From: an uncultured Flavobacteriales bacterium | Lineage (GTDB): Bacteria; Bacteroidota; Bacteroidia; Flavobacteriales_G; Salibacteraceae | DNA length: 64,000 bases | Reading direction: 5' to 3' | Assembly (NCBI GenBank): GCA_913020435.1 | Contig: CAJVZZ010000002.1 | Coordinates: forward strand, 62,001 to 126,000 | Shown here: piece by piece, positions 1-64,000 of the stretch | How positions within the stretch are numbered: position 1 is the stretch's first letter | Layout: each line of letters opens with the position of its first letter | Notes under the pieces: generated by a model | What the model was told of the DNA's origin: nothing | Database searches by the model: none | What the model saw: only the letters and a program-made list of their open reading frames with translations | Translations under genes and position numbers: made by a program

Positions 1-1
1 T

Positions 2-928
2 GGGGCCTATTTATTTCCGTTCATTCGACTACTAACCAATAAAAAAATCATTGTTTCCATTGATGGTATTGAATGGAAAAGAGACAAATGGAGTCGCTTA
101 GCTAAATGGTATTTATGGTGGGCTGAAAAAATGGCTGTTAGATATTCTCATCTTGATATCTCAGACAATGAATCCATTCAAGATTATACCGCAATACGTT
201 ACGGTACTTTAAGCAACATTATCGAATATGGAGCAGACCATGCTTCTAAAGTAAAAATTGCAAGAAGTGATATTAAAACCTATCCCTTTTTAGCAAAGCC
301 CTATGCATTTAAAGTGTGCCGAATCGAACCGGAAAACAACATTCATATAGTGCTCGATGCTTTTTCTCACTTATCGAAATACACTTTAGTTATGGTCGGA
401 AATTGGAATAATAGTGACTATGGAATAGAACTTAGAAGACGGTTTGGCAACTACAAAAACATCAATTTACTAAACCCAATTTACGATCAAATTCAACTCG
501 ACTTATTGCGCTCTAACTGTTTTCTGTATTTACATGGTCACAGCGCTGGTGGCACAAACCCTTCATTAGTAGAGGCAATGTATTTAAGCCTTCCCATTCT
601 ATCTTTTGGTGTTTCTTACAATAGAACTACAACAGACCATAAGGCATTCTACTTTGAAACTGGAGAAGACATTCAGCAGATTATAAAGACAACCAAATTG
701 GCAGATTTTAAAAAGCAAGGAAGGTTAATGAAAACCATAGCTGACAATAGGTATACTTGGAAAATAGTATGTGCAAAATATACTTTCCTAGTTAAAAAAG
801 CACTTGAAATTGACACTAAAAAATCGATTGAGCCTTCGGTAAAGTCAATAAATAAAAATATCCTAAGAAATATTGAACTAAACCACCTCACCCAGCAAAA
901 TCTACTCTTTCAAAATCCAGCATTATGA
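2..928 (+). CDS. Glycosyltransferase with DUF1972 N-terminus, 5'-truncated by window edge
   Basis: The reading frame is open from base 2, so the gene begins left of the window; an internal ATG at 131 is not the true start. The upstream codons give DGIEWKRDKWS, typical of the DUF1972 domain found at the N-terminus of WchF-like rhamnosyltransferases. The C-terminal half looks like a GT-B (group 1) glycosyltransferase: a CRIEPENN segment, then an HSAGGTNPSLVEAM donor-binding motif. It probably adds a sugar to the lipid-linked exopolysaccharide repeat at the cytoplasmic membrane face. It overlaps the next gene by four bases (ATGA), indicating one operon. The sugar donor cannot be told from sequence. 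Confidence 0.85.
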   Translation, partial: GAYLFPFIRLLTNKKIIVSIDGIEWKRDKWSRLAKWYLWWAEKMAVRYSHLDISDNESIQDYTAIRYGTLSNIIEYGADHASKVKIARSDIKTYPFLAKPYAFKVCRIEPENNIHIVLDAFSHLSKYTLVMVGNWNNSDYGIELRRRFGNYKNINLLNPIYDQIQLDLLRSNCFLYLHGHSAGGTNPSLVEAMYLSLPILSFGVSYNRTTTDHKAFYFETGEDIQQIIKTTKLADFKKQGRLMKTIADNRYTWKIVCAKYTFLVKKALEIDTKKSIEPSVKSINKNILRNIELNHLTQQNLLFQNPAL

Positions 929-2010
929 AATCACTGCTACTAGAATCTATCATTATTTTCATATCTTCATTTTTGGTTGCAAAAGCGACAATTCCTATAC
1001 TTTCTAAAAGAAGTATTTGGTTAGGATTGATTGACAAACCCAATGCTCGAAAAATTCACAAAAATCCAATTCCACTTATTGGCGGAATAGCAATTCTTAC
1101 TGGGGTTTTATTTGGCCTTATGCTCAGCCAAACAGCACAAGTATTAATAATAAATCATCTCGCAGCAGTTGGCAGCACTCTTGCCATATTCTTGATTGGT
1201 CTTTGGGATGACAGAAGCGCCTTATCACCAAAGATTAGATTGGTAATTCAATGCTCTGCAGCAATTGGAATAAGCCTTTCAGGCATTCGAATAGAATCAC
1301 TTTATGGCATCTTTGGAATAGAAATACTCCCTATTTATATGCAACATTTAATAACTATTGTAATCATTGCAGGAGTAACCAACGCTTTTAACCTTGTTGA
1401 TGGAATAGATGGTTTAGCAGGAAGCTTAGCCCTACTAAACGTTAGCATTTTAGCAATTCTATTTATCATTATCGGGAATTATGGTGCGGCATTTATTTTT
1501 ATTGCTTTTATTGGCGCGCTTATTCCTTTTCTAATGGCTAATAATCATCCGGCAAGAATCTTTATGGGTGATGGTGGATCGATGGTGTTAGGGTTCTTTA
1601 CTGCATTATCTGGAATCTATTTTATTCAGGAAAATACTATTCAGCAAACTGTTCCAGCAAGTTTATCCGTTTTACTTATTTCAGCAATCCTAATTATTCC
1701 TGTTGTAGATGCATTGCGTGTATTTATTGGTCGTTTTGCTAAAGGCAGCTCGATTTTCACACCAGACAAAAGTCACTTACATCATTTAATTCTATATTTT
1801 GGAATCAACCATTTCTTAGTAACTAATAGTATACTATTTATTGAACTATTAATCGTTGGATCTACCATTCTATTATTTCAATTCTACTCTATCACAGCTA
1901 TTTTCATTCTTCTATTTACAGGTCTGATTTTCATTACTAAGATTTTGAAAATCAATGCTTCACTTACCGAATGGCAACAAAAAATGAAAACATTGGAAAA
2001 AAGAAAATGA
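925..2010 (+). CDS. MraY/WecA-like undecaprenyl-phosphate glycosyl-1-phosphate transferase
   Basis: A 361-residue, very hydrophobic protein with about ten predicted membrane segments. It carries family motifs in the expected order: the Mg-binding D95-D96 pair in LWDDRSALSP, the NLVDGIDG motif (N153 region, D159, D162), FMGDGGS, and the HLHH motif near residues 284-287. This family transfers a sugar-1-phosphate, often GlcNAc-P, to undecaprenyl phosphate, the first step in making a lipid-linked polysaccharide. Its position in an exopolysaccharide locus, coupled by ATGA to a glycosyltransferase, argues for repeat-unit initiation rather than peptidoglycan synthesis (MraY). The exact sugar is unknown. 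Confidence 0.9.
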   Translation: MKSLLLESIIIFISSFLVAKATIPILSKRSIWLGLIDKPNARKIHKNPIPLIGGIAILTGVLFGLMLSQTAQVLIINHLAAVGSTLAIFLIGLWDDRSALSPKIRLVIQCSAAIGISLSGIRIESLYGIFGIEILPIYMQHLITIVIIAGVTNAFNLVDGIDGLAGSLALLNVSILAILFIIIGNYGAAFIFIAFIGALIPFLMANNHPARIFMGDGGSMVLGFFTALSGIYFIQENTIQQTVPASLSVLLISAILIIPVVDALRVFIGRFAKGSSIFTPDKSHLHHLILYFGINHFLVTNSILFIELLIVGSTILLFQFYSITAIFILLFTGLIFITKILKINASLTEWQQKMKTLEKRK

Positions 2011-2078
2011 CTATGATTATATCCAAATAATTTCCGATATTTGGAATAGTTCTAATTTTCGGAATAAATCCAATACAT

Positions 2079-3428
2079 ATGAGTGGATATAAAATATTTA
2101 TAGTTGAAGATGATCCTTGGTACGGCGAAATCTTAGAGTACCACCTGTCATTAAACGAGGATTATGAAGTTAGTTTATTTCAGAGTGGCAAAGCTTGTCA
2201 AAAAGAATTGCACCAACAACCTGACCTCATAACAATCGATTATTCATTAGGTGATATGAATGGACAAGAGCTATTTCAAAAGATTAGACAATGGAATCCC
2301 AATATCCCTGTCATAGTGATTAGCGGTCAACAAGAAATTGATGTCGCACTAGGTTTATTAAAATCAGGTGCTTTCGATTATATCATCAAAGATGATAACA
2401 CCAAAGAACTCCTATGGAATTCTGTATTGAGGGCTCAAGAGACCTCAAAGCTCAAACAGCAGGTTAGGAACTTAACTCAACAACTGGGCGAAAAGTATGA
2501 TTTCAAAAAATCGATTATTGGCAATAGTCAAGTTATGGAAAACACGTTTAAATTGATGACTAAAGCCATTGGAAGCCATATCAATGTATCTATATCTGGT
2601 GAAACTGGAACTGGAAAAGAAATCGTCGCTAAAGCCATTCATTTTAATAGTGATCGAAAGAAAAAACCCTTCGTTCCTGTAAACATGGCTTCGATTCCTT
2701 CTGAACTGGTCGAAAGTGAATTATTCGGCCATGAAAAGGGTTCCTTTACAGGAGCAATTGCAAGGAAAATCGGAAAGTTTGAAGAAGCTCAAGGCGGTAC
2801 TATTTTCTTAGATGAAATTGCCGAATTGGATATTGCAGCTCAAAGTAAATTGCTTCGTGTTTTACAAGAAAGGGAAGTTACACGAGTAGGTGGAAATGGA
2901 ACCGTTAAACTCAATGTTAGAGTAATTGCAGCTACCCATAAAAATCTTCAGGAAGAAGTCCAAAAAGGAACCTTTAGAGAAGATCTTTATTATCGTGTAA
3001 TTGGTCTGCCCATTGAATTACCTCCCCTTCGAGAACGTCAAGAGGATGTATTGCTTTTGGCAAAATTCTTCTTGGATGCTTTCTGTAAAGAAAGTAATTC
3101 AACAGCAATAAATATATCAGTGGAAGCTAAGAAAAAACTTATGTGCTATAATTATCCGGGAAACATTAGAGAGTTGAAGTCTATGATTGAACTAGCATCC
3201 GTAATGAGCGATGGAAAAACTATTGAATCTAATGATATAAATTATGGTTCAATTCGCGGAGATATGGCTTTCATGGCCATTGAAAAAAGCATGCGCGAAT
3301 ACAACTGCGAAATCATTAAATATTTCCTCAAGAAATACAACAATGATGTGCTTTTGGTCGCCAACAAATTAAATATAGGAAAATCAACTATTTACAAGAT
3401 GATTAAGGATAAGGAAATCAAAATTTAA
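2079..3428 (+). CDS. Sigma-54-dependent response regulator (NtrC family)
   Basis: A 449-residue transcription activator with three domains. The receiver (about 1-120) has phospho-acceptor D54. The AAA+ domain (about 145-375) has Walker A GETGTGKE at 174-181, a Walker B FLDEIAEL segment and the sigma-54 contact loop at 221-226, which reads GSFTGA instead of the usual GAFTGA. A short Fis-type helix-turn-helix ends the protein (VLLVANKLNIGKSTIYKMI). Known family role: phosphorylation drives ATP-dependent open-complex formation at sigma-54 promoters. It lies between exopolysaccharide genes and the hybrid kinase at 3974, its likely partner. Serine in the loop occurs in working family members, so activity is probably kept. 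Confidence 0.92.
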   Translation: MSGYKIFIVEDDPWYGEILEYHLSLNEDYEVSLFQSGKACQKELHQQPDLITIDYSLGDMNGQELFQKIRQWNPNIPVIVISGQQEIDVALGLLKSGAFDYIIKDDNTKELLWNSVLRAQETSKLKQQVRNLTQQLGEKYDFKKSIIGNSQVMENTFKLMTKAIGSHINVSISGETGTGKEIVAKAIHFNSDRKKKPFVPVNMASIPSELVESELFGHEKGSFTGAIARKIGKFEEAQGGTIFLDEIAELDIAAQSKLLRVLQEREVTRVGGNGTVKLNVRVIAATHKNLQEEVQKGTFREDLYYRVIGLPIELPPLRERQEDVLLLAKFFLDAFCKESNSTAINISVEAKKKLMCYNYPGNIRELKSMIELASVMSDGKTIESNDINYGSIRGDMAFMAIEKSMREYNCEIIKYFLKKYNNDVLLVANKLNIGKSTIYKMIKDKEIKI

Positions 3429-3434
3429 TACAAC

Positions 3435-3973
3435 ATGAAGGGAATAGTATTCACCAAGTTTTTAGAAATGCTTGAACACAAACGGCATTTAACTATGCTT
3501 ATTGACCTCTCAGTAACAAAGAAAAATATACAATTGAAGGATCACACCATTCTGTGGACATTAATGATCATGAAAAATTGATTAACTTGGTGATAGAATT
3601 GCATAAAAAAAACAGATATGCCAGTAGCAGATTTATTAGAAGTTTATGGAAAATATTTGTTCGGTAGATTAACTGGAGAACACTCTGAATTAGTGAAGGG
3701 CATTCACTCTAAATTTGACATGATGTTGAATATTGAACCCGCAATACATACTGAAGCTCGAAAGCTATATCAAGGTGCTAATCCACCGCGATTTGAAAGT
3801 AAAATGGTCTCTGAAAATGAAATGAAACTTACTATTCGCACAGAAGCATGGCGGATGTTGCAATAGGATTAATTAAAGGTTGCGCCGCATATTATAATGA
3901 AACAATTGAAGTTGAGACATTAAAAGTTACTGAAAACGTACAGCATACTGATTTTAGAATTACAAAAAAATAA
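3435..3973 (+). pseudogene. H-NOX (heme NO/O2-binding) sensor, frameshifted remnant
   Basis: The pieces align to an H-NOX domain but lie in alternating frames. MKGIVFTKFLEML starts at 3435. After a shift near 3522, EGSHHSVDINDHEKL follows in another frame. At the A8 run at 3605-3612 the frame returns to read PVADLLEVYGKYLFGR (3618-3866), and a last shift near 3850 gives ADVAIGLIKGCAAYY up to the stop at 3971-3973. The axial heme-ligand His survives (IHTEARKLY, codon 3747-3749) and so does PRF, but the Tyr-Ser-Arg propionate-binding motif is not recognisable. At least three single-base indels, mostly in homopolymers, break the gene. Intact H-NOX proteins bind NO and regulate a neighbouring kinase, and here the hybrid kinase starts at the very next base. 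Sequencing error is the alternative explanation. Confidence 0.8.
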
Positions 3974-6388
3974 TTGAGCACAGAAAACGACATATTTCAA
4001 CACGCCTTAAATCGCGAAAAAAAAGCAAGAAAGGCAGCCGAGCAAAAACTTAAAAAAAAGAGTTATGAGCTTTTTCTTGCCAATCAAGAATTACAACAAA
4101 ATAAAGATCGCTTCTTTAAAATGGTTGAATCGGCAAATGATATTATTTATCACGGAGATCGCAAGGGAACTTGCTTTTCCGCGAACGCTACTGCCATTGA
4201 AAAAATGGGTTATTCAATTGAAGAACTGAAAACTATGAACTTTACTGAATTTGTCCGAAAAGATAATGTTCAAGCAGTAACTCATTTTTACATGAACCAA
4301 TTGATGGAAAAAAAAACTGAAACTTATCTCGAGTTTCCAGTTGAATCTAAGTCTGGAGAAACCATTTGGTTGGGGCAAAATGTAGTTTTCGCATTTAACG
4401 ACAAAGGGCATTTCACAGGTGTATCTGTAGTTGCTAGAGACATTACCGAACAAAAAGAAAGGCTTACTACCATTCAACAAAGCGAAGAAAAATATCGAAA
4501 CATAATCTCCAATATGAACCTCGGGCTATTAGAGGTTGATATGAACGATCGTATCATTCAAACTAACCAAAGTTTTTGCGAAATGACAGGGTATTCTTCA
4601 GAAGAGCTCACTGGAAAGATAGCGTCTAGGATAATTCTAAAAGGAGAATATGCAGCTTTAATGACTGAAAAACATGCAGCTAGAAAGCGTGGTATTTCAG
4701 ATGCTTATGAAATTAAAGTAAAAGACAAATCAGGTAATGCACTATGGTGGCTTATAAGTGGAGGCCCTTTATACAATGACAAAAGAGAACAAACAGGCTC
4801 TTTAGGTATTCATCTTGATATTACCGACCAAAAGAAATTAGAAGCTGAACTAAACGAAGCAAAAGAAGATGCAGAATCTTCTAGTAGAGCTAAAGAAGTT
4901 TTCTTAGCCAACATGAGCCATGAAATTAGAACACCGATGAACGGGATTCTCGGAATGGCGAGGCAACTAGAAAAAAGTTACTTAAACAAAGACCAGCAAC
5001 TCTATATTACAACTATAATAACTGCAGCCGATCATTTAATGATAATTTTAAATGATATCTTAGATATTAGCAAGATCGAAGCAGGAAAATTACGAATAGA
5101 AAGAACAAATTTAAATATCCAAGATGTAGCTGACAGAACTAAAAATATTTTAAAAACTAAAGCTGAAGAAAAAGGATTGGTGTTTAATGTTTTCATTGAT
5201 AAGACAATAGCCAATTGCTTATCTGGAGACCCTACTCGTCTAAATCAAATATTTATCAATTTAGCAGGAAACTCAGTAAAATTTACTAACAAAGGATCTG
5301 TTACCCTAGAAAGTAAACTGATTAATGAAACCGTTACTAAACAATACATCGAATTTAATATTCGAGATACGGGAATTGGAATGTCTAGTGAATATGTCGA
5401 TAGAATATTCGATAAATTCTCACAGGAAGACAAAAGTATTGCTCGTAAATACGGAGGAACGGGTTTAGGGATGAGTATCTGTAAGCAGCTGGTAGGGCTA
5501 ATGGGCGGAGAGCTTATTATTGAAAGTCACAAAAACATTGGGACTTCTATTTCTTTTAAATTAGAATTCGAAAAGTTAGTAATGACCAGCAAAATCGATA
5601 AAAAAAATTACAAATATCATCCCAGGCAAATTCAAGAAAAAGTAAAAGACAAGAAAATTTTGATTGCCGAAGACAACGAAATGAATCAATTAGTAATATG
5701 TACTTCTTTGGATTTTATTGGCTTGCAATACGATATTGTGAATGATGGTACTGAAGCTGTTGATGCCATGCAAAAAAATGATTATGATTTGATTCTAATG
5801 GACATTAACATGCCTATTATGGATGGTATAGAGGCCACTAAAAAAATCAGAGAAAATCATATTCAAAAGATTCCGATTATCGCTTTAACGGCAAATGCAA
5901 TGGAAGGTGCTAGTAAAACATATCTAGAAGCAGGCATGAACGATTGCCTCACCAAACCTTTTGTGGAAGAAGAACTATTTGAAATTTTAGAGAAATGGAT
6001 CGGTGGACAGCGTCCAAAAAAAATAGTCCAAGCTAATCCTGTAGCTATTCAAACTGAACTCTACAACCTAGAAAAACTGGAAAAAATAAGTCGAGGAAGC
6101 AAACCCTTTATTGATAAAATGCTCAGGCTATTTGTTACTCGAATTCCAGAAGCCATTGAAGAAATAAATAGAGCTTATAAGATTAAAGACTTTGAAACCG
6201 TCCACAAGGTTGCGCATAGGATAAAACCTAATTTAAATGATCTCAACATTTTAGAAGCTAAAGAGCAAATTATTGAGATTGAAAAACGTGCTTTTAACAA
6301 AGAAGCTTCTGACGAATTAGAGCACCTCATTCAATCGGTCACTGCACGTATTTCTGAAGTAGTTTCAGAAATAGAAAAGTTACTTTAG
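3974..6388 (+). CDS. Hybrid histidine kinase, PAS-PAS-HisKA-HATPase-REC-HPt
   Basis: An 804-residue sensor kinase with no membrane segment, so probably cytosolic. The N-terminal coiled coil (about 8-45) is followed by two PAS domains (about 45-165 and 170-290), the H-box SHEIRTPMNG with H316, N-box NLAGNSVKFT, G1 DTGIGM, G2 GGTGLGMS, a receiver with D610 (LMDINMPIMDG), and a C-terminal HPt domain with H748 in AHRIKP. All phosphotransfer residues are present, so the phosphorelay appears intact. The start is a TTG directly after the H-NOX remnant's stop and in the same frame. Likely targets are the regulator at 2079 or the receiver protein at 6555. Cytosolic hybrid kinases beside H-NOX genes are known NO-response partners. 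Confidence 0.9.
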   Translation: MSTENDIFQHALNREKKARKAAEQKLKKKSYELFLANQELQQNKDRFFKMVESANDIIYHGDRKGTCFSANATAIEKMGYSIEELKTMNFTEFVRKDNVQAVTHFYMNQLMEKKTETYLEFPVESKSGETIWLGQNVVFAFNDKGHFTGVSVVARDITEQKERLTTIQQSEEKYRNIISNMNLGLLEVDMNDRIIQTNQSFCEMTGYSSEELTGKIASRIILKGEYAALMTEKHAARKRGISDAYEIKVKDKSGNALWWLISGGPLYNDKREQTGSLGIHLDITDQKKLEAELNEAKEDAESSSRAKEVFLANMSHEIRTPMNGILGMARQLEKSYLNKDQQLYITTIITAADHLMIILNDILDISKIEAGKLRIERTNLNIQDVADRTKNILKTKAEEKGLVFNVFIDKTIANCLSGDPTRLNQIFINLAGNSVKFTNKGSVTLESKLINETVTKQYIEFNIRDTGIGMSSEYVDRIFDKFSQEDKSIARKYGGTGLGMSICKQLVGLMGGELIIESHKNIGTSISFKLEFEKLVMTSKIDKKNYKYHPRQIQEKVKDKKILIAEDNEMNQLVICTSLDFIGLQYDIVNDGTEAVDAMQKNDYDLILMDINMPIMDGIEATKKIRENHIQKIPIIALTANAMEGASKTYLEAGMNDCLTKPFVEEELFEILEKWIGGQRPKKIVQANPVAIQTELYNLEKLEKISRGSKPFIDKMLRLFVTRIPEAIEEINRAYKIKDFETVHKVAHRIKPNLNDLNILEAKEQIIEIEKRAFNKEASDELEHLIQSVTARISEVVSEIEKLL

Positions 6389-6394
6389 ACTTCA

Positions 6395-6417
6395 GAATAG
6401 CTTTAAAACCGCTATTC
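6395..6417 (+). other. Short inverted repeat after the hybrid kinase gene
   Basis: GAATAGC and GCTATTC are separated by nine bases, seven bases after the kinase stop codon. This could fold as an RNA hairpin, but no T-run follows, so it is a poor intrinsic terminator. It may protect the 3' end or be incidental. Confidence 0.3.
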
Positions 6418-6554
6418 CACCTTATGGAAAACTCTTCCAAATTACAGATAATCAATTAAAACCAAAATATATAATCAACTAAAATACAGTGATTTAATAT
6501 CCATTATTTGACAGTGGCACATCAATCGTTTAAGTGTGTTCAAAACGAATAATA

Positions 6555-6998
6555 ATGGAACCAGAAAACTTTAAAGATCAAAAGGTATTTATAGTCGACG
6601 ACAACGAAATGACGGCTCTACTTTACGAACAGTTTATCCGAAACTTAGGCTTCGAAGAGGTTACCACTTTTAACGATGGCATGTCTTGTTTAAATGCTTT
6701 AATCGATGAACCAAAAATCATCTTCTTAGACCATGAAATGGGAACTATGGATGGTCTTGAGATTTTGAAAAAAATCAAACGATTTGATCCCGATATATAT
6801 GTAGTCTTTGTATCGGGGCAAGAAGAAATCGAAACCGCAACCAAGTCACTTAAGATTGGCGCTTTTGACTATATAGTAAAAGGTCCTGATAGCATTCAAA
6901 AAATTGAAACGGTGTTGATTAAAATCAGAAACGTACAAGAGATGCTTAAAACTAGAGATCCTGGTCCATTTCGAAAATTTCTCAGCCTGATTTTTTAA
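6555..6998 (+). CDS. Single-domain response regulator (receiver only)
   Basis: A 147-residue receiver protein without an output domain. It has the acidic pair in VDDNEM, phospho-acceptor D59 in IFLDHEMG, the conserved Ser of FVSGQ and the Lys of YIVKG. The ATG at 6555 was preferred over an in-frame GTG at 6534 because family homology begins just after it. Stand-alone receivers act as phosphate shuttles to HPt domains or as protein-protein switches. This one lies between the HPt-bearing hybrid kinase and the exopolysaccharide export genes, so it could be a phosphorelay intermediate or act directly on the export machinery (inference). Its receiver resembles that of the sigma-54 activator at 2079 (both contain a SGQ.EI...L..GAFDYI pattern), suggesting duplication. 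Confidence 0.88.
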   Translation: MEPENFKDQKVFIVDDNEMTALLYEQFIRNLGFEEVTTFNDGMSCLNALIDEPKIIFLDHEMGTMDGLEILKKIKRFDPDIYVVFVSGQEEIETATKSLKIGAFDYIVKGPDSIQKIETVLIKIRNVQEMLKTRDPGPFRKFLSLIF

Positions 6999-7008
6999 TA
7001 GACTTTCA

Positions 7009-7734
7009 ATGAAAACTCTATTTCAGATACTGTTTTGTGTTTTTGCACTTCAATCGTGTAAAAATCAACAGTTTATGATTTCTGAAACACCAGGTAATGT
7101 TGCCAAACTTATCAACACAAATAGTAGCTATGAGCATACTATTGCTATTGACGATAAAATAAGCGTGAGTATTTGGAACCACAGTGAATACAGCTTAGGC
7201 TCAATTTACAATGTGCATAACACCAACGAATCATATGGTAAGTGGATTTTAGTGGACAAAAACGGAAACATTCCTTTAGCAGAAATAGGAACAGTTACAA
7301 TTGCTGGATTGACTTGTAGTGAAGCAAAAATAAAACTGGAATCACTTTACAGTAAAAAACTAGTTGACCCAATAGTTGCTGTTCGTGTTTTAAACCGTGA
7401 GTTTACCATTTTAGGAGAAGTAACCTCTCCTGGCAATTATACGCTTGAAAAAGAACGTAATTCTATTAATGAAGCTTTAGGACAAGCAAACGGTTTTACT
7501 ACTTATTCAAATTTAAAAAAGGTACAGTTAATTAGAAAAGACACAACCTTTCTTATTGATTTTACGAAGATTCAGCAAAATGTATTGCACCGCATAAACA
7601 TTAAATCTGGTGATGTGATCGTAGTACCGGAAAAAAGAGCAAAACGAATCAATATAAACGCTCCAACAATGATTGCATTTTCAAGTGCTATTACAGCTAT
7701 TGTGTTGGTAATCTCAATAATGTCTCAACCTTAA
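7009..7734 (+). CDS. Wza-like polysaccharide export lipoprotein
   Basis: A 241-residue protein with a lipoprotein signal peptide (lipobox LQSC, lipidated Cys17), a polysaccharide-export domain (about 45-125, DDKISVSIWNH...) and an SLBB domain (about 125-205, FTILGEVTSPGNYTLE). A C-terminal hydrophobic segment (about 220-238) matches the short outer-membrane helix of Wza-type channels. It probably forms the outer-membrane exit pore for the polymer. It begins ten bases after the receiver gene and is followed five bases later by its inner-membrane partner, so all three are probably co-transcribed. Confidence 0.88.
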   Translation: MKTLFQILFCVFALQSCKNQQFMISETPGNVAKLINTNSSYEHTIAIDDKISVSIWNHSEYSLGSIYNVHNTNESYGKWILVDKNGNIPLAEIGTVTIAGLTCSEAKIKLESLYSKKLVDPIVAVRVLNREFTILGEVTSPGNYTLEKERNSINEALGQANGFTTYSNLKKVQLIRKDTTFLIDFTKIQQNVLHRINIKSGDVIVVPEKRAKRININAPTMIAFSSAITAIVLVISIMSQP

Positions 7735-7739
7735 TTATC

Positions 7740-9974
7740 ATGAACGGGCTTCAAGGACTTAAAAGACAATTACTGCCTTTAATTAAAGGGCTACCAATCA
7801 TTATTGGTTGCACTATACTAGCTCTAGTTATAGCTAAAAAAATAATCCGTTATACTCCTAATTCATATCAAACAGTAGCTCGAATTAAGCTAGATGATCA
7901 GAAGTATGGGTTTAGTAATACACAGTTATACAAAGACCTTGACTTATTCTCTACAACGAATAAAATTCAATCAGAAGCGGAAATTTTGCAATCTCCTTTA
8001 TTGATTGGGCAAGGTTTAGCAAGATTAGATTTTGACATTTCAATTTACAGGGTAGGAAATGTAAAAAACTCGTTATTGTATAAAAACAGCCCTATTATCG
8101 TAAAACACCAATTGACCGAAATAAAAAACTTAGATCGCACCTATTGGATAAACATTATAGATAGCAGTCACTATCAACTTGGAAAACTTGACAAAAAGAT
8201 CGATACTACTAATAGTGAAATTATTCCTTTAGGCAAGCCTACTTTAATTGATGGAGAGCCTATTACGGTTTCCAAAAACGATTCTCTTTTAGACGAAAAA
8301 GACTTACACTTAATTGGTTTTTACGAGTGCATCATTTTCTCAAAAGATGGCTTGATTGCAGACGTAACTGAAAAACTAAACGTAACGGCAGTTGACAAGG
8401 AAATCGCAGTATTACGTGTGGTTTACAAGGACCAAAATGCAGAGAAAGTAGCAGATTTGGCGAATGCTTTATGTCACGCATATATTGAAGATTATGTGGC
8501 AACGAAAACTGGAGCGGCTAGCCAAACGGTAAAATTTTTAGAACTTAAAATTGCTGAAGTTTCAAAAGAACTAGAACGAGCCGAAGTTAAACTGGAACAA
8601 TACAAATCGGTAAATGGCATAGTGAATACGCGCCAAGAAACCGAAACAGGTTTACGTAAACAAAGTAGCCTCGAAATGCAATTGATAAGCCTGGAAATGA
8701 ATGAGCAAACTATTCTAGAATTAGAGCAATACATGACTGGAGGCGACTACTTCAGCGAAACGGCAATCAACTTTGGTTTTGGTGATTTACTAATGACAGA
8801 ATTAGTAAAAACACTAAAATATCATCAAGATGAACGTCAAGATATGATTTTCAAATACACTTCTGAAAGCAACCAAGTAAGAGCGCTTGACAACAAGATA
8901 ATTGAACTTAAAAACTACATTAGAGAAGCTATAAAAAGAAATAAAAAAGAGATTATAACTAAACGAAAGTCCATTGAAAAAACAGTAGAAATAAACTCAA
9001 AACAATTTGATGGATTAAGCACTAGAGAAAAAGAAATGCGTGTTTTGGAGCGGGACTTCACTATGAAGGAACAAGTGTATATGTTCTTGGCTCAAAAGAA
9101 AATCGAAGCTTCTATTGCAGCTAGTGCTTTGCTCTCTTTTCATAGAATTATACAACCAGCGACTACCCCAAAAAAACCAGTAAGTCCTAACAAAACGTTG
9201 ATCATTTTTGTAAGTGGATTACTCGGGCTAATTATCGGAACTACATACGTTTACTTGCGCAAAGCAACCCTTTCCAAAGTAGTATCAAGAGAAGATCTAG
9301 AAAAGCATTCTGACTTACCAATTTTAGGTGTTGTTCGCAAGAAAAATTCAGGTAAAGATTTCAGCACATTAGCTAAGGCTCTTAAGTTCAAAGACGAATT
9401 AGAAAACAATCCATTGCTTACTGTTTCCTCAGCCATTAACGGAGAAGGAAGAAGTTATGTAAGCACACATTTGGCACAAAGCATTGCCGAACTTGGTTAT
9501 TCTGTATGTTCAATTGCCATAAAAGAAGAGTTAAACAATTCAGGTGAAACCATTACTGACTTTTTAGCTACTTCCTGTGAAATTCAAGCTGGTGGAGTAT
9601 ACGATTTAATAAGTACGCCATCAGAAACCTTAAACGCACCTCAATTAATGACAGATTTGAAATCGCAATTTAATGTGATTGTAGTTGACACGCCTGCTGC
9701 GGCTTTATCAATCGAAGGAGTTGAATTTATGAAATTAGCCGACCTAAATGTGTTCTTATTCAGAGCAAATTATACCAGCACTGACTTCTTGGAATACCCA
9801 GAATTATTGGCCGAAGAATACCAAATAAAAAACATGTATTTGTTGCTGAATAGCGCGCATATGGCGTCAAGCTTTAACGGTCGTTTTGTTGGAACTCGCT
9901 ACAATACAGAGCTGAAACAAGAACGTTTTATCAGTAAAGTTTGGAATTACATAACTGCATACATAAGGTCATGA
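7740..9974 (+). CDS. Wzc/GumC-like polysaccharide co-polymerase with degenerate tyrosine-kinase domain
   Basis: A 744-residue inner-membrane protein: TM1 (about 15-32), a Wzz domain, a long periplasmic coiled-coil region (about 270-440), TM2 (about 490-508) and a cytoplasmic BY-kinase-like domain. The architecture matches chain-length regulators that pair with Wza. The kinase part looks inactive. Walker A reads NGEGRS, with R571 in place of the ATP-binding Lys; the Walker A' Asp motif is replaced by VCSIAIKEELNN; only the Walker B segment VIVVDTP (D650) remains clear. The usual C-terminal tyrosine cluster is reduced to a few scattered tyrosines. The protein probably acts in assembly and length control without autophosphorylation (inference). 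Confidence 0.88.
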   Translation: MNGLQGLKRQLLPLIKGLPIIIGCTILALVIAKKIIRYTPNSYQTVARIKLDDQKYGFSNTQLYKDLDLFSTTNKIQSEAEILQSPLLIGQGLARLDFDISIYRVGNVKNSLLYKNSPIIVKHQLTEIKNLDRTYWINIIDSSHYQLGKLDKKIDTTNSEIIPLGKPTLIDGEPITVSKNDSLLDEKDLHLIGFYECIIFSKDGLIADVTEKLNVTAVDKEIAVLRVVYKDQNAEKVADLANALCHAYIEDYVATKTGAASQTVKFLELKIAEVSKELERAEVKLEQYKSVNGIVNTRQETETGLRKQSSLEMQLISLEMNEQTILELEQYMTGGDYFSETAINFGFGDLLMTELVKTLKYHQDERQDMIFKYTSESNQVRALDNKIIELKNYIREAIKRNKKEIITKRKSIEKTVEINSKQFDGLSTREKEMRVLERDFTMKEQVYMFLAQKKIEASIAASALLSFHRIIQPATTPKKPVSPNKTLIIFVSGLLGLIIGTTYVYLRKATLSKVVSREDLEKHSDLPILGVVRKKNSGKDFSTLAKALKFKDELENNPLLTVSSAINGEGRSYVSTHLAQSIAELGYSVCSIAIKEELNNSGETITDFLATSCEIQAGGVYDLISTPSETLNAPQLMTDLKSQFNVIVVDTPAAALSIEGVEFMKLADLNVFLFRANYTSTDFLEYPELLAEEYQIKNMYLLLNSAHMASSFNGRFVGTRYNTELKQERFISKVWNYITAYIRS

Positions 9975-11248
9975 ATCGTATAAAGAACATACTCGTTCAA
10001 CACAAAAACAAATTGGTTACTCTAAGCGATCAGGGATTGGTTAGTGGTATCAATTTTTTAGTGGGCATTTTATTGGCGCGCTGGATTGGTCTTGAAAATT
10101 ATGGAATTTATGCATTGATTTGGATGGTGGTACTCTTTGTGAGCTCAGTGCATCAAAGTGCATTTATCAGCTCTTTATTTGCCTTGCTTCCTAGAAAAGA
10201 AAATCCAAATCAATTTATCAATCAGTTAATGGGTTTGCAAGTTATTTTCAGTTGTTTAGCCTGTGGCTCAATAATATTTCTAGGTATTACTTTAGGAGGA
10301 ACTATCGAATCCATAGCTGATATTTCCGAGACTAGTCCAGCCAACCTAACGAATCTATTCTTAACTGCTGCCATTGCAAGTGTATTTGTATTGAACGATT
10401 TTCTAAGGAGAGTTGGTTTTGCAAAACAGCAATCTAAATTGGTGTTGAGTATGGATCTTATTGGTTATGGGTTGCAACCGCTTTTACTTTTTACTTTGAA
10501 TACTAATGATTTATTAGATGTTCAAGGAACATTAGCGGCCTTATTTTTTAGTTACTCCATTTCTTCTCTTATCGGAATTATTCGTCTACAATGCATTCCA
10601 ACATTCAAAGATATAGCTGCGGTTACCCTTGAAGTATGGAGCTACAGTCGCTTTCTTATTGGCACTTCTTTGCTGCAGTGGTTATCGGGCAATTTCTACC
10701 TACTTACAGCGGCAGGGGTTCTCGGTCCTGTTGCTTTGGGAGCGATTCGAATTGCACAAAACGTAATGGGTATTATGCACTTATTGTTGCTAACACTAGA
10801 AAATCTTGTTCCGCTAAAAGCAGCAGAAACATTGCACAAAAAAGGACGCTCTGCAACCGTAAAATATGTATTCCGAATTTTCTTACAAGCGGCCGTTCCA
10901 TTTGTTGGGTTATTGGTTCCTATCGCATTTTTTAGAGCAGAATTATTAGCGCTCATTTACGGCAATTCATATGTCGATTATGCTTTTGTATTACTAGGGT
11001 TTTGTGGCATTTACATCCTCATATTTATTGGAACTCAATTGCGTTTTCTTATCCGAACTTTTGAGCGTAATAACCTCATATTTTGGAGCTACGTAGCCAC
11101 CAGTATTCTTGGACTTTCAACCGCCAATTATTTTGTAACACAATTTCAGATATACGGTGTGTTGGCTGGCATTGCATTAACTCAAATCATAATGGTTGGC
11201 TTCTATTTATTCTCTCTCAAATCTGAACTGAAATGGCTCATAAAATAA
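9971..11248 (+). CDS. Wzx-like polysaccharide flippase (MATE/MOP superfamily)
   Basis: A 425-residue integral membrane protein with about twelve hydrophobic segments and a polysaccharide-synthesis N-terminus (LVSGINFLVGILLARWIGLENYGIYAL, split here by a central Gly-Leu turn). The family flips undecaprenyl-linked repeat units across the cytoplasmic membrane. The ATG at 9971 was chosen because it overlaps the preceding stop as ATGA; a longer frame opening at 9941 would overlap wzc by 34 bases. The 3' end overlaps the next glycosyltransferase by 16 bases, consistent with tight translational coupling. Confidence 0.86.
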   Translation: MNRIKNILVQHKNKLVTLSDQGLVSGINFLVGILLARWIGLENYGIYALIWMVVLFVSSVHQSAFISSLFALLPRKENPNQFINQLMGLQVIFSCLACGSIIFLGITLGGTIESIADISETSPANLTNLFLTAAIASVFVLNDFLRRVGFAKQQSKLVLSMDLIGYGLQPLLLFTLNTNDLLDVQGTLAALFFSYSISSLIGIIRLQCIPTFKDIAAVTLEVWSYSRFLIGTSLLQWLSGNFYLLTAAGVLGPVALGAIRIAQNVMGIMHLLLLTLENLVPLKAAETLHKKGRSATVKYVFRIFLQAAVPFVGLLVPIAFFRAELLALIYGNSYVDYAFVLLGFCGIYILIFIGTQLRFLIRTFERNNLIFWSYVATSILGLSTANYFVTQFQIYGVLAGIALTQIIMVGFYLFSLKSELKWLIK

Positions 11249-12354
11249 TTCACGTAGTATTGGGTAAGGCTAATCCCAACCGAATGAACGGAGTAAACAA
11301 AGTGGTAAACCGCTTAGCAACTACTCAAGTCGAATTAGGACATGATGTTGAAGTATGGGGAATCACAAAAGATACAACCCACAACTACCCAGAAAGGAAT
11401 TACGAAACGATTTTGTTTCAAGATCAACAATTCAAGTTCTTGTTGGACGCTCAGCTCAAAAAAGCGATTGAAAATTTAAATAAAGAAACTGTAACGTTTC
11501 ATTTGCATGGCGGCTATTTGCTTCAGTTTTTTTCATTGAGTCGAGTTTTGGTTAAACACCAGATGGAATACGTCTATACACCTCACGGAGCCTTCAACTT
11601 AGTTGCTATGAAACGCAGCGCAACTAAGAAAAAAATATACAATCAATTTCTGGAGTCTTACATAGTGCGTCACGCAAAAGTGGTTCATTCCATTGGAGCC
11701 AGTGAGCTTAGCGGAACAGAAGCCACATTCAAAAACGTCAAACAAGTATTGATTCCAAATGGGCAAGAACCGCTAGAAAAACAAGGCGATTCAATCAAAC
11801 AAAATGAGTTTCCAGTTTTTGGGTTCGTAGGTAGGTTGGACAAACACACTAAAGGGCTTGATTTACTCTTAAACGGTTTTGCTCAATTCCTTAACCAGAG
11901 CAACACTCCAGCCGAGTTATGGCTCTTAGGTGATGGTCCTGATCGTAACGAATTAGAGGCTTTGGTACAGAAATTAACCATAAATAATCGAGTACAATTT
12001 AAAGGCGCCGTTTACAGCACTGAAAAAATGAATTTGATGCAACAGTTTGATTATTTGTGTTTAAGCAGTCGAAACGAAGGACTTCCTGGAGTTGTTCTGG
12101 AAGCCGCTGCATTTGGGGTACCGGCTATTGTTAGCAAAGAGACTAATCTTGGGGATTACATCAATACACACCAATCAGGCATTGTGTTATCCAAAAATAC
12201 TACAGAACAAATTACCAAAGCATTATTCCGCGGAGCGGAAAATCGAACTAATGGTCTTCTTAACCAACAATCGGAAAATGCCAAAGAAATGATTGCCCGT
12301 GATTTTTGCTGGAAGCACATTTCACAAAAACACATTGCGGTTTATGAAAGCTAA
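11233..12354 (+). CDS. GT-B glycosyltransferase (group 1/GT4-like)
   Basis: A 373-residue cytosolic glycosyltransferase. The N-terminal acceptor domain has the Gly-rich NRMNGVNKVVNRLA loop. The C-terminal donor domain has GRLDKHTKGLDLLL and the catalytic E-x7-E region EGLPGVVLEAAAFGVP. It probably extends the lipid-linked oligosaccharide of this locus. It overlaps the flippase upstream by 16 bases and the polymerase downstream by 11. The sugar specificity cannot be assigned. Confidence 0.88.
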   Translation: MAHKIIHVVLGKANPNRMNGVNKVVNRLATTQVELGHDVEVWGITKDTTHNYPERNYETILFQDQQFKFLLDAQLKKAIENLNKETVTFHLHGGYLLQFFSLSRVLVKHQMEYVYTPHGAFNLVAMKRSATKKKIYNQFLESYIVRHAKVVHSIGASELSGTEATFKNVKQVLIPNGQEPLEKQGDSIKQNEFPVFGFVGRLDKHTKGLDLLLNGFAQFLNQSNTPAELWLLGDGPDRNELEALVQKLTINNRVQFKGAVYSTEKMNLMQQFDYLCLSSRNEGLPGVVLEAAAFGVPAIVSKETNLGDYINTHQSGIVLSKNTTEQITKALFRGAENRTNGLLNQQSENAKEMIARDFCWKHISQKHIAVYES

Positions 12355-13636
12355 ACGTCTTCCCTTCTTGTTGCGCAACATGGAATTGTTGCTCATTCTG
12401 ATTTTACTGATCATGATTTTCGGTTACTTCTCAATTGCAGAAGAAAAAATCATAAACCAAGTATTTAAAACCATTAGCCGCGTTGGAATGTTAGGAGTCA
12501 TTGCACTTGTCTTTTTCCGCTTGGGCGGCTTGGGTTGTAGTATTTCCTTCTCTTACCGACATTTAGCAGCTCCATTCCTGTATGTTTTGTATTTGGTATT
12601 AGGATTTGCATCCTTGCTTTGGAGCAGCGATTGGCAATACTCGGCTTTGCAATGGTTTATGAATACCGAAAGCTTTGTGTTTGTTGTTTTGTTTGCTCAC
12701 GTAGTAGCAGTTTATAACCGTCATTTTCCTGAGCGTACCATTAACTTGGTTAAGGTATTTGCCTGGGCGACTTTCCCTATCATGATCACATTTATCATTG
12801 GTTCTTTTGCAGAACCGGAAACCTTTTATCGAGGTATGCGAGGTGGAGTGGAACAACGATTGGGAGGCTTGATCATGAACCCAAATGAGTTGGGCATGTT
12901 GTCCAGTCTGAGTGCGGCATTATCGTATATGTTTATAGGCAAAAATAAATTTTGGGGAATCCTCATGATGATCGCCTCCATATTTGTGTTAGTGGCTACA
13001 TCTTCACGATCTAGTGCAATTGGTTTCTTGCTCATAATGGGTATTTTGATTCTACAATCGCATAACAAAAAACTAAAAATAGTGCTGATTGGAGGTGCGA
13101 TAGTAGCGGTTCCATTACTCGTTCGTTTTGTCATATTTAAAGATGCTGGCGGCATTGAAGAAGTCATGAGTATGACGGGTAGAGTTCCTTTTTGGACAGC
13201 CTTGTTAAACGAAGGAATTGTGCACGAACCTTTTCTTGGGTATGGGTATATGCGCATCAATTACACCGATTATTTTCAAGGGTTATACACTTACCCTGCT
13301 CGAATGACCCACAACACATTTATGCAAGTATTGATGAACCTTGGATTTATAGGACTCTTTATTGCTTTTTGGAATGTGGTAACTACAGTGCGCAACTTTT
13401 GGAAAGAACGCAACAGTACTTACGGACCTTTCTTTATAGCCTTATTTATTCCAGTAATCACAAACTCTTTTACTGAGTTTGGCATTTTTGGAGACGCCAA
13501 TTTCGGTATTCTATTCTGGCAATTTTTAACCACTTTATTTATTCTCGATCCTGCCGCAAGCAAAACCTTATCTCAAGTACAAAAACTGCGCTTGAGCAAA
13601 TTCTCAAAGAGATATAATCTAATTTATAAAAACTAA
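12344..13636 (+). CDS. Wzy/WaaL-like O-antigen polymerase or ligase
   Basis: A 430-residue membrane protein with about ten to twelve predicted helices and Wzy_C-type features: the NPNELGM segment, TSSRSSAIGFLL, and a large periplasmic loop ending in MTHNTFMQVLMNLG. These proteins polymerise undecaprenyl-linked repeats or ligate them to an acceptor. The ATG at 12344 (MKAKRLPF) was preferred to the opening at 12293 because it gives a short overlap and a normal N-terminus. It is the last gene of the exopolysaccharide run, and a terminator-like hairpin follows. Confidence 0.82.
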   Translation: MKAKRLPFLLRNMELLLILILLIMIFGYFSIAEEKIINQVFKTISRVGMLGVIALVFFRLGGLGCSISFSYRHLAAPFLYVLYLVLGFASLLWSSDWQYSALQWFMNTESFVFVVLFAHVVAVYNRHFPERTINLVKVFAWATFPIMITFIIGSFAEPETFYRGMRGGVEQRLGGLIMNPNELGMLSSLSAALSYMFIGKNKFWGILMMIASIFVLVATSSRSSAIGFLLIMGILILQSHNKKLKIVLIGGAIVAVPLLVRFVIFKDAGGIEEVMSMTGRVPFWTALLNEGIVHEPFLGYGYMRINYTDYFQGLYTYPARMTHNTFMQVLMNLGFIGLFIAFWNVVTTVRNFWKERNSTYGPFFIALFIPVITNSFTEFGIFGDANFGILFWQFLTTLFILDPAASKTLSQVQKLRLSKFSKRYNLIYKN

Positions 13637-13655
13637 ACTCGTTTACCAATGATAT

Positions 13656-13680
13656 CCAGGGCTCAACACCCTAGGTTTTT
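13656..13680 (+). terminator. Putative intrinsic terminator of the exopolysaccharide operon
   Basis: CCAGGG and CCCTAGG can pair with one bulged A around a short loop, followed by a run of five T. It lies 20 bases after the polymerase stop codon, where the operon would be expected to end. Confidence 0.5.
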
Positions 13681-14471
13681 AATCAGCTTTCTTGGTTATC
13701 GTTTGAGCTGCCACTCTAATCGGCAACGCATGGGTAGAACCTTTATTTATCTTTTATAGATACCTTTTCTTTAACTTTTAACGTGTACGAGCTAGCAGTA
13801 TCGAAAGCCCAAAAGATACATTAGCAGAAAGTTTGGAAGTTTTTAATCAACTGTTAGGGATACAATTCAGTTGTAATTAAATAAAAAACTATTTAAGCAT
13901 TAAGATAAATTCTCTTGATGATCATTTTCAAAAATTCAAGTTCTAAGTAGTTTCACGACTAAATTTATTTTAGCCTTTAAATGCAGTACTTATAAATAGT
14001 TTAGCCAGAACGAAACTTACTTCACATTCCTTGCTTATCTTTTTCAATAAGCGATAGCGAGTATTATACAATATGCGTAAAAAAGTAGAATATTGGACTA
14101 TCAATTCCAACCAGTTTAAAAAGATTAAAAGTTCAATTAATCTATTTGGACAAAAATTCTTTTGAAAAAATCAAATGTTAAGAATTTAACTATTTCGAAT
14201 CATACTATGATTATCTAGGTTGGCGTATTTAAAAATATGCAAAATCGTACAATACATTTTGACTACTGCTATTGTTAGAGAATCAACAAGAGCTTTTGAC
14301 ACGTGGGTACTTTATTGGAAAAAAAAGCTCAAAACGATAACAGAGTAAGTTTTGGTAACTGGAACGCTATAGATGAATTGTCAGCTTACGTCAGCAAAAA
14401 CTGCGATAATATGCTGGAAGAACTAAAAACATACATTAACTAAAACCACATAACAAATAGGTCCTTTATTC
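13681..14471. other. Gene-poor spacer with small ORF fragments, possible decayed gene(s)
   Basis: About 800 bases with no supportable gene. Short open segments occur in different frames, for example one reading ESPKDTLAESLEVFNQLL near 13800, a 30-codon ATG frame at 14073-14165, and a GTG frame at 14303-14443 encoding SFGNWNAIDELSAYVSKN. None was recognised. The scattered, protein-like but broken reading frames fit a decayed gene better than a regulatory region, but this is inference. Confidence 0.35.
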
Positions 14472-14479
14472 TAAATTTG
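14472..14479 (+). promoter_or_regulatory. Putative -7 box (TAAATTTG) for adenine deaminase gene
   Basis: An exact match to the Bacteroidota TAnnTTTG element, 32 bases before the ATG at 14512. No clear TTTG -33 box at the expected distance, so support is partial. Confidence 0.4.
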
Positions 14480-14511
14480 GAGCAGATAATATTTTAAACA
14501 CCTTATATAAT

Positions 14512-15537
14512 ATGGAATCATCTGAGCTTAAAAAAATTATTCAAGGCATTCCCAAAGCAGAACTTCATTTACATATTGAAGGAAGTTTTGAACCAGAATT
14601 GCTATTTGATATAGCCAAGAGAAATAATATTTTTTTAAGCTACGATTCTATCGAATCACTGAAAAATGCCTACCAGTTTAATAACCTTCAAGAGTTTTTA
14701 GACATTTACTATGCTGGCGCTCAAGTACTGCTTCATGAACAAGATTTTTTCGACTTAACGTGGGCTTATCTAACCAGGGTACACAGCCAAAACGTGGTCC
14801 ATGTTGAGGTGTTTTTCGATCCACAAACTCATACTGATAGGGGGATTGAGTTTAATGTTGTAATCAAAGGCATTTATAATGCGCTTGAAAAGGCCAAACA
14901 GGAACTAAATATTTCTTATAAACTCATCATGTCTTACTTAAGGCATTTAAGCGAAGAAGAAGCATTCAAAACACTTGAATCGTCTATCCCGTTCAAGCAT
15001 TGGATTGATGGAGTAGGATTAGACTCATCTGAAATGGGCAACCCTCCTAGCAAGTTCGTCAACGTGTTTAAAGCATCTGCGAACCAAGGTTACAAATTAG
15101 TAGCTCATGCTGGTGAAGAAGGACCGGTAGAATATATCTGGGAAGCTCTAGATCTTTTGAAAGTCGTAAGAATAGATCACGGAAATCGATGTTTAGATGA
15201 CGAAGCTTTGGTTCAACGGTTAGTTGAACAGCAGATACCCCTAACCTTATGTCCACTGAGTAATACAGCTCTCAAGGTTATCCGAAAAATGGAAGACCAC
15301 CCCGTTTTAAAAATGCTCGATAAAGGAATACTGGCAACTATTCACTCCGATGATCCAGCTTATTTTGGAGGCTACATGAATGAGAACTATTACGAAACAG
15401 CTCTAGCGCTAAACTTAGATAAAAGTCATTTGATGCAGTTAGCCACCAATGCTTTTAAAGCAAGCTGGTTGAGTCACGAAGTGAAAGAAAAACACATTGT
15501 CCAAGTCAAAGACTATTTTAATTTAACGGATATATAG
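14512..15537 (+). CDS. Adenine deaminase (adenosine-deaminase superfamily, ADE subfamily)
   Basis: A 341-residue TIM-barrel metal hydrolase. Zinc ligands and catalytic residues are present: H19 and H21 in HLHIEG, H199 with E202 in HAGEEG, and H278 with D280-D281 in HSDDPAYFGGY. The stretches NNLQEFLDIYYAGA, FFDPQTHTDRG, VGLDSSEMGNPPSKF and DDPAYFGGY match the adenine deaminase branch (Pseudomonas PA0148, fungal Aah1) as I remember it, rather than true adenosine deaminase. The predicted reaction is adenine to hypoxanthine plus ammonia, feeding purine salvage (EC 3.5.4.2). Automatic annotation would often call it add. The gene appears monocistronic, with a TAAATTTG box upstream. Confidence 0.85.
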   Translation: MESSELKKIIQGIPKAELHLHIEGSFEPELLFDIAKRNNIFLSYDSIESLKNAYQFNNLQEFLDIYYAGAQVLLHEQDFFDLTWAYLTRVHSQNVVHVEVFFDPQTHTDRGIEFNVVIKGIYNALEKAKQELNISYKLIMSYLRHLSEEEAFKTLESSIPFKHWIDGVGLDSSEMGNPPSKFVNVFKASANQGYKLVAHAGEEGPVEYIWEALDLLKVVRIDHGNRCLDDEALVQRLVEQQIPLTLCPLSNTALKVIRKMEDHPVLKMLDKGILATIHSDDPAYFGGYMNENYYETALALNLDKSHLMQLATNAFKASWLSHEVKEKHIVQVKDYFNLTDI

Positions 15538-15581
15538 ATCGAACAAGAATGGAGCTATTTTGGCATTAAATCGGAAAAATA

Positions 15582-16073
15582 ATGAAAGTTAAGGCGGAGT
15601 CAGCTCCAAAAACTGAGGGAATCAAGTCTGCTATTCACCAGGTAGACTTTACAGATACTTTTTCAACTACAAATCAACTTGATGATTTAAATATCATAAC
15701 AAATTTAATTTTTGGAACAACGCCAAAATGGGTTGAGTTTCTAATGAAACTAAGAAATAGGGTTGTCAAAGTTTTTGGCCTAAAAACTAACAAACCAGAA
15801 GATTTCAATACAGATTTTAAGGTTGGTGGTTACATTGGATTTTTTAAAATCTTCCATATCCAATCCAATGAAATAATGCTGGGTGCTAATGATAAGCATC
15901 TGAACTTTAGAGTAAGTGTTTATAATTCAAACGAAACTCTATTCAATATTAAAGTCACTACTTTGGTTGAATATAACAATCGTTTTGGCAAAATATACAT
16001 GACAATTATAAAACCCTTTCATCATATTATTGTAAAAGCTATGGTTAAACAAGCGTATAAATTGACTGTTTAG
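15582..16073 (+). CDS. DUF2867-like protein
   Basis: A 163-residue soluble protein resembling DUF2867 family members, which are small START/SRPBCC-like proteins of unknown function. Visible features are the DTFSTTN segment, the GGYIGFFKIFHIQSNEIMLG strand pair, a DKHLNFRVSVY strand, and a C-terminal helix IIVKAMVKQAY. No catalytic residues can be named. It lies 44 bases after adenine deaminase on the same strand and may be co-transcribed; no functional link is evident. Confidence 0.65.
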   Translation: MKVKAESAPKTEGIKSAIHQVDFTDTFSTTNQLDDLNIITNLIFGTTPKWVEFLMKLRNRVVKVFGLKTNKPEDFNTDFKVGGYIGFFKIFHIQSNEIMLGANDKHLNFRVSVYNSNETLFNIKVTTLVEYNNRFGKIYMTIIKPFHHIIVKAMVKQAYKLTV

Positions 16074-16104
16074 AATTACTAAAAAACGAACGCAATACTG
16101 AACA

Positions 16105-16650
16105 ATGAATTTTGGAATCGTACAATCGGTAAGTAAAAGCGAAACTCATAGTTTCAGCAAATACAAATACGATAATATTGTATTAATAAAAGGTTTAGGT
16201 GTTGAAGGTGATGCCCATTTGGGTAAAAAAGTAAAACACCGTTATCTCGTAAATAAAGATCCAAACCAACCTAATTTACGACAAGTACATCTAGTGCACT
16301 CCGAACTTTTTGATGAACTAAAAACCAAAGGATTTAATTTACAAGCTGGAGAAATCGGAGAGAATATAACGACAAAAGGGGTGGAACTCTTGGCTCTACC
16401 TAGAAATTCTATACTTACCATAGGTGCTAACGTCAAAATAAAAATCACAGGTTTAAGAAACCCTTGTAGTCAGCTTAATGCGATAAAAAAGGGATTATTG
16501 AAAGCCGTTTTGGATAAAGATAAAAAAGGAAACACCATTAGAAAGTCTGGAGTAATGGGGATTGTCCTGGAAGGCGGAGAAATATCAATTGGAAATAAAA
16601 TTATTGTTGAATTACCTTCAAAACCTTATCTGAGATTAGAGCCGGTTTAA
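16105..16650 (+). CDS. MOSC domain protein
   Basis: A 181-residue protein made of a single MOSC domain. It has GVEGDAHLG near the N-terminus, RQVHLVHSELFDEL, AGEIGENITTKG and the conserved Cys121 in GLRNPCSQL, which in MOSC proteins carries sulfur or contacts the molybdenum cofactor. Family members such as YiiM detoxify N-hydroxylated compounds or handle Moco sulfur. A molybdenum-cofactor operon lies about 10 kb away at 26.7-29.9 kb, so the cofactor is probably made by this organism. Confidence 0.85.
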   Translation: MNFGIVQSVSKSETHSFSKYKYDNIVLIKGLGVEGDAHLGKKVKHRYLVNKDPNQPNLRQVHLVHSELFDELKTKGFNLQAGEIGENITTKGVELLALPRNSILTIGANVKIKITGLRNPCSQLNAIKKGLLKAVLDKDKKGNTIRKSGVMGIVLEGGEISIGNKIIVELPSKPYLRLEPV

Positions 16651-16756
16651 TACCTTTACTGAGCCTTAATGCGATAATTGCGATAAGCATCCTACAACAA
16701 TCAATTATCTAAAAGCCAATTGACACTTTACCCTGATTTTATTTCATTTTTGTCAA

Positions 16757-17506
16757 ATGAATGCCCAACTCATTTTCGATTTCAAAACGGATATCTCTAA
16801 GGCCGCTATCTCGTCAACCTTCAACAATCCGTTTGGTTCGTTTATTCCTGAAATAGCTAACATAGCTGCAAAAGAATTTCAAGAATTCATTAGTGCTGAA
16901 TCTCTCGGGTGGAAGTATGACTTCGATATTCAAAAAGGAAAAATGTTCGGAGTTTTGGTAATTCAAAAACAGGATAATTCTTACGGCTATTTAGGAACGA
17001 TTTCTGGTAAACTTTCACTAAATGAAACCTGCGAACAATTCGTCCCTTCCATCTTTGATGATTCTATCGATGATTTTTTCATCTATAAAGGAATGACACA
17101 ATTGACTGAAATAGGTAATGAAATTAAAAAAAGCAGTGATCCATCCAAAATAAGGACTCTGAAAGAAAAAAGAAAACAGAAATCACTTGCCTTGCAACAG
17201 CAGCTTTTCGAGAATTATCAATTTGTAAATGTCTTAGGAACGACCAAAAACGTACTGCAAATATTTGAGAATTCTACTCACAACACTCCTCCTGCAGGAG
17301 CCGGTGAATGTGCTGCTCCTAAGTTGCTGCAATATGCCATTGAGCATAAATTAAGACCTATAGCAATCGCTGAATTTTGGTGGGGAATTCCGCCCAAAAG
17401 CAAAGAACGAGAACATGAAAATTTTTACCCCGCATGCAAAAACAAATGCCGTCCAATTTTAGAATACATGCTGGACGATACAGAATTATTTAACCAAAGA
17501 AAATAA
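16757..17506 (+). CDS. Stand-alone N-terminal domain of Bacteroidota RluA-type pseudouridine synthase
   Basis: A 249-residue protein that matches the accessory N-terminal region of large Bacteroidota RluA-family synthases: FGVLVIQ, a basic helical segment (about 130-155), the motif TPPAGAGECAAPKLLQYA, then AEFWWGIPPKS and FYPACKNKCRPIL with paired cysteines. The protein stops right after this region, so the catalytic domain with the Asp-containing RLD motif is absent. No in-frame catalytic remnant follows; the next ORF encodes an unrelated LuxR-type regulator. It is either a naturally separate domain or a gene that lost its 3' half. Pseudouridylation activity should not be assumed. Confidence 0.7.
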   Translation: MNAQLIFDFKTDISKAAISSTFNNPFGSFIPEIANIAAKEFQEFISAESLGWKYDFDIQKGKMFGVLVIQKQDNSYGYLGTISGKLSLNETCEQFVPSIFDDSIDDFFIYKGMTQLTEIGNEIKKSSDPSKIRTLKEKRKQKSLALQQQLFENYQFVNVLGTTKNVLQIFENSTHNTPPAGAGECAAPKLLQYAIEHKLRPIAIAEFWWGIPPKSKEREHENFYPACKNKCRPILEYMLDDTELFNQRK

Positions 17507-17532
17507 CCAATACGAAAAGCAACGTTAGCTCA

Positions 17533-18303
17533 ATGGAATTCGAAATAAATACTGACACTTGGTTTATTTTTTCTATACTATTTATAGGGGCTTTAGGCTT
17601 ATTCGTTCTACTATATGTTTCTTTTCCTTACTCTATAAGGAGAAGCCAACTCAACAGAAAAGCTTTTAAAATAAAGAAAAAAACTGATCACGTCGAATCC
17701 TTAGAACATAAGCTGTTGGAACATAAAATCAACCATTTGCAAAAGAGCAATCAAAAATTACAAATCGATTTAAAAAACGAATTGCAGCATATTTTGAAAT
17801 CTAATATTGCAAAACCTGACCTGCTTCAATTCTTTTCAAACTTTGAGAAAATATATCCGAACTTTAGTCAATCGCTCCAAAAAACCATCCCAAATATTAC
17901 GGCAAATGAATTAAAATTATGTGCCTTAATTAGACTTAACCTAAGTTCAAAAGACATAAGTCAACTCTTGAATATCACTGCAGAAAGTGTAAATAAAGCT
18001 CGATATCGACTGAGAAAAAAATGGAATTGGGAGCTAACGAAGATTTGTTTATTTCACTTTCAAACACCTAGAAAACTGACACTTATAAACGTGTCCATTA
18101 TTTGTCCATTCACTTTTTACAGCTTTAGAGTTTCAAAAGGATTCTTTTGTTTCAAAAATAAAAGCTATGAGAATTTTCGAAATCCTTCTACTACTTATCT
18201 GTACCATCCTGCCACTATCTATTTCGATAAAAAACTATTCACTAAGGAAAATAATAGTCCTACCCTTAGTGGGCGGGATAATGCTTTTGCACTTACTTGC
18301 TGA
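17533..18303 (+). CDS. LuxR-type HTH regulator with membrane anchor; frameshift near 3' end
   Basis: It begins with one membrane segment (about 10-32), then a coiled coil (about 45-95) and a C-terminal LuxR-like HTH (LTANELKLCALIRLNLSSKDISQLLNI region, about 130-165; the first residue is I in this copy). This is the tail end of the Bacteroidota TPR/propeller-LuxR regulators; the usual periplasmic sensor repeats are missing. The A7 run near 18013 puts the end out of frame: one extra A would give MELGANEDLFISLSNT and a stop at 18069-18071, the normal family ending. As sequenced, translation runs on through unrelated codons into the next gene to 18303. It is either decayed or affected by a homopolymer error. 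Confidence 0.6.
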   Translation: MEFEINTDTWFIFSILFIGALGLFVLLYVSFPYSIRRSQLNRKAFKIKKKTDHVESLEHKLLEHKINHLQKSNQKLQIDLKNELQHILKSNIAKPDLLQFFSNFEKIYPNFSQSLQKTIPNITANELKLCALIRLNLSSKDISQLLNITAESVNKARYRLRKKWNWELTKICLFHFQTPRKLTLINVSIICPFTFYSFRVSKGFFCFKNKSYENFRNPSTTYLYHPATIYFDKKLFTKENNSPTLSGRDNAFALTC

Positions 18304-18772
18304 AGGTTGCCGTTGGCAATTGATTCCAGCCTACCTTATTATTCTAATTGCAACCTGGTGTTTATATAAAAGCTATTACTTTTTTAAAGGATCCAGATTT
18401 AGAAAAATAGCAAGCGGAGTATTTTACGTAATTCTACTGGCAATAGGCTGGGCAGCGCCATATGCAATTCCAGTCTTTGATTTACCTACGCCAACTGGAA
18501 CTTACTCCATAGGCTCCCAATAGATTCATATCAAAACAAATGAAGATGAAATAATCACAAACCAAGAAGGCGATAAGAGAGAGCTTATGGTTAAAGTTTG
18601 GTATCCTGCGATTATCAAAGACGCAGTAACAGTAAACAAAATTGTCTATAAATTCCTAGGAACAAATGGACGAAAAACTAGTTTTAAGCTAGATCGCATG
18701 AACTTAGATTCTATAGCCTGAAATTATGGAAATGAAAATAAGGGGACAGGATTTTCGATTATTGAAAATTAG
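18167..18772 (+). pseudogene. PAF-acetylhydrolase-like membrane hydrolase, truncated remnant
   Basis: The first 118 codons (18167-18523) encode three or four membrane segments and end with LPTPTGTYSIGSQ. After an in-frame TAG at 18521, the same frame continues with EGDKRELMVKVWYPAI, the hallmark entry of platelet-activating-factor acetylhydrolase (isoform II) family proteins. A second stop lies at 18719 and a third at 18770, and homology fades there. The catalytic GHSxGG region and everything beyond is missing. The 5' end overlaps the run-on frame of the regulator upstream. Confidence 0.65.
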
Positions 18773-18986
18773 GCTTCTTTAGATAAAAACATTTTGAAAA
18801 AGGATCCTTAAAAAACAACTAAATAAACAATCGACTGATCCATTTTAAGGATTGGGAGCTGCTCCTATTTCTAAGTCATCCCAAGAAATTCAAACTGACT
18901 TACCTTGGTAACATTAATAAACGGACAGTAATAACCAGAAACAAAAAAGCCCCATTTTCGAAACTTACTTTTAATCACTTAGCAGT

Positions 18987-20615
18987 TTATTGTTTAATAA
19001 ACCGCTTCGTGAAGTTCGATTGCGCATTCCATATTGAAATAGCATAAATACCTGAATCTAGTGCTTCTACATCAATTAAATTTTGATTTGAATTCATTTC
19101 ACCAGAAAGCACTTCTTTGCCTAAGGAAAGATCGATAATCTTCCATAAAAATTCTTTTGAACCTTCTTCCGAAAAAACTTGCAATCTATCAGAAACTGGA
19201 TTTGGGAATACTTTGAATCCGCCATCCATTTGTTCTATTTTATTAGTCGAAACAGTTGAAGTGTCGTTATCATATACTCTAACATAATCGATTAGCATTG
19301 CGCTTTTTGTAAATGATGAAGAGACGCCAGGTTCAATCGCAATATTTAATAAAATGTATTGATCTTCGGTAAATGGCCAAGTGCTAGCATTTAACTGTTG
19401 GGGCTTGTAAACATATAATTCATTATTATCTATGCTAAAAACCATTCGATCCTCAAACCAATCTACAGAGTAAATATGGAACATATCACTAGCGCTAGGG
19501 ACGGTTTTTCCCCCTTTATTTATTGTTGCTCCATTTGATGACGGAGTATGCATTGCGCTTTGTACAAAATTTTGATTAGATCCCCAATGTTCCATAATAT
19601 CAATTTCTCCGCATGCTGGCCAGCTTGTCGTTCCAAAAGTTGGTTGCCAATATCCTCCTAGTTCGTTAATGTTTTTTCCTAGCATCCATATTGCCGGCCA
19701 AGTTCCAACTCCTCTTGGAAGTTGAGCTCTAACCTCAACTCTACCATAAGTAAATGCAAACTTCGAATTTAATCTCGCCGATGTATAGCTCTTAGTAACG
19801 CCTTGGTCTAAGAAGTTCTCTTTTTGAGCAACTATGTTCAAATTACCTGACAACTCAAATGAGTTCGCCTGTTTATCTGTATAATGTTGAACTTCTCCAT
19901 TATACCAGCCCCTCCCATCGGGTAATTTAGTCTGATGATGCCACTTATCATTATCGATAGCTCCATTATTATTAAACTCATCGGACCAAATTAAATTCGT
20001 GTAGGGAGAAGTATTGCTAGATCCACCAGTAGATTTTATAAAATCTAAATCATCAATGTATGCAGAAACAGTGTCTTTATTATTCTCGCCATTAATTTGG
20101 ATCACCACCCTATTAAAGTCATTGCGGTTAATTGGTTCTGCAGAGGTTGGATCTAAGTTTTTGTATGAACCTACAGCAAAATCGAAAGTAAGTGTTTGCC
20201 ATGTATCCAAAACTAGAGGCTTTATAATCTCGGTTTGAGTTGTCCAAGGTTGTGCAATTTTCCCATCTTGTAATTTTAATGAAATTTGATTGGGTTGATT
20301 TCCTCCTATTGAGTTTGAGGGCACATAAACCTGAAGCGTAAAAGCTGTTTTGGAAGAAAAACTAATATTTTGTAATGTCTCAAATCGAATATTTGCATAA
20401 TCTCCACCGGTATCCTCATATTTCAAAACATTCGATGACTGATTAGTTCCTTGCTTAAAAGGATTTACAGAAGGTTGAGTTAAATTGCAATCATCTCCAG
20501 TCCAATTTGAAATTGTTCCATTTCCTTCAAAATCATCATTAATTACCTGTGCCTCAGCGAAGGATATATTGAACAGAATGGCTCCTAAAATAAAATATTG
20601 GTTTAAGCTTTTCAT
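18987..20615 (-). CDS. Secreted GH16 beta-glucanase (laminarinase-like) with CBM-like domain and T9SS tail
   Basis: A 542-residue secreted enzyme. It has a signal peptide (about 1-22), a carbohydrate-binding-like beta-sandwich (about 25-195), a GH16 catalytic domain (about 205-445) and a type IX secretion C-terminal domain (about 465-542, starting KVFPNPVSDRL). The GH16 active site EIDIME has nucleophile E337, D339 and acid/base E342. The family endo-hydrolyses beta-1,3 or mixed beta-glucans such as laminarin. The tail predicts export by the Por/T9SS machinery and attachment or release at the cell surface; no T9SS genes lie in this window. The gene is monocistronic with a well-formed promoter upstream. 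Confidence 0.9.
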   Translation of the reverse strand: MKSLNQYFILGAILFNISFAEAQVINDDFEGNGTISNWTGDDCNLTQPSVNPFKQGTNQSSNVLKYEDTGGDYANIRFETLQNISFSSKTAFTLQVYVPSNSIGGNQPNQISLKLQDGKIAQPWTTQTEIIKPLVLDTWQTLTFDFAVGSYKNLDPTSAEPINRNDFNRVVIQINGENNKDTVSAYIDDLDFIKSTGGSSNTSPYTNLIWSDEFNNNGAIDNDKWHHQTKLPDGRGWYNGEVQHYTDKQANSFELSGNLNIVAQKENFLDQGVTKSYTSARLNSKFAFTYGRVEVRAQLPRGVGTWPAIWMLGKNINELGGYWQPTFGTTSWPACGEIDIMEHWGSNQNFVQSAMHTPSSNGATINKGGKTVPSASDMFHIYSVDWFEDRMVFSIDNNELYVYKPQQLNASTWPFTEDQYILLNIAIEPGVSSSFTKSAMLIDYVRVYDNDTSTVSTNKIEQMDGGFKVFPNPVSDRLQVFSEEGSKEFLWKIIDLSLGKEVLSGEMNSNQNLIDVEALDSGIYAISIWNAQSNFTKRFIKQ

Positions 20616-20635
20616 ATGCTTATAGTGGTTTTCAT

Positions 20636-20667
20636 CAAAACTAACAATGATTTTTGAATTCTACAAA
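20636..20667 (-). promoter_or_regulatory. Bacteroidota-type promoter for the GH16 gene
   Basis: On the - strand a -33 TTTG (20667-20664) is followed after 20 bases by a -7 TAGTTTTG (20643-20636). This fits the TTTG-N19-21-TAnnTTTG consensus described for Bacteroides and Flavobacterium. Transcription would start about 14 bases before the ATG at 20615. Confidence 0.65.
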
Positions 20668-20671
20668 TTTA

Positions 20672-21506
20672 TTTTATCAATACAATGAACGTAAAAAAAA
20701 GGCTAATTATTTAATCAACTAACTGAGCAATTATAAATTCTATCAAACAAAACGAAAACGATAGGAATAGGAATAGGAATAGGAAAAAATATTTAAGAGA
20801 AAACAAAACATACTTCAGCTTTAAGCCCTCTCTTTATTCCTGACAGCAAGGCTTAAGGTTTTAATCGCTTGTGAATGATCAATGAATTAAGTGCATTAAG
20901 AACATATTCTTTTGTCATATCAAAAAGCAAAGAACTTGTAGTGGAATTATCAAGAGCTTATCAGGATATAACTGAGGTAAACTGAACCTGCTAAGTTGTT
21001 TTTTGATGCATCTAAAAAATGAACATTAGTTTGAATAACTAATTACTTTATTTGATATAAAATGAAACTCTCATAAAAGCCAAATCAATTTTATAAAGTA
21101 GCAGTTCATAAATTTTTAAATGAGGCAACAAACGAGAATCTGCATAATTAATATTCTTGAAAGCAACACTATTCATCAACTTACTACAATTAGCTAATTT
21201 CCCATTCTTACTGGAGTCAATGTTGATTCGCTTAAACAAATTTGGAATAATGAAAAGTCAGCTGATTCTTCTTAATTAGATGCAAATTAGTCCTTTTGCC
21301 TAGACGATTCTCTAGTATTCCAAATGTTACACCCGCATTAGTTGACTTTAACTAACAACATGATTCTAAAAAAGGATTCTGAAAAACGGTTTAAATACTA
21401 GACATGAGCAAGTTAAAAACATACCGGAATAAAAACTTAATTTAATAGTCTTTAAAGTTTGTAAACCTTAGTGAAATTCTACCTTTAATTAAATTAATTT
21501 CTAGAA
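20672..21506. other. Gene-free spacer upstream of GH16 and the PLP enzyme
   Basis: About 830 bases without a gene I can support. It holds the ATAGGA tandem repeat at 20761-20784. A 63-codon open frame on the - strand (21048-21239) resembles no family I recognise. The two flanking genes diverge, so both promoter regions must be here. Confidence 0.4.
20761..20784. repeat. Tandem hexamer (ATAGGA)x4
   Basis: Four perfect copies of ATAGGA, followed by an A-run, about 145 bases upstream of the GH16 start codon and about 95 bases upstream of its -33 box. Hexamer arrays can change copy number by slippage. At four copies this one may be stable. Confidence 0.85.
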
Positions 21507-22748
21507 ATGAGCGAGAAAAAATTTAGTCCTGAAAGTTTAATGATGAGTCACGGTTATAAACCATCACTTTCCGAAGGTGCAATAAAATGTCCAATTTTCC
21601 AGACCTCTACTTTTGCATTTAAATCTGCCGAAGAAGGGAAGGCATATTTTGAGTTAGCATATGGCCTTAGAGAAAAAAATGAAAACGAAGAACTAGGATT
21701 AATTTATTCTCGCATAAACAATCCTGATTTAGAAATATTAGAAAACAGACTCTGTCTTTGGGATGAGGCTGATGATTGTTGCGTTTTCGAAAGTGGAATG
21801 TCCGCAATATCCACAGTCTTATTAGAGTTTTTAGCTCCTGGTGACGTACTGTTATACAGTAATCCAGTATATGGAGGAACGGACCATTTTATAAAACATT
21901 TTTTACTAAAAATGGGAATAAAGACCATAGGTTTTCATCCTTGGCAAACACCAGAAGAAATTGGTGAAATGCTTAGAGAAGAAAACTGCGGAGATAAGTT
22001 AAAACTCGTCCATATCGAGACTCCAGCAAACCCAACTAATACACTAACAGATATTGAAGAAATAGGGAGAATTGCTAAACAAATAAATCCTGAATGCGTT
22101 GTTTGCGTTGACAATACTTACATGGGGCCTTTGTGGCAGCATCCTTTGAAACTAGGGGCCGATTTAGTGGTTTATTCTGCAACTAAATATATTGGGGGGC
22201 ATAGCGATGTTATTGCAGGCGCGGTACTTGGCCATAAAGAACCTATGCTACGAGTAAGAACATTAAGAACCTTTCTTGGAAATATGGCAGGACCTTGGAC
22301 AGGTTGGTTATTACTAAGAAGCTTAGAAACTCTAAAATTAAGAATGGAACAACAGTGCTCGAACGCACAAGAAGTTGCTCAATTTCTTAATAAACATCCA
22401 AAAGTAGAATCTGTAAATTATTTAGGACTTCTTGAAGAAGGGACTCAGCAGCATAAACTTTATAAAAAGCAATGTTCTGCTCCTGGAGCTATGGTAACAT
22501 TTAATATAAAAGGCAAAGAGAAAGAGGCATTTAGGTTTTTAAATGCTCTGAGTTTAATGAAACTAGCTGTGAGTTTGGGAAGTACGGAATCGTTAGCCCA
22601 GCACCCTGCTAGCATGACTCATGCTGGGGTTTTACCTGATGAACGCCTTAAAATGGGTATAACAGAAAACCTTGTCCGACTCTCCATTGGAGTAGAAAAA
22701 GCTGATGATCTTATTTCGGATATTGGGGATGCACTAAAAGGTGTTTAA
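21507..22748 (+). CDS. Trans-sulfuration PLP enzyme (cystathionine gamma-synthase / methionine gamma-lyase family)
   Basis: A 413-residue Cys/Met-metabolism PLP-dependent enzyme, the usual family length. It shows YSRINNPDLEILE, the phosphate-binding FESGMSAI, the Asp of CVDNTY that contacts the PLP ring nitrogen, and the Schiff-base Lys227 in YSATKYIGGHSD. The substrate-binding SLGSTESLAQHPASMTH region is intact. Members perform gamma-replacement (cystathionine synthesis) or gamma-elimination (methionine or cystathionine lyase), and these cannot be separated safely from sequence here. No other methionine genes adjoin. Confidence 0.85.
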   Translation: MSEKKFSPESLMMSHGYKPSLSEGAIKCPIFQTSTFAFKSAEEGKAYFELAYGLREKNENEELGLIYSRINNPDLEILENRLCLWDEADDCCVFESGMSAISTVLLEFLAPGDVLLYSNPVYGGTDHFIKHFLLKMGIKTIGFHPWQTPEEIGEMLREENCGDKLKLVHIETPANPTNTLTDIEEIGRIAKQINPECVVCVDNTYMGPLWQHPLKLGADLVVYSATKYIGGHSDVIAGAVLGHKEPMLRVRTLRTFLGNMAGPWTGWLLLRSLETLKLRMEQQCSNAQEVAQFLNKHPKVESVNYLGLLEEGTQQHKLYKKQCSAPGAMVTFNIKGKEKEAFRFLNALSLMKLAVSLGSTESLAQHPASMTHAGVLPDERLKMGITENLVRLSIGVEKADDLISDIGDALKGV

Positions 22749-22822
22749 TCGATTCACTTTTTATTAAAAAAGATAGCCAAGATTGTAATCTTCACATAAA
22801 ACACAAGCTATAGTAGATTACG

Positions 22823-22860
22823 ATTCTAGAATGCTCTCCTTTAAAGAGTAATGCTAGAAT
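22823..22860. other. Imperfect inverted repeat upstream of the DEAD-box helicase
   Basis: Outer arms ATTCTAG and CTAGAAT and inner arms CTCT and AGAG can pair around a TTTAA-containing loop, ending 30 bases before the ATG at 22891. It is not followed by a T-run. It could be a 5'-leader RNA structure or an operator. A separate short palindrome AAGATTGTAATCTT lies at 22779-22792. Confidence 0.35.
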
Positions 22861-22890
22861 AGTAAAGTTTTTACTGCATCTTTGACGATA

Positions 22891-24207
22891 ATGAAATTTG
22901 ATGAATTAAAAATTTCCGATAGCCTAAAAGAAGCAGTCGGATACATGGGGTTTGAAAACTGCACCCCAATACAAGACGAAGCAATACCAACAATTTTAGA
23001 AGGAAAAGACGTAATTGGTTGTGCCCAAACAGGTACAGGAAAAACGGCGGCTTTTCTTATTCCAATGTTGGAAAAACTAACCCAATCGAAAAACGATAAG
23101 GTAAGAGTGCTTATAATAGTTCCAACTAGAGAGCTAGCGGTGCAAATTGACGAACAAGTGCAAGCAATTGGCTATTTTTTAGGAATTAGTTCGATACCTG
23201 TTTTTGGCGGTGGTGAAGGCGGCGATTTTTCGCAGCAAAAAACCGCAATAGAACAAGGAGCCGATTTGATTATAGCAACGCCTGGTCGCCTGATGGCACA
23301 CATGAACTTAGGTTACGTTGACCTTACTGGTTTGGAAATGTTAGTGCTTGATGAAGCAGACCGAATGTTAGATATGGGTTTTATTGATGATATTACTAAA
23401 ATCATTGAAAAAACGCCAAAGGATAGACAAACCTTAATGTTTTCGGCTACAATGGCGACTCAAATTAGAGTGTTAGCAAAGCAAATTTTAAAAACGCCAG
23501 TTCAAATTAACTTAGCAATTGCTAAACCGGCTGAAGGGGTAAATCAAGTAATTTATAATGTTTACAACCCTAACAAACTTGCTCTAGCATCTTATATTCT
23601 GAAAAATGAAGACATTCAGAACATGATCATTTTTGCTTCTCGAAAAGAGATGGTTGACCAAATAGAACGAGCATTGATAAAAGATGGCCATTCTATAAAA
23701 AGCTTACACTCGGGCAGAGAGCAATCTGAAAGACAAGAACGTTTGCGCGATTTTAAAGCTGGAAATATAAAGATACTGGTAGCAACAGATGTTTTAAGTC
23801 GTGGAATTGATATTCAAGGCTTGAGCCATGTCATGAACTTTGATATGCCTAATGATGCTGCAGATTATGTGCATAGAATTGGTCGTACGGCTCGTGCAGA
23901 ATCTAAAGGAACTGCTATTTCGTTTGTAAACGAAGAAGATCAGTTGAAAATGATGAATGTTGAAGAGCTTATCGAAAGAACATTAGATAAGCTAGATACA
24001 CCCGCTGAAATTGGAGACAGTCCTAAATATGATCCAAAATCTCAAATTGGTTCCAAAAAAGGAAAAGGCGGTGGTGGCAATAACAAGAACTTCAAAGGAA
24101 AGCGACCACAAGGTAATAATAGCAAGAAAAAACCTTGGTTTAAAAATAAAGGGACTAATTCTGGCGGCAACTCGACCCCTCATAACAAACCAAAGCCTCA
24201 AAGCTGA
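22891..24207 (+). CDS. DEAD-box ATP-dependent RNA helicase
   Basis: A 438-residue helicase. Motifs appear in order: a Q-motif (CTPIQDEAIP), Walker A AQTGTGKT, PTRELA, TPGRL, DEAD, SAT, then in the second RecA domain VLSRGIDI and HRIGRTAR. The C-terminus (about 385-438) is a basic Gly/Lys/Asn-rich tail likely to bind RNA. Such enzymes unwind short RNA duplexes in ribosome assembly, RNA decay or cold adaptation. The ATG at 22891 was preferred to an in-frame TTG three codons earlier. It is similar in layout to RhlE, but the exact orthologue is not certain. Confidence 0.92.
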   Translation: MKFDELKISDSLKEAVGYMGFENCTPIQDEAIPTILEGKDVIGCAQTGTGKTAAFLIPMLEKLTQSKNDKVRVLIIVPTRELAVQIDEQVQAIGYFLGISSIPVFGGGEGGDFSQQKTAIEQGADLIIATPGRLMAHMNLGYVDLTGLEMLVLDEADRMLDMGFIDDITKIIEKTPKDRQTLMFSATMATQIRVLAKQILKTPVQINLAIAKPAEGVNQVIYNVYNPNKLALASYILKNEDIQNMIIFASRKEMVDQIERALIKDGHSIKSLHSGREQSERQERLRDFKAGNIKILVATDVLSRGIDIQGLSHVMNFDMPNDAADYVHRIGRTARAESKGTAISFVNEEDQLKMMNVEELIERTLDKLDTPAEIGDSPKYDPKSQIGSKKGKGGGGNNKNFKGKRPQGNNSKKKPWFKNKGTNSGGNSTPHNKPKPQS

Positions 24208-24228
24208 TTAATCTTCGCTTAATTATCC

Positions 24229-25105
24229 TTGATTTTATTAAGCTGCTTTCAAGTATTAAGCAGCCAAGAATTCATTACCAAAAACTATTCAATCGTTGCT
24301 GTCTTGCCACTTTATAGATGCTACCATGTAACGAATAATATATTTGAGTTGCTAATGATTCCCGGAGCTTCTTGGTTTGAAGGAAAAAACCTCAGATATG
24401 AAGTTGGATTAATTATCCCAACAGTCTTCCGAATAGTTGATTTTGAAAACTTAATTCATTTTAGAACTATCACGGGTAGAATATTTTCATAGGGTAACGA
24501 TAGTATTCTTGAACTACCCATTTTTAAAAAGTTTTGTTCAGAGCTTAAATCAAGAATGAGGTTGCGGAAGATTCTCTTACAAAATTCGATGATTTACTAA
24601 GGAATACACTTAATCAATATGAAGTAGATATACCCCGCTAATGGAAAAGTTAATGATTTCTAAAGAATATATAAAGCTGGAAAACATGCGTTTTAGTTGT
24701 ATTACTACTTGTAAATAAATATTGCAGAAGACATTGAACAAAACACTCGTTCCAAGTTTATTATTGCAGACATTAGCTGAGAATGCAATTCTTCATGGTA
24801 TCACACCAGCTCAAAAAGATGGAACCATTAAACTTAATGTGACTAAAAAAAATGAGCGTTTATTATCAATACAAGTTATCGATAATGGAATAGGTCTAGG
24901 AGCATCTAAAAAGCTAAAAGCAGCCGAACCCCAAACTCACGAATCTAAAGGAACTAATATTTTAATTACAAGGGTTGAAGCTTTGGCGCAAATCCATAAC
25001 TTAGATTGTTCTATTGAATTCAAAGATACTGGTTCGGGAACTGCAGTAAAGCTTTTCGTCCCCTATTCTATTTATCAAGATGAAAAGAAGAACATAATTT
25101 CATAA
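24229..25105 (+). pseudogene. Two-component propeller / LytS-type histidine kinase, internally deleted remnant
   Basis: The 5' part (24229-24492) reads NYSIV...YHV...WFEGKNLRYEV and FRTITGRIFS, matching the repeated blades of two-component regulator propellers (usual WFATDRGVSRFDGK pattern). After stops, codons near 24641-24700 give ISKEYIKLENMRF, the His_kinase region of LytS-type kinases. An ORF at 24722-25105 carries the ATPase domain: VPSLLLQTLAENAILHGI, VIDNGIGLG and GTNILITRVEAL. Several hundred residues of propeller, Y_Y_Y domain and membrane segment are missing, and the junctions carry stops or frameshifts (one near 24740). The 3' end overlaps the convergent ydcF-like gene by 31 bases. 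No LytTR regulator adjoins. Confidence 0.7.
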
Positions 25106-25701
25106 AGACTTTTCCAATATTCATCTTTCAGGGTTCTACCTCTTTGCTCAATATAAACTTGCTCTTTTTCCATTTCGAGCAATTCCTTTGGCATTTTGGC
25201 AATTTTAAATTCTCCATCCCAATGTTTGAGCATTAATATTCCACAACGCATTTGATGAAACGGAGAAGTGCATAGAATTGCGTTTTCACAACCGTATTCC
25301 TTTGCTAGAATCTGGGAATTTTTAATATTATCCTGAGTAGATAAACTCAATGTATCCCATATAATATCTTCTAAGTCGATTTTCCACTCTTTAGTCATTC
25401 GATCAATGAAATCTTTACGTTCATGAGGAAAGCAAGAGCCTTCAGAAAGTATCACTTTGCGCTTTTTTAGTTGATAAATGGAACTGGCAAGGTTTAGTCG
25501 TTCCTCAGTACCTCTTCCCGGATTACAACCACAACCTGGCACAATAATTACATCACCAAAATCGGCAGAAACGCTTCCTCCCGTTTTAAGAGGTATTTGT
25601 GCAATCTGAATCTGTTTAGAATAAGGTAACGCTAAAAAAACTAGGATGGCCAAAATGACAAACCCTGTACTTTTAAATATTTGCTTATGTACTTTTACCA
25701 C
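25075..25701 (-). CDS. YdcF/ElyC-type DUF218 membrane protein
   Basis: About 208 residues: one N-terminal membrane helix (VILAILVFLALPY), then a DUF218 domain with VIIVPGCGCNPGRGTEERL, the LSEGS segment, STQDNIKNSQIL and CTSPFHQMRCGI. SanA/ElyC/YdcF proteins are envelope proteins linked to peptidoglycan or lipid-carrier metabolism, and their biochemistry is poorly known. The reading frame opens as far back as 25764 (TTG), but that would overlap the start of the divergent LRR gene. The GTG at 25701, just before the membrane helix, is the more likely start. Confidence 0.75.
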   Translation of the reverse strand: MVKVHKQIFKSTGFVILAILVFLALPYSKQIQIAQIPLKTGGSVSADFGDVIIVPGCGCNPGRGTEERLNLASSIYQLKKRKVILSEGSCFPHERKDFIDRMTKEWKIDLEDIIWDTLSLSTQDNIKNSQILAKEYGCENAILCTSPFHQMRCGILMLKHWDGEFKIAKMPKELLEMEKEQVYIEQRGRTLKDEYWKSLYEIMFFFSS

Positions 25702-25711
25702 TACTAAGGTT

Positions 25712-26719
25712 ATGACTGTATTTCGATTTTTAAGTTTTCTGTTTCTTCTTTCTGTAAGCTGCAATGCTCAATCACAATACTATTACAATGGGTTAGATCA
25801 GACTATAGAATTCAGGGTTTATACAAATTTACATTTTGCCATGCGCGAACCAGAATTGGTATATCATATAGATTTAAGAAACCAAAGATTGACTAAATTT
25901 CCAGAACAACTTTACAAATTCCCAAACCTGCGTTCGATTATTTTAAGTGATAATAACCTTCAAAAGATTGAAATAAAGCCAAACGCGCTCCAAAATGTAG
26001 TGATGTTGGAATTAGCTAACAATAAAATTAACGAATTTTCAATTGGTAAAAACAGTCTTACTTTCATAAAAAAACTAAACCTCGACAACAATCAGCTTAT
26101 TTTATTCCCACAACTTGGAAATTTTAATTTTATAGTCGAAGAACTCTATTTACGATATAATTTTATTGCGCATATTCCTGAAGGTGAACTCTTTCCTTAT
26201 ACCCTTAAATTTCTTTATTTAGACAATAATCCTATAAAAAACCACAGCGTCATTTTTAAAGAAGGGAAGCAATTAGAAACCTTAACCTTGTATCATACTG
26301 GATTTAAATCATTCCCAGAAAAAGGAAGCTTAAACAAGCTGACCAAATTAAATCTAAGTGACAATCCATTGGATTGGAGTTCATTCAACCCCGCACATTT
26401 CCCCAAATTAGTACATATAGACCTAAGCTATTTAGACCTGCAATCAAAGGACCCATTTACCCAACTTAATCTACTAAAAAACTTACGTTCAATAAGCTTG
26501 GAAGGTGCTGGCATTAGAACGGTTCAACCTGCCATTGGTAATCTGAAAAAACTGAGAGAAATCACTTTATCAGGTAATAAAATCAATGTATTGCCTGTTG
26601 AGTTTTATGGTCTTAAGCTAAAACTCATCAACGTTCAACGAAATCCGCTTTCTAGTGATACGAAAAATCTTTTACGAGAAACCTTTAAAAAAAGTAATCT
26701 TAATATAGATGATCTCTAA
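25712..26719 (+). CDS. Leucine-rich-repeat lipoprotein
   Basis: A 335-residue protein with a lipoprotein signal (FLLLSVSCN, lipidated Cys near residue 16) followed by about ten leucine-rich repeats with the LxxLxLxxN pattern, such as LELANNKI, LNLDNNQL, LYLDNNPI and LNLSDNPLD. LRR solenoids bind proteins; no enzymatic motif is seen. It is probably anchored to the outer or inner membrane, facing the periplasm or surface. The ATG at 25712 was chosen because it starts the signal peptide. The gene diverges from the ydcF-like gene with only about ten bases between starts and converges with moaCB, overlapping by four bases. Confidence 0.8.
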   Translation: MTVFRFLSFLFLLSVSCNAQSQYYYNGLDQTIEFRVYTNLHFAMREPELVYHIDLRNQRLTKFPEQLYKFPNLRSIILSDNNLQKIEIKPNALQNVVMLELANNKINEFSIGKNSLTFIKKLNLDNNQLILFPQLGNFNFIVEELYLRYNFIAHIPEGELFPYTLKFLYLDNNPIKNHSVIFKEGKQLETLTLYHTGFKSFPEKGSLNKLTKLNLSDNPLDWSSFNPAHFPKLVHIDLSYLDLQSKDPFTQLNLLKNLRSISLEGAGIRTVQPAIGNLKKLREITLSGNKINVLPVEFYGLKLKLINVQRNPLSSDTKNLLRETFKKSNLNIDDL

Positions 26720-27624
26720 TCGTGCCTTCCTCCGCCTATAATTTTAAAAATGTGAAGCAATGCAGGAAACAAGGCATCCATTGTTTCTGAGGCTCCTTTA
26801 GTTGAACCCGGCAAAGTCAAAACCACCGTTTTACCTGCAGTTCCAGCCACACCTCGAGAAAGCATAGAAAATGGAGTCCTTTCTTGCCCATAAGAACGAG
26901 CTGCTTCCATTACACCATCTATTTCTCTATCCAATAAAGGGCGAACAGCTTCTGGAGTTACATCACGAACAGACATTCCCGTTCCCCCTGTAAAAATCAA
27001 TAAATCATGTTTGTTTTTAGATTTTGACACTTCATCTTGAATGATTTCAACTTCGTCAGGGACAACAGAATAATTATCAATCGCTACATTAAATGATTTA
27101 AGCTTTTCACAAATAGCTAATCCTGCTCTGTCCTCTTTTTGCCCAGCTGAAATAGTATCGCTGCATACTATTACTGAAGCCGTCAGATCTTTTCTGAACT
27201 TATCCTTCCAATCGGACTTTCCTCCTTTCTTCGAAAGCAGTTTGATATTGGATATTTCAACTCCCTTATCGATTGGTTTAAGCATGTCATACATTGTCAA
27301 TGCGACAATGGATGCACCGTGCATTGCCTCTACTTCAACTCCTGTTTTATAAATCGTTTTTACTGTAATTGTGATTAGAATATTTAATCCATTAATCTCA
27401 TAATCAATTCCAGTATATTCTATTGGTAATGGGTGGCAATCCGGCATCATTTCCCAAGTCTTTTTTACTCCAAGAAGTCCTGCAGCTTTTGCCATTGAAA
27501 ACACATCGCCTTTTGGAACTTTTCCTTCTTCGATCGCAGTTATTGTTTCTTGCTTAGAAACCTGAATAATGGCTTGTGCCGTTGCTATTCTTAAGGTATT
27601 CGATTTGTGTGTAATGTCCACCAT
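26716..27624 (-). CDS. moaCB: MoaC-MoaB fusion, molybdopterin biosynthesis
   Basis: A 302-residue fusion. Residues about 1-150 are MoaC (cyclic pyranopterin monophosphate synthase accessory protein), with the MPDCHPLPI and EVEAMHGASIVALTMYDMLKP motifs. Residues about 158-302 are MoaB/MogA-like (molybdopterin adenylyltransferase fold), with SDTISAGQKEDRAG, FTGGTGMSVRDVTPEAV and LPGSTKGASE. It therefore combines an early step and the late MPT-adenylation step. The ATG at 27624 lies five bases past the moaE stop. The in-frame extension to 27681 would overlap moaE and was rejected. MoaC-MoaB fusions are known in several bacteria. Confidence 0.9.
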   Translation of the reverse strand: MVDITHKSNTLRIATAQAIIQVSKQETITAIEEGKVPKGDVFSMAKAAGLLGVKKTWEMMPDCHPLPIEYTGIDYEINGLNILITITVKTIYKTGVEVEAMHGASIVALTMYDMLKPIDKGVEISNIKLLSKKGGKSDWKDKFRKDLTASVIVCSDTISAGQKEDRAGLAICEKLKSFNVAIDNYSVVPDEVEIIQDEVSKSKNKHDLLIFTGGTGMSVRDVTPEAVRPLLDREIDGVMEAARSYGQERTPFSMLSRGVAGTAGKTVVLTLPGSTKGASETMDALFPALLHIFKIIGGGRHD

Positions 27625-27628
27625 GCCG

Positions 27629-28078
27629 CTAATTATTGACTTTCCATTTATGCGTGTTGTCTTCAAATAACTCCTTTCCAAAAATCGGAGCTTCCTTTTT
27701 TATTGCTTCTAGGATATAACGACAAGCGTCATTGGCAGCGTCTCTTCTTGGTGATGAAACAAATATGAACAGACAAATTTCACCAGTCTTTACTTCACCC
27801 AAACTATGATAAATATGCATGCATGTCAAGTTGTACTTTTCAAATGCCTGCTCTCTTATAGCGAATACAGCTTCGTTAGCTAATTCTTCATTGGCCGTAT
27901 ATTCAATTGCGACCACCTTTTTACCCTCAATTTTATCGGCACGCACTTGACCCATAAAAATATTATGGGCTCCGATTTCAGTTTTCGATTGATGATTCGC
28001 AATGGACACCCCAATTGATTCTGCTGAGATAGGACCTTGCTTAAAAATTGGTTTTGGTTTTCTTGTTTTTTGTTCCAT
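27629..28078 (-). CDS. moaE: Molybdopterin synthase catalytic subunit MoaE
   Basis: A 149-residue MoaE. It has the GAHNIFMGQVRADKIEGKKV segment (broken here by its Asp), CMHIYHSLGEVKTGEICLFI, and the lysine-containing PIFGKELFED active-site strand. With MoaD it converts cyclic pyranopterin monophosphate to molybdopterin by adding two sulfurs. It sits eleven bases after moaD in the same operon. Confidence 0.92.
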   Translation of the reverse strand: MEQKTRKPKPIFKQGPISAESIGVSIANHQSKTEIGAHNIFMGQVRADKIEGKKVVAIEYTANEELANEAVFAIREQAFEKYNLTCMHIYHSLGEVKTGEICLFIFVSSPRRDAANDACRYILEAIKKEAPIFGKELFEDNTHKWKVNN

Positions 28079-28089
28079 AATTCTAATAA

Positions 28090-28329
28090 TTAACCTCCAG
28101 AAAATGGAGGTAAAACTGAAATTTCATCGCCATCATTTAGATTAAAATCCTTGATAACCATTTTGTTATTTACTGCTAACTTTAATTCAATATTTGTCAA
28201 TCTAGGGTGTTTTATTTCTAGAGTGTTTTTCAGAACCAATAAGGTTGACTGCTCATTAATATCCAATTCAATCGCATTTGAATTAACTGCATCAGCAGCT
28301 TGGCCATAAAATGTAATCTTTACTTTCAT
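28090..28329 (-). CDS. moaD: Molybdopterin synthase sulfur-carrier subunit MoaD
   Basis: A 79-residue ubiquitin-like beta-grasp protein ending in the required double glycine (PPFSGG), which becomes a thiocarboxylate and donates sulfur to MoaE. Its start codon overlaps the mobA stop (ATGA). The enzyme that activates the tail (MoeB) is not in this window. Confidence 0.92.
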   Translation of the reverse strand: MKVKITFYGQAADAVNSNAIELDINEQSTLLVLKNTLEIKHPRLTNIELKLAVNNKMVIKDFNLNDGDEISVLPPFSGG

Positions 28330-28883
28330 TCTTGTATTTCTTTCAAATCTTCTGGCGTATTAATATTACGAAAGCAGCCTTTATATTGTTCCGAAAACTC
28401 AACTTCTTTTACTTTTTGTGTTTCTAAAAAACCAAAAACCGACCTTTTTCCACACTCAATATATTCCTCCAATTTAGCTAAAACTGAAATTGGATAAACA
28501 CCTATTAAAGGGTATGACTTTCCCTCACATTTAGAAATCGCTATAGTATCTGATTCCGAATGTCTAATCAATTTTAAAATACATTCTTCGGAAACAAAGG
28601 GAGCGTCCACAGAAACAACTAATAAGCAATCACTAATTGCTCTTTTTAATGCAGTATGCAATCCTCCTAATGGCCCTATTGCAGTATACTCATCCGCAAC
28701 TAATGAAACGCCAAATTGAATGTAATTTTTATTCGCGGTTGAAACCCATAGTGAATGAGCTATTGGCTTTAAGGTATCGATGATATGTTCGACCATTGGC
28801 TTGCCATTTATTTCAATTAAGCCTTTATCGGATCCCATTCTAGAGCTTTCCCCACCTGATAATATGACTGCTTCAAATTCCAT
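28326..28883 (-). CDS. mobA: Molybdenum cofactor guanylyltransferase MobA-like
   Basis: A 185-residue nucleotidyltransferase. It has the N-terminal LSGGESSRMGSDKGL GTP-binding loop, GPLGGLHTAL, and the metal-binding Asp in VVSVDAPFVSEE. MobA transfers GMP to Mo-molybdopterin to make the guanine dinucleotide cofactor used by DMSO-reductase-type enzymes. Its presence predicts at least one such enzyme elsewhere in the genome. It overlaps the TSUP gene (TAATG) and moaD, so the operon is tightly coupled. Confidence 0.88.
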   Translation of the reverse strand: MEFEAVILSGGESSRMGSDKGLIEINGKPMVEHIIDTLKPIAHSLWVSTANKNYIQFGVSLVADEYTAIGPLGGLHTALKRAISDCLLVVSVDAPFVSEECILKLIRHSESDTIAISKCEGKSYPLIGVYPISVLAKLEEYIECGKRSVFGFLETQKVKEVEFSEQYKGCFRNINTPEDLKEIQE

Positions 28884-29608
28884 TAAAGTAAAATCAGTTT
28901 AATCGAAGCCAATGCCAATACTCCAGTAAGTAAATAGACAAGTTTTTTTGAATTCAATATTGAACCGCCAAAATAAGCTCCTCCAAATCCGCCTAATACA
29001 GCTAATGCAATTAATAGCAAATAATTTGGCTCTAATTCAAAACCAGAAACAGACAAACCAACTAATCCAGCAAAAGAATTAACCCAAATGAATAAAGCCG
29101 AAACAGCAGCAGTCTCTTTTACTTTAGCCCAACCAAAAACGAGAATAAGTGGTGACAAAATAATTCCACCTCCAATTCCAATCAAACCCGAAAAGAAACC
29201 AATTAATACTCCAGCTAGAAGTCCATATAAAATTGGAATTTTACTTTTTTCTTGATTTTCAATGTTGGGCTTCCATAGCATTCTAAACACAGCAAAAATC
29301 AACAAAACTCCAAGAATTCGCTTGTAAATATCTCCGTCTATACTTAAATAACCTCCAAAAAGCGCAGCAGGAATAGAGGTTATTATGAAAGGATAAAATA
29401 AACGCCATTTAAAATATCCCATTCTTCTAAATTGCAGAAACGCAATGCCTGCAACAAAAAGATTAAGAATAAGAGCAGTGGGCTTCATATACATAGAAGA
29501 GACTCCGACAAGCGCCATAAGAGCGAGGTATCCACTTGCACCTCCATGACCAACAGAAGCATATAAAAACGCCACAAATGGCAGTAGTATGAAGAGCGCT
29601 ATTTCCAA
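28883..29608 (-). CDS. TSUP-family (TauE/SafE) transporter
   Basis: A 241-residue membrane protein with about seven or eight helices and the duplicated TauE/SafE signature: FVAFLYASVGHGGASGY at the start and GLLAGVLIGFFSGLIGIGGG in the middle (split by position 140). The family exports sulfite or organosulfonates. Inside a molybdenum-cofactor operon it may move sulfite or another sulfur species linked to a molybdoenzyme, or an oxyanion; this is inference from context. It overlaps the ModE-like gene by ten bases. Confidence 0.85.
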   Translation of the reverse strand: MEIALFILLPFVAFLYASVGHGGASGYLALMALVGVSSMYMKPTALILNLFVAGIAFLQFRRMGYFKWRLFYPFIITSIPAALFGGYLSIDGDIYKRILGVLLIFAVFRMLWKPNIENQEKSKIPILYGLLAGVLIGFFSGLIGIGGGIILSPLILVFGWAKVKETAAVSALFIWVNSFAGLVGLSVSGFELEPNYLLLIALAVLGGFGGAYFGGSILNSKKLVYLLTGVLALASIKLILL

Positions 29609-29934
29609 TCGTTCAGCTGTTTTGACTGAGCATCAAAAAACTCAAAAGACTTAGTCTCTAATTCACGAAAATGAGAAATCATTTGTTTCCCAAAACTGGT
29701 CACGAGTGTTCCTCCTCCACCTTTTCCACCACTTGATGTTTTAACTAACGGTTTTTCTGAGACTTCGTTCATTGAATCAACTAATTTCCATGCCTTTTTA
29801 TAAGACATCTTTAATGACTTCGCTGCTTTATTAATTGAACCATCCAGTAGAATCTGTTCTAATAATCGTACCCTTCCCAATCCCAAAAATATTTGATCGT
29901 TGTGCTCAATCCATATTCTACTTTTTACTTTCAA
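29599..29934 (-). CDS. ModE-type winged-helix protein lacking the molybdate-binding domain
   Basis: A 111-residue protein equal to the N-terminal DNA-binding domain of ModE: LGLGRVRLLEQI, then the HTH GSINKAAKSLKMSYKKAW, then the wing GGKGGGGTLVTSFG. The C-terminal Mop/TOBE molybdate-sensing domain is absent, so molybdate cannot be sensed in the usual ModE way. As the first gene of the Moco operon it probably regulates it. The start is TTG at 29934. Single-domain ModE-like proteins are common. Confidence 0.88.
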   Translation of the reverse strand: MKVKSRIWIEHNDQIFLGLGRVRLLEQILLDGSINKAAKSLKMSYKKAWKLVDSMNEVSEKPLVKTSSGGKGGGGTLVTSFGKQMISHFRELETKSFEFFDAQSKQLNDWK

Positions 29935-29953
29935 TAGATGCGTTGTGTCCCAG

Positions 29954-29961
29954 CAAATATA
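29954..29961 (-). promoter_or_regulatory. Putative -7 box (TATATTTG) for the Moco operon
   Basis: On the - strand this is an exact TAnnTTTG match, 20 bases upstream of the TTG start at 29934 and just after the gltA terminator. A TTTG-like -33 at the ideal distance is not evident. Confidence 0.45.
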
Positions 29962-29976
29962 ACGATTGGCAGAAGC

Positions 29977-30014
29977 AAAAAAAAAGCCTTCTCAATTTCT
30001 TGAGAAAGCTTTTA
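29977..30014 (-). terminator. Intrinsic terminator of gltA
   Basis: On the - strand AAGCTTTCTCAA and TTGAGAAGGCTT form a 12-pair stem with one G-U pair around a GAAA tetraloop, followed by an uninterrupted T-run. It begins 19 bases after the gltA stop codon. Confidence 0.85.
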
Positions 30015-30032
30015 ACTAAATTAATTCTGAGC

Positions 30033-31322
30033 TTATTTCCTATCACCCATATTTACAAAGGATCGTTCATTGGCACCAGTATAAATTTGTCTTGGACGTC
30101 CAATTGGCTCATTATTTTCTCTCATTTCTTTCCATTGGGCAATCCAACCTGGAAGACGGCCTAACGCAAACATTACCGTAAACATTTGAGTAGGGATTCC
30201 CATTGCTCTGTAAATAATTCCTGAATAGAAATCTACATTTGGATATAATTTACGCTCAACAAAATAGGGATCTTTAAGAGCAACTTCTTCTAAACCTTTT
30301 GCAATTTCAAGCACTGGATCATTCACTCCTAATTTAGCCAATACTGAATCAGCAGCCTTTTTAATAATCTTAGCTCTTGGATCAAAGTTTTTATAAACTC
30401 TATGACCAAATCCCATCAAACGAAATGGATCATCTTTATCCTTAGCTTTATCCATATACTTCTGAACATCACCACCATCAGCTCTTATTGCTTCAAGCAT
30501 TTCAATCACAGCTTGATTAGCACCACCATGAAGTGGTCCCCAAAGAGCAGAAATACCAGCAGAAACTGAAGAATATAAACTCGCATGACTTGAACCTACA
30601 ACTCTTACTGTAGCGGTAGAACAGTTTTGTTCGTGATCAGCATGAAGAATTAATAGTTTGTTCAACGCATCCGCTAATACTGGGTCTAGTTTGTAAACCT
30701 CAGACGGAATAGCGAACATCATTTTAAGGAAATTAGACCCGTACTCCAGGCTATTATCAGGATAATTTACTGGATGTCCAATTTCATTTTTAAACGCCCA
30801 TGAGGCTAATGTTGGAATTTTGGCAATTATTCGAATTATACTTAGGTGAACTTCCTCTGAAGACCTGTTTGGATCTAAAGACTCAGGATAAAACGCAGTT
30901 AAAGAAGAAATCAATGAAGACAAAACACCCATAGGGTGAGCGTTTGAAGGAAATCCATCTAAAATATTTTTAATCTCTTCATGAACTAATGTATGCTCAG
31001 TAACTTCCTTACAGAACACTTCGTATTGTGACTTATTTGGTAACTCCCCGTATATAATCAAATAGCTAACCTCGAGAAAAGAAGCATTTTCTGCTAGTTC
31101 TTCAATAGAATAACCTCTATACCGGAGGATTCCATTTTCACCATCCAGATAAGTAATCGCACTTTTTGTAGAACCAGTGTTCTTAAATCCAGGATCAAGA
31201 GTAATTAACCCCGACTGAGCTCTTAATTTACTAATATCAATTCCCTTTTCATTCTCTGTTCCTTCAACAACTGGCAAATCATATGTTTTACCATCGTATG
31301 TTAGTGTAGCCTTATCTGACAT
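30033..31322 (-). CDS. gltA: Citrate synthase
   Basis: A 429-residue type II citrate synthase. Catalytic residues are visible in LHADHEQNCST (first His), FGHRVYKNFDPR (second His) and the later VDFYSGIIYRAMGI (Asp). It condenses acetyl-CoA and oxaloacetate to citrate, entering the TCA cycle. Its length and the N-terminal beta-rich domain (AKLTYDGKTYDLPV-like) are typical of the Gram-negative hexameric type. It follows eno after a 103-base gap and ends at a strong terminator. Confidence 0.97.
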   Translation of the reverse strand: MSDKATLTYDGKTYDLPVVEGTENEKGIDISKLRAQSGLITLDPGFKNTGSTKSAITYLDGENGILRYRGYSIEELAENASFLEVSYLIIYGELPNKSQYEVFCKEVTEHTLVHEEIKNILDGFPSNAHPMGVLSSLISSLTAFYPESLDPNRSSEEVHLSIIRIIAKIPTLASWAFKNEIGHPVNYPDNSLEYGSNFLKMMFAIPSEVYKLDPVLADALNKLLILHADHEQNCSTATVRVVGSSHASLYSSVSAGISALWGPLHGGANQAVIEMLEAIRADGGDVQKYMDKAKDKDDPFRLMGFGHRVYKNFDPRAKIIKKAADSVLAKLGVNDPVLEIAKGLEEVALKDPYFVERKLYPNVDFYSGIIYRAMGIPTQMFTVMFALGRLPGWIAQWKEMRENNEPIGRPRQIYTGANERSFVNMGDRK

Positions 31323-31425
31323 ATTTATTTCCTTCCTTTAATTCCATTTTAATACAACTGCTAACCTCGTACGATTAGCCTTTTTGCGAAAATACAACGC
31401 AAACAGTTAATTTCCTAGTGCTAGA

Positions 31426-33836
<2,411 letters not shown>

Positions 33837-33864
33837 CCTAACAAGTCATTTAAATTTTTGATAA

Positions 33865-33905
33865 AAAAAAAGGACAAAGCTAAATTAGCCTTATCCTTTT
33901 TAAAA
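33865..33905 (-). terminator. Intrinsic terminator of the ribosomal alpha cluster (after rplQ)
   Basis: On the - strand AAAAGGATAAGGCTAA can pair with TTAGCTTTGTCCTTTT, with two G-U pairs, and a T-run follows. It lies between the rplQ stop and carA, so most ribosomal transcripts should end here. Confidence 0.75.
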
Positions 33906-33930
33906 ATTTTATTTAAAAGAAGAATCAATT

Positions 33931-34488
33931 TTAATCTTTATCCTTTCCTTCTCCTTTAACTTCATCTTTTGCCTCTTCAGCTTTAGCTTCTGGAGCAGTC
34001 TTTGTTTCCTCAACAACTACTGCCTCTTCCACTACTGCTGTTTTTGATTCTGAAGATACGGTTACATCATCATCAGACTTTTTTCTTCTTCGACGAGTAG
34101 TTTTCTTCTTGGCTTCAGCTCCGTAGATTTCATTGTAATCCACCAATTCAATCATACACATTTCAGCACCATCACCTTTTCTGGTTCCAGTTTTGATAAC
34201 TCTTGTATAACCACCTGGTCTATCAGCAATCTTAGGCGCTACATCTCTAAACAATTCAGCAACAACTTCTTTGTTTTGAAGATAACTAAAAACAACTCGA
34301 CGAGAGTGTGTAGTATCAGACTTAGATTTAGTTAGCAATGGCTCCACATATGTTCTAAGCACTTTTCCTTTTGCTAGGGTAGTATTAATTCTTTTGTGTT
34401 CAATTAAAGAACTAGCAAGGTTAGCCATTAGAGCACGACGGTGTCCTGCCTTTCTACCTAAACTTTTTGTTTTGTTATTATGTCTCAT
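33931..34488 (-). CDS. rplQ: Ribosomal protein L17 with long charged C-terminal tail
   Basis: Residues about 1-115 are a standard L17 ([40 protein letters not shown]). Residues about 125-185 add a lysine/arginine patch ([11 protein letters not shown]) and then an Ala/Val/Glu/Lys-rich acidic tail. Typical L17 is near 120 residues; tails of this kind are seen in Bacteroidota. It is the last gene of the alpha cluster. Confidence 0.96.
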
Positions 34489-34524
34489 TTTAACTCGAAA
34501 TTCGTAGTTCGCTATTCTTTAATT

Positions 34525-35514
34525 TTACTCCTTATCTAACTTATACTTAGACAAATTCATTCCAAAAGACAATCCTTTCACTTCTACCAATTCTTCTAAT
34601 TCAGTAAGAGATTTCTTACCGAAATTTCTGAACTTAAGCATATCATTTTTGTCAAACTGGACTAAATCTCCAAGTGTTTCAATCTCTGCTGCCTTAAGGC
34701 AGTTAAGAGCTCTAACACTTAAATCTAAATCAACCAATTTAGTTTTAAGTAATTGACGCATATGTAATGAAGTTTCATCAAATTCCTCTTCAGCCGCTTT
34801 TTCTTCAGTATCCAAAGTGATTTTCTCATCAGAGAAAAGCATGAAGTGATGAATGAGGATTTTAGCACCTTCTTTCAAAGCTTCTTTAGGGTGAACCGAT
34901 CCATCAGTTTCGATTTCCATGATCAACTTCTCGTAATCAGTCTTTTGCTCCACTCGATAGTTTTCTACCGAATATTTTACGTTTCTGATAGGAGTAAAGA
35001 TTGAATCAATTGGAATAGTTCCTAAAGATCCGTCTACTTTGTTTTCCTCAGCAGGCACATATCCTCGACCTTTATTAATTGTCAGTTCCATTGAAAGCTG
35101 AACGCCTTTATCCATGGTTGCAATTATTTGATCTGGGTTCAGTACTTGAAAAGCCGAAGTATATTGTCCTATATCACCAGCAGTTAAAGATTCTTGACCA
35201 CCAATTTTGATGTTCACTTTCTCACTACTAATGTCCTCTATTTGTTGTTTGAAACGCACTTGTTTCAAATTCAAAATGATTTCAGTAATATCCTCAGCTA
35301 CTCCCTTAATGGTAGAAAATTCATGATCAACGCCATCAATCTTTACAGAAGTTACAGCGAAACCTTCCAAAGAAGAAAGTAGAATTCTTCTTAATGAATT
35401 ACCAACAGTAATACCGTATCCTGGTTCCAAAGGTCTGAATTCGAATTGCCCAACTTTCTCGTCGGATTCGATCATTATGACTTTATCTGGTTTTTGAAAA
35501 TCTAAGATTGCCAT
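34525..35514 (-). CDS. rpoA: RNA polymerase alpha subunit
   Basis: A 329-residue alpha subunit. The N-terminal dimerisation domain carries [21 protein letters not shown] flexible linker rich in Glu follows (about 235-250). The C-terminal domain has the helix-hairpin-helix region [20 protein letters not shown], which contacts activators and promoter DNA. It is located between rpsD and rplQ, the standard alpha-operon place. Confidence 0.98.
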
Positions 35515-35541
35515 GTTTTATTGTTAAGATTACGTTAATGA

Positions 35542-36150
35542 TTACTTAGAGTACAATTCAACAATCAACTGCTCTTTGATATTCTCTGGAATATCTAATC
35601 GCTGTGCGTTTTGTACATACGTTCCTGTTAAACTCTCACGGTTAAAATCCAACCAAGGGAATTTAGATACATCTGAAGATGCTATTGAATTTCTAATTGC
35701 TTCAAGCGACTTAGACTTTTCTCTAACTGCTACAACATCACCTGGTCTTAGAGTATAAGAAGGGATATTCACAATGCTTCCGTTAACAGTAATGTGTCTG
35801 TGACCAACAAGTTGTCTTCCACCTCTACGGGTTGGAGCAATTCCAAGTCTAAAAACAGTATTGTCTAATCTAGCCTCACAAAACATAAGCAAGTTTTCAC
35901 CCGTAATACCTTTTGTTCGTGATGACTTATTGAACAAATTCTCAAATTGACGTTCAAGAATTCCATAAGTATATTTTGCTTTTTGCTTTTCAGCAAGCTG
36001 AACAGCATACTCACTTTTCTTGTTTCTCCTTTTATTTGGACCATGTTGTCCAGGAGGGTAAGCTTTTCTTTCTAACGCTTTATCCGGCCCAAAAATTGGA
36101 TCTGCGAATTTTCTTGCGATTTTGGACTTAGGTCCTCTGTATCTAGCCAT
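35542..36150 (-). CDS. rpsD: Ribosomal protein S4
   Basis: A 202-residue S4. The N-terminal domain ([20 protein letters not shown]) has no zinc-binding cysteines, so this is the C-minus form. The S4 RNA-binding domain reads [20 protein letters not shown] and [14 protein letters not shown]. It nucleates assembly of the 30S body. It lies between rpsK and rpoA. Confidence 0.98.
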
Positions 36151-36227
36151 TTTTGTTTTTTTTGAAAGGGATTATGAATTAAGGCATATCCTTCGACAAT
36201 CGAATTCCTTTCTAGATTAATTATTAA

Positions 36228-36611
36228 TTATACTCTTCTTCTTTTTGGAGGGCGACAACCATTATGTGGCAATGGTGTCACATCGACAATCTCTGTAACT
36301 TGTATTCCAGAATTGTGGATTGAACGAATTGCAGATTCTCTTCCGGATCCAGGACCCTTCACAAACAACTTAACTTTTCGTAAACCTGCATCATATGCTA
36401 CTTGAGCACAATCTTGAGCAGCTTGTTGAGCAGCATAAGGAGTATTCTTTTTAGAACCTCTAAATCCCATTTTACCAGCTGAAGACCATGAAATAGTCTG
36501 ACCTTGAGAATTGGTAAGAGTAATAATGATATTGTTGAAAGAGGCTTTTACGTGCGCTTCTCCAACTGCATCAATTTTTACCTTAAACTTTTTTGCGCTT
36601 GACTTAGCCAT
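36228..36611 (-). CDS. rpsK: Ribosomal protein S11
   Basis: A 127-residue S11 with the family core [21 protein letters not shown] and the invariant end [13 protein letters not shown]. It shapes the 30S platform near the E site. It starts ten bases after rpsM. Confidence 0.98.
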
Positions 36612-36620
36612 AATTATTTA

Positions 36621-36998
36621 CTATTTAGTTGCAATCTTTTTGTTTGCAATAGTTTTTCTTTTCCCTTTACGAGTTCGGCTATTATTCTTGGTTCTCTGTC
36701 CACGCAATGGTAATCCGCTTCTATGACGAATACCACGGTAACAACCAATATCCATTAGCCGTTTTATGTTTAGTTGTACCTCCGAACGTAAAGATCCTTC
36801 AACCTTGAGAGTAGTCGTGATGTAATTACGAATAGCTGACAACTCGTCATCATTCCATTCACTCACTTTTGTGTCTAATGACACTCCACTTTCAGTAAGA
36901 ATCTTATGAGAAGTAGTTGGTCCAATCCCATAAATATAGGTTAATCCAATAACTCCTCTTTTGTCCTTTGGTAGATCTATTCCTGCAATCCTAGCCAT
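36621..36998 (-). CDS. rpsM: Ribosomal protein S13
   Basis: A 125-residue S13. It begins [20 protein letters not shown] and ends with the basic tail [19 protein letters not shown] that reaches toward P-site tRNA. It follows rpmJ in the alpha cluster. Confidence 0.98.
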
Positions 36999-37008
36999 AA
37001 TCTAGTTA

Positions 37009-37125
37009 TTATCCTTGTCGTTGTTTATATTTTGGATTCTTCTTATTAATCACGTACAGTTTTCCTTTACGGCGTACGATCTTACAATCCTCACTTCTTT
37101 TCTTTATTGATGCTCTTACTTTCAT
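37009..37125 (-). CDS. rpmJ: Ribosomal protein L36 (zinc-free type)
   Basis: A 38-residue protein starting [15 protein letters not shown] and ending NPKYKQRQG, clearly L36. Of the four zinc ligands of the classic form only Cys14 remains; the others are Ser, Asn and Tyr. This is therefore the C-minus, zinc-independent type common in Bacteroidota. It sits between infA and rpsM, its conserved place. Confidence 0.95.
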
Positions 37126-37132
37126 CAGTCTT

Positions 37133-37351
37133 CTATTTGTATCTGAATGTAATTCTTCCTTTACTTAAATCGTAGGGTGACATTTCTACTTTAACTCTAT
37201 CACCGGGTAAAATCTTTATGTAGTGCATTCTCATTTTACCTGAGATATGCGCCGTTATTACATGACCGTTTTCAAGTTCAACACGAAACATTGCATTTGA
37301 CAACGCTTCTATAATTGTACCATCTTGTTCTATCGATGCCTGTTTGGCCAT
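37133..37351 (-). CDS. infA: Translation initiation factor IF-1
   Basis: A 72-residue single S1/OB-fold domain. It shows [41 protein letters not shown] and the [12 protein letters not shown] end. It blocks the A site during initiation. The start lies four bases from the map stop, so translation is probably coupled. Confidence 0.97.
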
Positions 37352-37355
37352 ACTA

Positions 37356-38141
37356 CTATACTTTATCTTTTAAAACGGCCTCAATACTCTCAAAACTTGA
37401 TAATATTTCAGCTTTTCCATTTCTTATTGCTATGTCGTGCTCAAAGTGTGCAGAAGGTTTCCCATCTGTTGTAACTATTGTCCAACCGTCATCGAGTTGC
37501 TTAACATTCTTTCCACCTAAATTAATCATAGGCTCAATTGCTATAGTCATTCCTTTCTTCAGCAACTTACCCTTTCCAGATTTTCCAAAATTAGGAACTT
37601 CTGGTCCTTCGTGTAAATTTTTTCCAAATCCATGTCCAACTAATTCCCGAACAACTCCATATCCATGATTCTCGGCATAATTTTGAACCGCCGCACCAAT
37701 ATCACCAGTACGATTACCAGCAATTGCTGCTTCAATTCCTTTATACAAAGAAGCTTTAGTTACTTCTAGCAACTTTTTGACTTCTTTGGATACTTCACCA
37801 ACTTCAAAGGTGAAGGCCGAGTCTCCCCAAAAACCATTAAGAACGACTCCACAATCAACAGAAACAATGTCTCCGCTTTCCAGTGGACGATTTGTTGGTA
37901 CACCATGAACAACCTGTTCGTTAACCGAGGTACACAACGTATTTGGAAAACCACCATAACCAAGAAATCCTGGTTTTGCGCCATGGTCACGAATGAATTC
38001 ATCTGCAACTTTATCCAAGTCGAGAGGAGAAACACCCGGTACAATAATCTTCGCTACTTCAGCTAAGGTTTTCCCGACAAGCAAACAACTTACACGAAGG
38101 ATTTCAATTTCCTCATCAGTTTTTAAATAAATCTGACCCAT
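37356..38141 (-). CDS. map: Methionine aminopeptidase type I
   Basis: A 261-residue type Ia enzyme that removes N-terminal Met. Metal ligands are seen in [19 protein letters not shown] (two Asp), [18 protein letters not shown] (His), AIEPMI (Glu) and the final FEHDIAI (Glu). It has no N-terminal extension. It overlaps the secY stop by one base. Confidence 0.97.
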
Positions 38142-39481
38142 TATTGAGCAATTCCTCCGTATGTATTGGCCGATGAACGACCACTAATTCTTCCAGATTT
38201 CATCAGTCCATCATACTCTCGCATTAACAAATAACTTTCAACCTGTTGTAATGTATCTAAAATTACACCCACCATAATTAATAATGAGGTTCCTCCAAAG
38301 AAATAAGCAAAACCTGTACTAACGCCAGCTATCATTGCAAACGCCGGTAGAATTGCTACTAAAGCTAAAAAGAACGAACCTGGGAGTGTAATTCTTGAAA
38401 TTATCATATCTAAAAACTCAGCAGTATCCTTACCTGGACGAATACCTGGTACGAAACCACCATTTTTCTTTAAATCATCAGCCATTTGATTCGGGTTAAC
38501 CGTAATAGCTGTGTAAAAATAAGTGAATGCTATAATCAATACTGCAAATATAAAATTGTACCAAAATCCAGTTATATCGCCAAATGCGGCCGCTAAACCT
38601 GTCAAAGCATCCGAATCTGAAAATCCTACAATCGTCATTGGAACAAACATTAAGGCCTGAGCAAAAATAATCGGCATTACCCCTGAAGCATTCACTTTAA
38701 GAGGGACATATTGACGAGCTCCACCATACTCACGGCTTCCAACTACATTTTTTGCAAAATTCACAGGAACTCTACGAACACCTTGTACAAGTAAAATAGT
38801 TGCAATCGTTACTAAAAGTAAGAACACAATTTCAATAAGGAAGATTACAAGACCACCGCCTCCTACACCAATCTGAGATTGGAATTCGAACGCAATCGCA
38901 GTAGGCAAATTAGCAATAATACCAATCATTATTAGTAATGAAATACCATTACCCAATCCCTTATCCGTAATCTTTTCTCCTAGCCACATCACGAACATTG
39001 TACCTGTAACCAACAATACCACCGAAGATACCCAAAACAACATTGAATCCATAACAATCGCATTAGCTGGAACCTGCGTCGCAATGTAAGAAGGTGCCTG
39101 AGCCATACATATCGCAATTGTAAGTAACCTTGTCCACTGAGTAATTTTCTTTCTACCACTTTCACCTTCTTTTTGAAGCTTTGCGAATTGGGGTATAGCT
39201 ATTCCTAAAAGTTGCATTACAATAGAGGCAGAAATATAAGGCATAATACCTAATGCAAACACCGAAGCTCTACTAAAGGCACCGCCCGCAAACATATTCA
39301 ATAAAGCAGCGATACCCTGAGCCTGAGACGCACCCGCTTGAAGAGCAACAGAATCAACACCTGGTAATACTACGAATGATCCAAGTCGATATATCAACAG
39401 GAACCCAAGCGTATTAATAATGCGAATACGAAGTTCTTCGATCCGATATATATTCTGGAATGTTTCTATTATTCTCTTCAT
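38141..39481 (-). CDS. secY: Protein translocase subunit SecY
   Basis: A 446-residue channel protein with ten membrane helices. The plug region FAGGAFSRASVFALGIMPYI (split after helix 2), the cytoplasmic loop with RRVPVNF and the C-terminal loop RPGKDTAEFL are recognisable. It forms the SecYEG pore. It follows rplO with a 21-base gap. Confidence 0.97.
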   Translation of the reverse strand: MKRIIETFQNIYRIEELRIRIINTLGFLLIYRLGSFVVLPGVDSVALQAGASQAQGIAALLNMFAGGAFSRASVFALGIMPYISASIVMQLLGIAIPQFAKLQKEGESGRKKITQWTRLLTIAICMAQAPSYIATQVPANAIVMDSMLFWVSSVVLLVTGTMFVMWLGEKITDKGLGNGISLLIMIGIIANLPTAIAFEFQSQIGVGGGGLVIFLIEIVFLLLVTIATILLVQGVRRVPVNFAKNVVGSREYGGARQYVPLKVNASGVMPIIFAQALMFVPMTIVGFSDSDALTGLAAAFGDITGFWYNFIFAVLIIAFTYFYTAITVNPNQMADDLKKNGGFVPGIRPGKDTAEFLDMIISRITLPGSFFLALVAILPAFAMIAGVSTGFAYFFGGTSLLIMVGVILDTLQQVESYLLMREYDGLMKSGRISGRSSANTYGGIAQ

Positions 39482-39501
39482 GCTCTTTTCCTTCTAATCA
39501 A

Positions 39502-39948
39502 TTAAAGCGTATTCGCTTCTCCACCTGCTGCTTCAATAGCACTTTTTGCCGACTGCGAATAAGCGTGAACCGTTACTGTGATTTTAGCCTTTAATTCGCC
39601 ATGTCCTAGAACTTTCACCAAATCATTTTTCGAAACCAAACCATTCGCCATTAAACTTTCCTGATTGACCACTACTAGCTTCTTTTCATCAGCTAATTTT
39701 TGAAGTGTTGAAAGATTTACTGCTTTATACTCAACTCTATTAATGTTGGTAAATCCGAACTTAGGAACCCGTCTTTGAAGAGGCATTTGACCACCCTCGA
39801 AACCAATTTTTCTTGAATACCCTGATCTCGACTTTTGACCGTTATGGCCTCTGGTGGAAGTTCCACCATAACCACTACCTTCACCCCTACCAATTCTTTT
39901 AGTAGATTTTGTAGCGCCTTTTGCTGGTCTTAAATTATGTAGTTTCAT
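39502..39948 (-). CDS. rplO: Ribosomal protein L15
   Basis: A 148-residue L15 starting MKLHNLRPAKGATKSTKRIG, with the Gly/Arg-rich GRGEGSGYGGTSTRGHNGQK segment (broken by family numbering) and the conserved PKFGF. The ATG at 39948 was chosen over an in-frame TTG four codons upstream because it matches the family N-terminus. Confidence 0.97.
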   Translation of the reverse strand: MKLHNLRPAKGATKSTKRIGRGEGSGYGGTSTRGHNGQKSRSGYSRKIGFEGGQMPLQRRVPKFGFTNINRVEYKAVNLSTLQKLADEKKLVVVNQESLMANGLVSKNDLVKVLGHGELKAKITVTVHAYSQSAKSAIEAAGGEANTL

Positions 39949-39966
39949 ACTAATATTCAAATATTA

Positions 39967-40146
39967 TTAACTCTCTACTGCAGTAACCATGTGACTCACC
40001 TTTCTAATCATTCCCATGATTTGAGGCGTAGCTTCTAGCTCAACAGTTTGATTCATTTTTCTAAGTCCCAGAGCTTCAAGTGTCCTTTTTTGACGACTTG
40101 TTCTATTGATTGCTGACTTTACCTTTGTGATTTTAACTTTTGCCAT
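39967..40146 (-). CDS. rpmD: Ribosomal protein L30
   Basis: A 59-residue L30: MAKVKITKVKSAINRTSRQK at the start, then LEALGLRKMNQTVE and IMGMIRKVSHMV. It lies between rpsE and rplO, the conserved place. Confidence 0.95.
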   Translation of the reverse strand: MAKVKITKVKSAINRTSRQKRTLEALGLRKMNQTVELEATPQIMGMIRKVSHMVTAVES

Positions 40147-40157
40147 TTATATATTGC

Positions 40158-40676
40158 TTATCCGTTAAACACTTTGTCCAAATCAACTCCTCTATGATTT
40201 GCAACTGTGTGAGCATCTCTCAATTCCGTGAGAGCCTTTACAGTTGCTTTCACAACATTTGTTGGATTTGAAGATCCTTTTGATTTTGCTAAAACGTCAG
40301 TAATACCAACACTCTCTAAAACCGCACGCATAGCACCACCTGCAATAACACCGGTACCATTAGAAGCTGGTTTCATGAAAACATAAGAACCACTAAATCT
40401 TCCAGTTTGAGCATGAGGAATAGTTCCTCTATTAATAGGAACCTTTACAAGATTCTTCTTAGCATCATCAATTCCTTTAGCTATTGCACTTGTAACTTCA
40501 TTTGATTTGCCAGCTCCAAAGCCAACAACACCATTTTCATCACCAACAACAACTAATGCGGAAAAACTGAACGTTCTACCACCCTTGGTTACCTTAGTAA
40601 CTCTACGGATGTTCACAAGCCTATCTTTTAATTCGATTTCGCTCGATCGTACTCTTTTAATATTCGCGTTTGCCAT
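40158..40676 (-). CDS. rpsE: Ribosomal protein S5
   Basis: A 172-residue S5 with the dsRNA-binding-like N-terminal domain ([20 protein letters not shown]) and the C-terminal domain [16 protein letters not shown]. It supports decoding accuracy near the mRNA entry site. No ambiguity mutation can be judged from the sequence alone. Confidence 0.98.
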
Positions 40677-40681
40677 TTATC

Positions 40682-41035
40682 TTAGAACTTAAGTCCGGTT
40701 TCTCTTGCTGACTCAGCGAAAGACTTTACTCTCCCGTGATACAAAAATCCGTTTCTATCAAACTTTACTTTTTCTACACCTGCAGCTTTAGCTTTTTCTG
40801 CTACCATTTTCCCTAAGGCCGCAGCGCGCTCCGACTTAGTTCCTTTTGCTACTTCCTTATTATTTAAGGAACCAGCAGCCACAATTGTTTTTCCTGATTT
40901 ATCATCAATAACCTGAGCGTAAAATTCAGTGTTACTTCTAAAAATAGATAATCTTGGAATATCAGCAGTACCTGAAATGGTCTTTCTGATTCTCTTCTTT
41001 ATTCTTCTTCTTCTTTCTAATTTAGATAATCCCAT
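40682..41035 (-). CDS. rplR: Ribosomal protein L18
   Basis: A 117-residue L18 with a basic N-terminus ([16 protein letters not shown]), the [19 protein letters not shown] strand region and the closing [20 protein letters not shown]. It binds 5S rRNA together with L5. Confidence 0.98.
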
Positions 41036-41043
41036 GATCCCTA

Positions 41044-41595
41044 TTATTTAGCAGCAGATTTACCAGCTTTTCTTCTAACATATTCGTCTTTATATCTAAT
41101 TCCTTTGCCTTTATACGGTTCTGGCTTTCTTAAAGATCGTATTTTAGAAGCAACCATTCCAATAAGTTGCTTATCATGTGATTCCAACACAACAGTTGGG
41201 TTCTGTCCCCTTTCTCCTGTAGCAGTTACTTTAATTTCCTCTGGCAGGCTAATTAACACGTTATGTGAAAATCCAATAACCAATTCCAAATTTTGACCAG
41301 TAGCTGTAGCTCTAAATCCGACTCCAATTAATTCCAACTCTTTTTTGTAACCTTCAGTTGCACCAATAAACATATTACTGATTAATGAACGAAACAAACC
41401 ATGTCTTGCTTTAGATTCCTTTGACTCATCTTTACGCTTAACTTCAACTTGTCCATCTTGAATTTCAAGAGTAACATGATCTGTAAGTTCTTGCGAAAGT
41501 TCACCTTTAGGCCCCTTTACATGCACCATATTTCCTTCTACAGAAATAGTGGCGTTTTCAGGAATTAAAATAGGCATTTTTCCTATTCGTGACAT
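41044..41595 (-). CDS. rplF: Ribosomal protein L6
   Basis: A 183-residue L6 made of two similar domains. It starts [20 protein letters not shown] and ends with the family signature [21 protein letters not shown]. It sits near the sarcin-ricin loop and supports elongation-factor binding. Confidence 0.98.
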
Positions 41596-41616
41596 TTCTT
41601 TAGTTTTTCCTTATTA

Positions 41617-42015
41617 TTAATAAACGTGACAAAGAACCTCTCCGCCAACTTTTAATTTTCTAGCTTCTTTATCAGTCATAACACCTTGAGATGTAGAAAT
41701 GATTGCTACACCTAATCCATTAAGTACCCGTGGCAACTCTTTTGAATTCGAGTATTTACGTAACCCTGGTGTTGAAACTCTTTTCAATTCTTTTATGGCC
41801 GGTGCTTTTTCCGACCCACTATATTTAAGTGCGATTTTTATAGAACCTTGTGGACCTACTTCTTCGAACTTATAGTTCAAAACGTAACCCTTGTTAAAAA
41901 GGATTTTCGTTATCTCCTTTTTCAAATTTGAAGCTGGAATCTCTACCACTTTATGACCTGCGGAAATTGCGTTACGCAACCTTGTAAGATAATCTGCTAT
42001 TGGATCTGTATTCAT
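41617..42015 (-). CDS. rpsH: Ribosomal protein S8
   Basis: A 132-residue S8 with DPIADYLTRLRNAISAGH at the N-terminus and the C-terminal signature GLGVAIISTSQGVMTDKEAR. It binds helix 21 of 16S rRNA and, in many bacteria, represses the spc operon. Confidence 0.98.
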   Translation of the reverse strand: MNTDPIADYLTRLRNAISAGHKVVEIPASNLKKEITKILFNKGYVLNYKFEEVGPQGSIKIALKYSGSEKAPAIKELKRVSTPGLRKYSNSKELPRVLNGLGVAIISTSQGVMTDKEARKLKVGGEVLCHVY

Positions 42016-42039
42016 TTCTGTATTCTTAAAATGGTGTTG

Positions 42040-42309
42040 TTACCAACTTGCTTTTTTAACTCCTGGTATCAAACCTTGTACTGCCATTTCTCTGAAAGTA
42101 ACCCTTGAAATACCAAAATTCCTCATATAACCTCTTGGACGTCCAGTAATTTTACACCTGTTGTGTAACCTTACGGGAGATGAATTAGCAGGAAGTTTTT
42201 GTAAGCCTTCCCAATCTCCAGCAGCCTTTAACGCCTCACGTTTGGCAGCATATTTAGCTACCATTCTTTCACGTTTTCGCTCTCTGGCCTTCATTGATTC
42301 TTTTGCCAT
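42040..42309 (-). CDS. rpsN: Ribosomal protein S14 (zinc-free long form)
   Basis: An 89-residue S14 of the long C-minus type. It has no CxxC pairs and ends with [20 protein letters not shown] and the [10 protein letters not shown] terminus. Confidence 0.98.
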
Positions 42310-42314
42310 CTCTC

Positions 42315-42866
42315 TTACTTTTTAAACGGTAATCCGAATTCAGTTAATAATGCCTTTGCCTCTTCATCTGTATGAGCTGAAGTTACAAAAGTGATATCCA
42401 TTCCATTGATTTCTTTTACCTTATCGATATCAATCTCTGGAAATATAATTTGTTCCTTAACGCCCATGTTGTAATTTCCACGTCCGTCGAAACCTGTTGC
42501 GCTTATTCCTCTAAAATCTCTAGTCCTTGGTAATGCTAATGCAATTAAACGATCTAAAAATTCGTACATCTTTACATTTCTCAGTGTAACCTTGGCGCCA
42601 ATTGGCATACCTTTCCTTACTTTGAAATTTGAGATATCTTTTTTTGATTTACAAACCACTGGCTTTTGTCCAGTAATTAATGCCATTTCTTCAAGGGCAG
42701 ATTCCATAATCTTCTTATCCGAAATTGCTTTACCTAAACCTTGGTTAACAACAATCTTTTCTAATACTGGAACTTGCATTGGCGATGTATAACCAAACTT
42801 TTCCATCATAGTAGAAACTATTCTACCACGATATTCTTCTATTAATCTGGGCTGAACTTGTACCAT
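42315..42866 (-). CDS. rplE: Ribosomal protein L5
   Basis: A 183-residue L5 with [16 protein letters not shown], the [11 protein letters not shown] loop and the closing [19 protein letters not shown]. It links 5S rRNA to the central protuberance. The start overlaps the rplX stop by one base. Confidence 0.98.
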
Positions 42867-43180
42867 TACTTAATTTCCTCTTCTGTTTTGATAAGTTTCC
42901 GAACTGATTTACCCTCAGCATCCTTCACTCTAGAAATTCTAGAAGCGGTTCCGTCAGCACCAGTAATCATTAAATTGGAAACATGTATTGTTCCTTCCTT
43001 TTCAACGATTCCACCCTCTGGGTTTTCCGCTGAAGGCTTAACATGCTTTTTCACCATATTTAAACCTTCAACAGTTGCACGCTGTTTTTCAATCTGTATT
43101 CCAAGAACTCTACCTGACTTGCCTTTGTACTCTCCGGCAAGGACTTTTACGGTATCCCCTTTTTTAATGTGTAATTTCAT
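42866..43180 (-). CDS. rplX: Ribosomal protein L24
   Basis: A 104-residue L24 with the KOW motif [20 protein letters not shown] and the [12 protein letters not shown] segment. It initiates 50S assembly near the 5' end of 23S rRNA. Confidence 0.98.
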
Positions 43181-43192
43181 TGTAATACTAGC

Positions 43193-43561
43193 TTAAAGCA
43201 CTTCAGGTGCAAGTGAAACAATTTTCATATACTGCTTATCCCTAAGTTCTCTAGCGACAGGTCCGAAAATTCTTGTACCTCTCATTTCACCAGTAGTTCC
43301 TAACAATACACATGCATTGTTGTCAAAACGAATGTATGAACCATCTTGACGACGTACTTCTTTTCTTGTTCGAACTATAACGGCAGTAGAAACAGCACCC
43401 TTTTTTATATTTCCTGCAGGCGTTGCGTCCTTTACGGCAACAACTATTTTATCCCCTACAGAAGCATATCTTCTTTTGGTACCACCCAAAACTCTAATGC
43501 ACAGCACTTGCTTTGCTCCTGAGTTATCTGCGACTTCTAACCTTGATTCTTGTTGTATCAT
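43193..43561 (-). CDS. rplN: Ribosomal protein L14
   Basis: A 122-residue L14 beginning [19 protein letters not shown], with [20 protein letters not shown]. It forms an intersubunit bridge with 16S rRNA. Confidence 0.98.
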
Positions 43562-43582
43562 TTTCTTAAGCTTTCAACTTAA

Positions 43583-43837
43583 TTATTTTGCTTTTTCAAT
43601 AACCTCAGCAAGTCTCCATCTCTTACTTTTTGACAAAGGTCGAGTTTCCATAATCCTTACTGTATCTCCAACACCGCACTCGTCTTTCTCATCATGAGCC
43701 ATAAACTTATTTGACTTTTTAATGAATTTTCCGTAGATGGGATGCTTAATTTTTCGCTCAACCACAATAACAATTGACTTGTTCATTGCGGCACTGGTAA
43801 CTACACCTATTCTTTCTTTTCTTAAATTCCTTTGCAC
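43583..43837 (-). CDS. rpsQ: Ribosomal protein S17
   Basis: An 84-residue S17 with [14 protein letters not shown], the [19 protein letters not shown] core and [17 protein letters not shown] chose the GTG at 43837, seven bases past the rpmC stop, because family members begin at the (M)xRNLRKER motif. The frame also opens at a TTG at 43861, which would add eight residues and overlap rpmC by 17 bases. Confidence 0.93.
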
Positions 43838-43844
43838 AGCTTTC

Positions 43845-44045
43845 TTATTTAGTTTGCTCAAGGCTTCTTTTAGTAATCTCAGTATTTAACCGAGCGACAA
43901 CCTTTCGCTTATCTTTCAAAACCACTGGACTTTCCAATTGAGAAACTTTATGATTTAACCTAAGCTTAGTCAGAGACTCCATTTCGTCGTCTAAACGTTC
44001 AAAAAGCTCTTCAGTCTTTAATTCTTTTATAACAGATTGTTTCAT
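43845..44045 (-). CDS. rpmC: Ribosomal protein L29
   Basis: A 66-residue helical hairpin protein with [20 protein letters not shown] and the C-terminal [12 protein letters not shown]. It lies near the exit-tunnel rim, where chaperones and SRP dock. Confidence 0.97.
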
Positions 44046-44057
44046 GATTCTAAATTC

Positions 44058-44474
44058 TTAAGCGAGATCTTTTCTCATTACAAACTTGCAGGTAACAGGT
44101 AGCTTTTGAGCCGCTAACCGGAGAGCCTCACGAGCCTGATCTTCTTTTACTCCTTCAATTTCGAACAAAATTCTACCTGGTTTAATCTTAGCTACCCAAT
44201 GATCAAGCGCGCCTTTACCTTTCCCCATACGTACCTCTGCAGGCTTGTTGGTTATTGGAGTGTCTGGAAAAATTCTAATCCAGACCTGACCTTGTCTTTT
44301 CATATAACGAGTCACGGCTATCCTTGCTGCTTCAATTTGTCTTGAAGTCAACCTACCCATTTGCTCGGTTTTAATTCCGTAAGATCCAAAAGATAAAGTC
44401 GATCCTCTATGAGCAATCCCCTTTATTCTTCCTTTTTGGACTTTTCTATGCTTTACTTTTCTCGGCTGTAACAT
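44058..44474 (-). CDS. rplP: Ribosomal protein L16
   Basis: A 138-residue L16 with [20 protein letters not shown] at the start, [20 protein letters not shown] and [19 protein letters not shown]. It contacts tRNA in the A site. Confidence 0.98.
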
Positions 44475-44501
44475 CTCTATAGTGTCTTAAACAGTCCCTA
44501 A

Positions 44502-45215
44502 TTAATTTCTTTTTCTTCTAAAGCGTTGCTGAGGCTTAGCCTGAGCAGGCGTTTTCTTCTTGTTCTCAATAACAGGAGATAAATCTCTTTTACCAAGTAC
44601 TTCTCCGTTACAGATCCAAACTTTCACTCCAATTCTACCATAAGTAGTGTGAGCCTCTGATAAAGCATAATCAATATCTGCTCTAAATGTGTGCAATGGA
44701 ATCCTTCCGTCCTTGTAGTGTTCGGTTCTAGCCATCTCAGCACCATTTAATCTGCCTGCAACAGTTACTTTGATACCCTCTGCGCCCATTCTCATAGTAC
44801 TTGCAATGGACATTTTAGCAGCTCTTCTGAAAGAAATTCGTCCTTCAATTTGGCGAGCAATACTATCTGCCACCAAACGCGCATCAAGCTCTGGCCTTTT
44901 AATTTCAAAAATATTGATCTGAACTTCTTTCTTGGTAATTTTTTTAAGCTCTTCTTTAAGCTTGTCAACTTCCGAACCGCCTTTACCTATAATAATACCA
45001 GGTCTTGCTGTTTTGATAGTAACAGTGATTAATTTAAGCGTTCTTTCAATAATAATATTTGAAACACTTGCCTTTCTTAATCGAGCATTTAGATAACGCC
45101 GAATATTGTAGTCTTCAACAATTTTGTCAGCGTACTTTCTTCCACCGTACCAGTTAGAATCCCATCCTCTGATGAATCCTAATCTATTCGCTATTGGATT
45201 TGTCTTTTGTCCCAT
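44502..45215 (-). CDS. rpsC: Ribosomal protein S3
   Basis: A 237-residue S3 with a KH domain ([20 protein letters not shown]) and a C-terminal domain ending in a basic tail ([19 protein letters not shown]). Signature: [20 protein letters not shown]. It lines the mRNA entry tunnel. Confidence 0.98.
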
Positions 45216-45217
45216 AG

Positions 45218-45622
45218 TTATTTTTCCTCCTGGTTTTGTGTTCCAAGAACAAGTGTTACGTGATTTGATCTTTTTCTAACCCTGTAAGCTCTACCTTGAG
45301 CCCTAGCCTGAATACGCTTCAACATTGAAGCCGCATCAACCTTTACTTCCTTGACGAAAAGCCCTGCACCTTCCCAATCAGAACCTGATTTCTCTTCGAA
45401 GTTGGCAACTGCCGACCACAAAAGAGTTTCTAATTTATTCGAAGCGTCTTGTTTGTGAAATTGCAAAATATTTGCAGCTTTCAAAACTTCTTCACCTCTA
45501 ATTAAATCAGCAACCAGTCTCATTTTTCGAGGAGAGCTTGTGCTTCCATTCAGCTTTGCCAAATAAATGGACTTATTAGCCTCTTTTCTCTCTTCTGATT
45601 TTAACCTTTTTCTAGCTCCCAT
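45218..45622 (-). CDS. rplV: Ribosomal protein L22
   Basis: A 134-residue L22 with [20 protein letters not shown] and the tunnel-lining hairpin end [20 protein letters not shown]. Its loop faces the exit tunnel and can carry macrolide-resistance changes; none can be judged here. Confidence 0.97.
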
Positions 45623-45627
45623 CGCTA

Positions 45628-45903
45628 TTATTTTTTCTTGTCCTTTTTACCAATATGACCTCTAAAGCTTCTTGTAGGTGAAAACTCACCTAGTTTGTGC
45701 CCTACCATGTTCTCAGTTACATAAACTGGAATGAACTGGCGACCATTATGAACACCAACTGTAAGACCAACGAAGTCTGGAGTAATCATAGATGCTCTTG
45801 ACCAGGTTTTCAATACCGACTTCTTAGTCGAATCCTGCATTTCTAAAACTCGTTTCTCGAGTTTATAATGAACGTAAGGAGGTTTTTTAAGTGAACGACT
45901 CAT
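45628..45903 (-). CDS. rpsS: Ribosomal protein S19
   Basis: A 91-residue S19: [20 protein letters not shown], then [20 protein letters not shown] (with its Ala preceding) and [15 protein letters not shown]. It forms the head of the 30S with S13. Confidence 0.98.
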
Positions 45904-45910
45904 CTGTCAA

Positions 45911-46732
45911 TTATTTTCTTTTCGTTATGATATAACGATTAGTAGATTTTTTCTTAGCTCTTGTTTTAAATCCTTTTGCTGGAACACCATTTCTTGATCT
46001 TGGATGACCTCCAGACTTACGTCCTTCACCACCACCCATTGGATGATCAACTGGATTCATTACAACACCTCTTACGCGAGGTCTTCGTCCCTGCCACCTG
46101 CTTCTTCCTGCTTTACCAGAAATCTCTAAACTATGATCGCCATTAGAGCATGAACCAATAGTAGCAAGACAAGTTAAAAGGATTTGTCTAGTTTCACCGG
46201 AAGGCATCTTAATGATAGCAAACTTACGATCCTTAGCATTCAACTGAGCTGAACAACCCGCACCACGAGCGATTTTAGCTCCTTGCCCCGGGCGCAACTC
46301 AATATTATGAATCATAGCACCTAACGGAACATCTCTTAGGAATAATGCGTTTCCAATTTCAGGAGCAGCTTTATCACCACTCATGATTTCTTGACCAACT
46401 TCTATACCCGTTGGAGCCACAATATATCTCTTTTCTCCATCGATATAATGAATAAGAGCGATACGCGCAGTTCTGTTAGGATCGTACTCTACAGTAGCCA
46501 CTTTTCCAGGAATACCAAATTTCTCGCGCTTGAAATCAATCTCACGATACGACTTTTTGTGACCACCACCAATATAACGGGCAGTCATTCTTCCTGTGTT
46601 GTTTCTTCCGCCAGAACGTTTTATACTTCTGATTAAGCTTTTTTCAGCCACGTCAGTAGTTACTTCTGAGAAAGTTCCCGCTATTTTATGCCTCTGTCCG
46701 GGAGTAACCGGTCTAAACTTCTTTACAGCCAT
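45911..46732 (-). CDS. rplB: Ribosomal protein L2
   Basis: A 273-residue L2. It has [20 protein letters not shown], the IGVEYDPNR-like [16 protein letters not shown], and the catalytic-loop region [20 protein letters not shown] with the conserved His. It is needed for subunit joining and peptidyl transfer. Confidence 0.98.
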
Positions 46733-46741
46733 TTCTTTTTC

Positions 46742-47032
46742 TTAAATATTACTGTAGAAATCAATAATTTCACCTGCATTCAGGGTAACCACTGCTTTCT
46801 TGTACGAGCCAATCTTACCTGAAATAACACCCGATTTTGTATTCCGAGATTTTTTCTTGGAAGGCATAATCATAGTACAAATAGATTTGACAGTGACATC
46901 ATACATTTCCTCTACAGCTGCTTTGACTTCAATTTTATTCACCTCTTTGGGGACAACAAAACCGTATCGGTTTAGGTCTTCCCCTTGCTGAGTCATTTTT
47001 TCGGTTATGACAGGTTTAAGTAAAATATTCAT
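46742..47032 (-). CDS. rplW: Ribosomal protein L23
   Basis: A 96-residue L23 with LKPVITEKMTQQGEDLNRYG and KIEVKAAVEEMYDVTVKSI. It is the docking point for trigger factor and SRP at the tunnel exit. Confidence 0.97.
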   Translation of the reverse strand: MNILLKPVITEKMTQQGEDLNRYGFVVPKEVNKIEVKAAVEEMYDVTVKSICTMIMPSKKKSRNTKSGVISGKIGSYKKAVVTLNAGEIIDFYSNI

Positions 47033-47037
47033 ATCAA

Positions 47038-47664
47038 TTAACTTAACTGTGATTCAATTTTCCCTAACGCACCCTCTGAAAGGATAAGGTTTCCAGCGTT
47101 TAAAATAGCATAAGTACTTAATTCTGAAGTAGTTACACACTTAAAGCCCTGCAAATTTCGGGAAGACAAATATACGTTTTTATTGAGTTCAGACAACACT
47201 AGCAATGATTTTTTACCAGTTAATTTAAGGTCACTAACTATCTTAACCATATCCGCTGTTTTAATAGCTTTAAGATCAAAATCTTCAAGAACCATAATTT
47301 CCTTAGCTTGAGCTTTTGTAGTAAGCGCTGACCTTCTTGCTAATGACTTAACCTTTTTATTAAGCTTCATGTCATAAGTTCTTGGCTTTGGCCCGAAAAC
47401 GCGCCCACCACCTTTGAACAAAGGAGACTTTATACTACCTGCACGAGCGGTACCTGTACCTTTTTGTTTTTTGATTTTTCTAGTACTACCAGATATTTCA
47501 GCTCTCTCTTTAGACTTGGACGTTCCTTGTCTTTGATTAGCTAAATACTGCTTTACGTCTAGATAAACTGCATGTTCGTTAGGATCGATTCCGTAGATGT
47601 CATCCTTAAGTTCAGCCTTCTTTGAAGCCTTTGAACCGTCTATTTTTAATATATCTAGTTTCAT
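47038..47664 (-). CDS. rplD: Ribosomal protein L4
   Basis: A 208-residue L4 with KQYLANQRQGTSKSKERAEI, the tunnel loop KIKKQKGTGTARAGSIKSP and RVFGPKPRTYDMKLNKKVK. The ATG at 47664 was preferred to an in-frame TTG at 47676 that would overlap rplC. In some bacteria L4 also represses the S10 operon. Confidence 0.97.
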   Translation of the reverse strand: MKLDILKIDGSKASKKAELKDDIYGIDPNEHAVYLDVKQYLANQRQGTSKSKERAEISGSTRKIKKQKGTGTARAGSIKSPLFKGGGRVFGPKPRTYDMKLNKKVKSLARRSALTTKAQAKEIMVLEDFDLKAIKTADMVKIVSDLKLTGKKSLLVLSELNKNVYLSSRNLQGFKCVTTSELSTYAILNAGNLILSEGALGKIESQLS

Positions 47665-47665
47665 C

Positions 47666-48283
47666 TTACTTCTCAACTTTTACAATTGAACCTTTAGGGC
47701 CTGGTACAGCACCTTTAACTACTACCAAGTTTTTTTCTGAAATGACCTTAAGAACTTGAAGGTTTGCAACTTTAACTAAGTCACCACCCATTCGTCCAGC
47801 CATTTTCATTCCTTTAAAAACTCTTGACGGCGTAGAAGCCATACCAATAGAACCAGGAGTTCTTCCTACATCTTTGGTACCATGCGACGCATCTCCAACA
47901 CCTCGGAAATTGTGACGCTTAACTACACCTTGAAAACCTTTACCTTTTGAGACACCCGAGACGTCAACAAACTCACCTTCTTCAAACATAGAGCTGTCAA
48001 ATATATCACCAGCTTTAACCTCTTGGTCATAGCCATGAAATTCTTCAACATGCTTTTTTGGTGTAGTTCCAGCCTTTTTAAAGTGACCTTTAAGAGCAGC
48101 GGAAGTATGCTTTTCAGACTTTTCTTCGTACCCAATTTGGACAGCGGTATATCCATCTGTTTCTTCTGTTCGAACTTGTGTAACAACACATGGTCCGACA
48201 GAAAGTACAGTGCAAGGAAGGTTTTTACCTTCCTCATTAAACACACTTGTCATTCCTATTTTTCTACCAATTATTCCAGGCAT
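47666..48283 (-). CDS. rplC: Ribosomal protein L3
   Basis: A 205-residue L3: [20 protein letters not shown], then [17 protein letters not shown] and [20 protein letters not shown]. Its extended loop approaches the peptidyl-transferase centre. Confidence 0.98.
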
Positions 48284-48310
48284 ATTCTACTTATTAAGAG
48301 TAAACTCTAA

Positions 48311-48616
48311 TTATACTTTAATTTCTACCTCAACTCCACTTGGCAATTCAAGTTTCATGAGTGCATCAACAGTTTTTGAAGATGATGAATATATATCCAA
48401 TAATCTTTTGAATGAATTCAATTCAAACTGCTCTCTTGCTTTCTTATTTACGTGTGGCGACTTCAGCACAGTAAATATTTTCTTGTTTGTAGGAAGAGGA
48501 ATCGGTCCACTAACTACAGCACCTGTTGACTTTACAGTTTTTACAATTTTTTCAGCAGATTTGTCTACTAAGTTGTGATCGTAAGAGCGTAATTTAATTC
48601 TAATTTTTTGTGCCAT
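48311..48616 (-). CDS. rpsJ: Ribosomal protein S10
   Basis: A 101-residue S10 with [20 protein letters not shown] and the tRNA-binding-site segment [20 protein letters not shown]. It is first of the S10 cluster. It follows fusA directly, with no tuf gene between them. Confidence 0.98.
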
Positions 48617-48626
48617 GATTTCTTTA

Positions 48627-50738
48627 TTATGATGCTCCGTTTGCTTTCTTAATTACTTCGTCCGAAATGTTCTTTGGAACCTCGTCATAATGAGAAAACT
48701 CCATTGTACTAGTTGCACGACCTGAACTCATCGTTCTTAATGCTGTAACGTATCCGAACATTTCTGAGAGGGGAACGCTAACCGAAATAACTTGAGAGTT
48801 ATTCTTAGCATCCATTCCCTGCACTTGACCTCTTCTTCTGTTAAGGTCTCCTACTATATCACCCATGTTTTCTTCAGGAGTTACAACTTCCATTTTCATA
48901 ATTGGCTCAAGCAATACAGGAGAGGCACCCTTAGATGCATTTCTGTAAGCCATTTTTGCACATACCTCGAAAGAAAGCGCATCTGAATCAACTGCATGGA
49001 AAGAACCGTCAGTTAATGACACCTTTAAAGAATCCAACGGGTATCCAGCTAAAGCGCCATTTGACATTGCTTCTTTAAAGCCCTTTTCAACTGAAGGAAT
49101 AAATTCTCGAGGAACATTACCTCCTTTTATCTTATTTTCGAAAATCAACCCAGTTTTAATTTCAGAATCTTCTGGAATTGGACCTAAAGTAATTGAAATG
49201 TCAGCAAACTTACCACGTCCACCTGATTGTTTTTTGTAAACTTCTCTGTGATCAATTGTAGCTTTAATTGCCTCCTTGTATGCGACTTGAGGTGCGCCTT
49301 GGCTACACTCTACTTTAAACTCACGTCGCATTCTTTCAATTAGAACCTCAAGGTGAAGTTCACCCATTCCACTAATTACTGTTTGCCCTGAATCTTCGTC
49401 AGTATGGATTCTGAAAGTTGGATCCTCTTCAGCTAATTTACCCAAAGCAATACCCATCTTATCTACATCAACTTGAGTTTTGGGCTCGATCGCAACTCCA
49501 ATAACTGGTTCAGGGAAAGTCATTGATTCAAGAACCAACGGCTTTTTCTCATCACACAAAGTATCTCCAGTTCTGATATCTTTAAACCCAACACCTGCAC
49601 CAATATCTCCTGCCTCAATAAAATCGATAGCATTTTGCTTATTAGAATGCATTTGGAAAATTCTAGAAATACGCTCCTTTTTTCCAGTTCTTGTATTGTA
49701 TATGTAAGATCCTGCATCTAATTTCCCAGAATAACACCTAAAGAAGCAAAGACGACCTACGAATGGATCAGTTGCAATCTTGAATGCTAAAGCAGAAAAA
49801 GGTTCATCAATGCTAGGCTCTCTTTTTATAATTATTTCTTCATCGTCAACATCATGACCTTCAACAGCACCTTTATCCATAGGAGAAGGCAGGAAATTCA
49901 TAACACCATCAAGCATGGTTTGAACGCCTTTGTTCTTAAAAGCTGAACCGCACATGACAGGCTGAATCGACATGTTGATTGTTGCTTCACGGATTGCTTT
50001 CAACATTTCTGCTTCAGTGATAGATTCAGGATCCTCGAAGAATTTCTCCATCAATTCATCATTAGTTTCAGCAACTGATTCAACTAACTTTTCTCTCCAC
50101 TCCGCAACTAACTCAAGCATATTCTCAGGAATCGGAATTTCTTCCCAAGTCATCCCTTTATCTTCTTCATTCCAAGCAATACCCCTGTTGTTGATTAAAT
50201 CAACGACTCCAGCAAACTCATCTTCAGCTCCAATTGGAATTTGAAGAGGAACTGGGTTACCACCTAAACGTTCTTTCACTTCCTCAACACATCTGAAGAA
50301 ATCGGCTCCTGCTCTATCCATTTTGTTTACAAAACAGATTCTTGGGACGCCGTACTTATCTGCTTGCCTCCAAACAGTTTCAGATTGCGGCTCAACGCCT
50401 GAAGCTGCACAAATTAACGCGACAGCTCCGTCAAGAACACGCAATGAACGCTCTACCTCAACAGTAAAGTCAACGTGACCAGGTGTATCAATAATATTTA
50501 CTCGGTATTCGTTATCTCTATAATTCCAAAAACAAGTAGTAGCTGCGGAAGTAATCGTAATACCTCTTTCCTGCTCTTGCTCCATCCAATCCATCGTAGC
50601 GGCGCCATCATGCACCTCTCCAATCTTATGACTGATACCCGTATAATATAGAATACGTTCAGTAGTGGTGGTTTTACCAGCATCTACGTGAGCCATAATT
50701 CCGATATTCCTTGTATACCTTAAATCTCTTTTTGCCAT
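48627..50738 (-). CDS. fusA: Elongation factor G
   Basis: A 703-residue translocase GTPase. The G domain has AHVDAGKTT (G1), DTPGHVDF (G3) and [10 protein letters not shown] (G4), followed by domains II-V with [18 protein letters not shown] and the C-terminal [12 protein letters not shown]. It is the standard-length translocation factor in the str operon with rpsL and rpsG. Confidence 0.98.
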
Positions 50739-50749
50739 TTCCCTACTTA

Positions 50750-51217
50750 TTAAACTCTAAAGTGTGAGAATGCTTTGTTCGCATCAGCCATTCTATGGGT
50801 GTCTTCTCTTTTCTTGTAAGCTCCACCTTCTTCACGCGCTGCTGCCATAAACTCATCAGATAACTTTTCAGCCATAGATCTTCCGTTTCTCTTACGAGCA
50901 AACATTATCATCCATTTCATGGCTTGTGAAAGCTTTCTACTATTTCTGATTTCCTGAGGAATCTGGAAAGTTGCCCCTCCAACCCTTCTGCTTTTAACTT
51001 CTACTTGAGGAGTAACATTAGAAAGACCTTTTTTGAAAATTTCTAATCCATCTTCCCCAGTCTTTTCAGCAACTCGATCTATTGCAGAATAAAATATTTT
51101 GAATGAAATGCTCTTCTTTCCGTCAAGCATCAAATTGTTTACAAAACTTGTAACCAATGTTTCTCCAAATCTTGGATCCGGAGTTATCTCAAACTTTTTA
51201 GCTTTTGCTTTTCTCAT
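50750..51217 (-). CDS. rpsG: Ribosomal protein S7
   Basis: A 155-residue S7: [20 protein letters not shown], the [16 protein letters not shown] helix and [20 protein letters not shown]. It nucleates the 30S head near the E site. Confidence 0.98.
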
Positions 51218-51229
51218 GATAAATAACCC

Positions 51230-51604
51230 TTATTTTTTTGGACGTTTTGTTCCGTACTTACTTCTTCTCTGAGTCCTACCCTCAACGCCGGCAGTATCCA
51301 AAGCTCCACGCACAATATGGTAACGTACACCTGGTAAATCCTTTACTCTCCCACCTCTTACCAGCACAATACTGTGCTCCTGTAAGTTGTGACCTTCACC
51401 TGGAATGTAGGCATTCACCTCATTTTGGTTTGTCAATCTAACTCTTGCAACTTTACGCATTGCAGAATTTGGTTTTTTAGGCGTAGTAGTATAAACTCTA
51501 ACGCAAACCCCTCTTCGTTGTGGGCATGAATCCAAAGCAGCGGATTTACTTGTCTTAATCTTGCTTTGTCTACCTTTTCTAACTAACTGTTGAATAGTAG
51601 GCAT
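51230..51604 (-). CDS. rpsL: Ribosomal protein S12
   Basis: A 124-residue S12 with [20 protein letters not shown] and [20 protein letters not shown]. Both lysines that commonly mutate in streptomycin resistance (in KKPNS and RVKDLPG) are present, so no target-site resistance is predicted. It is first of the str operon. Confidence 0.98.
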
Positions 51605-51659
51605 AAATTTCTTTTATAATTGTTTTTACACGTAATAATCCCAAATAAATTCGGGGCGG

Positions 51660-51667
51660 CAAATGTA
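51660..51667 (-). promoter_or_regulatory. Putative -7 box (TACATTTG) of the str/S10 ribosomal cluster
   Basis: On the - strand this is an exact TAnnTTTG element, 55 bases upstream of the rpsL ATG. The 285-base gap 51605-51889 separates the ribosomal genes from the peptide-export genes and holds no other recognisable feature. No TTTG -33 box is seen at the ideal spacing. Confidence 0.5.
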
Positions 51668-51889
51668 GAAGTTTTTCTGTTTAATACAGAGCCGAAAATG
51701 GAATTATTTTAATCATTTTTAAAACCCGTCGATAGTTAAAGGAAAAATCACGTTTTCAGCCAGTTATACTTTTATAAAAAGACCTAATTGTTAAATTAAA
51801 AAGGTACATTAGAATGGCAAAAATACTTTGAGGGGACAAAAACAAAAATGAACCTGTATTTTTTCAACGTTCAAAGGTTAGTATCACTT

Positions 51890-54796
51890 TTACTCAATTT
51901 GCCGTTCAGCTAGCTTATGAAATTGCCCTTTCAAAGCCATAAGTTCATCAAAAGATCCACTTTCAATTAACGCCCCTCCTTCCAGATAATAAATTTTATC
52001 TGCGTTAATAATAGTAGAGAGCCTGTGAGCGACAACAATTCTAGTTACATTAAGATTATCTAAACTCGCTGTTACTATAGCTTGGGTTTCATTGTCCAAT
52101 GCACTGGTAGCTTCGTCAAAAATTAATATTTTCGGATTGTGGACTAGAGCCCTAGCAATCATTAGACGTTGTTTTTGCCCACCTGATAAAGTTCCCCCAT
52201 CCTCGTTAACAAGCGTATGCATTCCCATAGGCATACTTAAAATATCATGATCAAATGCCGCAGAACGAGCTGCTTCCCACGCATCGTTTAATGTTAATTG
52301 AGATGATGATCCTACTATATTAGAAAAAATATCACCTTCCATTAAATCACCATCCTGCAGAACTACACCCATATTACGACGTAACATTTTTGGATCATAA
52401 TGCTCCATGTCTTGTTTATCAAAATAAATTGAGCCCGTCTCAGGTTTACTAAAACCTAATAACAATCTAATGAGAGTTGATTTTCCTGAACCAGAAGGAC
52501 CTACCAAAGCGATATACTCTCCACTTTTAATAGAAATGTCTAACTCTTTTATAATGAGTGGAGCATCAGCTTTATATCTAAAGTTGATATTATTCATTTC
52601 AATTGATCCCGTGAATTTTGTTGGAGCTGACTTTAGAGTTTCACTTTCAGGCAAGGTCTCTAAAATCGGTCGTAGACGATTATAAATAACTGGTAACTCA
52701 AGTAATTTGACTAAAGAAGCGCTAAGGCCAATAATGGCACCTACAAAACCTCCATATGCCGCTAGAAAAGCAAAGAATTGTCCTGTTGTTAAATCGTTAG
52801 TTGTCGTTTTAACGATTACAAAAAGAAAAACACTTGATAAAATACCTAAAACAGAATTAACAATGGTTTGAGCATTTTGTAATTTGGATAATGATATCGC
52901 CGTTGTTTTGGCTTTCATAAAAGCTTTAAACCAAAACAAAAACGCTCTTGATTCTGATCCGCTTGCTCTAAATTGAGGCACACCATTTAGAATTTGAAAG
53001 GCAATCCCTTCCAACTTCCCTCCCTGTTCCATATAGATGGCTTGTAATTTAAGTTGTAGCCGAGCAAACAAACTTATAACGGTAATTTGTACTAGACTAA
53101 AAACGATAGCCAACCCGGCCAATGAAGCACTATAATAAAACAAGAGACCCAAATTTAGAACTGAAAAAGCAAGGGCAAGAACTGAGGTAATAGCTGTTCC
53201 AGATATTATCGATTTCATTTCATTGATCCCCATAGACCTTGAGGCCATGTCTCCGGTGCTATATTTTGAAAAGAAATCAGTAGGAAGGTTAAGTAATCTA
53301 TCCCATAATGCAGATTGCGTTTTATAATCAAGCCTATTTTCAGCTCTCATCAACGCAATTTCCTTTACCAATTCGAACCCGACAGTACCAAAGGAAATAG
53401 CCACTAGTGCAAAGGCAATACTCAACAACTGCTGTTTATCAGCGCTGGGAATAACGAAGTCAAAAATTTGGGCAGTTAAAATGGGGAATAGAAGCATGAA
53501 TAAGCTACTAATAAATCCCATTGCGAAAACTCGGATTAAATCAACCTTATTCTTTTCAAGAGTAAATACAACAATGTCTTTTATTGTAACAGGTCTATCT
53601 GATGGGAAAGGCTTGTAAAAAACGAAGGCCTGTTGTTTAAACAAATCACAATTATCAGAAGTTATATGAATAACTTCCTCAGTTTTTGAATTTGCAAAAG
53701 ACATCGAGCCTTTGTGAGGAATTACCGCTAACGGATCGCCGTTATCATCATTTATATAGGCCAAAAAAGCATCTTCCGTATTTCTTTCAAACCAATCGGG
53801 TTCTAGTAATATCTCTCGATATCGAATACCATTGTAACGGCATATTTCAGATAAGAAATCCTCATTTTTAGAATATCCTTTTGGAAATTCAATTTTGATT
53901 TTATCAAATTTCAATACCATTGAAACGGCATTAAACAAATTATCGTGAGACTCAAAATCAACCTCAAGTGTGTCCTCTTTTTGAAAAACTTTAGAAAACG
54001 ATTTTAATGATTCAGAGAATTCCTCTTTCTCCAATCTGTACTTTTCAATTAGCCGCTTGGTTTCCTGTGATTCTCTATGCTTAATTTCATAAGCATCACT
54101 TCTTAAAACTACTAAAAGCAGCTCTTGAAGCCCATTCCAAAATTCATTTTCCGAAACAACATCAATAGTTTTAGAGGTTGTCAATTTAACTCCGTCTTCA
54201 AAAGCGAGATACGATCTTTTACCAACAGGAAAAATAACACCATCAGTGTTGACATCAAGATGATTATTGAATTTACATTTCCCTATTTCATGAAATCTCA
54301 CCCAACTTAGTTCATGATTCCCTACGATGGAATTTTCAGGAGAACAAAAAGATGTTGTAAAACTTAAAAAATCGTGAATAAGGGGCATATCAATGCTGGT
54401 ATCATCAGCAACGCCTTCATACAAACGATTAACCCATGATTCAATTAAAGGAATAAGAACTGGTCCAAACTCTTCAGTATTAGCTAACTCTTTTATATCC
54501 TTAATGCTCAAATCAATGATGACAGACTCAACTTCAGCATCTATTAAAAACGCCAAATTGTTACCGAAATCTAGAGCTGCTCCAAAGATTAATTCACCTT
54601 CAAGGATTTGCGTGAAATTATCCAACCGCCCAACAGCCTCCCCTTTTTCCACTTTGGAAGTAGATAAATTCATAGAACCTTCCAAAACGAAATGAACCTC
54701 TAAAGGATCAATCGAAAGAAATGGATCAATAACTGATTGAATCCTTTCGTGACCTCTTTTTTTAAGTTCTTCTATTAGAGCTTGATTATCCAACAT
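51890..54796 (-). CDS. NHLM-type ABC transporter permease/ATPase with ~400-residue N-terminal extension, no peptidase
   Basis: A 968-residue protein. The first ~400 residues hold no C39 peptidase. They begin with a cyclic-nucleotide/cupin-like stretch (about 15-110: DPLEVHFVLEGSMNLS, EGELIFGAALDFG) and a region of unknown fold. A six-helix ABC exporter membrane domain (about 415-700) follows, then an ATPase domain with GPSGSGKST, signature LSGGQKQR, FDEATSALD and the AHRLSTI switch. This matches the second transporter of NHLM bacteriocin systems (TIGR03797 type). It probably pairs with the C39-bearing transporter upstream, which ends two bases before it starts. Last gene of the cassette, co-directional with rpsL. 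Confidence 0.88.
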   Translation of the reverse strand: MLDNQALIEELKKRGHERIQSVIDPFLSIDPLEVHFVLEGSMNLSTSKVEKGEAVGRLDNFTQILEGELIFGAALDFGNNLAFLIDAEVESVIIDLSIKDIKELANTEEFGPVLIPLIESWVNRLYEGVADDTSIDMPLIHDFLSFTTSFCSPENSIVGNHELSWVRFHEIGKCKFNNHLDVNTDGVIFPVGKRSYLAFEDGVKLTTSKTIDVVSENEFWNGLQELLLVVLRSDAYEIKHRESQETKRLIEKYRLEKEEFSESLKSFSKVFQKEDTLEVDFESHDNLFNAVSMVLKFDKIKIEFPKGYSKNEDFLSEICRYNGIRYREILLEPDWFERNTEDAFLAYINDDNGDPLAVIPHKGSMSFANSKTEEVIHITSDNCDLFKQQAFVFYKPFPSDRPVTIKDIVVFTLEKNKVDLIRVFAMGFISSLFMLLFPILTAQIFDFVIPSADKQQLLSIAFALVAISFGTVGFELVKEIALMRAENRLDYKTQSALWDRLLNLPTDFFSKYSTGDMASRSMGINEMKSIISGTAITSVLALAFSVLNLGLLFYYSASLAGLAIVFSLVQITVISLFARLQLKLQAIYMEQGGKLEGIAFQILNGVPQFRASGSESRAFLFWFKAFMKAKTTAISLSKLQNAQTIVNSVLGILSSVFLFVIVKTTTNDLTTGQFFAFLAAYGGFVGAIIGLSASLVKLLELPVIYNRLRPILETLPESETLKSAPTKFTGSIEMNNINFRYKADAPLIIKELDISIKSGEYIALVGPSGSGKSTLIRLLLGFSKPETGSIYFDKQDMEHYDPKMLRRNMGVVLQDGDLMEGDIFSNIVGSSSQLTLNDAWEAARSAAFDHDILSMPMGMHTLVNEDGGTLSGGQKQRLMIARALVHNPKILIFDEATSALDNETQAIVTASLDNLNVTRIVVAHRLSTIINADKIYYLEGGALIESGSFDELMALKGQFHKLAERQIE

Positions 54797-54798
54797 TC

Positions 54799-57003
54799 TT
54801 AAGTTTTAATTAACTGTGAATATTTTCCATTCAACTCCAGTAACTCCTCGTGTGTTCCCCTCTCAGCGATCCTACCCTGATCTAAAACAATAATTTCGTC
54901 GCTGTCTCTTATTGTACTTAAACGATGGGCAACCACCATAACTGTACATTTTCGTTTTTTAATATTTTGGTCAATAATTAATTCTGTAGTCGGATCTAAC
55001 GCACTTGTTGCTTCATCAAGAATTAGAATGGAAGGGTTATTCACTAACGATCTAGCGATTTCTATCCGCTGTCGTTGGCCTCCACTAAAATTCTTACCCG
55101 ATTCATCAACCTTAGATTCGTAACCTCCATTTTTAGAGCTAATTACATCATGAATTGCCGCATCCTTGCAAGCACTTACCAATTGTTCGTCAGAAATGCT
55201 TTTATCCCACAGGTTTACTACCTCACCAACAGAACCCTCAAATAGAAATACATCTTGAGAGACCATAGACATTGAATTATTAATTACCTGACGTGGGTAT
55301 TGATCCCTTGGTTTTCCATCAAATAAAATTTCACCTTCCCAAGGTTCATAAAAACCGATTAACAATTTAGCCAAAGTAGACTTACCGCTCCCTGAACCTC
55401 CAACTAGGGCAATCCTTTCTCCAGGGAACACCTTCAATGAAAAATCTTTGATAAGAGGCGGTGCTACCTTACTGTAACCGAATGTCAGGTTTTTAAACTC
55501 AATATATCCATCCAATTTTTCCGAAACTGCATCAAGATTATCTTCATTAATCTCAACTGTACGCATTACTTGTGGATCGGGATCTGAACGCATTACATCA
55601 TCAATACGATTCATATCGCCCTCCATTTCCTGCATTGTGCTTCCTAGACCAAGCAAGCTTTCTATCGGCATCGTGAAGCTAATTACTAAACTTTGAAACG
55701 CAACCAACATACCTACTGTAATCTCGCCATCCATTATTTTCCATGCTCCAATGGTCAGAATTATTGAGTTTTGAAGGATTCCGAGAGACATTGGTAATAA
55801 GCCAAACTTCATCTCAAACAATTCCAGCTCCATGGTTTGATTAAATACCTTGGTAAAAGTTCCACTCCATTTTACGAAAAAGTCATTTTCCCTACCCATG
55901 GCCTTCAATGTCTCTATGGACTTTATCCCACCGAGTGTGGTTCCATACAATTTCCCTGAAGAAACTGATAGGCTAAAGTATTTCTCTATACGAACATTAC
56001 CAATCAACTTTAAAGCACCAATATTCATCAATGCAAACGCCAGTGTTATCAGAGAAAGAGAAACATCATATTGAAGCATGAGTGTGAAATAGAAAATAAT
56101 TACAAGTAAATCCAGTAAGTTATCTGCCAATTGACCCGTAATTAAATTTGAAATATCTGCGTTTAGCCCAACTCTACTTGCTATTTCCCCTTTATTTCTT
56201 TGATGAAAAAACTGAATAGGAAGCTTTAGAAGGTGCCAAAAATAATTTGCGGATGAAACTACTTCTAGTTTATTCTCAGCCTTTAAAAGAACATGCAGCT
56301 TTAAATACTGCAAAAATGCTCTTAGTGCGGCAGTTAACAGCATACCTCCAACTAATGGCCAAAGCCAATAATCAGCGCCACCAATTAAAATTTCATCTAC
56401 AAAAACTCTTGAAAAAACAGGTATTACTAAACCTGGAATTACTAATAATAAACCTATTAAGAATAAATACAAAATTGGACGTTCGTAGCCTTTAAGCCTT
56501 GGTTTTAAACCATTTATAAGTCCACCCTCAATTCCAGATTTCTCAAAATCTGGACCGGTCTTAAACTCTAAAGCGATACCTGTAAAAGAACCGTTAAACT
56601 CTTCAAATGTCAATGTTCTGTGACCTATCGCAGGATCGTTTAGGTAAAAATTTCCATTCTTTATTCCTTCTAAAACTACAAAGTGATTAAAATTCCAATG
56701 AATAATTAATGGGAAACTCATGTCCAGCAAACTGCCGAGTTCATCTACCTTGAATCCTTTACACTCCATTCCATGCTTACGTGCTGCTTTTAGAATGTTT
56801 GTAGCCTTACTTCCATCACGATTTACTCCAGCATCTTCACGCAGTTTTTCTAAAGTCTGATGCCTGCCAAAATAAGCCATTACCATCTTCAGGCTTGCTG
56901 CCCCGCATTCCACAGCCTCTAGCTGTATCACAGTTGCCGAATTCGCCCTTGGATTGGGCGAATTCCACATTAACTTTTCTTCTTTTGTAGGTTTTTTGGA
57001 CAT
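54799..57003 (-). CDS. Peptidase-containing (C39) bacteriocin ABC exporter
   Basis: A 734-residue transporter. The C39 protease domain (about 20-150) has oxyanion Gln27, nucleophile Cys33 in VECGAAS, His107 in NFNHFVVLEG and Asp123 in LNDPAIG, so the full catalytic set is present. The membrane domain (about 175-470) and ATPase follow, with GGSGSGKST, FSGGQRQR, LDEATSALD and AHRLSTI. The family cuts double-glycine leaders and exports the freed peptide (NHLM TIGR03796-like). It lies nine bases after the HlyD gene. The GG-leader peptide at 60160-60378 is the obvious substrate. Confidence 0.93.
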   Translation of the reverse strand: MSKKPTKEEKLMWNSPNPRANSATVIQLEAVECGAASLKMVMAYFGRHQTLEKLREDAGVNRDGSKATNILKAARKHGMECKGFKVDELGSLLDMSFPLIIHWNFNHFVVLEGIKNGNFYLNDPAIGHRTLTFEEFNGSFTGIALEFKTGPDFEKSGIEGGLINGLKPRLKGYERPILYLFLIGLLLVIPGLVIPVFSRVFVDEILIGGADYWLWPLVGGMLLTAALRAFLQYLKLHVLLKAENKLEVVSSANYFWHLLKLPIQFFHQRNKGEIASRVGLNADISNLITGQLADNLLDLLVIIFYFTLMLQYDVSLSLITLAFALMNIGALKLIGNVRIEKYFSLSVSSGKLYGTTLGGIKSIETLKAMGRENDFFVKWSGTFTKVFNQTMELELFEMKFGLLPMSLGILQNSIILTIGAWKIMDGEITVGMLVAFQSLVISFTMPIESLLGLGSTMQEMEGDMNRIDDVMRSDPDPQVMRTVEINEDNLDAVSEKLDGYIEFKNLTFGYSKVAPPLIKDFSLKVFPGERIALVGGSGSGKSTLAKLLIGFYEPWEGEILFDGKPRDQYPRQVINNSMSMVSQDVFLFEGSVGEVVNLWDKSISDEQLVSACKDAAIHDVISSKNGGYESKVDESGKNFSGGQRQRIEIARSLVNNPSILILDEATSALDPTTELIIDQNIKKRKCTVMVVAHRLSTIRDSDEIIVLDQGRIAERGTHEELLELNGKYSQLIKT

Positions 57004-57012
57004 TAAATAATT

Positions 57013-58251
57013 CTAATCAACCAACGGTATTACCAGACTAATTGGACGCTTATTTTCAATAATTATTTTCGCATTACATAACGTTCCAGATTTCACTTCT
57101 ACTTCAGGTCCGTCTCCAGAAGTCCATTCAAAACCAGAAACACCCTCACTAACCTTTAAACTTACTCTTACCGCAATTGGAGGCAAGCCAGTAAAGAAGG
57201 ATTCTACAAGACGCTTGTTCTGAAGAGTATTAAGCATTCCTTCAAAGGTTGTTGGATAATCAGAAACATGAATCACTGAGCCTTTTATATATCCGAATTT
57301 TTCTACTTCAACTGTTGAAGGAGAAATTTGAACTTCCATACCGACTTTCACTTTTTTTCCTTCTCTTGAATTTACATAAAGAATTGCTTCAATTTCTTCG
57401 TTTAAATCAGATCGCTCAATACTCACCAAAAATGTACCTGGAGATACTATGCTACCAGCATTAACCATCAATTCTACAATCTTGCCTGAATAGGGGCTTT
57501 TAATTTCTGAATTTAATTCATAACGAGCTTTAAATTCGCCAAGCTCACCTTCGAGCGCAATTATTTGTCCATCGAGATTGTTTAGTTCTATCTCCATTTC
57601 TTTAGACATTTCAAATATTGACAGCTGCAACTCTTCAAGTTCATTTTTCAAAACCAAGTTCTGTTGTTCCAGCTCGAACTTCATAATCTTAGCATCGTTA
57701 AGAGTTTCAGTAGTAATCAATCCTGTTTCAAGCAACTCTTCTCTAGATTTAATTTGAGTCTCAACAAATGATATCCGCTCAATATTTTTTGCAATTCTAT
57801 TTCGCTTGTTTTCTGAGTTTTTTCTTAACAGCTGCTTTTTCAATTCAAAATCTTTCTCGTCGAACCCCTGTATGGTCTTGTACTTGTTTTTCAAATGGAA
57901 CAATTGCTGCTCCATATGGTGGATTTTAAGTTGCAATTCAGGTTGAGCAACTTTTGCCAACACTTCTCCTTTCTTTACAATCATCCCGGGTTTCATAACA
58001 ATCTCAGAAACCTGTCCGTTTGCTATTGCAGGCACCTCCATTACTCCACCAGAAATCTGTAAAATCCCTTCTCCTTGAACATTAATAGGCAGCTTTCCAA
58101 ATACACTCCAAATAATAATAAAAATGAACAACACAACTATTGACAAGGCCGCAATCCAATTATTAGGAGAAATGATACGAACCATTTCATTGAGACTATC
58201 AGGCGATTGCAATTTGTCCATTGCATCTTTTCGAAACAATTTATTTTTCAT
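57013..58251 (-). CDS. HlyD-family membrane-fusion protein of the peptide exporter
   Basis: A 412-residue adaptor with one N-terminal membrane helix (about 35-55, IAALSIVVLFIFIIIWSVFG), a biotinyl-lipoyl-like segment (ANGQVSEIVMKPGMIVKKGE), a long coiled-coil hairpin (about 110-245), the second lipoyl half (IKSPYSGKIVELMVNAGSIV) and a beta-barrel domain. It resembles NHLM system secretion proteins. It would join the ABC exporters to the TolC channel across the periplasm. It overlaps the TolC gene by eleven bases. Confidence 0.88.
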   Translation of the reverse strand: MKNKLFRKDAMDKLQSPDSLNEMVRIISPNNWIAALSIVVLFIFIIIWSVFGKLPINVQGEGILQISGGVMEVPAIANGQVSEIVMKPGMIVKKGEVLAKVAQPELQLKIHHMEQQLFHLKNKYKTIQGFDEKDFELKKQLLRKNSENKRNRIAKNIERISFVETQIKSREELLETGLITTETLNDAKIMKFELEQQNLVLKNELEELQLSIFEMSKEMEIELNNLDGQIIALEGELGEFKARYELNSEIKSPYSGKIVELMVNAGSIVSPGTFLVSIERSDLNEEIEAILYVNSREGKKVKVGMEVQISPSTVEVEKFGYIKGSVIHVSDYPTTFEGMLNTLQNKRLVESFFTGLPPIAVRVSLKVSEGVSGFEWTSGDGPEVEVKSGTLCNAKIIIENKRPISLVIPLVD

Positions 58252-59854
58252 TCTGCGCCGTTATTTTTGGTAAAGAGAATAATTCATCTACGTCCACAAC
58301 AATCTCTTCTAGTTCAGTGATTTTCATCAAATTACCTGATTCGAATCTAAATCTTATTATGGCAGAATTTAAAGCCAATTTCAATCGATTGAGAGAAGTT
58401 TGAGCAAAAGCGTAGTTGTTTTGCACCTGCACTAAATTAACCACCGTCGATGTTCCCAGTTGCAATTTCAAATATTCATTCTTTCGTGCTTGCAGATTAA
58501 ATTCAACTGATTTTTGTCCTTGCTTCACCGCTTCATTAAAATAGACTATATCGTTAAAATACGAAGACAATTGTTGTTGGATATTCAGTTCCAAGTTACG
58601 AACTGCTTCTTGAGACATTCTTTTTTTTGCGAGCGCTGCGGCATAAGCACCTTTAGTCGAGTTCATGCCCATGGGCCACTGGAAAACCAACCCCGCCCTG
58701 TAGCTCATCCCTGGATAATTTGAATACAATGGAGCTACATATTGTTCAAAGGAAGTAGATTCATAAATACCATTATAACCCATTCCTAGAGACACGTCTA
58801 GTTTTGCTTTGTTTCGCTGATTAGCATAGTCTATTTCTCTATCATTAATCGTAATATTTTTCTGAGCTGCTAAGTAATCCCTGCGAGTTGTAGATGCCTT
58901 ATTCAGCCAAAAAGACAAATAACCATCTTCAATCTCATTTGCCAATGAATCTATTGCAAACTCTATTGAATCAAAATCATAATTCTTTAGTTCTTCTGCT
59001 GAAACTCCCATTGCCTCCAGAAGCTGGTTCTGCGCAGTTAAATAATACGACTTAGAGCTAAGTACAGTAGCATTCTGACTACTCAAATTTGCATTTATAA
59101 ATGTTAACTCAGCTTTTGGAATGATATCCTTATCGGAGAGCTGGCGAATCTGATCCTCAAATTCTTCATAATTCTTCTCTATAGACTCTTGAATTTCCAA
59201 TTCTTTTCTTGCAGAAATAACATTGAGATAATTAAGGATTACAATATATGCCTGACTATTAATTGCGAAAGTATAATTCAATTGAGACTGACTTAATCTA
59301 AGGTTCTCAATATCTATTGTTGCCCCGTAGAATTTCTTTCCCCTACCTTGCAACAACGGCTGTGTAACATCAACAAAAACGCGACCTCTATTGGTCACAT
59401 AATCTCCAAAACCTGCATTTGAAAGCCCCTCAAACAAAGCGTCGCGCCCAAAATTCATCACACCAACCGAAGTCCTAACAAGAGTACCTATCTGAAACCG
59501 CTTTGAAACCGCTAATTCATATTCTAAAATATCGGTTTCAAAAGAAGGGCTTTCTGCATAACCTAGCCAGCCATTGCGCTGATCAATTGTGGAGGGGCTT
59601 ATATTGTAACTTTTATTTATTCCAAAATCTAAAACTGGATTAAATTCTCCACTAGCAACCTGAACTTGCCCTTCCTGAAAATCCATTCCAATTTCACTGA
59701 TTAAAACATTAGGATTCTTTTTGAATGTCGTTTTCAGTAAGACTCCCAATTCCCCACTATTTTGAGCTGAAGCAGGCACAATAGCTACCAAAACTACAAA
59801 ACCAAATAATAGTTTCGAAAAACTTTTTAGCAGAAAATTATTTTGATAAAACAT
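58241..59854 (-). CDS. TolC-family outer-membrane efflux protein
   Basis: About 537 residues with a signal peptide (LLFGFVVLVAIVPASAQ) and two OEP repeats with long coiled-coil helices, for example QSQLNYTFAINSQAYIVILN and RKNEYLKLQLGTSTVVNLVQ. This is the outer-membrane exit duct. The ATG at 59854 was preferred over a GTG at 59875 because it directly precedes the signal peptide. A TATGTTTG promoter box lies 49-56 bases upstream, so the exporter operon may start here rather than at the peptide gene. Confidence 0.87.
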   Translation of the reverse strand: MFYQNNFLLKSFSKLLFGFVVLVAIVPASAQNSGELGVLLKTTFKKNPNVLISEIGMDFQEGQVQVASGEFNPVLDFGINKSYNISPSTIDQRNGWLGYAESPSFETDILEYELAVSKRFQIGTLVRTSVGVMNFGRDALFEGLSNAGFGDYVTNRGRVFVDVTQPLLQGRGKKFYGATIDIENLRLSQSQLNYTFAINSQAYIVILNYLNVISARKELEIQESIEKNYEEFEDQIRQLSDKDIIPKAELTFINANLSSQNATVLSSKSYYLTAQNQLLEAMGVSAEELKNYDFDSIEFAIDSLANEIEDGYLSFWLNKASTTRRDYLAAQKNITINDREIDYANQRNKAKLDVSLGMGYNGIYESTSFEQYVAPLYSNYPGMSYRAGLVFQWPMGMNSTKGAYAAALAKKRMSQEAVRNLELNIQQQLSSYFNDIVYFNEAVKQGQKSVEFNLQARKNEYLKLQLGTSTVVNLVQVQNNYAFAQTSLNRLKLALNSAIIRFRFESGNLMKITELEEIVVDVDELFSLPKITAQNEK

Positions 59855-59902
59855 TATTCGAAACGTGACTAGCACTAAATTGAGTTATTCTCTTATTTGC
59901 AT

Positions 59903-59910
59903 CAAACATA
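59903..59910 (-). promoter_or_regulatory. Putative -7 box (TATGTTTG) for the exporter operon
   Basis: An exact TAnnTTTG match on the - strand, 49 bases before the TolC ATG and downstream of the peptide-gene terminator. No clear -33 box. Confidence 0.45.
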
Positions 59911-60063
59911 ACCAAAACAATAATTAACGCATCTAATTTTCAAGAATAATTTAGAATATAAGCAACAAAACAAATTACAGTATTTCCTTTTTTTCTCGTT
60001 TCTGTAAAATGACGTCGATTCCAACATATTTACACACCCGAACAGAATTTATTTAAGCAAAAA

Positions 60064-60083
60064 AAAGACCCAAAAGGGTCTTT
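60064..60083 (-). terminator. Intrinsic terminator between the GG-leader peptide gene and the exporter genes
   Basis: AAAGACCC and GGGTCTTT pair perfectly around an AAAA loop. On the - strand a run of T follows, so it should stop transcription 77 bases after the peptide stop codon. The T-rich other side could also work on the + strand, though nothing is transcribed into it from there. Confidence 0.8.
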
Positions 60084-60159
60084 AAATTTTTACAGTAGAA
60101 GCTTATATTGAAAATGTTGGCAGTAGACATAATTTGATTCCTACACCCAACAATATTCT

Positions 60160-60378
60160 CTAGCGTCTACCACCACGTCCAACGTTTATTGTTGGAGCAG
60201 CAGGAGCTCCCACAACAGGAGCAGGAGGATGATGAGCCTCTGGATCAAATTCTTTTTCGCTATCGCGACCACGTGCACGCTCATTCTTTCTAGCACCACC
60301 GCTTCCAGGACTACCTTTTGGTAGACCTGCTCCACCGCTTACACCTTCTAATTCATTTTCGTTTAATTCCTCGCTCAT
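60160..60378 (-). CDS. Double-glycine-leader peptide, putative secreted bacteriocin or signal peptide
   Basis: A 72-residue precursor. The 16-residue leader has a canonical double-glycine pattern: Leu at -12, Leu at -7, Val at -4, Gly-Gly at -2/-1 (ELNENELEGVSGG). The predicted mature part has 56 residues, starts AGLPKGSPGSGG, contains EAHHPPAPVV and a PAAP segment, and ends INVGRGGRR. It has no Cys or Trp and is rich in Gly, Pro, Ala, Arg and acidic residues, so it is probably disordered. Leader features fit TIGR01847-type bacteriocin signals. The C39 exporter cluster lies directly downstream on the same strand. Killing activity is not shown; a signalling or surface role is equally possible. 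Confidence 0.8.
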   Translation of the reverse strand: MSEELNENELEGVSGGAGLPKGSPGSGGARKNERARGRDSEKEFDPEAHHPPAPVVGAPAAPTINVGRGGRR

Positions 60379-60745
60379 AATAATTAAATTTTAAAGATTA
60401 ATATTCTATAAAGTTATACAGATTTTTCAATAAACAGTTATTTGCTTAAATTTAAATAGAAAAATCACGCGACATTCTTCATGAAAAAGAGGGCCAATCG
60501 TCCTAAAGTAACATCCTGAATTACAGGACAAAAATCAATAAAAATGTAATTCCACAACTTTCCATATTTCCAAATAAATCGCAATTTCATTAGCCCCAAC
60601 AAACACAGAACTCTCAAATGACTAACCTCCAAAATTCAGTAAAATCAACCACAGAAAAAAAACATCTATTCACCCAAAATGAATCTTTAATAAGTTATTA
60701 ACTAGCCATCTCTGCAGCTACAATGTTGCCTTTATTTGCAAATAT
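60379..60745. other. Divergent intergenic region between peptide gene and uvrD/pcrA
   Basis: A 367-base AT-rich gap that must hold promoters for both divergent genes. I saw no exact TAnnTTTG box oriented to the peptide gene. A short inverted repeat TCCTG-AATTA-CAGGA lies near 60514-60528. No further small GG-leader frame was found here. Confidence 0.4.
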
Positions 60746-63076
60746 ATGAACACGACTTCCTATTTAGATGAATTAAATCCTGAACAAAGAAAAGCTGTAG
60801 AGCACACAAAAGGTCCAGTAATGGTTATTGCTGGAGCTGGCTCTGGTAAAACTAGAGTGTTAACCTATCGAATCGCTCACATGGTCAGAACAGGAGTTGA
60901 CTCCTTCTCTATACTATCGTTGACATTTACGAATAAGGCAGCCAAAGAAATGAAGGAACGGATTTCAAAAATTGTAGGTCCTTCCGAATCCAGAAATATT
61001 TGGATGGGAACTTTTCACTCTGTATTTGCGAGAATATTGAGATCCGAAGCTCACCTTATCGGTTACCCTTCCAATTTCACAATTTATGACACCGACGACT
61101 CTAAGAGTTTATTGAAGAGAATAATTAAAGAGAAAAACCTCGACGATAAAGTGTATAAGCCAAACTTGGTTTTAAACAGAATCTCCTCTGCTAAAAACAA
61201 TCTTATTTCGGCAGCGAACTACAAAAACAACCCCACTATCAGTAAAGAGGATGTTCAAAGTAAAAAACCAGAATTGGGTTATGTATACGAGCAATACGAA
61301 AAACGTTGTTTTAAAGCAGGTGCCATGGATTTTGATGACTTGCTATTTAAAACGAATGTTTTATTTCGAGACCATCCACAAGCATTACTTAATTACCAAA
61401 ACAAATTCCAATATATTTTAGTGGATGAGTACCAAGATACGAACTACAGCCAATATCTTATTCTAAAGAAACTGGCTGCACGTTTTGAAAACATCTGTGT
61501 TGTTGGCGATGATGCTCAAAGCATCTATTCTTTTAGAGGAGCAAATATTCAGAATATTCTAAACTTCAAAAAAGAATACCCTGACGTAGCTACTTTCAAG
61601 CTAGAACAGAATTATCGATCTACTCAAAACATCGTAAACGCAGCAAATAGTATAATTCGGAAAAATCAAGAACAGATTAAAAAAAATGTATGGACATCCA
61701 ACGATATTGGGGAGAAAATCAGAATTATTAAAACATTAAGTGACAACGAAGAGGGCTACGAAGTGGTTAGTGATATTTTTTATCGATTGAATGATGAAAA
61801 GCGACCAAACTCTGATTTTGCGATTCTTTATAGAACCAATTCACAATCGAGATCAATGGAAGAGGCTCTTCGTAAGAAAGATGTTCCTTATCGGATTTAT
61901 GGCGGCCTGTCGTTTTACCAGCGAAAAGAAATAAAGGATTTATTGGGTTATTTTAGGATGGTGATCAACCCAAATGACGAAGAAGCTTTAAAGCGGGTAA
62001 TTAATTATCCAAAACGAGGAATAGGAAATACTACTCTTGATAAGATATTCTTAGCTGCTAACCAACACGAAAAAAGTGTTTGGGATATTCTCGAAAACCC
62101 AGTAAATCATGGTCTTCAATTTAGCAGCGCAGTATTAAACAAAATCTTTTCATTTAGAGAAATGATTTCAACTTTCAGCCAAATGGTTGAAACCACCAAC
62201 GCTTATGAATTAGCGAGTAGAGTTGCCAGTACCTCCGGAATCCTCAAAGAACTCTACGCTGATAAAACCGTAGAGGGAGTTTCAAGATATGAGAATATTC
62301 AAGAATTACTTAGCGCAATTAAAGAATTTAGCGAGAATGATTTGGTTCCCGAAGGAGCCGATATCACTGAGAATGAAGACGATCGCAGCCTTTCGAATTA
62401 CATGAAGGATATCGCGTTACTCACCGATGCTGACAACAACAAAAAAGACACTAATGTTGTATCATTAATGACTATCCACGCTTCTAAAGGATTAGAGTTT
62501 CCCTATGTATATGTTGTGGGAATGGAAGAAAATTTATTTCCTTCTCAACTTTCGGTAAACTCTAGAACCGAATTAGAGGAAGAACGTAGACTTTTTTATG
62601 TAGCAGTAACTCGAGCTGAAATAAAAGCGACTTTATCTTGGGCAAACACAAGATATCGTTGGGGAAACCTTACGTATTGTGAACCTAGCAGATTTATTGA
62701 AGAAATTGATGCACAGTTTATAGAACAGCCCAGCTCTTCTAAAAATGAAAGTGAATCTGACTATTCATTCGCAGGTGGATTAAACAATCCAAGTAGTACT
62801 TTTTCGTCACCAAGTCCCTCAAAACCCGCTACAACTCGAAGAGTTAACAAACCGACTTTCAAACCCTCAAAACTAGTTACGGACGCAAACTTTAAAGCTA
62901 GTGATAGTAGCCTTATAGAAGCTGGACAAAATATACTACACCAAAGATTTGGAAAAGGCAACGTAGCTGAATTATCAGGAAATGGAGAAAACAAAAAAGC
63001 ATTGATAAATTTTGAAAACGCTGGTCAAAAACAACTACTTCTTCGGTTCGCCAAACTTCAAATTTTACCAGAATAA
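60746..63076 (+). CDS. UvrD/PcrA-type superfamily 1 DNA helicase
   Basis: A 776-residue 3'-5' helicase. It has the Q-motif LNPEQRKAVEH, Walker A AGAGSGKT, LTFTNKAAKEMKERI, DEYQDTN, GDDAQSIYSFRGA, LEQNYRST, the later TIHASKGLEFPYVYVVGME and VAVTRA. The C-terminal tail (about 665-776) is low-complexity Ser/Pro-rich and ends in a PcrA-like RNAP-interaction (Tudor-like) segment GQNILHQRFGKGNVAELSG. It acts in repair and in clearing replication-transcription conflicts. UvrD and PcrA cannot be separated by name here. Confidence 0.93.
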   Translation: MNTTSYLDELNPEQRKAVEHTKGPVMVIAGAGSGKTRVLTYRIAHMVRTGVDSFSILSLTFTNKAAKEMKERISKIVGPSESRNIWMGTFHSVFARILRSEAHLIGYPSNFTIYDTDDSKSLLKRIIKEKNLDDKVYKPNLVLNRISSAKNNLISAANYKNNPTISKEDVQSKKPELGYVYEQYEKRCFKAGAMDFDDLLFKTNVLFRDHPQALLNYQNKFQYILVDEYQDTNYSQYLILKKLAARFENICVVGDDAQSIYSFRGANIQNILNFKKEYPDVATFKLEQNYRSTQNIVNAANSIIRKNQEQIKKNVWTSNDIGEKIRIIKTLSDNEEGYEVVSDIFYRLNDEKRPNSDFAILYRTNSQSRSMEEALRKKDVPYRIYGGLSFYQRKEIKDLLGYFRMVINPNDEEALKRVINYPKRGIGNTTLDKIFLAANQHEKSVWDILENPVNHGLQFSSAVLNKIFSFREMISTFSQMVETTNAYELASRVASTSGILKELYADKTVEGVSRYENIQELLSAIKEFSENDLVPEGADITENEDDRSLSNYMKDIALLTDADNNKKDTNVVSLMTIHASKGLEFPYVYVVGMEENLFPSQLSVNSRTELEEERRLFYVAVTRAEIKATLSWANTRYRWGNLTYCEPSRFIEEIDAQFIEQPSSSKNESESDYSFAGGLNNPSSTFSSPSPSKPATTRRVNKPTFKPSKLVTDANFKASDSSLIEAGQNILHQRFGKGNVAELSGNGENKKALINFENAGQKQLLLRFAKLQILPE

Positions 63077-63124
63077 TTAAAATTGGATTAACTACTTTTG
63101 AAGCTCAAATTGAATACAAAATTT

Positions 63125-63724
63125 ATGAACTACAATACAACTCGAACTGATCTTGTTATTCCAGAGTACGGAAGGCATATTCAGAATATGGTAAATCTGG
63201 CGCTAGAATTAGAAGATGATACTGAGCGAGATTTAGCAGCGAAAACTATAATTCGAGTTATGGGGCAATATAATCCTAGCCTTAGGGACGTTGAAGAATT
63301 CAACAACAAACTTTGGGACCACTTGCATATTATGGCGAACTATCAATTGGAAGTGGAATCTCCTTTCCCAAAACCAACTCCGGAAGAAAGGAAAAATACT
63401 CCCGAAAAACCTAGTTACGGAACCGAGCAAAAGCGATTTAAGCACTACGGTAGATTGATTTTAGAATTTATTGAACACGCCAAAACAATAGAGGACGAAG
63501 AAGAGAAAAAAGCACTTTGCATTATGATCGCTAATATGATGAAAAAGGCATATCTAATGTGGAATAAAGATTCAGTTCAAGATGACGAAATCATTAGCGA
63601 ACTAAAACGTGTTTCAGGCGGAGATTTAATCCTTCCGGATGACACTGAACTTGTTAAAAACCTCGACCTCGGTGCTAAACCAAACAAAAGAAGAAATCAT
63701 AATCCGAAAAGAAAAAAAAGATAG
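63125..63724 (+). CDS. DUF4290 family protein
   Basis: A 199-residue protein of a Bacteroidota-specific family: MNYNTTRTDLVIPEYGRHIQ, then AKTIIRVMGQYNPSLRDVEE and KLWDHLHIMANYQL. The C-terminus is basic (KPNKRRNHNPKRKKR). Its function is unknown, but it is commonly found directly before murA, as here (six-base gap). The ATG at 63125 was chosen because the family N-terminus begins there; the frame opens 27 bases earlier. Confidence 0.88.
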   Translation: MNYNTTRTDLVIPEYGRHIQNMVNLALELEDDTERDLAAKTIIRVMGQYNPSLRDVEEFNNKLWDHLHIMANYQLEVESPFPKPTPEERKNTPEKPSYGTEQKRFKHYGRLILEFIEHAKTIEDEEEKKALCIMIANMMKKAYLMWNKDSVQDDEIISELKRVSGGDLILPDDTELVKNLDLGAKPNKRRNHNPKRKKR

Positions 63725-63730
63725 CAAAAT

Positions 63731-64000
63731 ATGAGTTCTTTTGAAATTACTGGTGGAAAAAAATTAAAAGGGGAATTTATTCCTCAAGGAGCAAAAAATG
63801 AAGTACTACAGATTCTGTGTGCCGTTCTAATGACTCCCGAAAAAGTAACCATAAATAATGTTCCAGATATCGTAGATGTTAACAAGCTAATTGACCTCCT
63901 GCGAAATTTAAATGTAAAGGTTGAGAAACTGGGCCCCGAGGCCTATTCATTTCAAGCTGATGATGTCGATATAGAATATTTACATTCTCCAGATTTCATG
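63731..64000 (+). CDS. murA: UDP-N-acetylglucosamine 1-carboxyvinyltransferase, 3'-truncated by window edge
   Basis: The first 90 codons are present and the frame is open to the end. It reads FEITGGKKLKGEFIPQGAKN, where the Lys of GAKNE is a catalytic residue of the EPSP-synthase-like fold, then LCAVLMTPEKVTINNVPDIV. MurA adds enolpyruvate to UDP-GlcNAc, the first committed step of peptidoglycan synthesis. The active-site Cys (or Asp) loop lies outside the window. Confidence 0.92.
   Translation, partial: MSSFEITGGKKLKGEFIPQGAKNEVLQILCAVLMTPEKVTINNVPDIVDVNKLIDLLRNLNVKVEKLGPEAYSFQADDVDIEYLHSPDFM

Follow-up and report, generated by a model that had tools for sequence, protein, structure and literature searches.

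The precursor gene and its exporter

The window (the whole stretch of 64,000 nucleotides analysed here) contains on its minus strand a 72-codon gene for a precursor peptide (60160..60378), followed on the same strand by the genes of an exporter. The precursor gene was assigned from an open reading frame with a double-glycine (GG) leader and from homologues of this leader that occupy the equivalent place in two further genera. Its translation consists of the leader MSEELNENELEGVSGG followed by the core AGLPKGSPGSGGARKNERARGRDSEKEFDPEAHHPPAPVVGAPAAPTINVGRGGRR. The 16-residue leader (60331..60378, minus strand), which is predicted to be cleaved after the GG by a C39 peptidase, has Leu at -12 and -7, Val at -4 and Gly at -2 and -1, exactly the fit to the double-glycine consensus that a first-pass annotation of this DNA had described. 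Examined as a class II bacteriocin, the precursor has the GG leader, and the bacteriocin leader models matched it weakly and below cut-off: TIGR01847 with an E-value of 0.043 and 14.5 bits, just under its cut-off of 15.7, and Pfam Bacteriocin_IIc with an E-value of 0.083. Such weak scores are expected for so short a motif.

The 56-residue core (60163..60330, minus strand) is hydrophilic, with a GRAVY of -1.06, a net charge of +4 and a predicted mass of 5.69 kDa in its unmodified form. The translation bears out the earlier description of a mature part that lacks Cys and Trp, contains HHPP and ends in GRGGRR. Pfam and NCBIfam searches with this core and those of the related precursors described below returned no known family, only weak matches to the leaders.

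In the cleavage motif of NHLP/N11P precursors described by Haft et al. (PMC2887384), positions 1, 4 and 6 are acidic, 2 and 7 are Leu, 3 is Ser/Thr, 10 is Val/Leu and 12-13 are Gly-Gly. The window leader contains this motif in the form ELxxxxLxxVxGG, as ELNENELEGVSGG (E1, L2, L7, V10, G12 and G13), and agrees with it at every position except for an Asn in place of Ser/Thr. The NHase- and Nif11-like leader domains themselves (TIGR03793 and TIGR03798) gave no match in the window precursor or its seven relatives. On the simplest reading, the window leader would correspond only to that half of an NHLP/N11P leader that serves export and cleavage, and the domain that normally precedes it is missing. 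The motif is too short to demonstrate shared descent with the NHLP/N11P leaders.

The exporter genes lie 3′ of the precursor in the order TolC, HlyD, ABC1, ABC2 (all coordinates on the minus strand). The TolC-like outer membrane factor (58241..59875) matches PF02321 (1.3e-29) and, below cut-off, TIGR01844 (1.4e-12); its start is uncertain, at GTG 59875 or a later ATG. Its gene overlaps that of the HlyD-type adaptor (57013..58251; TIGR03794, 338.1 bits against a cut-off of 156.2). After a gap of 9 bases follows ABC1 (54799..57003), which has C39 peptidase, permease and ATPase parts (TIGR03796, 985.8 bits against a cut-off of 853.3; PF03412, 5.7e-34), and after a further 2 bases ABC2 (51890..54796), a permease/ATPase without C39 (TIGR03797, 790.7 bits against a cut-off of 709.4). 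ABC1, ABC2 and HlyD all score above the curated equivalog cut-offs for NHLM membership, and the Pfam C39 and OEP domains are present, which confirms the set of C39 ABC, second ABC, HlyD and TolC genes that had been reported next to the precursor. Residues C33, H107 and D123, which we take to be the C39 catalytic residues, are present in the window ABC1 and fall in columns conserved among its relatives.

A search of the window's own genome (98% complete) with the precursor profile matched the window gene only, and a PF03412 search found ABC1 as the sole C39 peptidase. Since these searches gave a single peptidase and a single precursor, the pairing of cargo and exporter is hardly ambiguous, and a different exporter or a different cargo was rejected on the same results. 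The sequence establishes that the secretion system is complete and has one cognate precursor. We considered the possibility that the reading frame is spurious or decayed and that the exporter serves some other cargo. The core has no recognised homologue outside its own genome, and its GC content is 0.50, compared to 0.36 for the window. However, the leader homologues in two other genera, the single precursor and single peptidase found in the genome, and a terminator directly downstream of the gene make this explanation highly improbable. A chance open reading frame is ruled out by the leader homologues together with the codon-level purifying selection seen in the paralogues of the relatives (see below).

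The terminator is a strong one of the intrinsic type and lies between the precursor and the exporter genes (60064..60083, minus strand), about 76 bases past the precursor stop. It has an 8-bp stem, a 4-nt loop and a T run (fold z = -3.95). A hairpin and T run 25 bases after the stop was also found for two of the four precursors of one relative (G028) and for both precursors tested in another (G008). Judging from these terminators, the precursor appears to be transcribed as a separate unit, and the exporter would be expressed at a lower level or independently.

The site between uvrD and rpsL

As had been noted previously, the cassette in the window is flanked by the housekeeping genes rpsL and uvrD/pcrA. 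The best match of ribosomal protein S7 is chain 7jil, a Flavobacterium johnsoniae protein, which agrees with a placement in Bacteroidota. An NHLM ABC1 above cut-off was found in three of the 35 genomes of the family, representing three genera: the window's own genome (G000), G008 and G028. In all three, the cassette is situated between uvrD/pcrA and rpsL-rpsG-fusA and has the order precursor(s), TolC, HlyD, ABC1, ABC2. The site is empty, with uvrD directly adjoining rpsL, in 27 of the 30 family genomes in which the rpsL region could be read. The segment that is missing from genus mates was delimited by BLAST of the empty sites of G032, G033 and G034 against both flanks, and spans about 51676..60760 of the window (no strand assigned). 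Homology to the empty sites stops near 51675 and restarts near 60761, so that the extra segment reaches just into the start of uvrD. At 60746-60761, the window uvrD begins with MNTTSYLDELN, compared to SYLDELN right after the GTG in the empty-site genomes, placing the cassette boundary here.

In a tree built from rpsL, rpsG and part of fusA, G028 is basal in its clade, followed by G008, and G000 is found deep within a genus in which it alone has the cassette. Between G000 and G008, uvrD (163 residues) and ABC1 are both 79% identical; between G000 and G028, the corresponding values are 63% and 71%. The identities of exporter and host gene thus run roughly in parallel. These data fit both an old presence followed by repeated loss and an exchange among relatives through recombination within the conserved flanks. 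The GC content of the cassette equals that of its surroundings (0.360, compared to 0.366 for uvrD), which argues against recent acquisition from a distant donor, though not from a relative. A viral or distant mobile origin was rejected, based on this GC content and on a search of viral contigs, in which no ABC1 relatives were found. In a Microscillaceae MAG (SKYG84; L031, 4302-12181), an NHLM-type ABC1 lies a few kb from rpsG and fusA, with other genes between; this may be a coincidence or an old neighbourhood.

Precursors and selection in related genomes

The cassette of G028 encodes four tandem precursors of 78-80 residues. G008 has at least three, in an array interrupted by a contig gap: contig C124 carries one whole and one cut gene and contig C176 one cut and one whole gene, and the cut ends may belong to the same gene. 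Between the genera (G000, G008 and G028), the leader is kept, and the cores have no recognisable relation to each other. The first-pass annotation had taken the peptide to be a genuine GG-leader cargo of an NHLM-type exporter and had made this depend on whether homologues that keep the leader occur near C39 genes. Such homologues were found, and the recurrence of the same leader at this site in two further genera upholds the assignment. Weak precursor matches in G009 and G004 contain stops and have no GG leader, and were rejected.

The eight complete precursors that were compared have Cys-free cores of 44-61 residues, of which 29-39% are charged and three to six are Ser/Thr. All of the cores are hydrophilic, with GRAVY values from -0.4 to -1.7, and a charge-hydropathy rule, worked by hand from the composition, probably places them on the disordered side. 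An Arg-containing C-terminus is common to G000, G008 and G028. Net charge and His content are not common across the genera: the cores are acidic in G008 and in most G028 copies, and Trp, which is lacking in the G000 core, is present in those of G028. Metal binding through HHPP, which had been offered as one possible function, was rejected as a shared feature, since the G028 cores have no His.

In the comparisons between paralogues, most of the changes were at third codon positions. The three closest paralogues of G028 (a-c) differ by a dN of 0.07-0.23 and a dS of 0.55-1.3 (dN/dS about 0.12-0.22), and the two complete copies of G008 by a dN of 0.08 and a dS of 0.91 (dN/dS 0.09). The sequence LPDYMxxMSKQEIGQVMRxPDFVGxPEWQEIxDLN is nearly invariant across three of the G028 copies. 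The low dN/dS between paralogues identifies the cores as constrained proteins, and leader and core are both constrained in the relatives. By analogy, the single G000 gene would be under the same constraint.

A fourth cassette, cut at its 3′ end by its contig, was found in a MAG labelled Sphingobacterium thalpophilum (L021). It has the same gene order and a precursor of 75 residues with a Cys-free core. In a tree of ABC1 sequences, L021 and the three family members form one clade with a support of 0.999, inside the NHLM exporters of Bacteroidota.

Modification, export and function of the cargo

No recognisable maturase or immunity gene was found in the cassettes of G000, G008 and G028 or in the visible gene context of L021, in line with the first-pass annotation, which had seen no modifying enzyme in the window cassette. 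Beyond precursors and exporter genes, none of the four holds any further gene that could be recognised. The same annotation had allowed for maturases elsewhere in the genome. The core could be a RiPP that is modified by an enzyme encoded at a distance: NHLM exporters usually carry modified cargo, unlinked maturases are known (PMC2887384), and the window's own genome encodes one SPASM protein. However, no YcaO was found in this genome, and the SPASM protein occurs in 34 of the 35 family genomes, with or without the cassette, and is therefore not tied to it. An unlinked maturase of these two classes was consequently rejected. Furthermore, the cassettes contain no maturase, the long leader domain is missing, and the absence of Cys and the scarcity of Ser/Thr in the core make thioether and azole chemistry unlikely on the basis of composition. 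Overall, we consider modification by an unlinked enzyme quite improbable.

NHLM-type exporters are rare, and were found, at the thresholds used, in 9 of 396 genomes of the class and 30 of 395 of the phylum. The NHLM loci examined in other families, within the class or the phylum, mostly contain long-leader Nif11 or NHLP precursors, with other genes nearby. The cleavage motif starts at residue 3-7 in the present precursors, compared to about 40-120 in most NHLM-associated precursors, offsets that depend on the start codon chosen. The window system is similar to NHLP/N11P systems with an NHLM exporter (TIGR03793/03798 with TIGR03794/03796/03797; Haft et al. 2010, PMC2887384) in its three-gene exporter above cut-offs and in its GG cleavage motif. 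It differs in that the precursor has neither an NHase- or Nif11-like leader domain nor a core rich in heterocyclisable residues, and in that the cassette has no TOMM, LanM or radical-SAM maturase. The best reading is that the cassette was derived from a RiPP exporter.

Taken apart from any guess at function, the cassette is likely to be a type I secretion system devoted to a small peptide that is not modified. The precursor would be transcribed mostly alone, by virtue of its own terminator, with the exporter operon following. The C39 domain of ABC1 would then cut the precursor after the GG, and ABC1/ABC2, HlyD and TolC would carry the 56-residue core out of the cell, unmodified and probably disordered. 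A leader without an N-terminal domain would fit a cargo that no longer meets a maturase. If this is correct, an NHLM exporter needs no modified cargo, a 13-residue cleavage motif alone can suffice as a leader, and the arrangement would offer a simple way to secrete small proteins from Gram-negative bacteria.

Our first guess, a tentative one, is that close relatives use the released peptide to compete with one another, with no immunity gene dedicated to it. It is suggested by the patchy presence of the cassette at a fixed site, by the genus-specific cargo on a conserved exporter, and by the existence of immunity-free GG-leader toxins in the phylum, such as the bacteroidetocins (PMC6671954). 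The resemblance to the window system lies in unmodified GG-leader peptides of Bacteroidota that are paired with a C39 ABC exporter and lack an immunity gene (Coyne et al. 2019, PMC6671954). However, bacteroidetocins have two or more Cys and are accompanied by a TM protein and, in most cases, a thiol oxidoreductase (PMC6671954), whereas the window system has Cys-free, charged cores and a full set of HlyD, TolC and second ABC. None of the cores has Cys, and no genes for a thiol oxidoreductase or a bacteroidetocin-type TM protein were found in the cassette. A killing role is opposed by the lack of Cys and of any hydrophobic or amphipathic stretch in the cores and by the acidic nature of those in G008 and most G028 copies, which set them apart from typical membrane-active class II peptides, and by selection between paralogues that is purifying, not diversifying.

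The absence of bactericidal features, the purifying selection on the cores and the combination of GG leader and C39 exporter would also suit a pheromone-like signal between cells. ComC is a GG-leader peptide with a role of this kind, and the ComC model weakly matched three of the eight precursors. However, the cores are long for pheromones and entirely different between genera, and no linked histidine kinase, regulator, sensor or receptor gene was found in any of the cassettes, so that signalling seems rather unlikely. About equally doubtful is a structural or scavenging role, in which the core would be a small secreted protein of the surface or matrix or would bind a ligand. Very hydrophilic, charged and constrained cores, the tandem copies and the Arg-containing tails are consistent with such a role, but His-rich or HHPP features are not common to the genera, and the distribution is patchy. 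Both roles are less likely alternatives to competition. For the role of the peptide, a natural comparison would then lie between empty and filled sites and between three cargo sets on conserved exporters. A broader and more speculative reading, which may perhaps hold, is that a lineage of Bacteroidota came to use a RiPP exporter for secreting small proteins that are unmodified and disordered, with the leader reduced to an export signal; the cargo would then represent a new class of extracellular peptides that work by a mechanism other than membrane damage.

The literature describes GG-leader peptides that stay unmodified and have C39 exporters, as well as gene clusters that connect one type of exporter to diverse precursors through the GG motif alone (PMC3140520, PMC10352776). 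The bacteriocin-type signal domain proteins of Treponema denticola are similarly tandem GG-leader proteins, secreted and adjacent to an ABC exporter, but have 167-614 residues and linked lipoprotein genes; no bactericidal activity was detected for the secreted proteins (PMC11879956). Short GG leaders beside a TIGR03796 exporter above cut-off also occur in Bradyrhizobium (L062, L064 and L068) and in a Clostridia MAG (L096), with cores that differ in being Gly/Asn-rich, His-rich or equipped with zinc-finger-like Cys. The short-leader peptides next to such exporters in Bradyrhizobium include Cys-free ones. The Bradyrhizobium exporters with short-leader cargo are far from the window clade in the ABC1 tree, and short-leader cargo therefore probably arose more than once, which limits the novelty of the window system. 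The first-pass annotation was correct in every sequence feature that it stated and in doubting a RiPP, but its proposal of a secreted peptide of a new type is only partly supported: the peptide stands as a GG-leader cargo of an NHLM-type exporter with no maturase gene in its cassette, but newness of type claims too much, given the known NHLP/N11P motif and the short-leader Cys-free peptides of Bradyrhizobium. The system is real and well formed and belongs with the NHLM/GG-leader systems; its cargo is unusual, though not unique.

Several other precursor families were observed near NHLM exporters. In Bradyrhizobium vignae (L068, NZ_RDQF01000076.1), several minus-strand ORFs encode short GG-leader peptides with near-identical, repeat-like cores (FFDLSNLSNNIVAQANTATQVGVAQGG...), and one copy is His-rich (HHGHHHGHHG...), beside an NHLM ABC1 above cut-off. 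In three Clostridia MAGs (L086, L089 and L096), NHLM exporters are accompanied by large tandem families of precursors that have a GG leader, zinc-finger-like CxxC cores and about 12 to 46 residues ahead of the motif. Finally, in another family of the class, the last 1.2 kb of L017 (minus strand) encodes several peptides that combine a GG leader with a hydrophobic, bacteriocin-like core (EFVVSAVVISGIVTATATATLTYTIGKDAK and relatives), with an NHLM exporter nearby.
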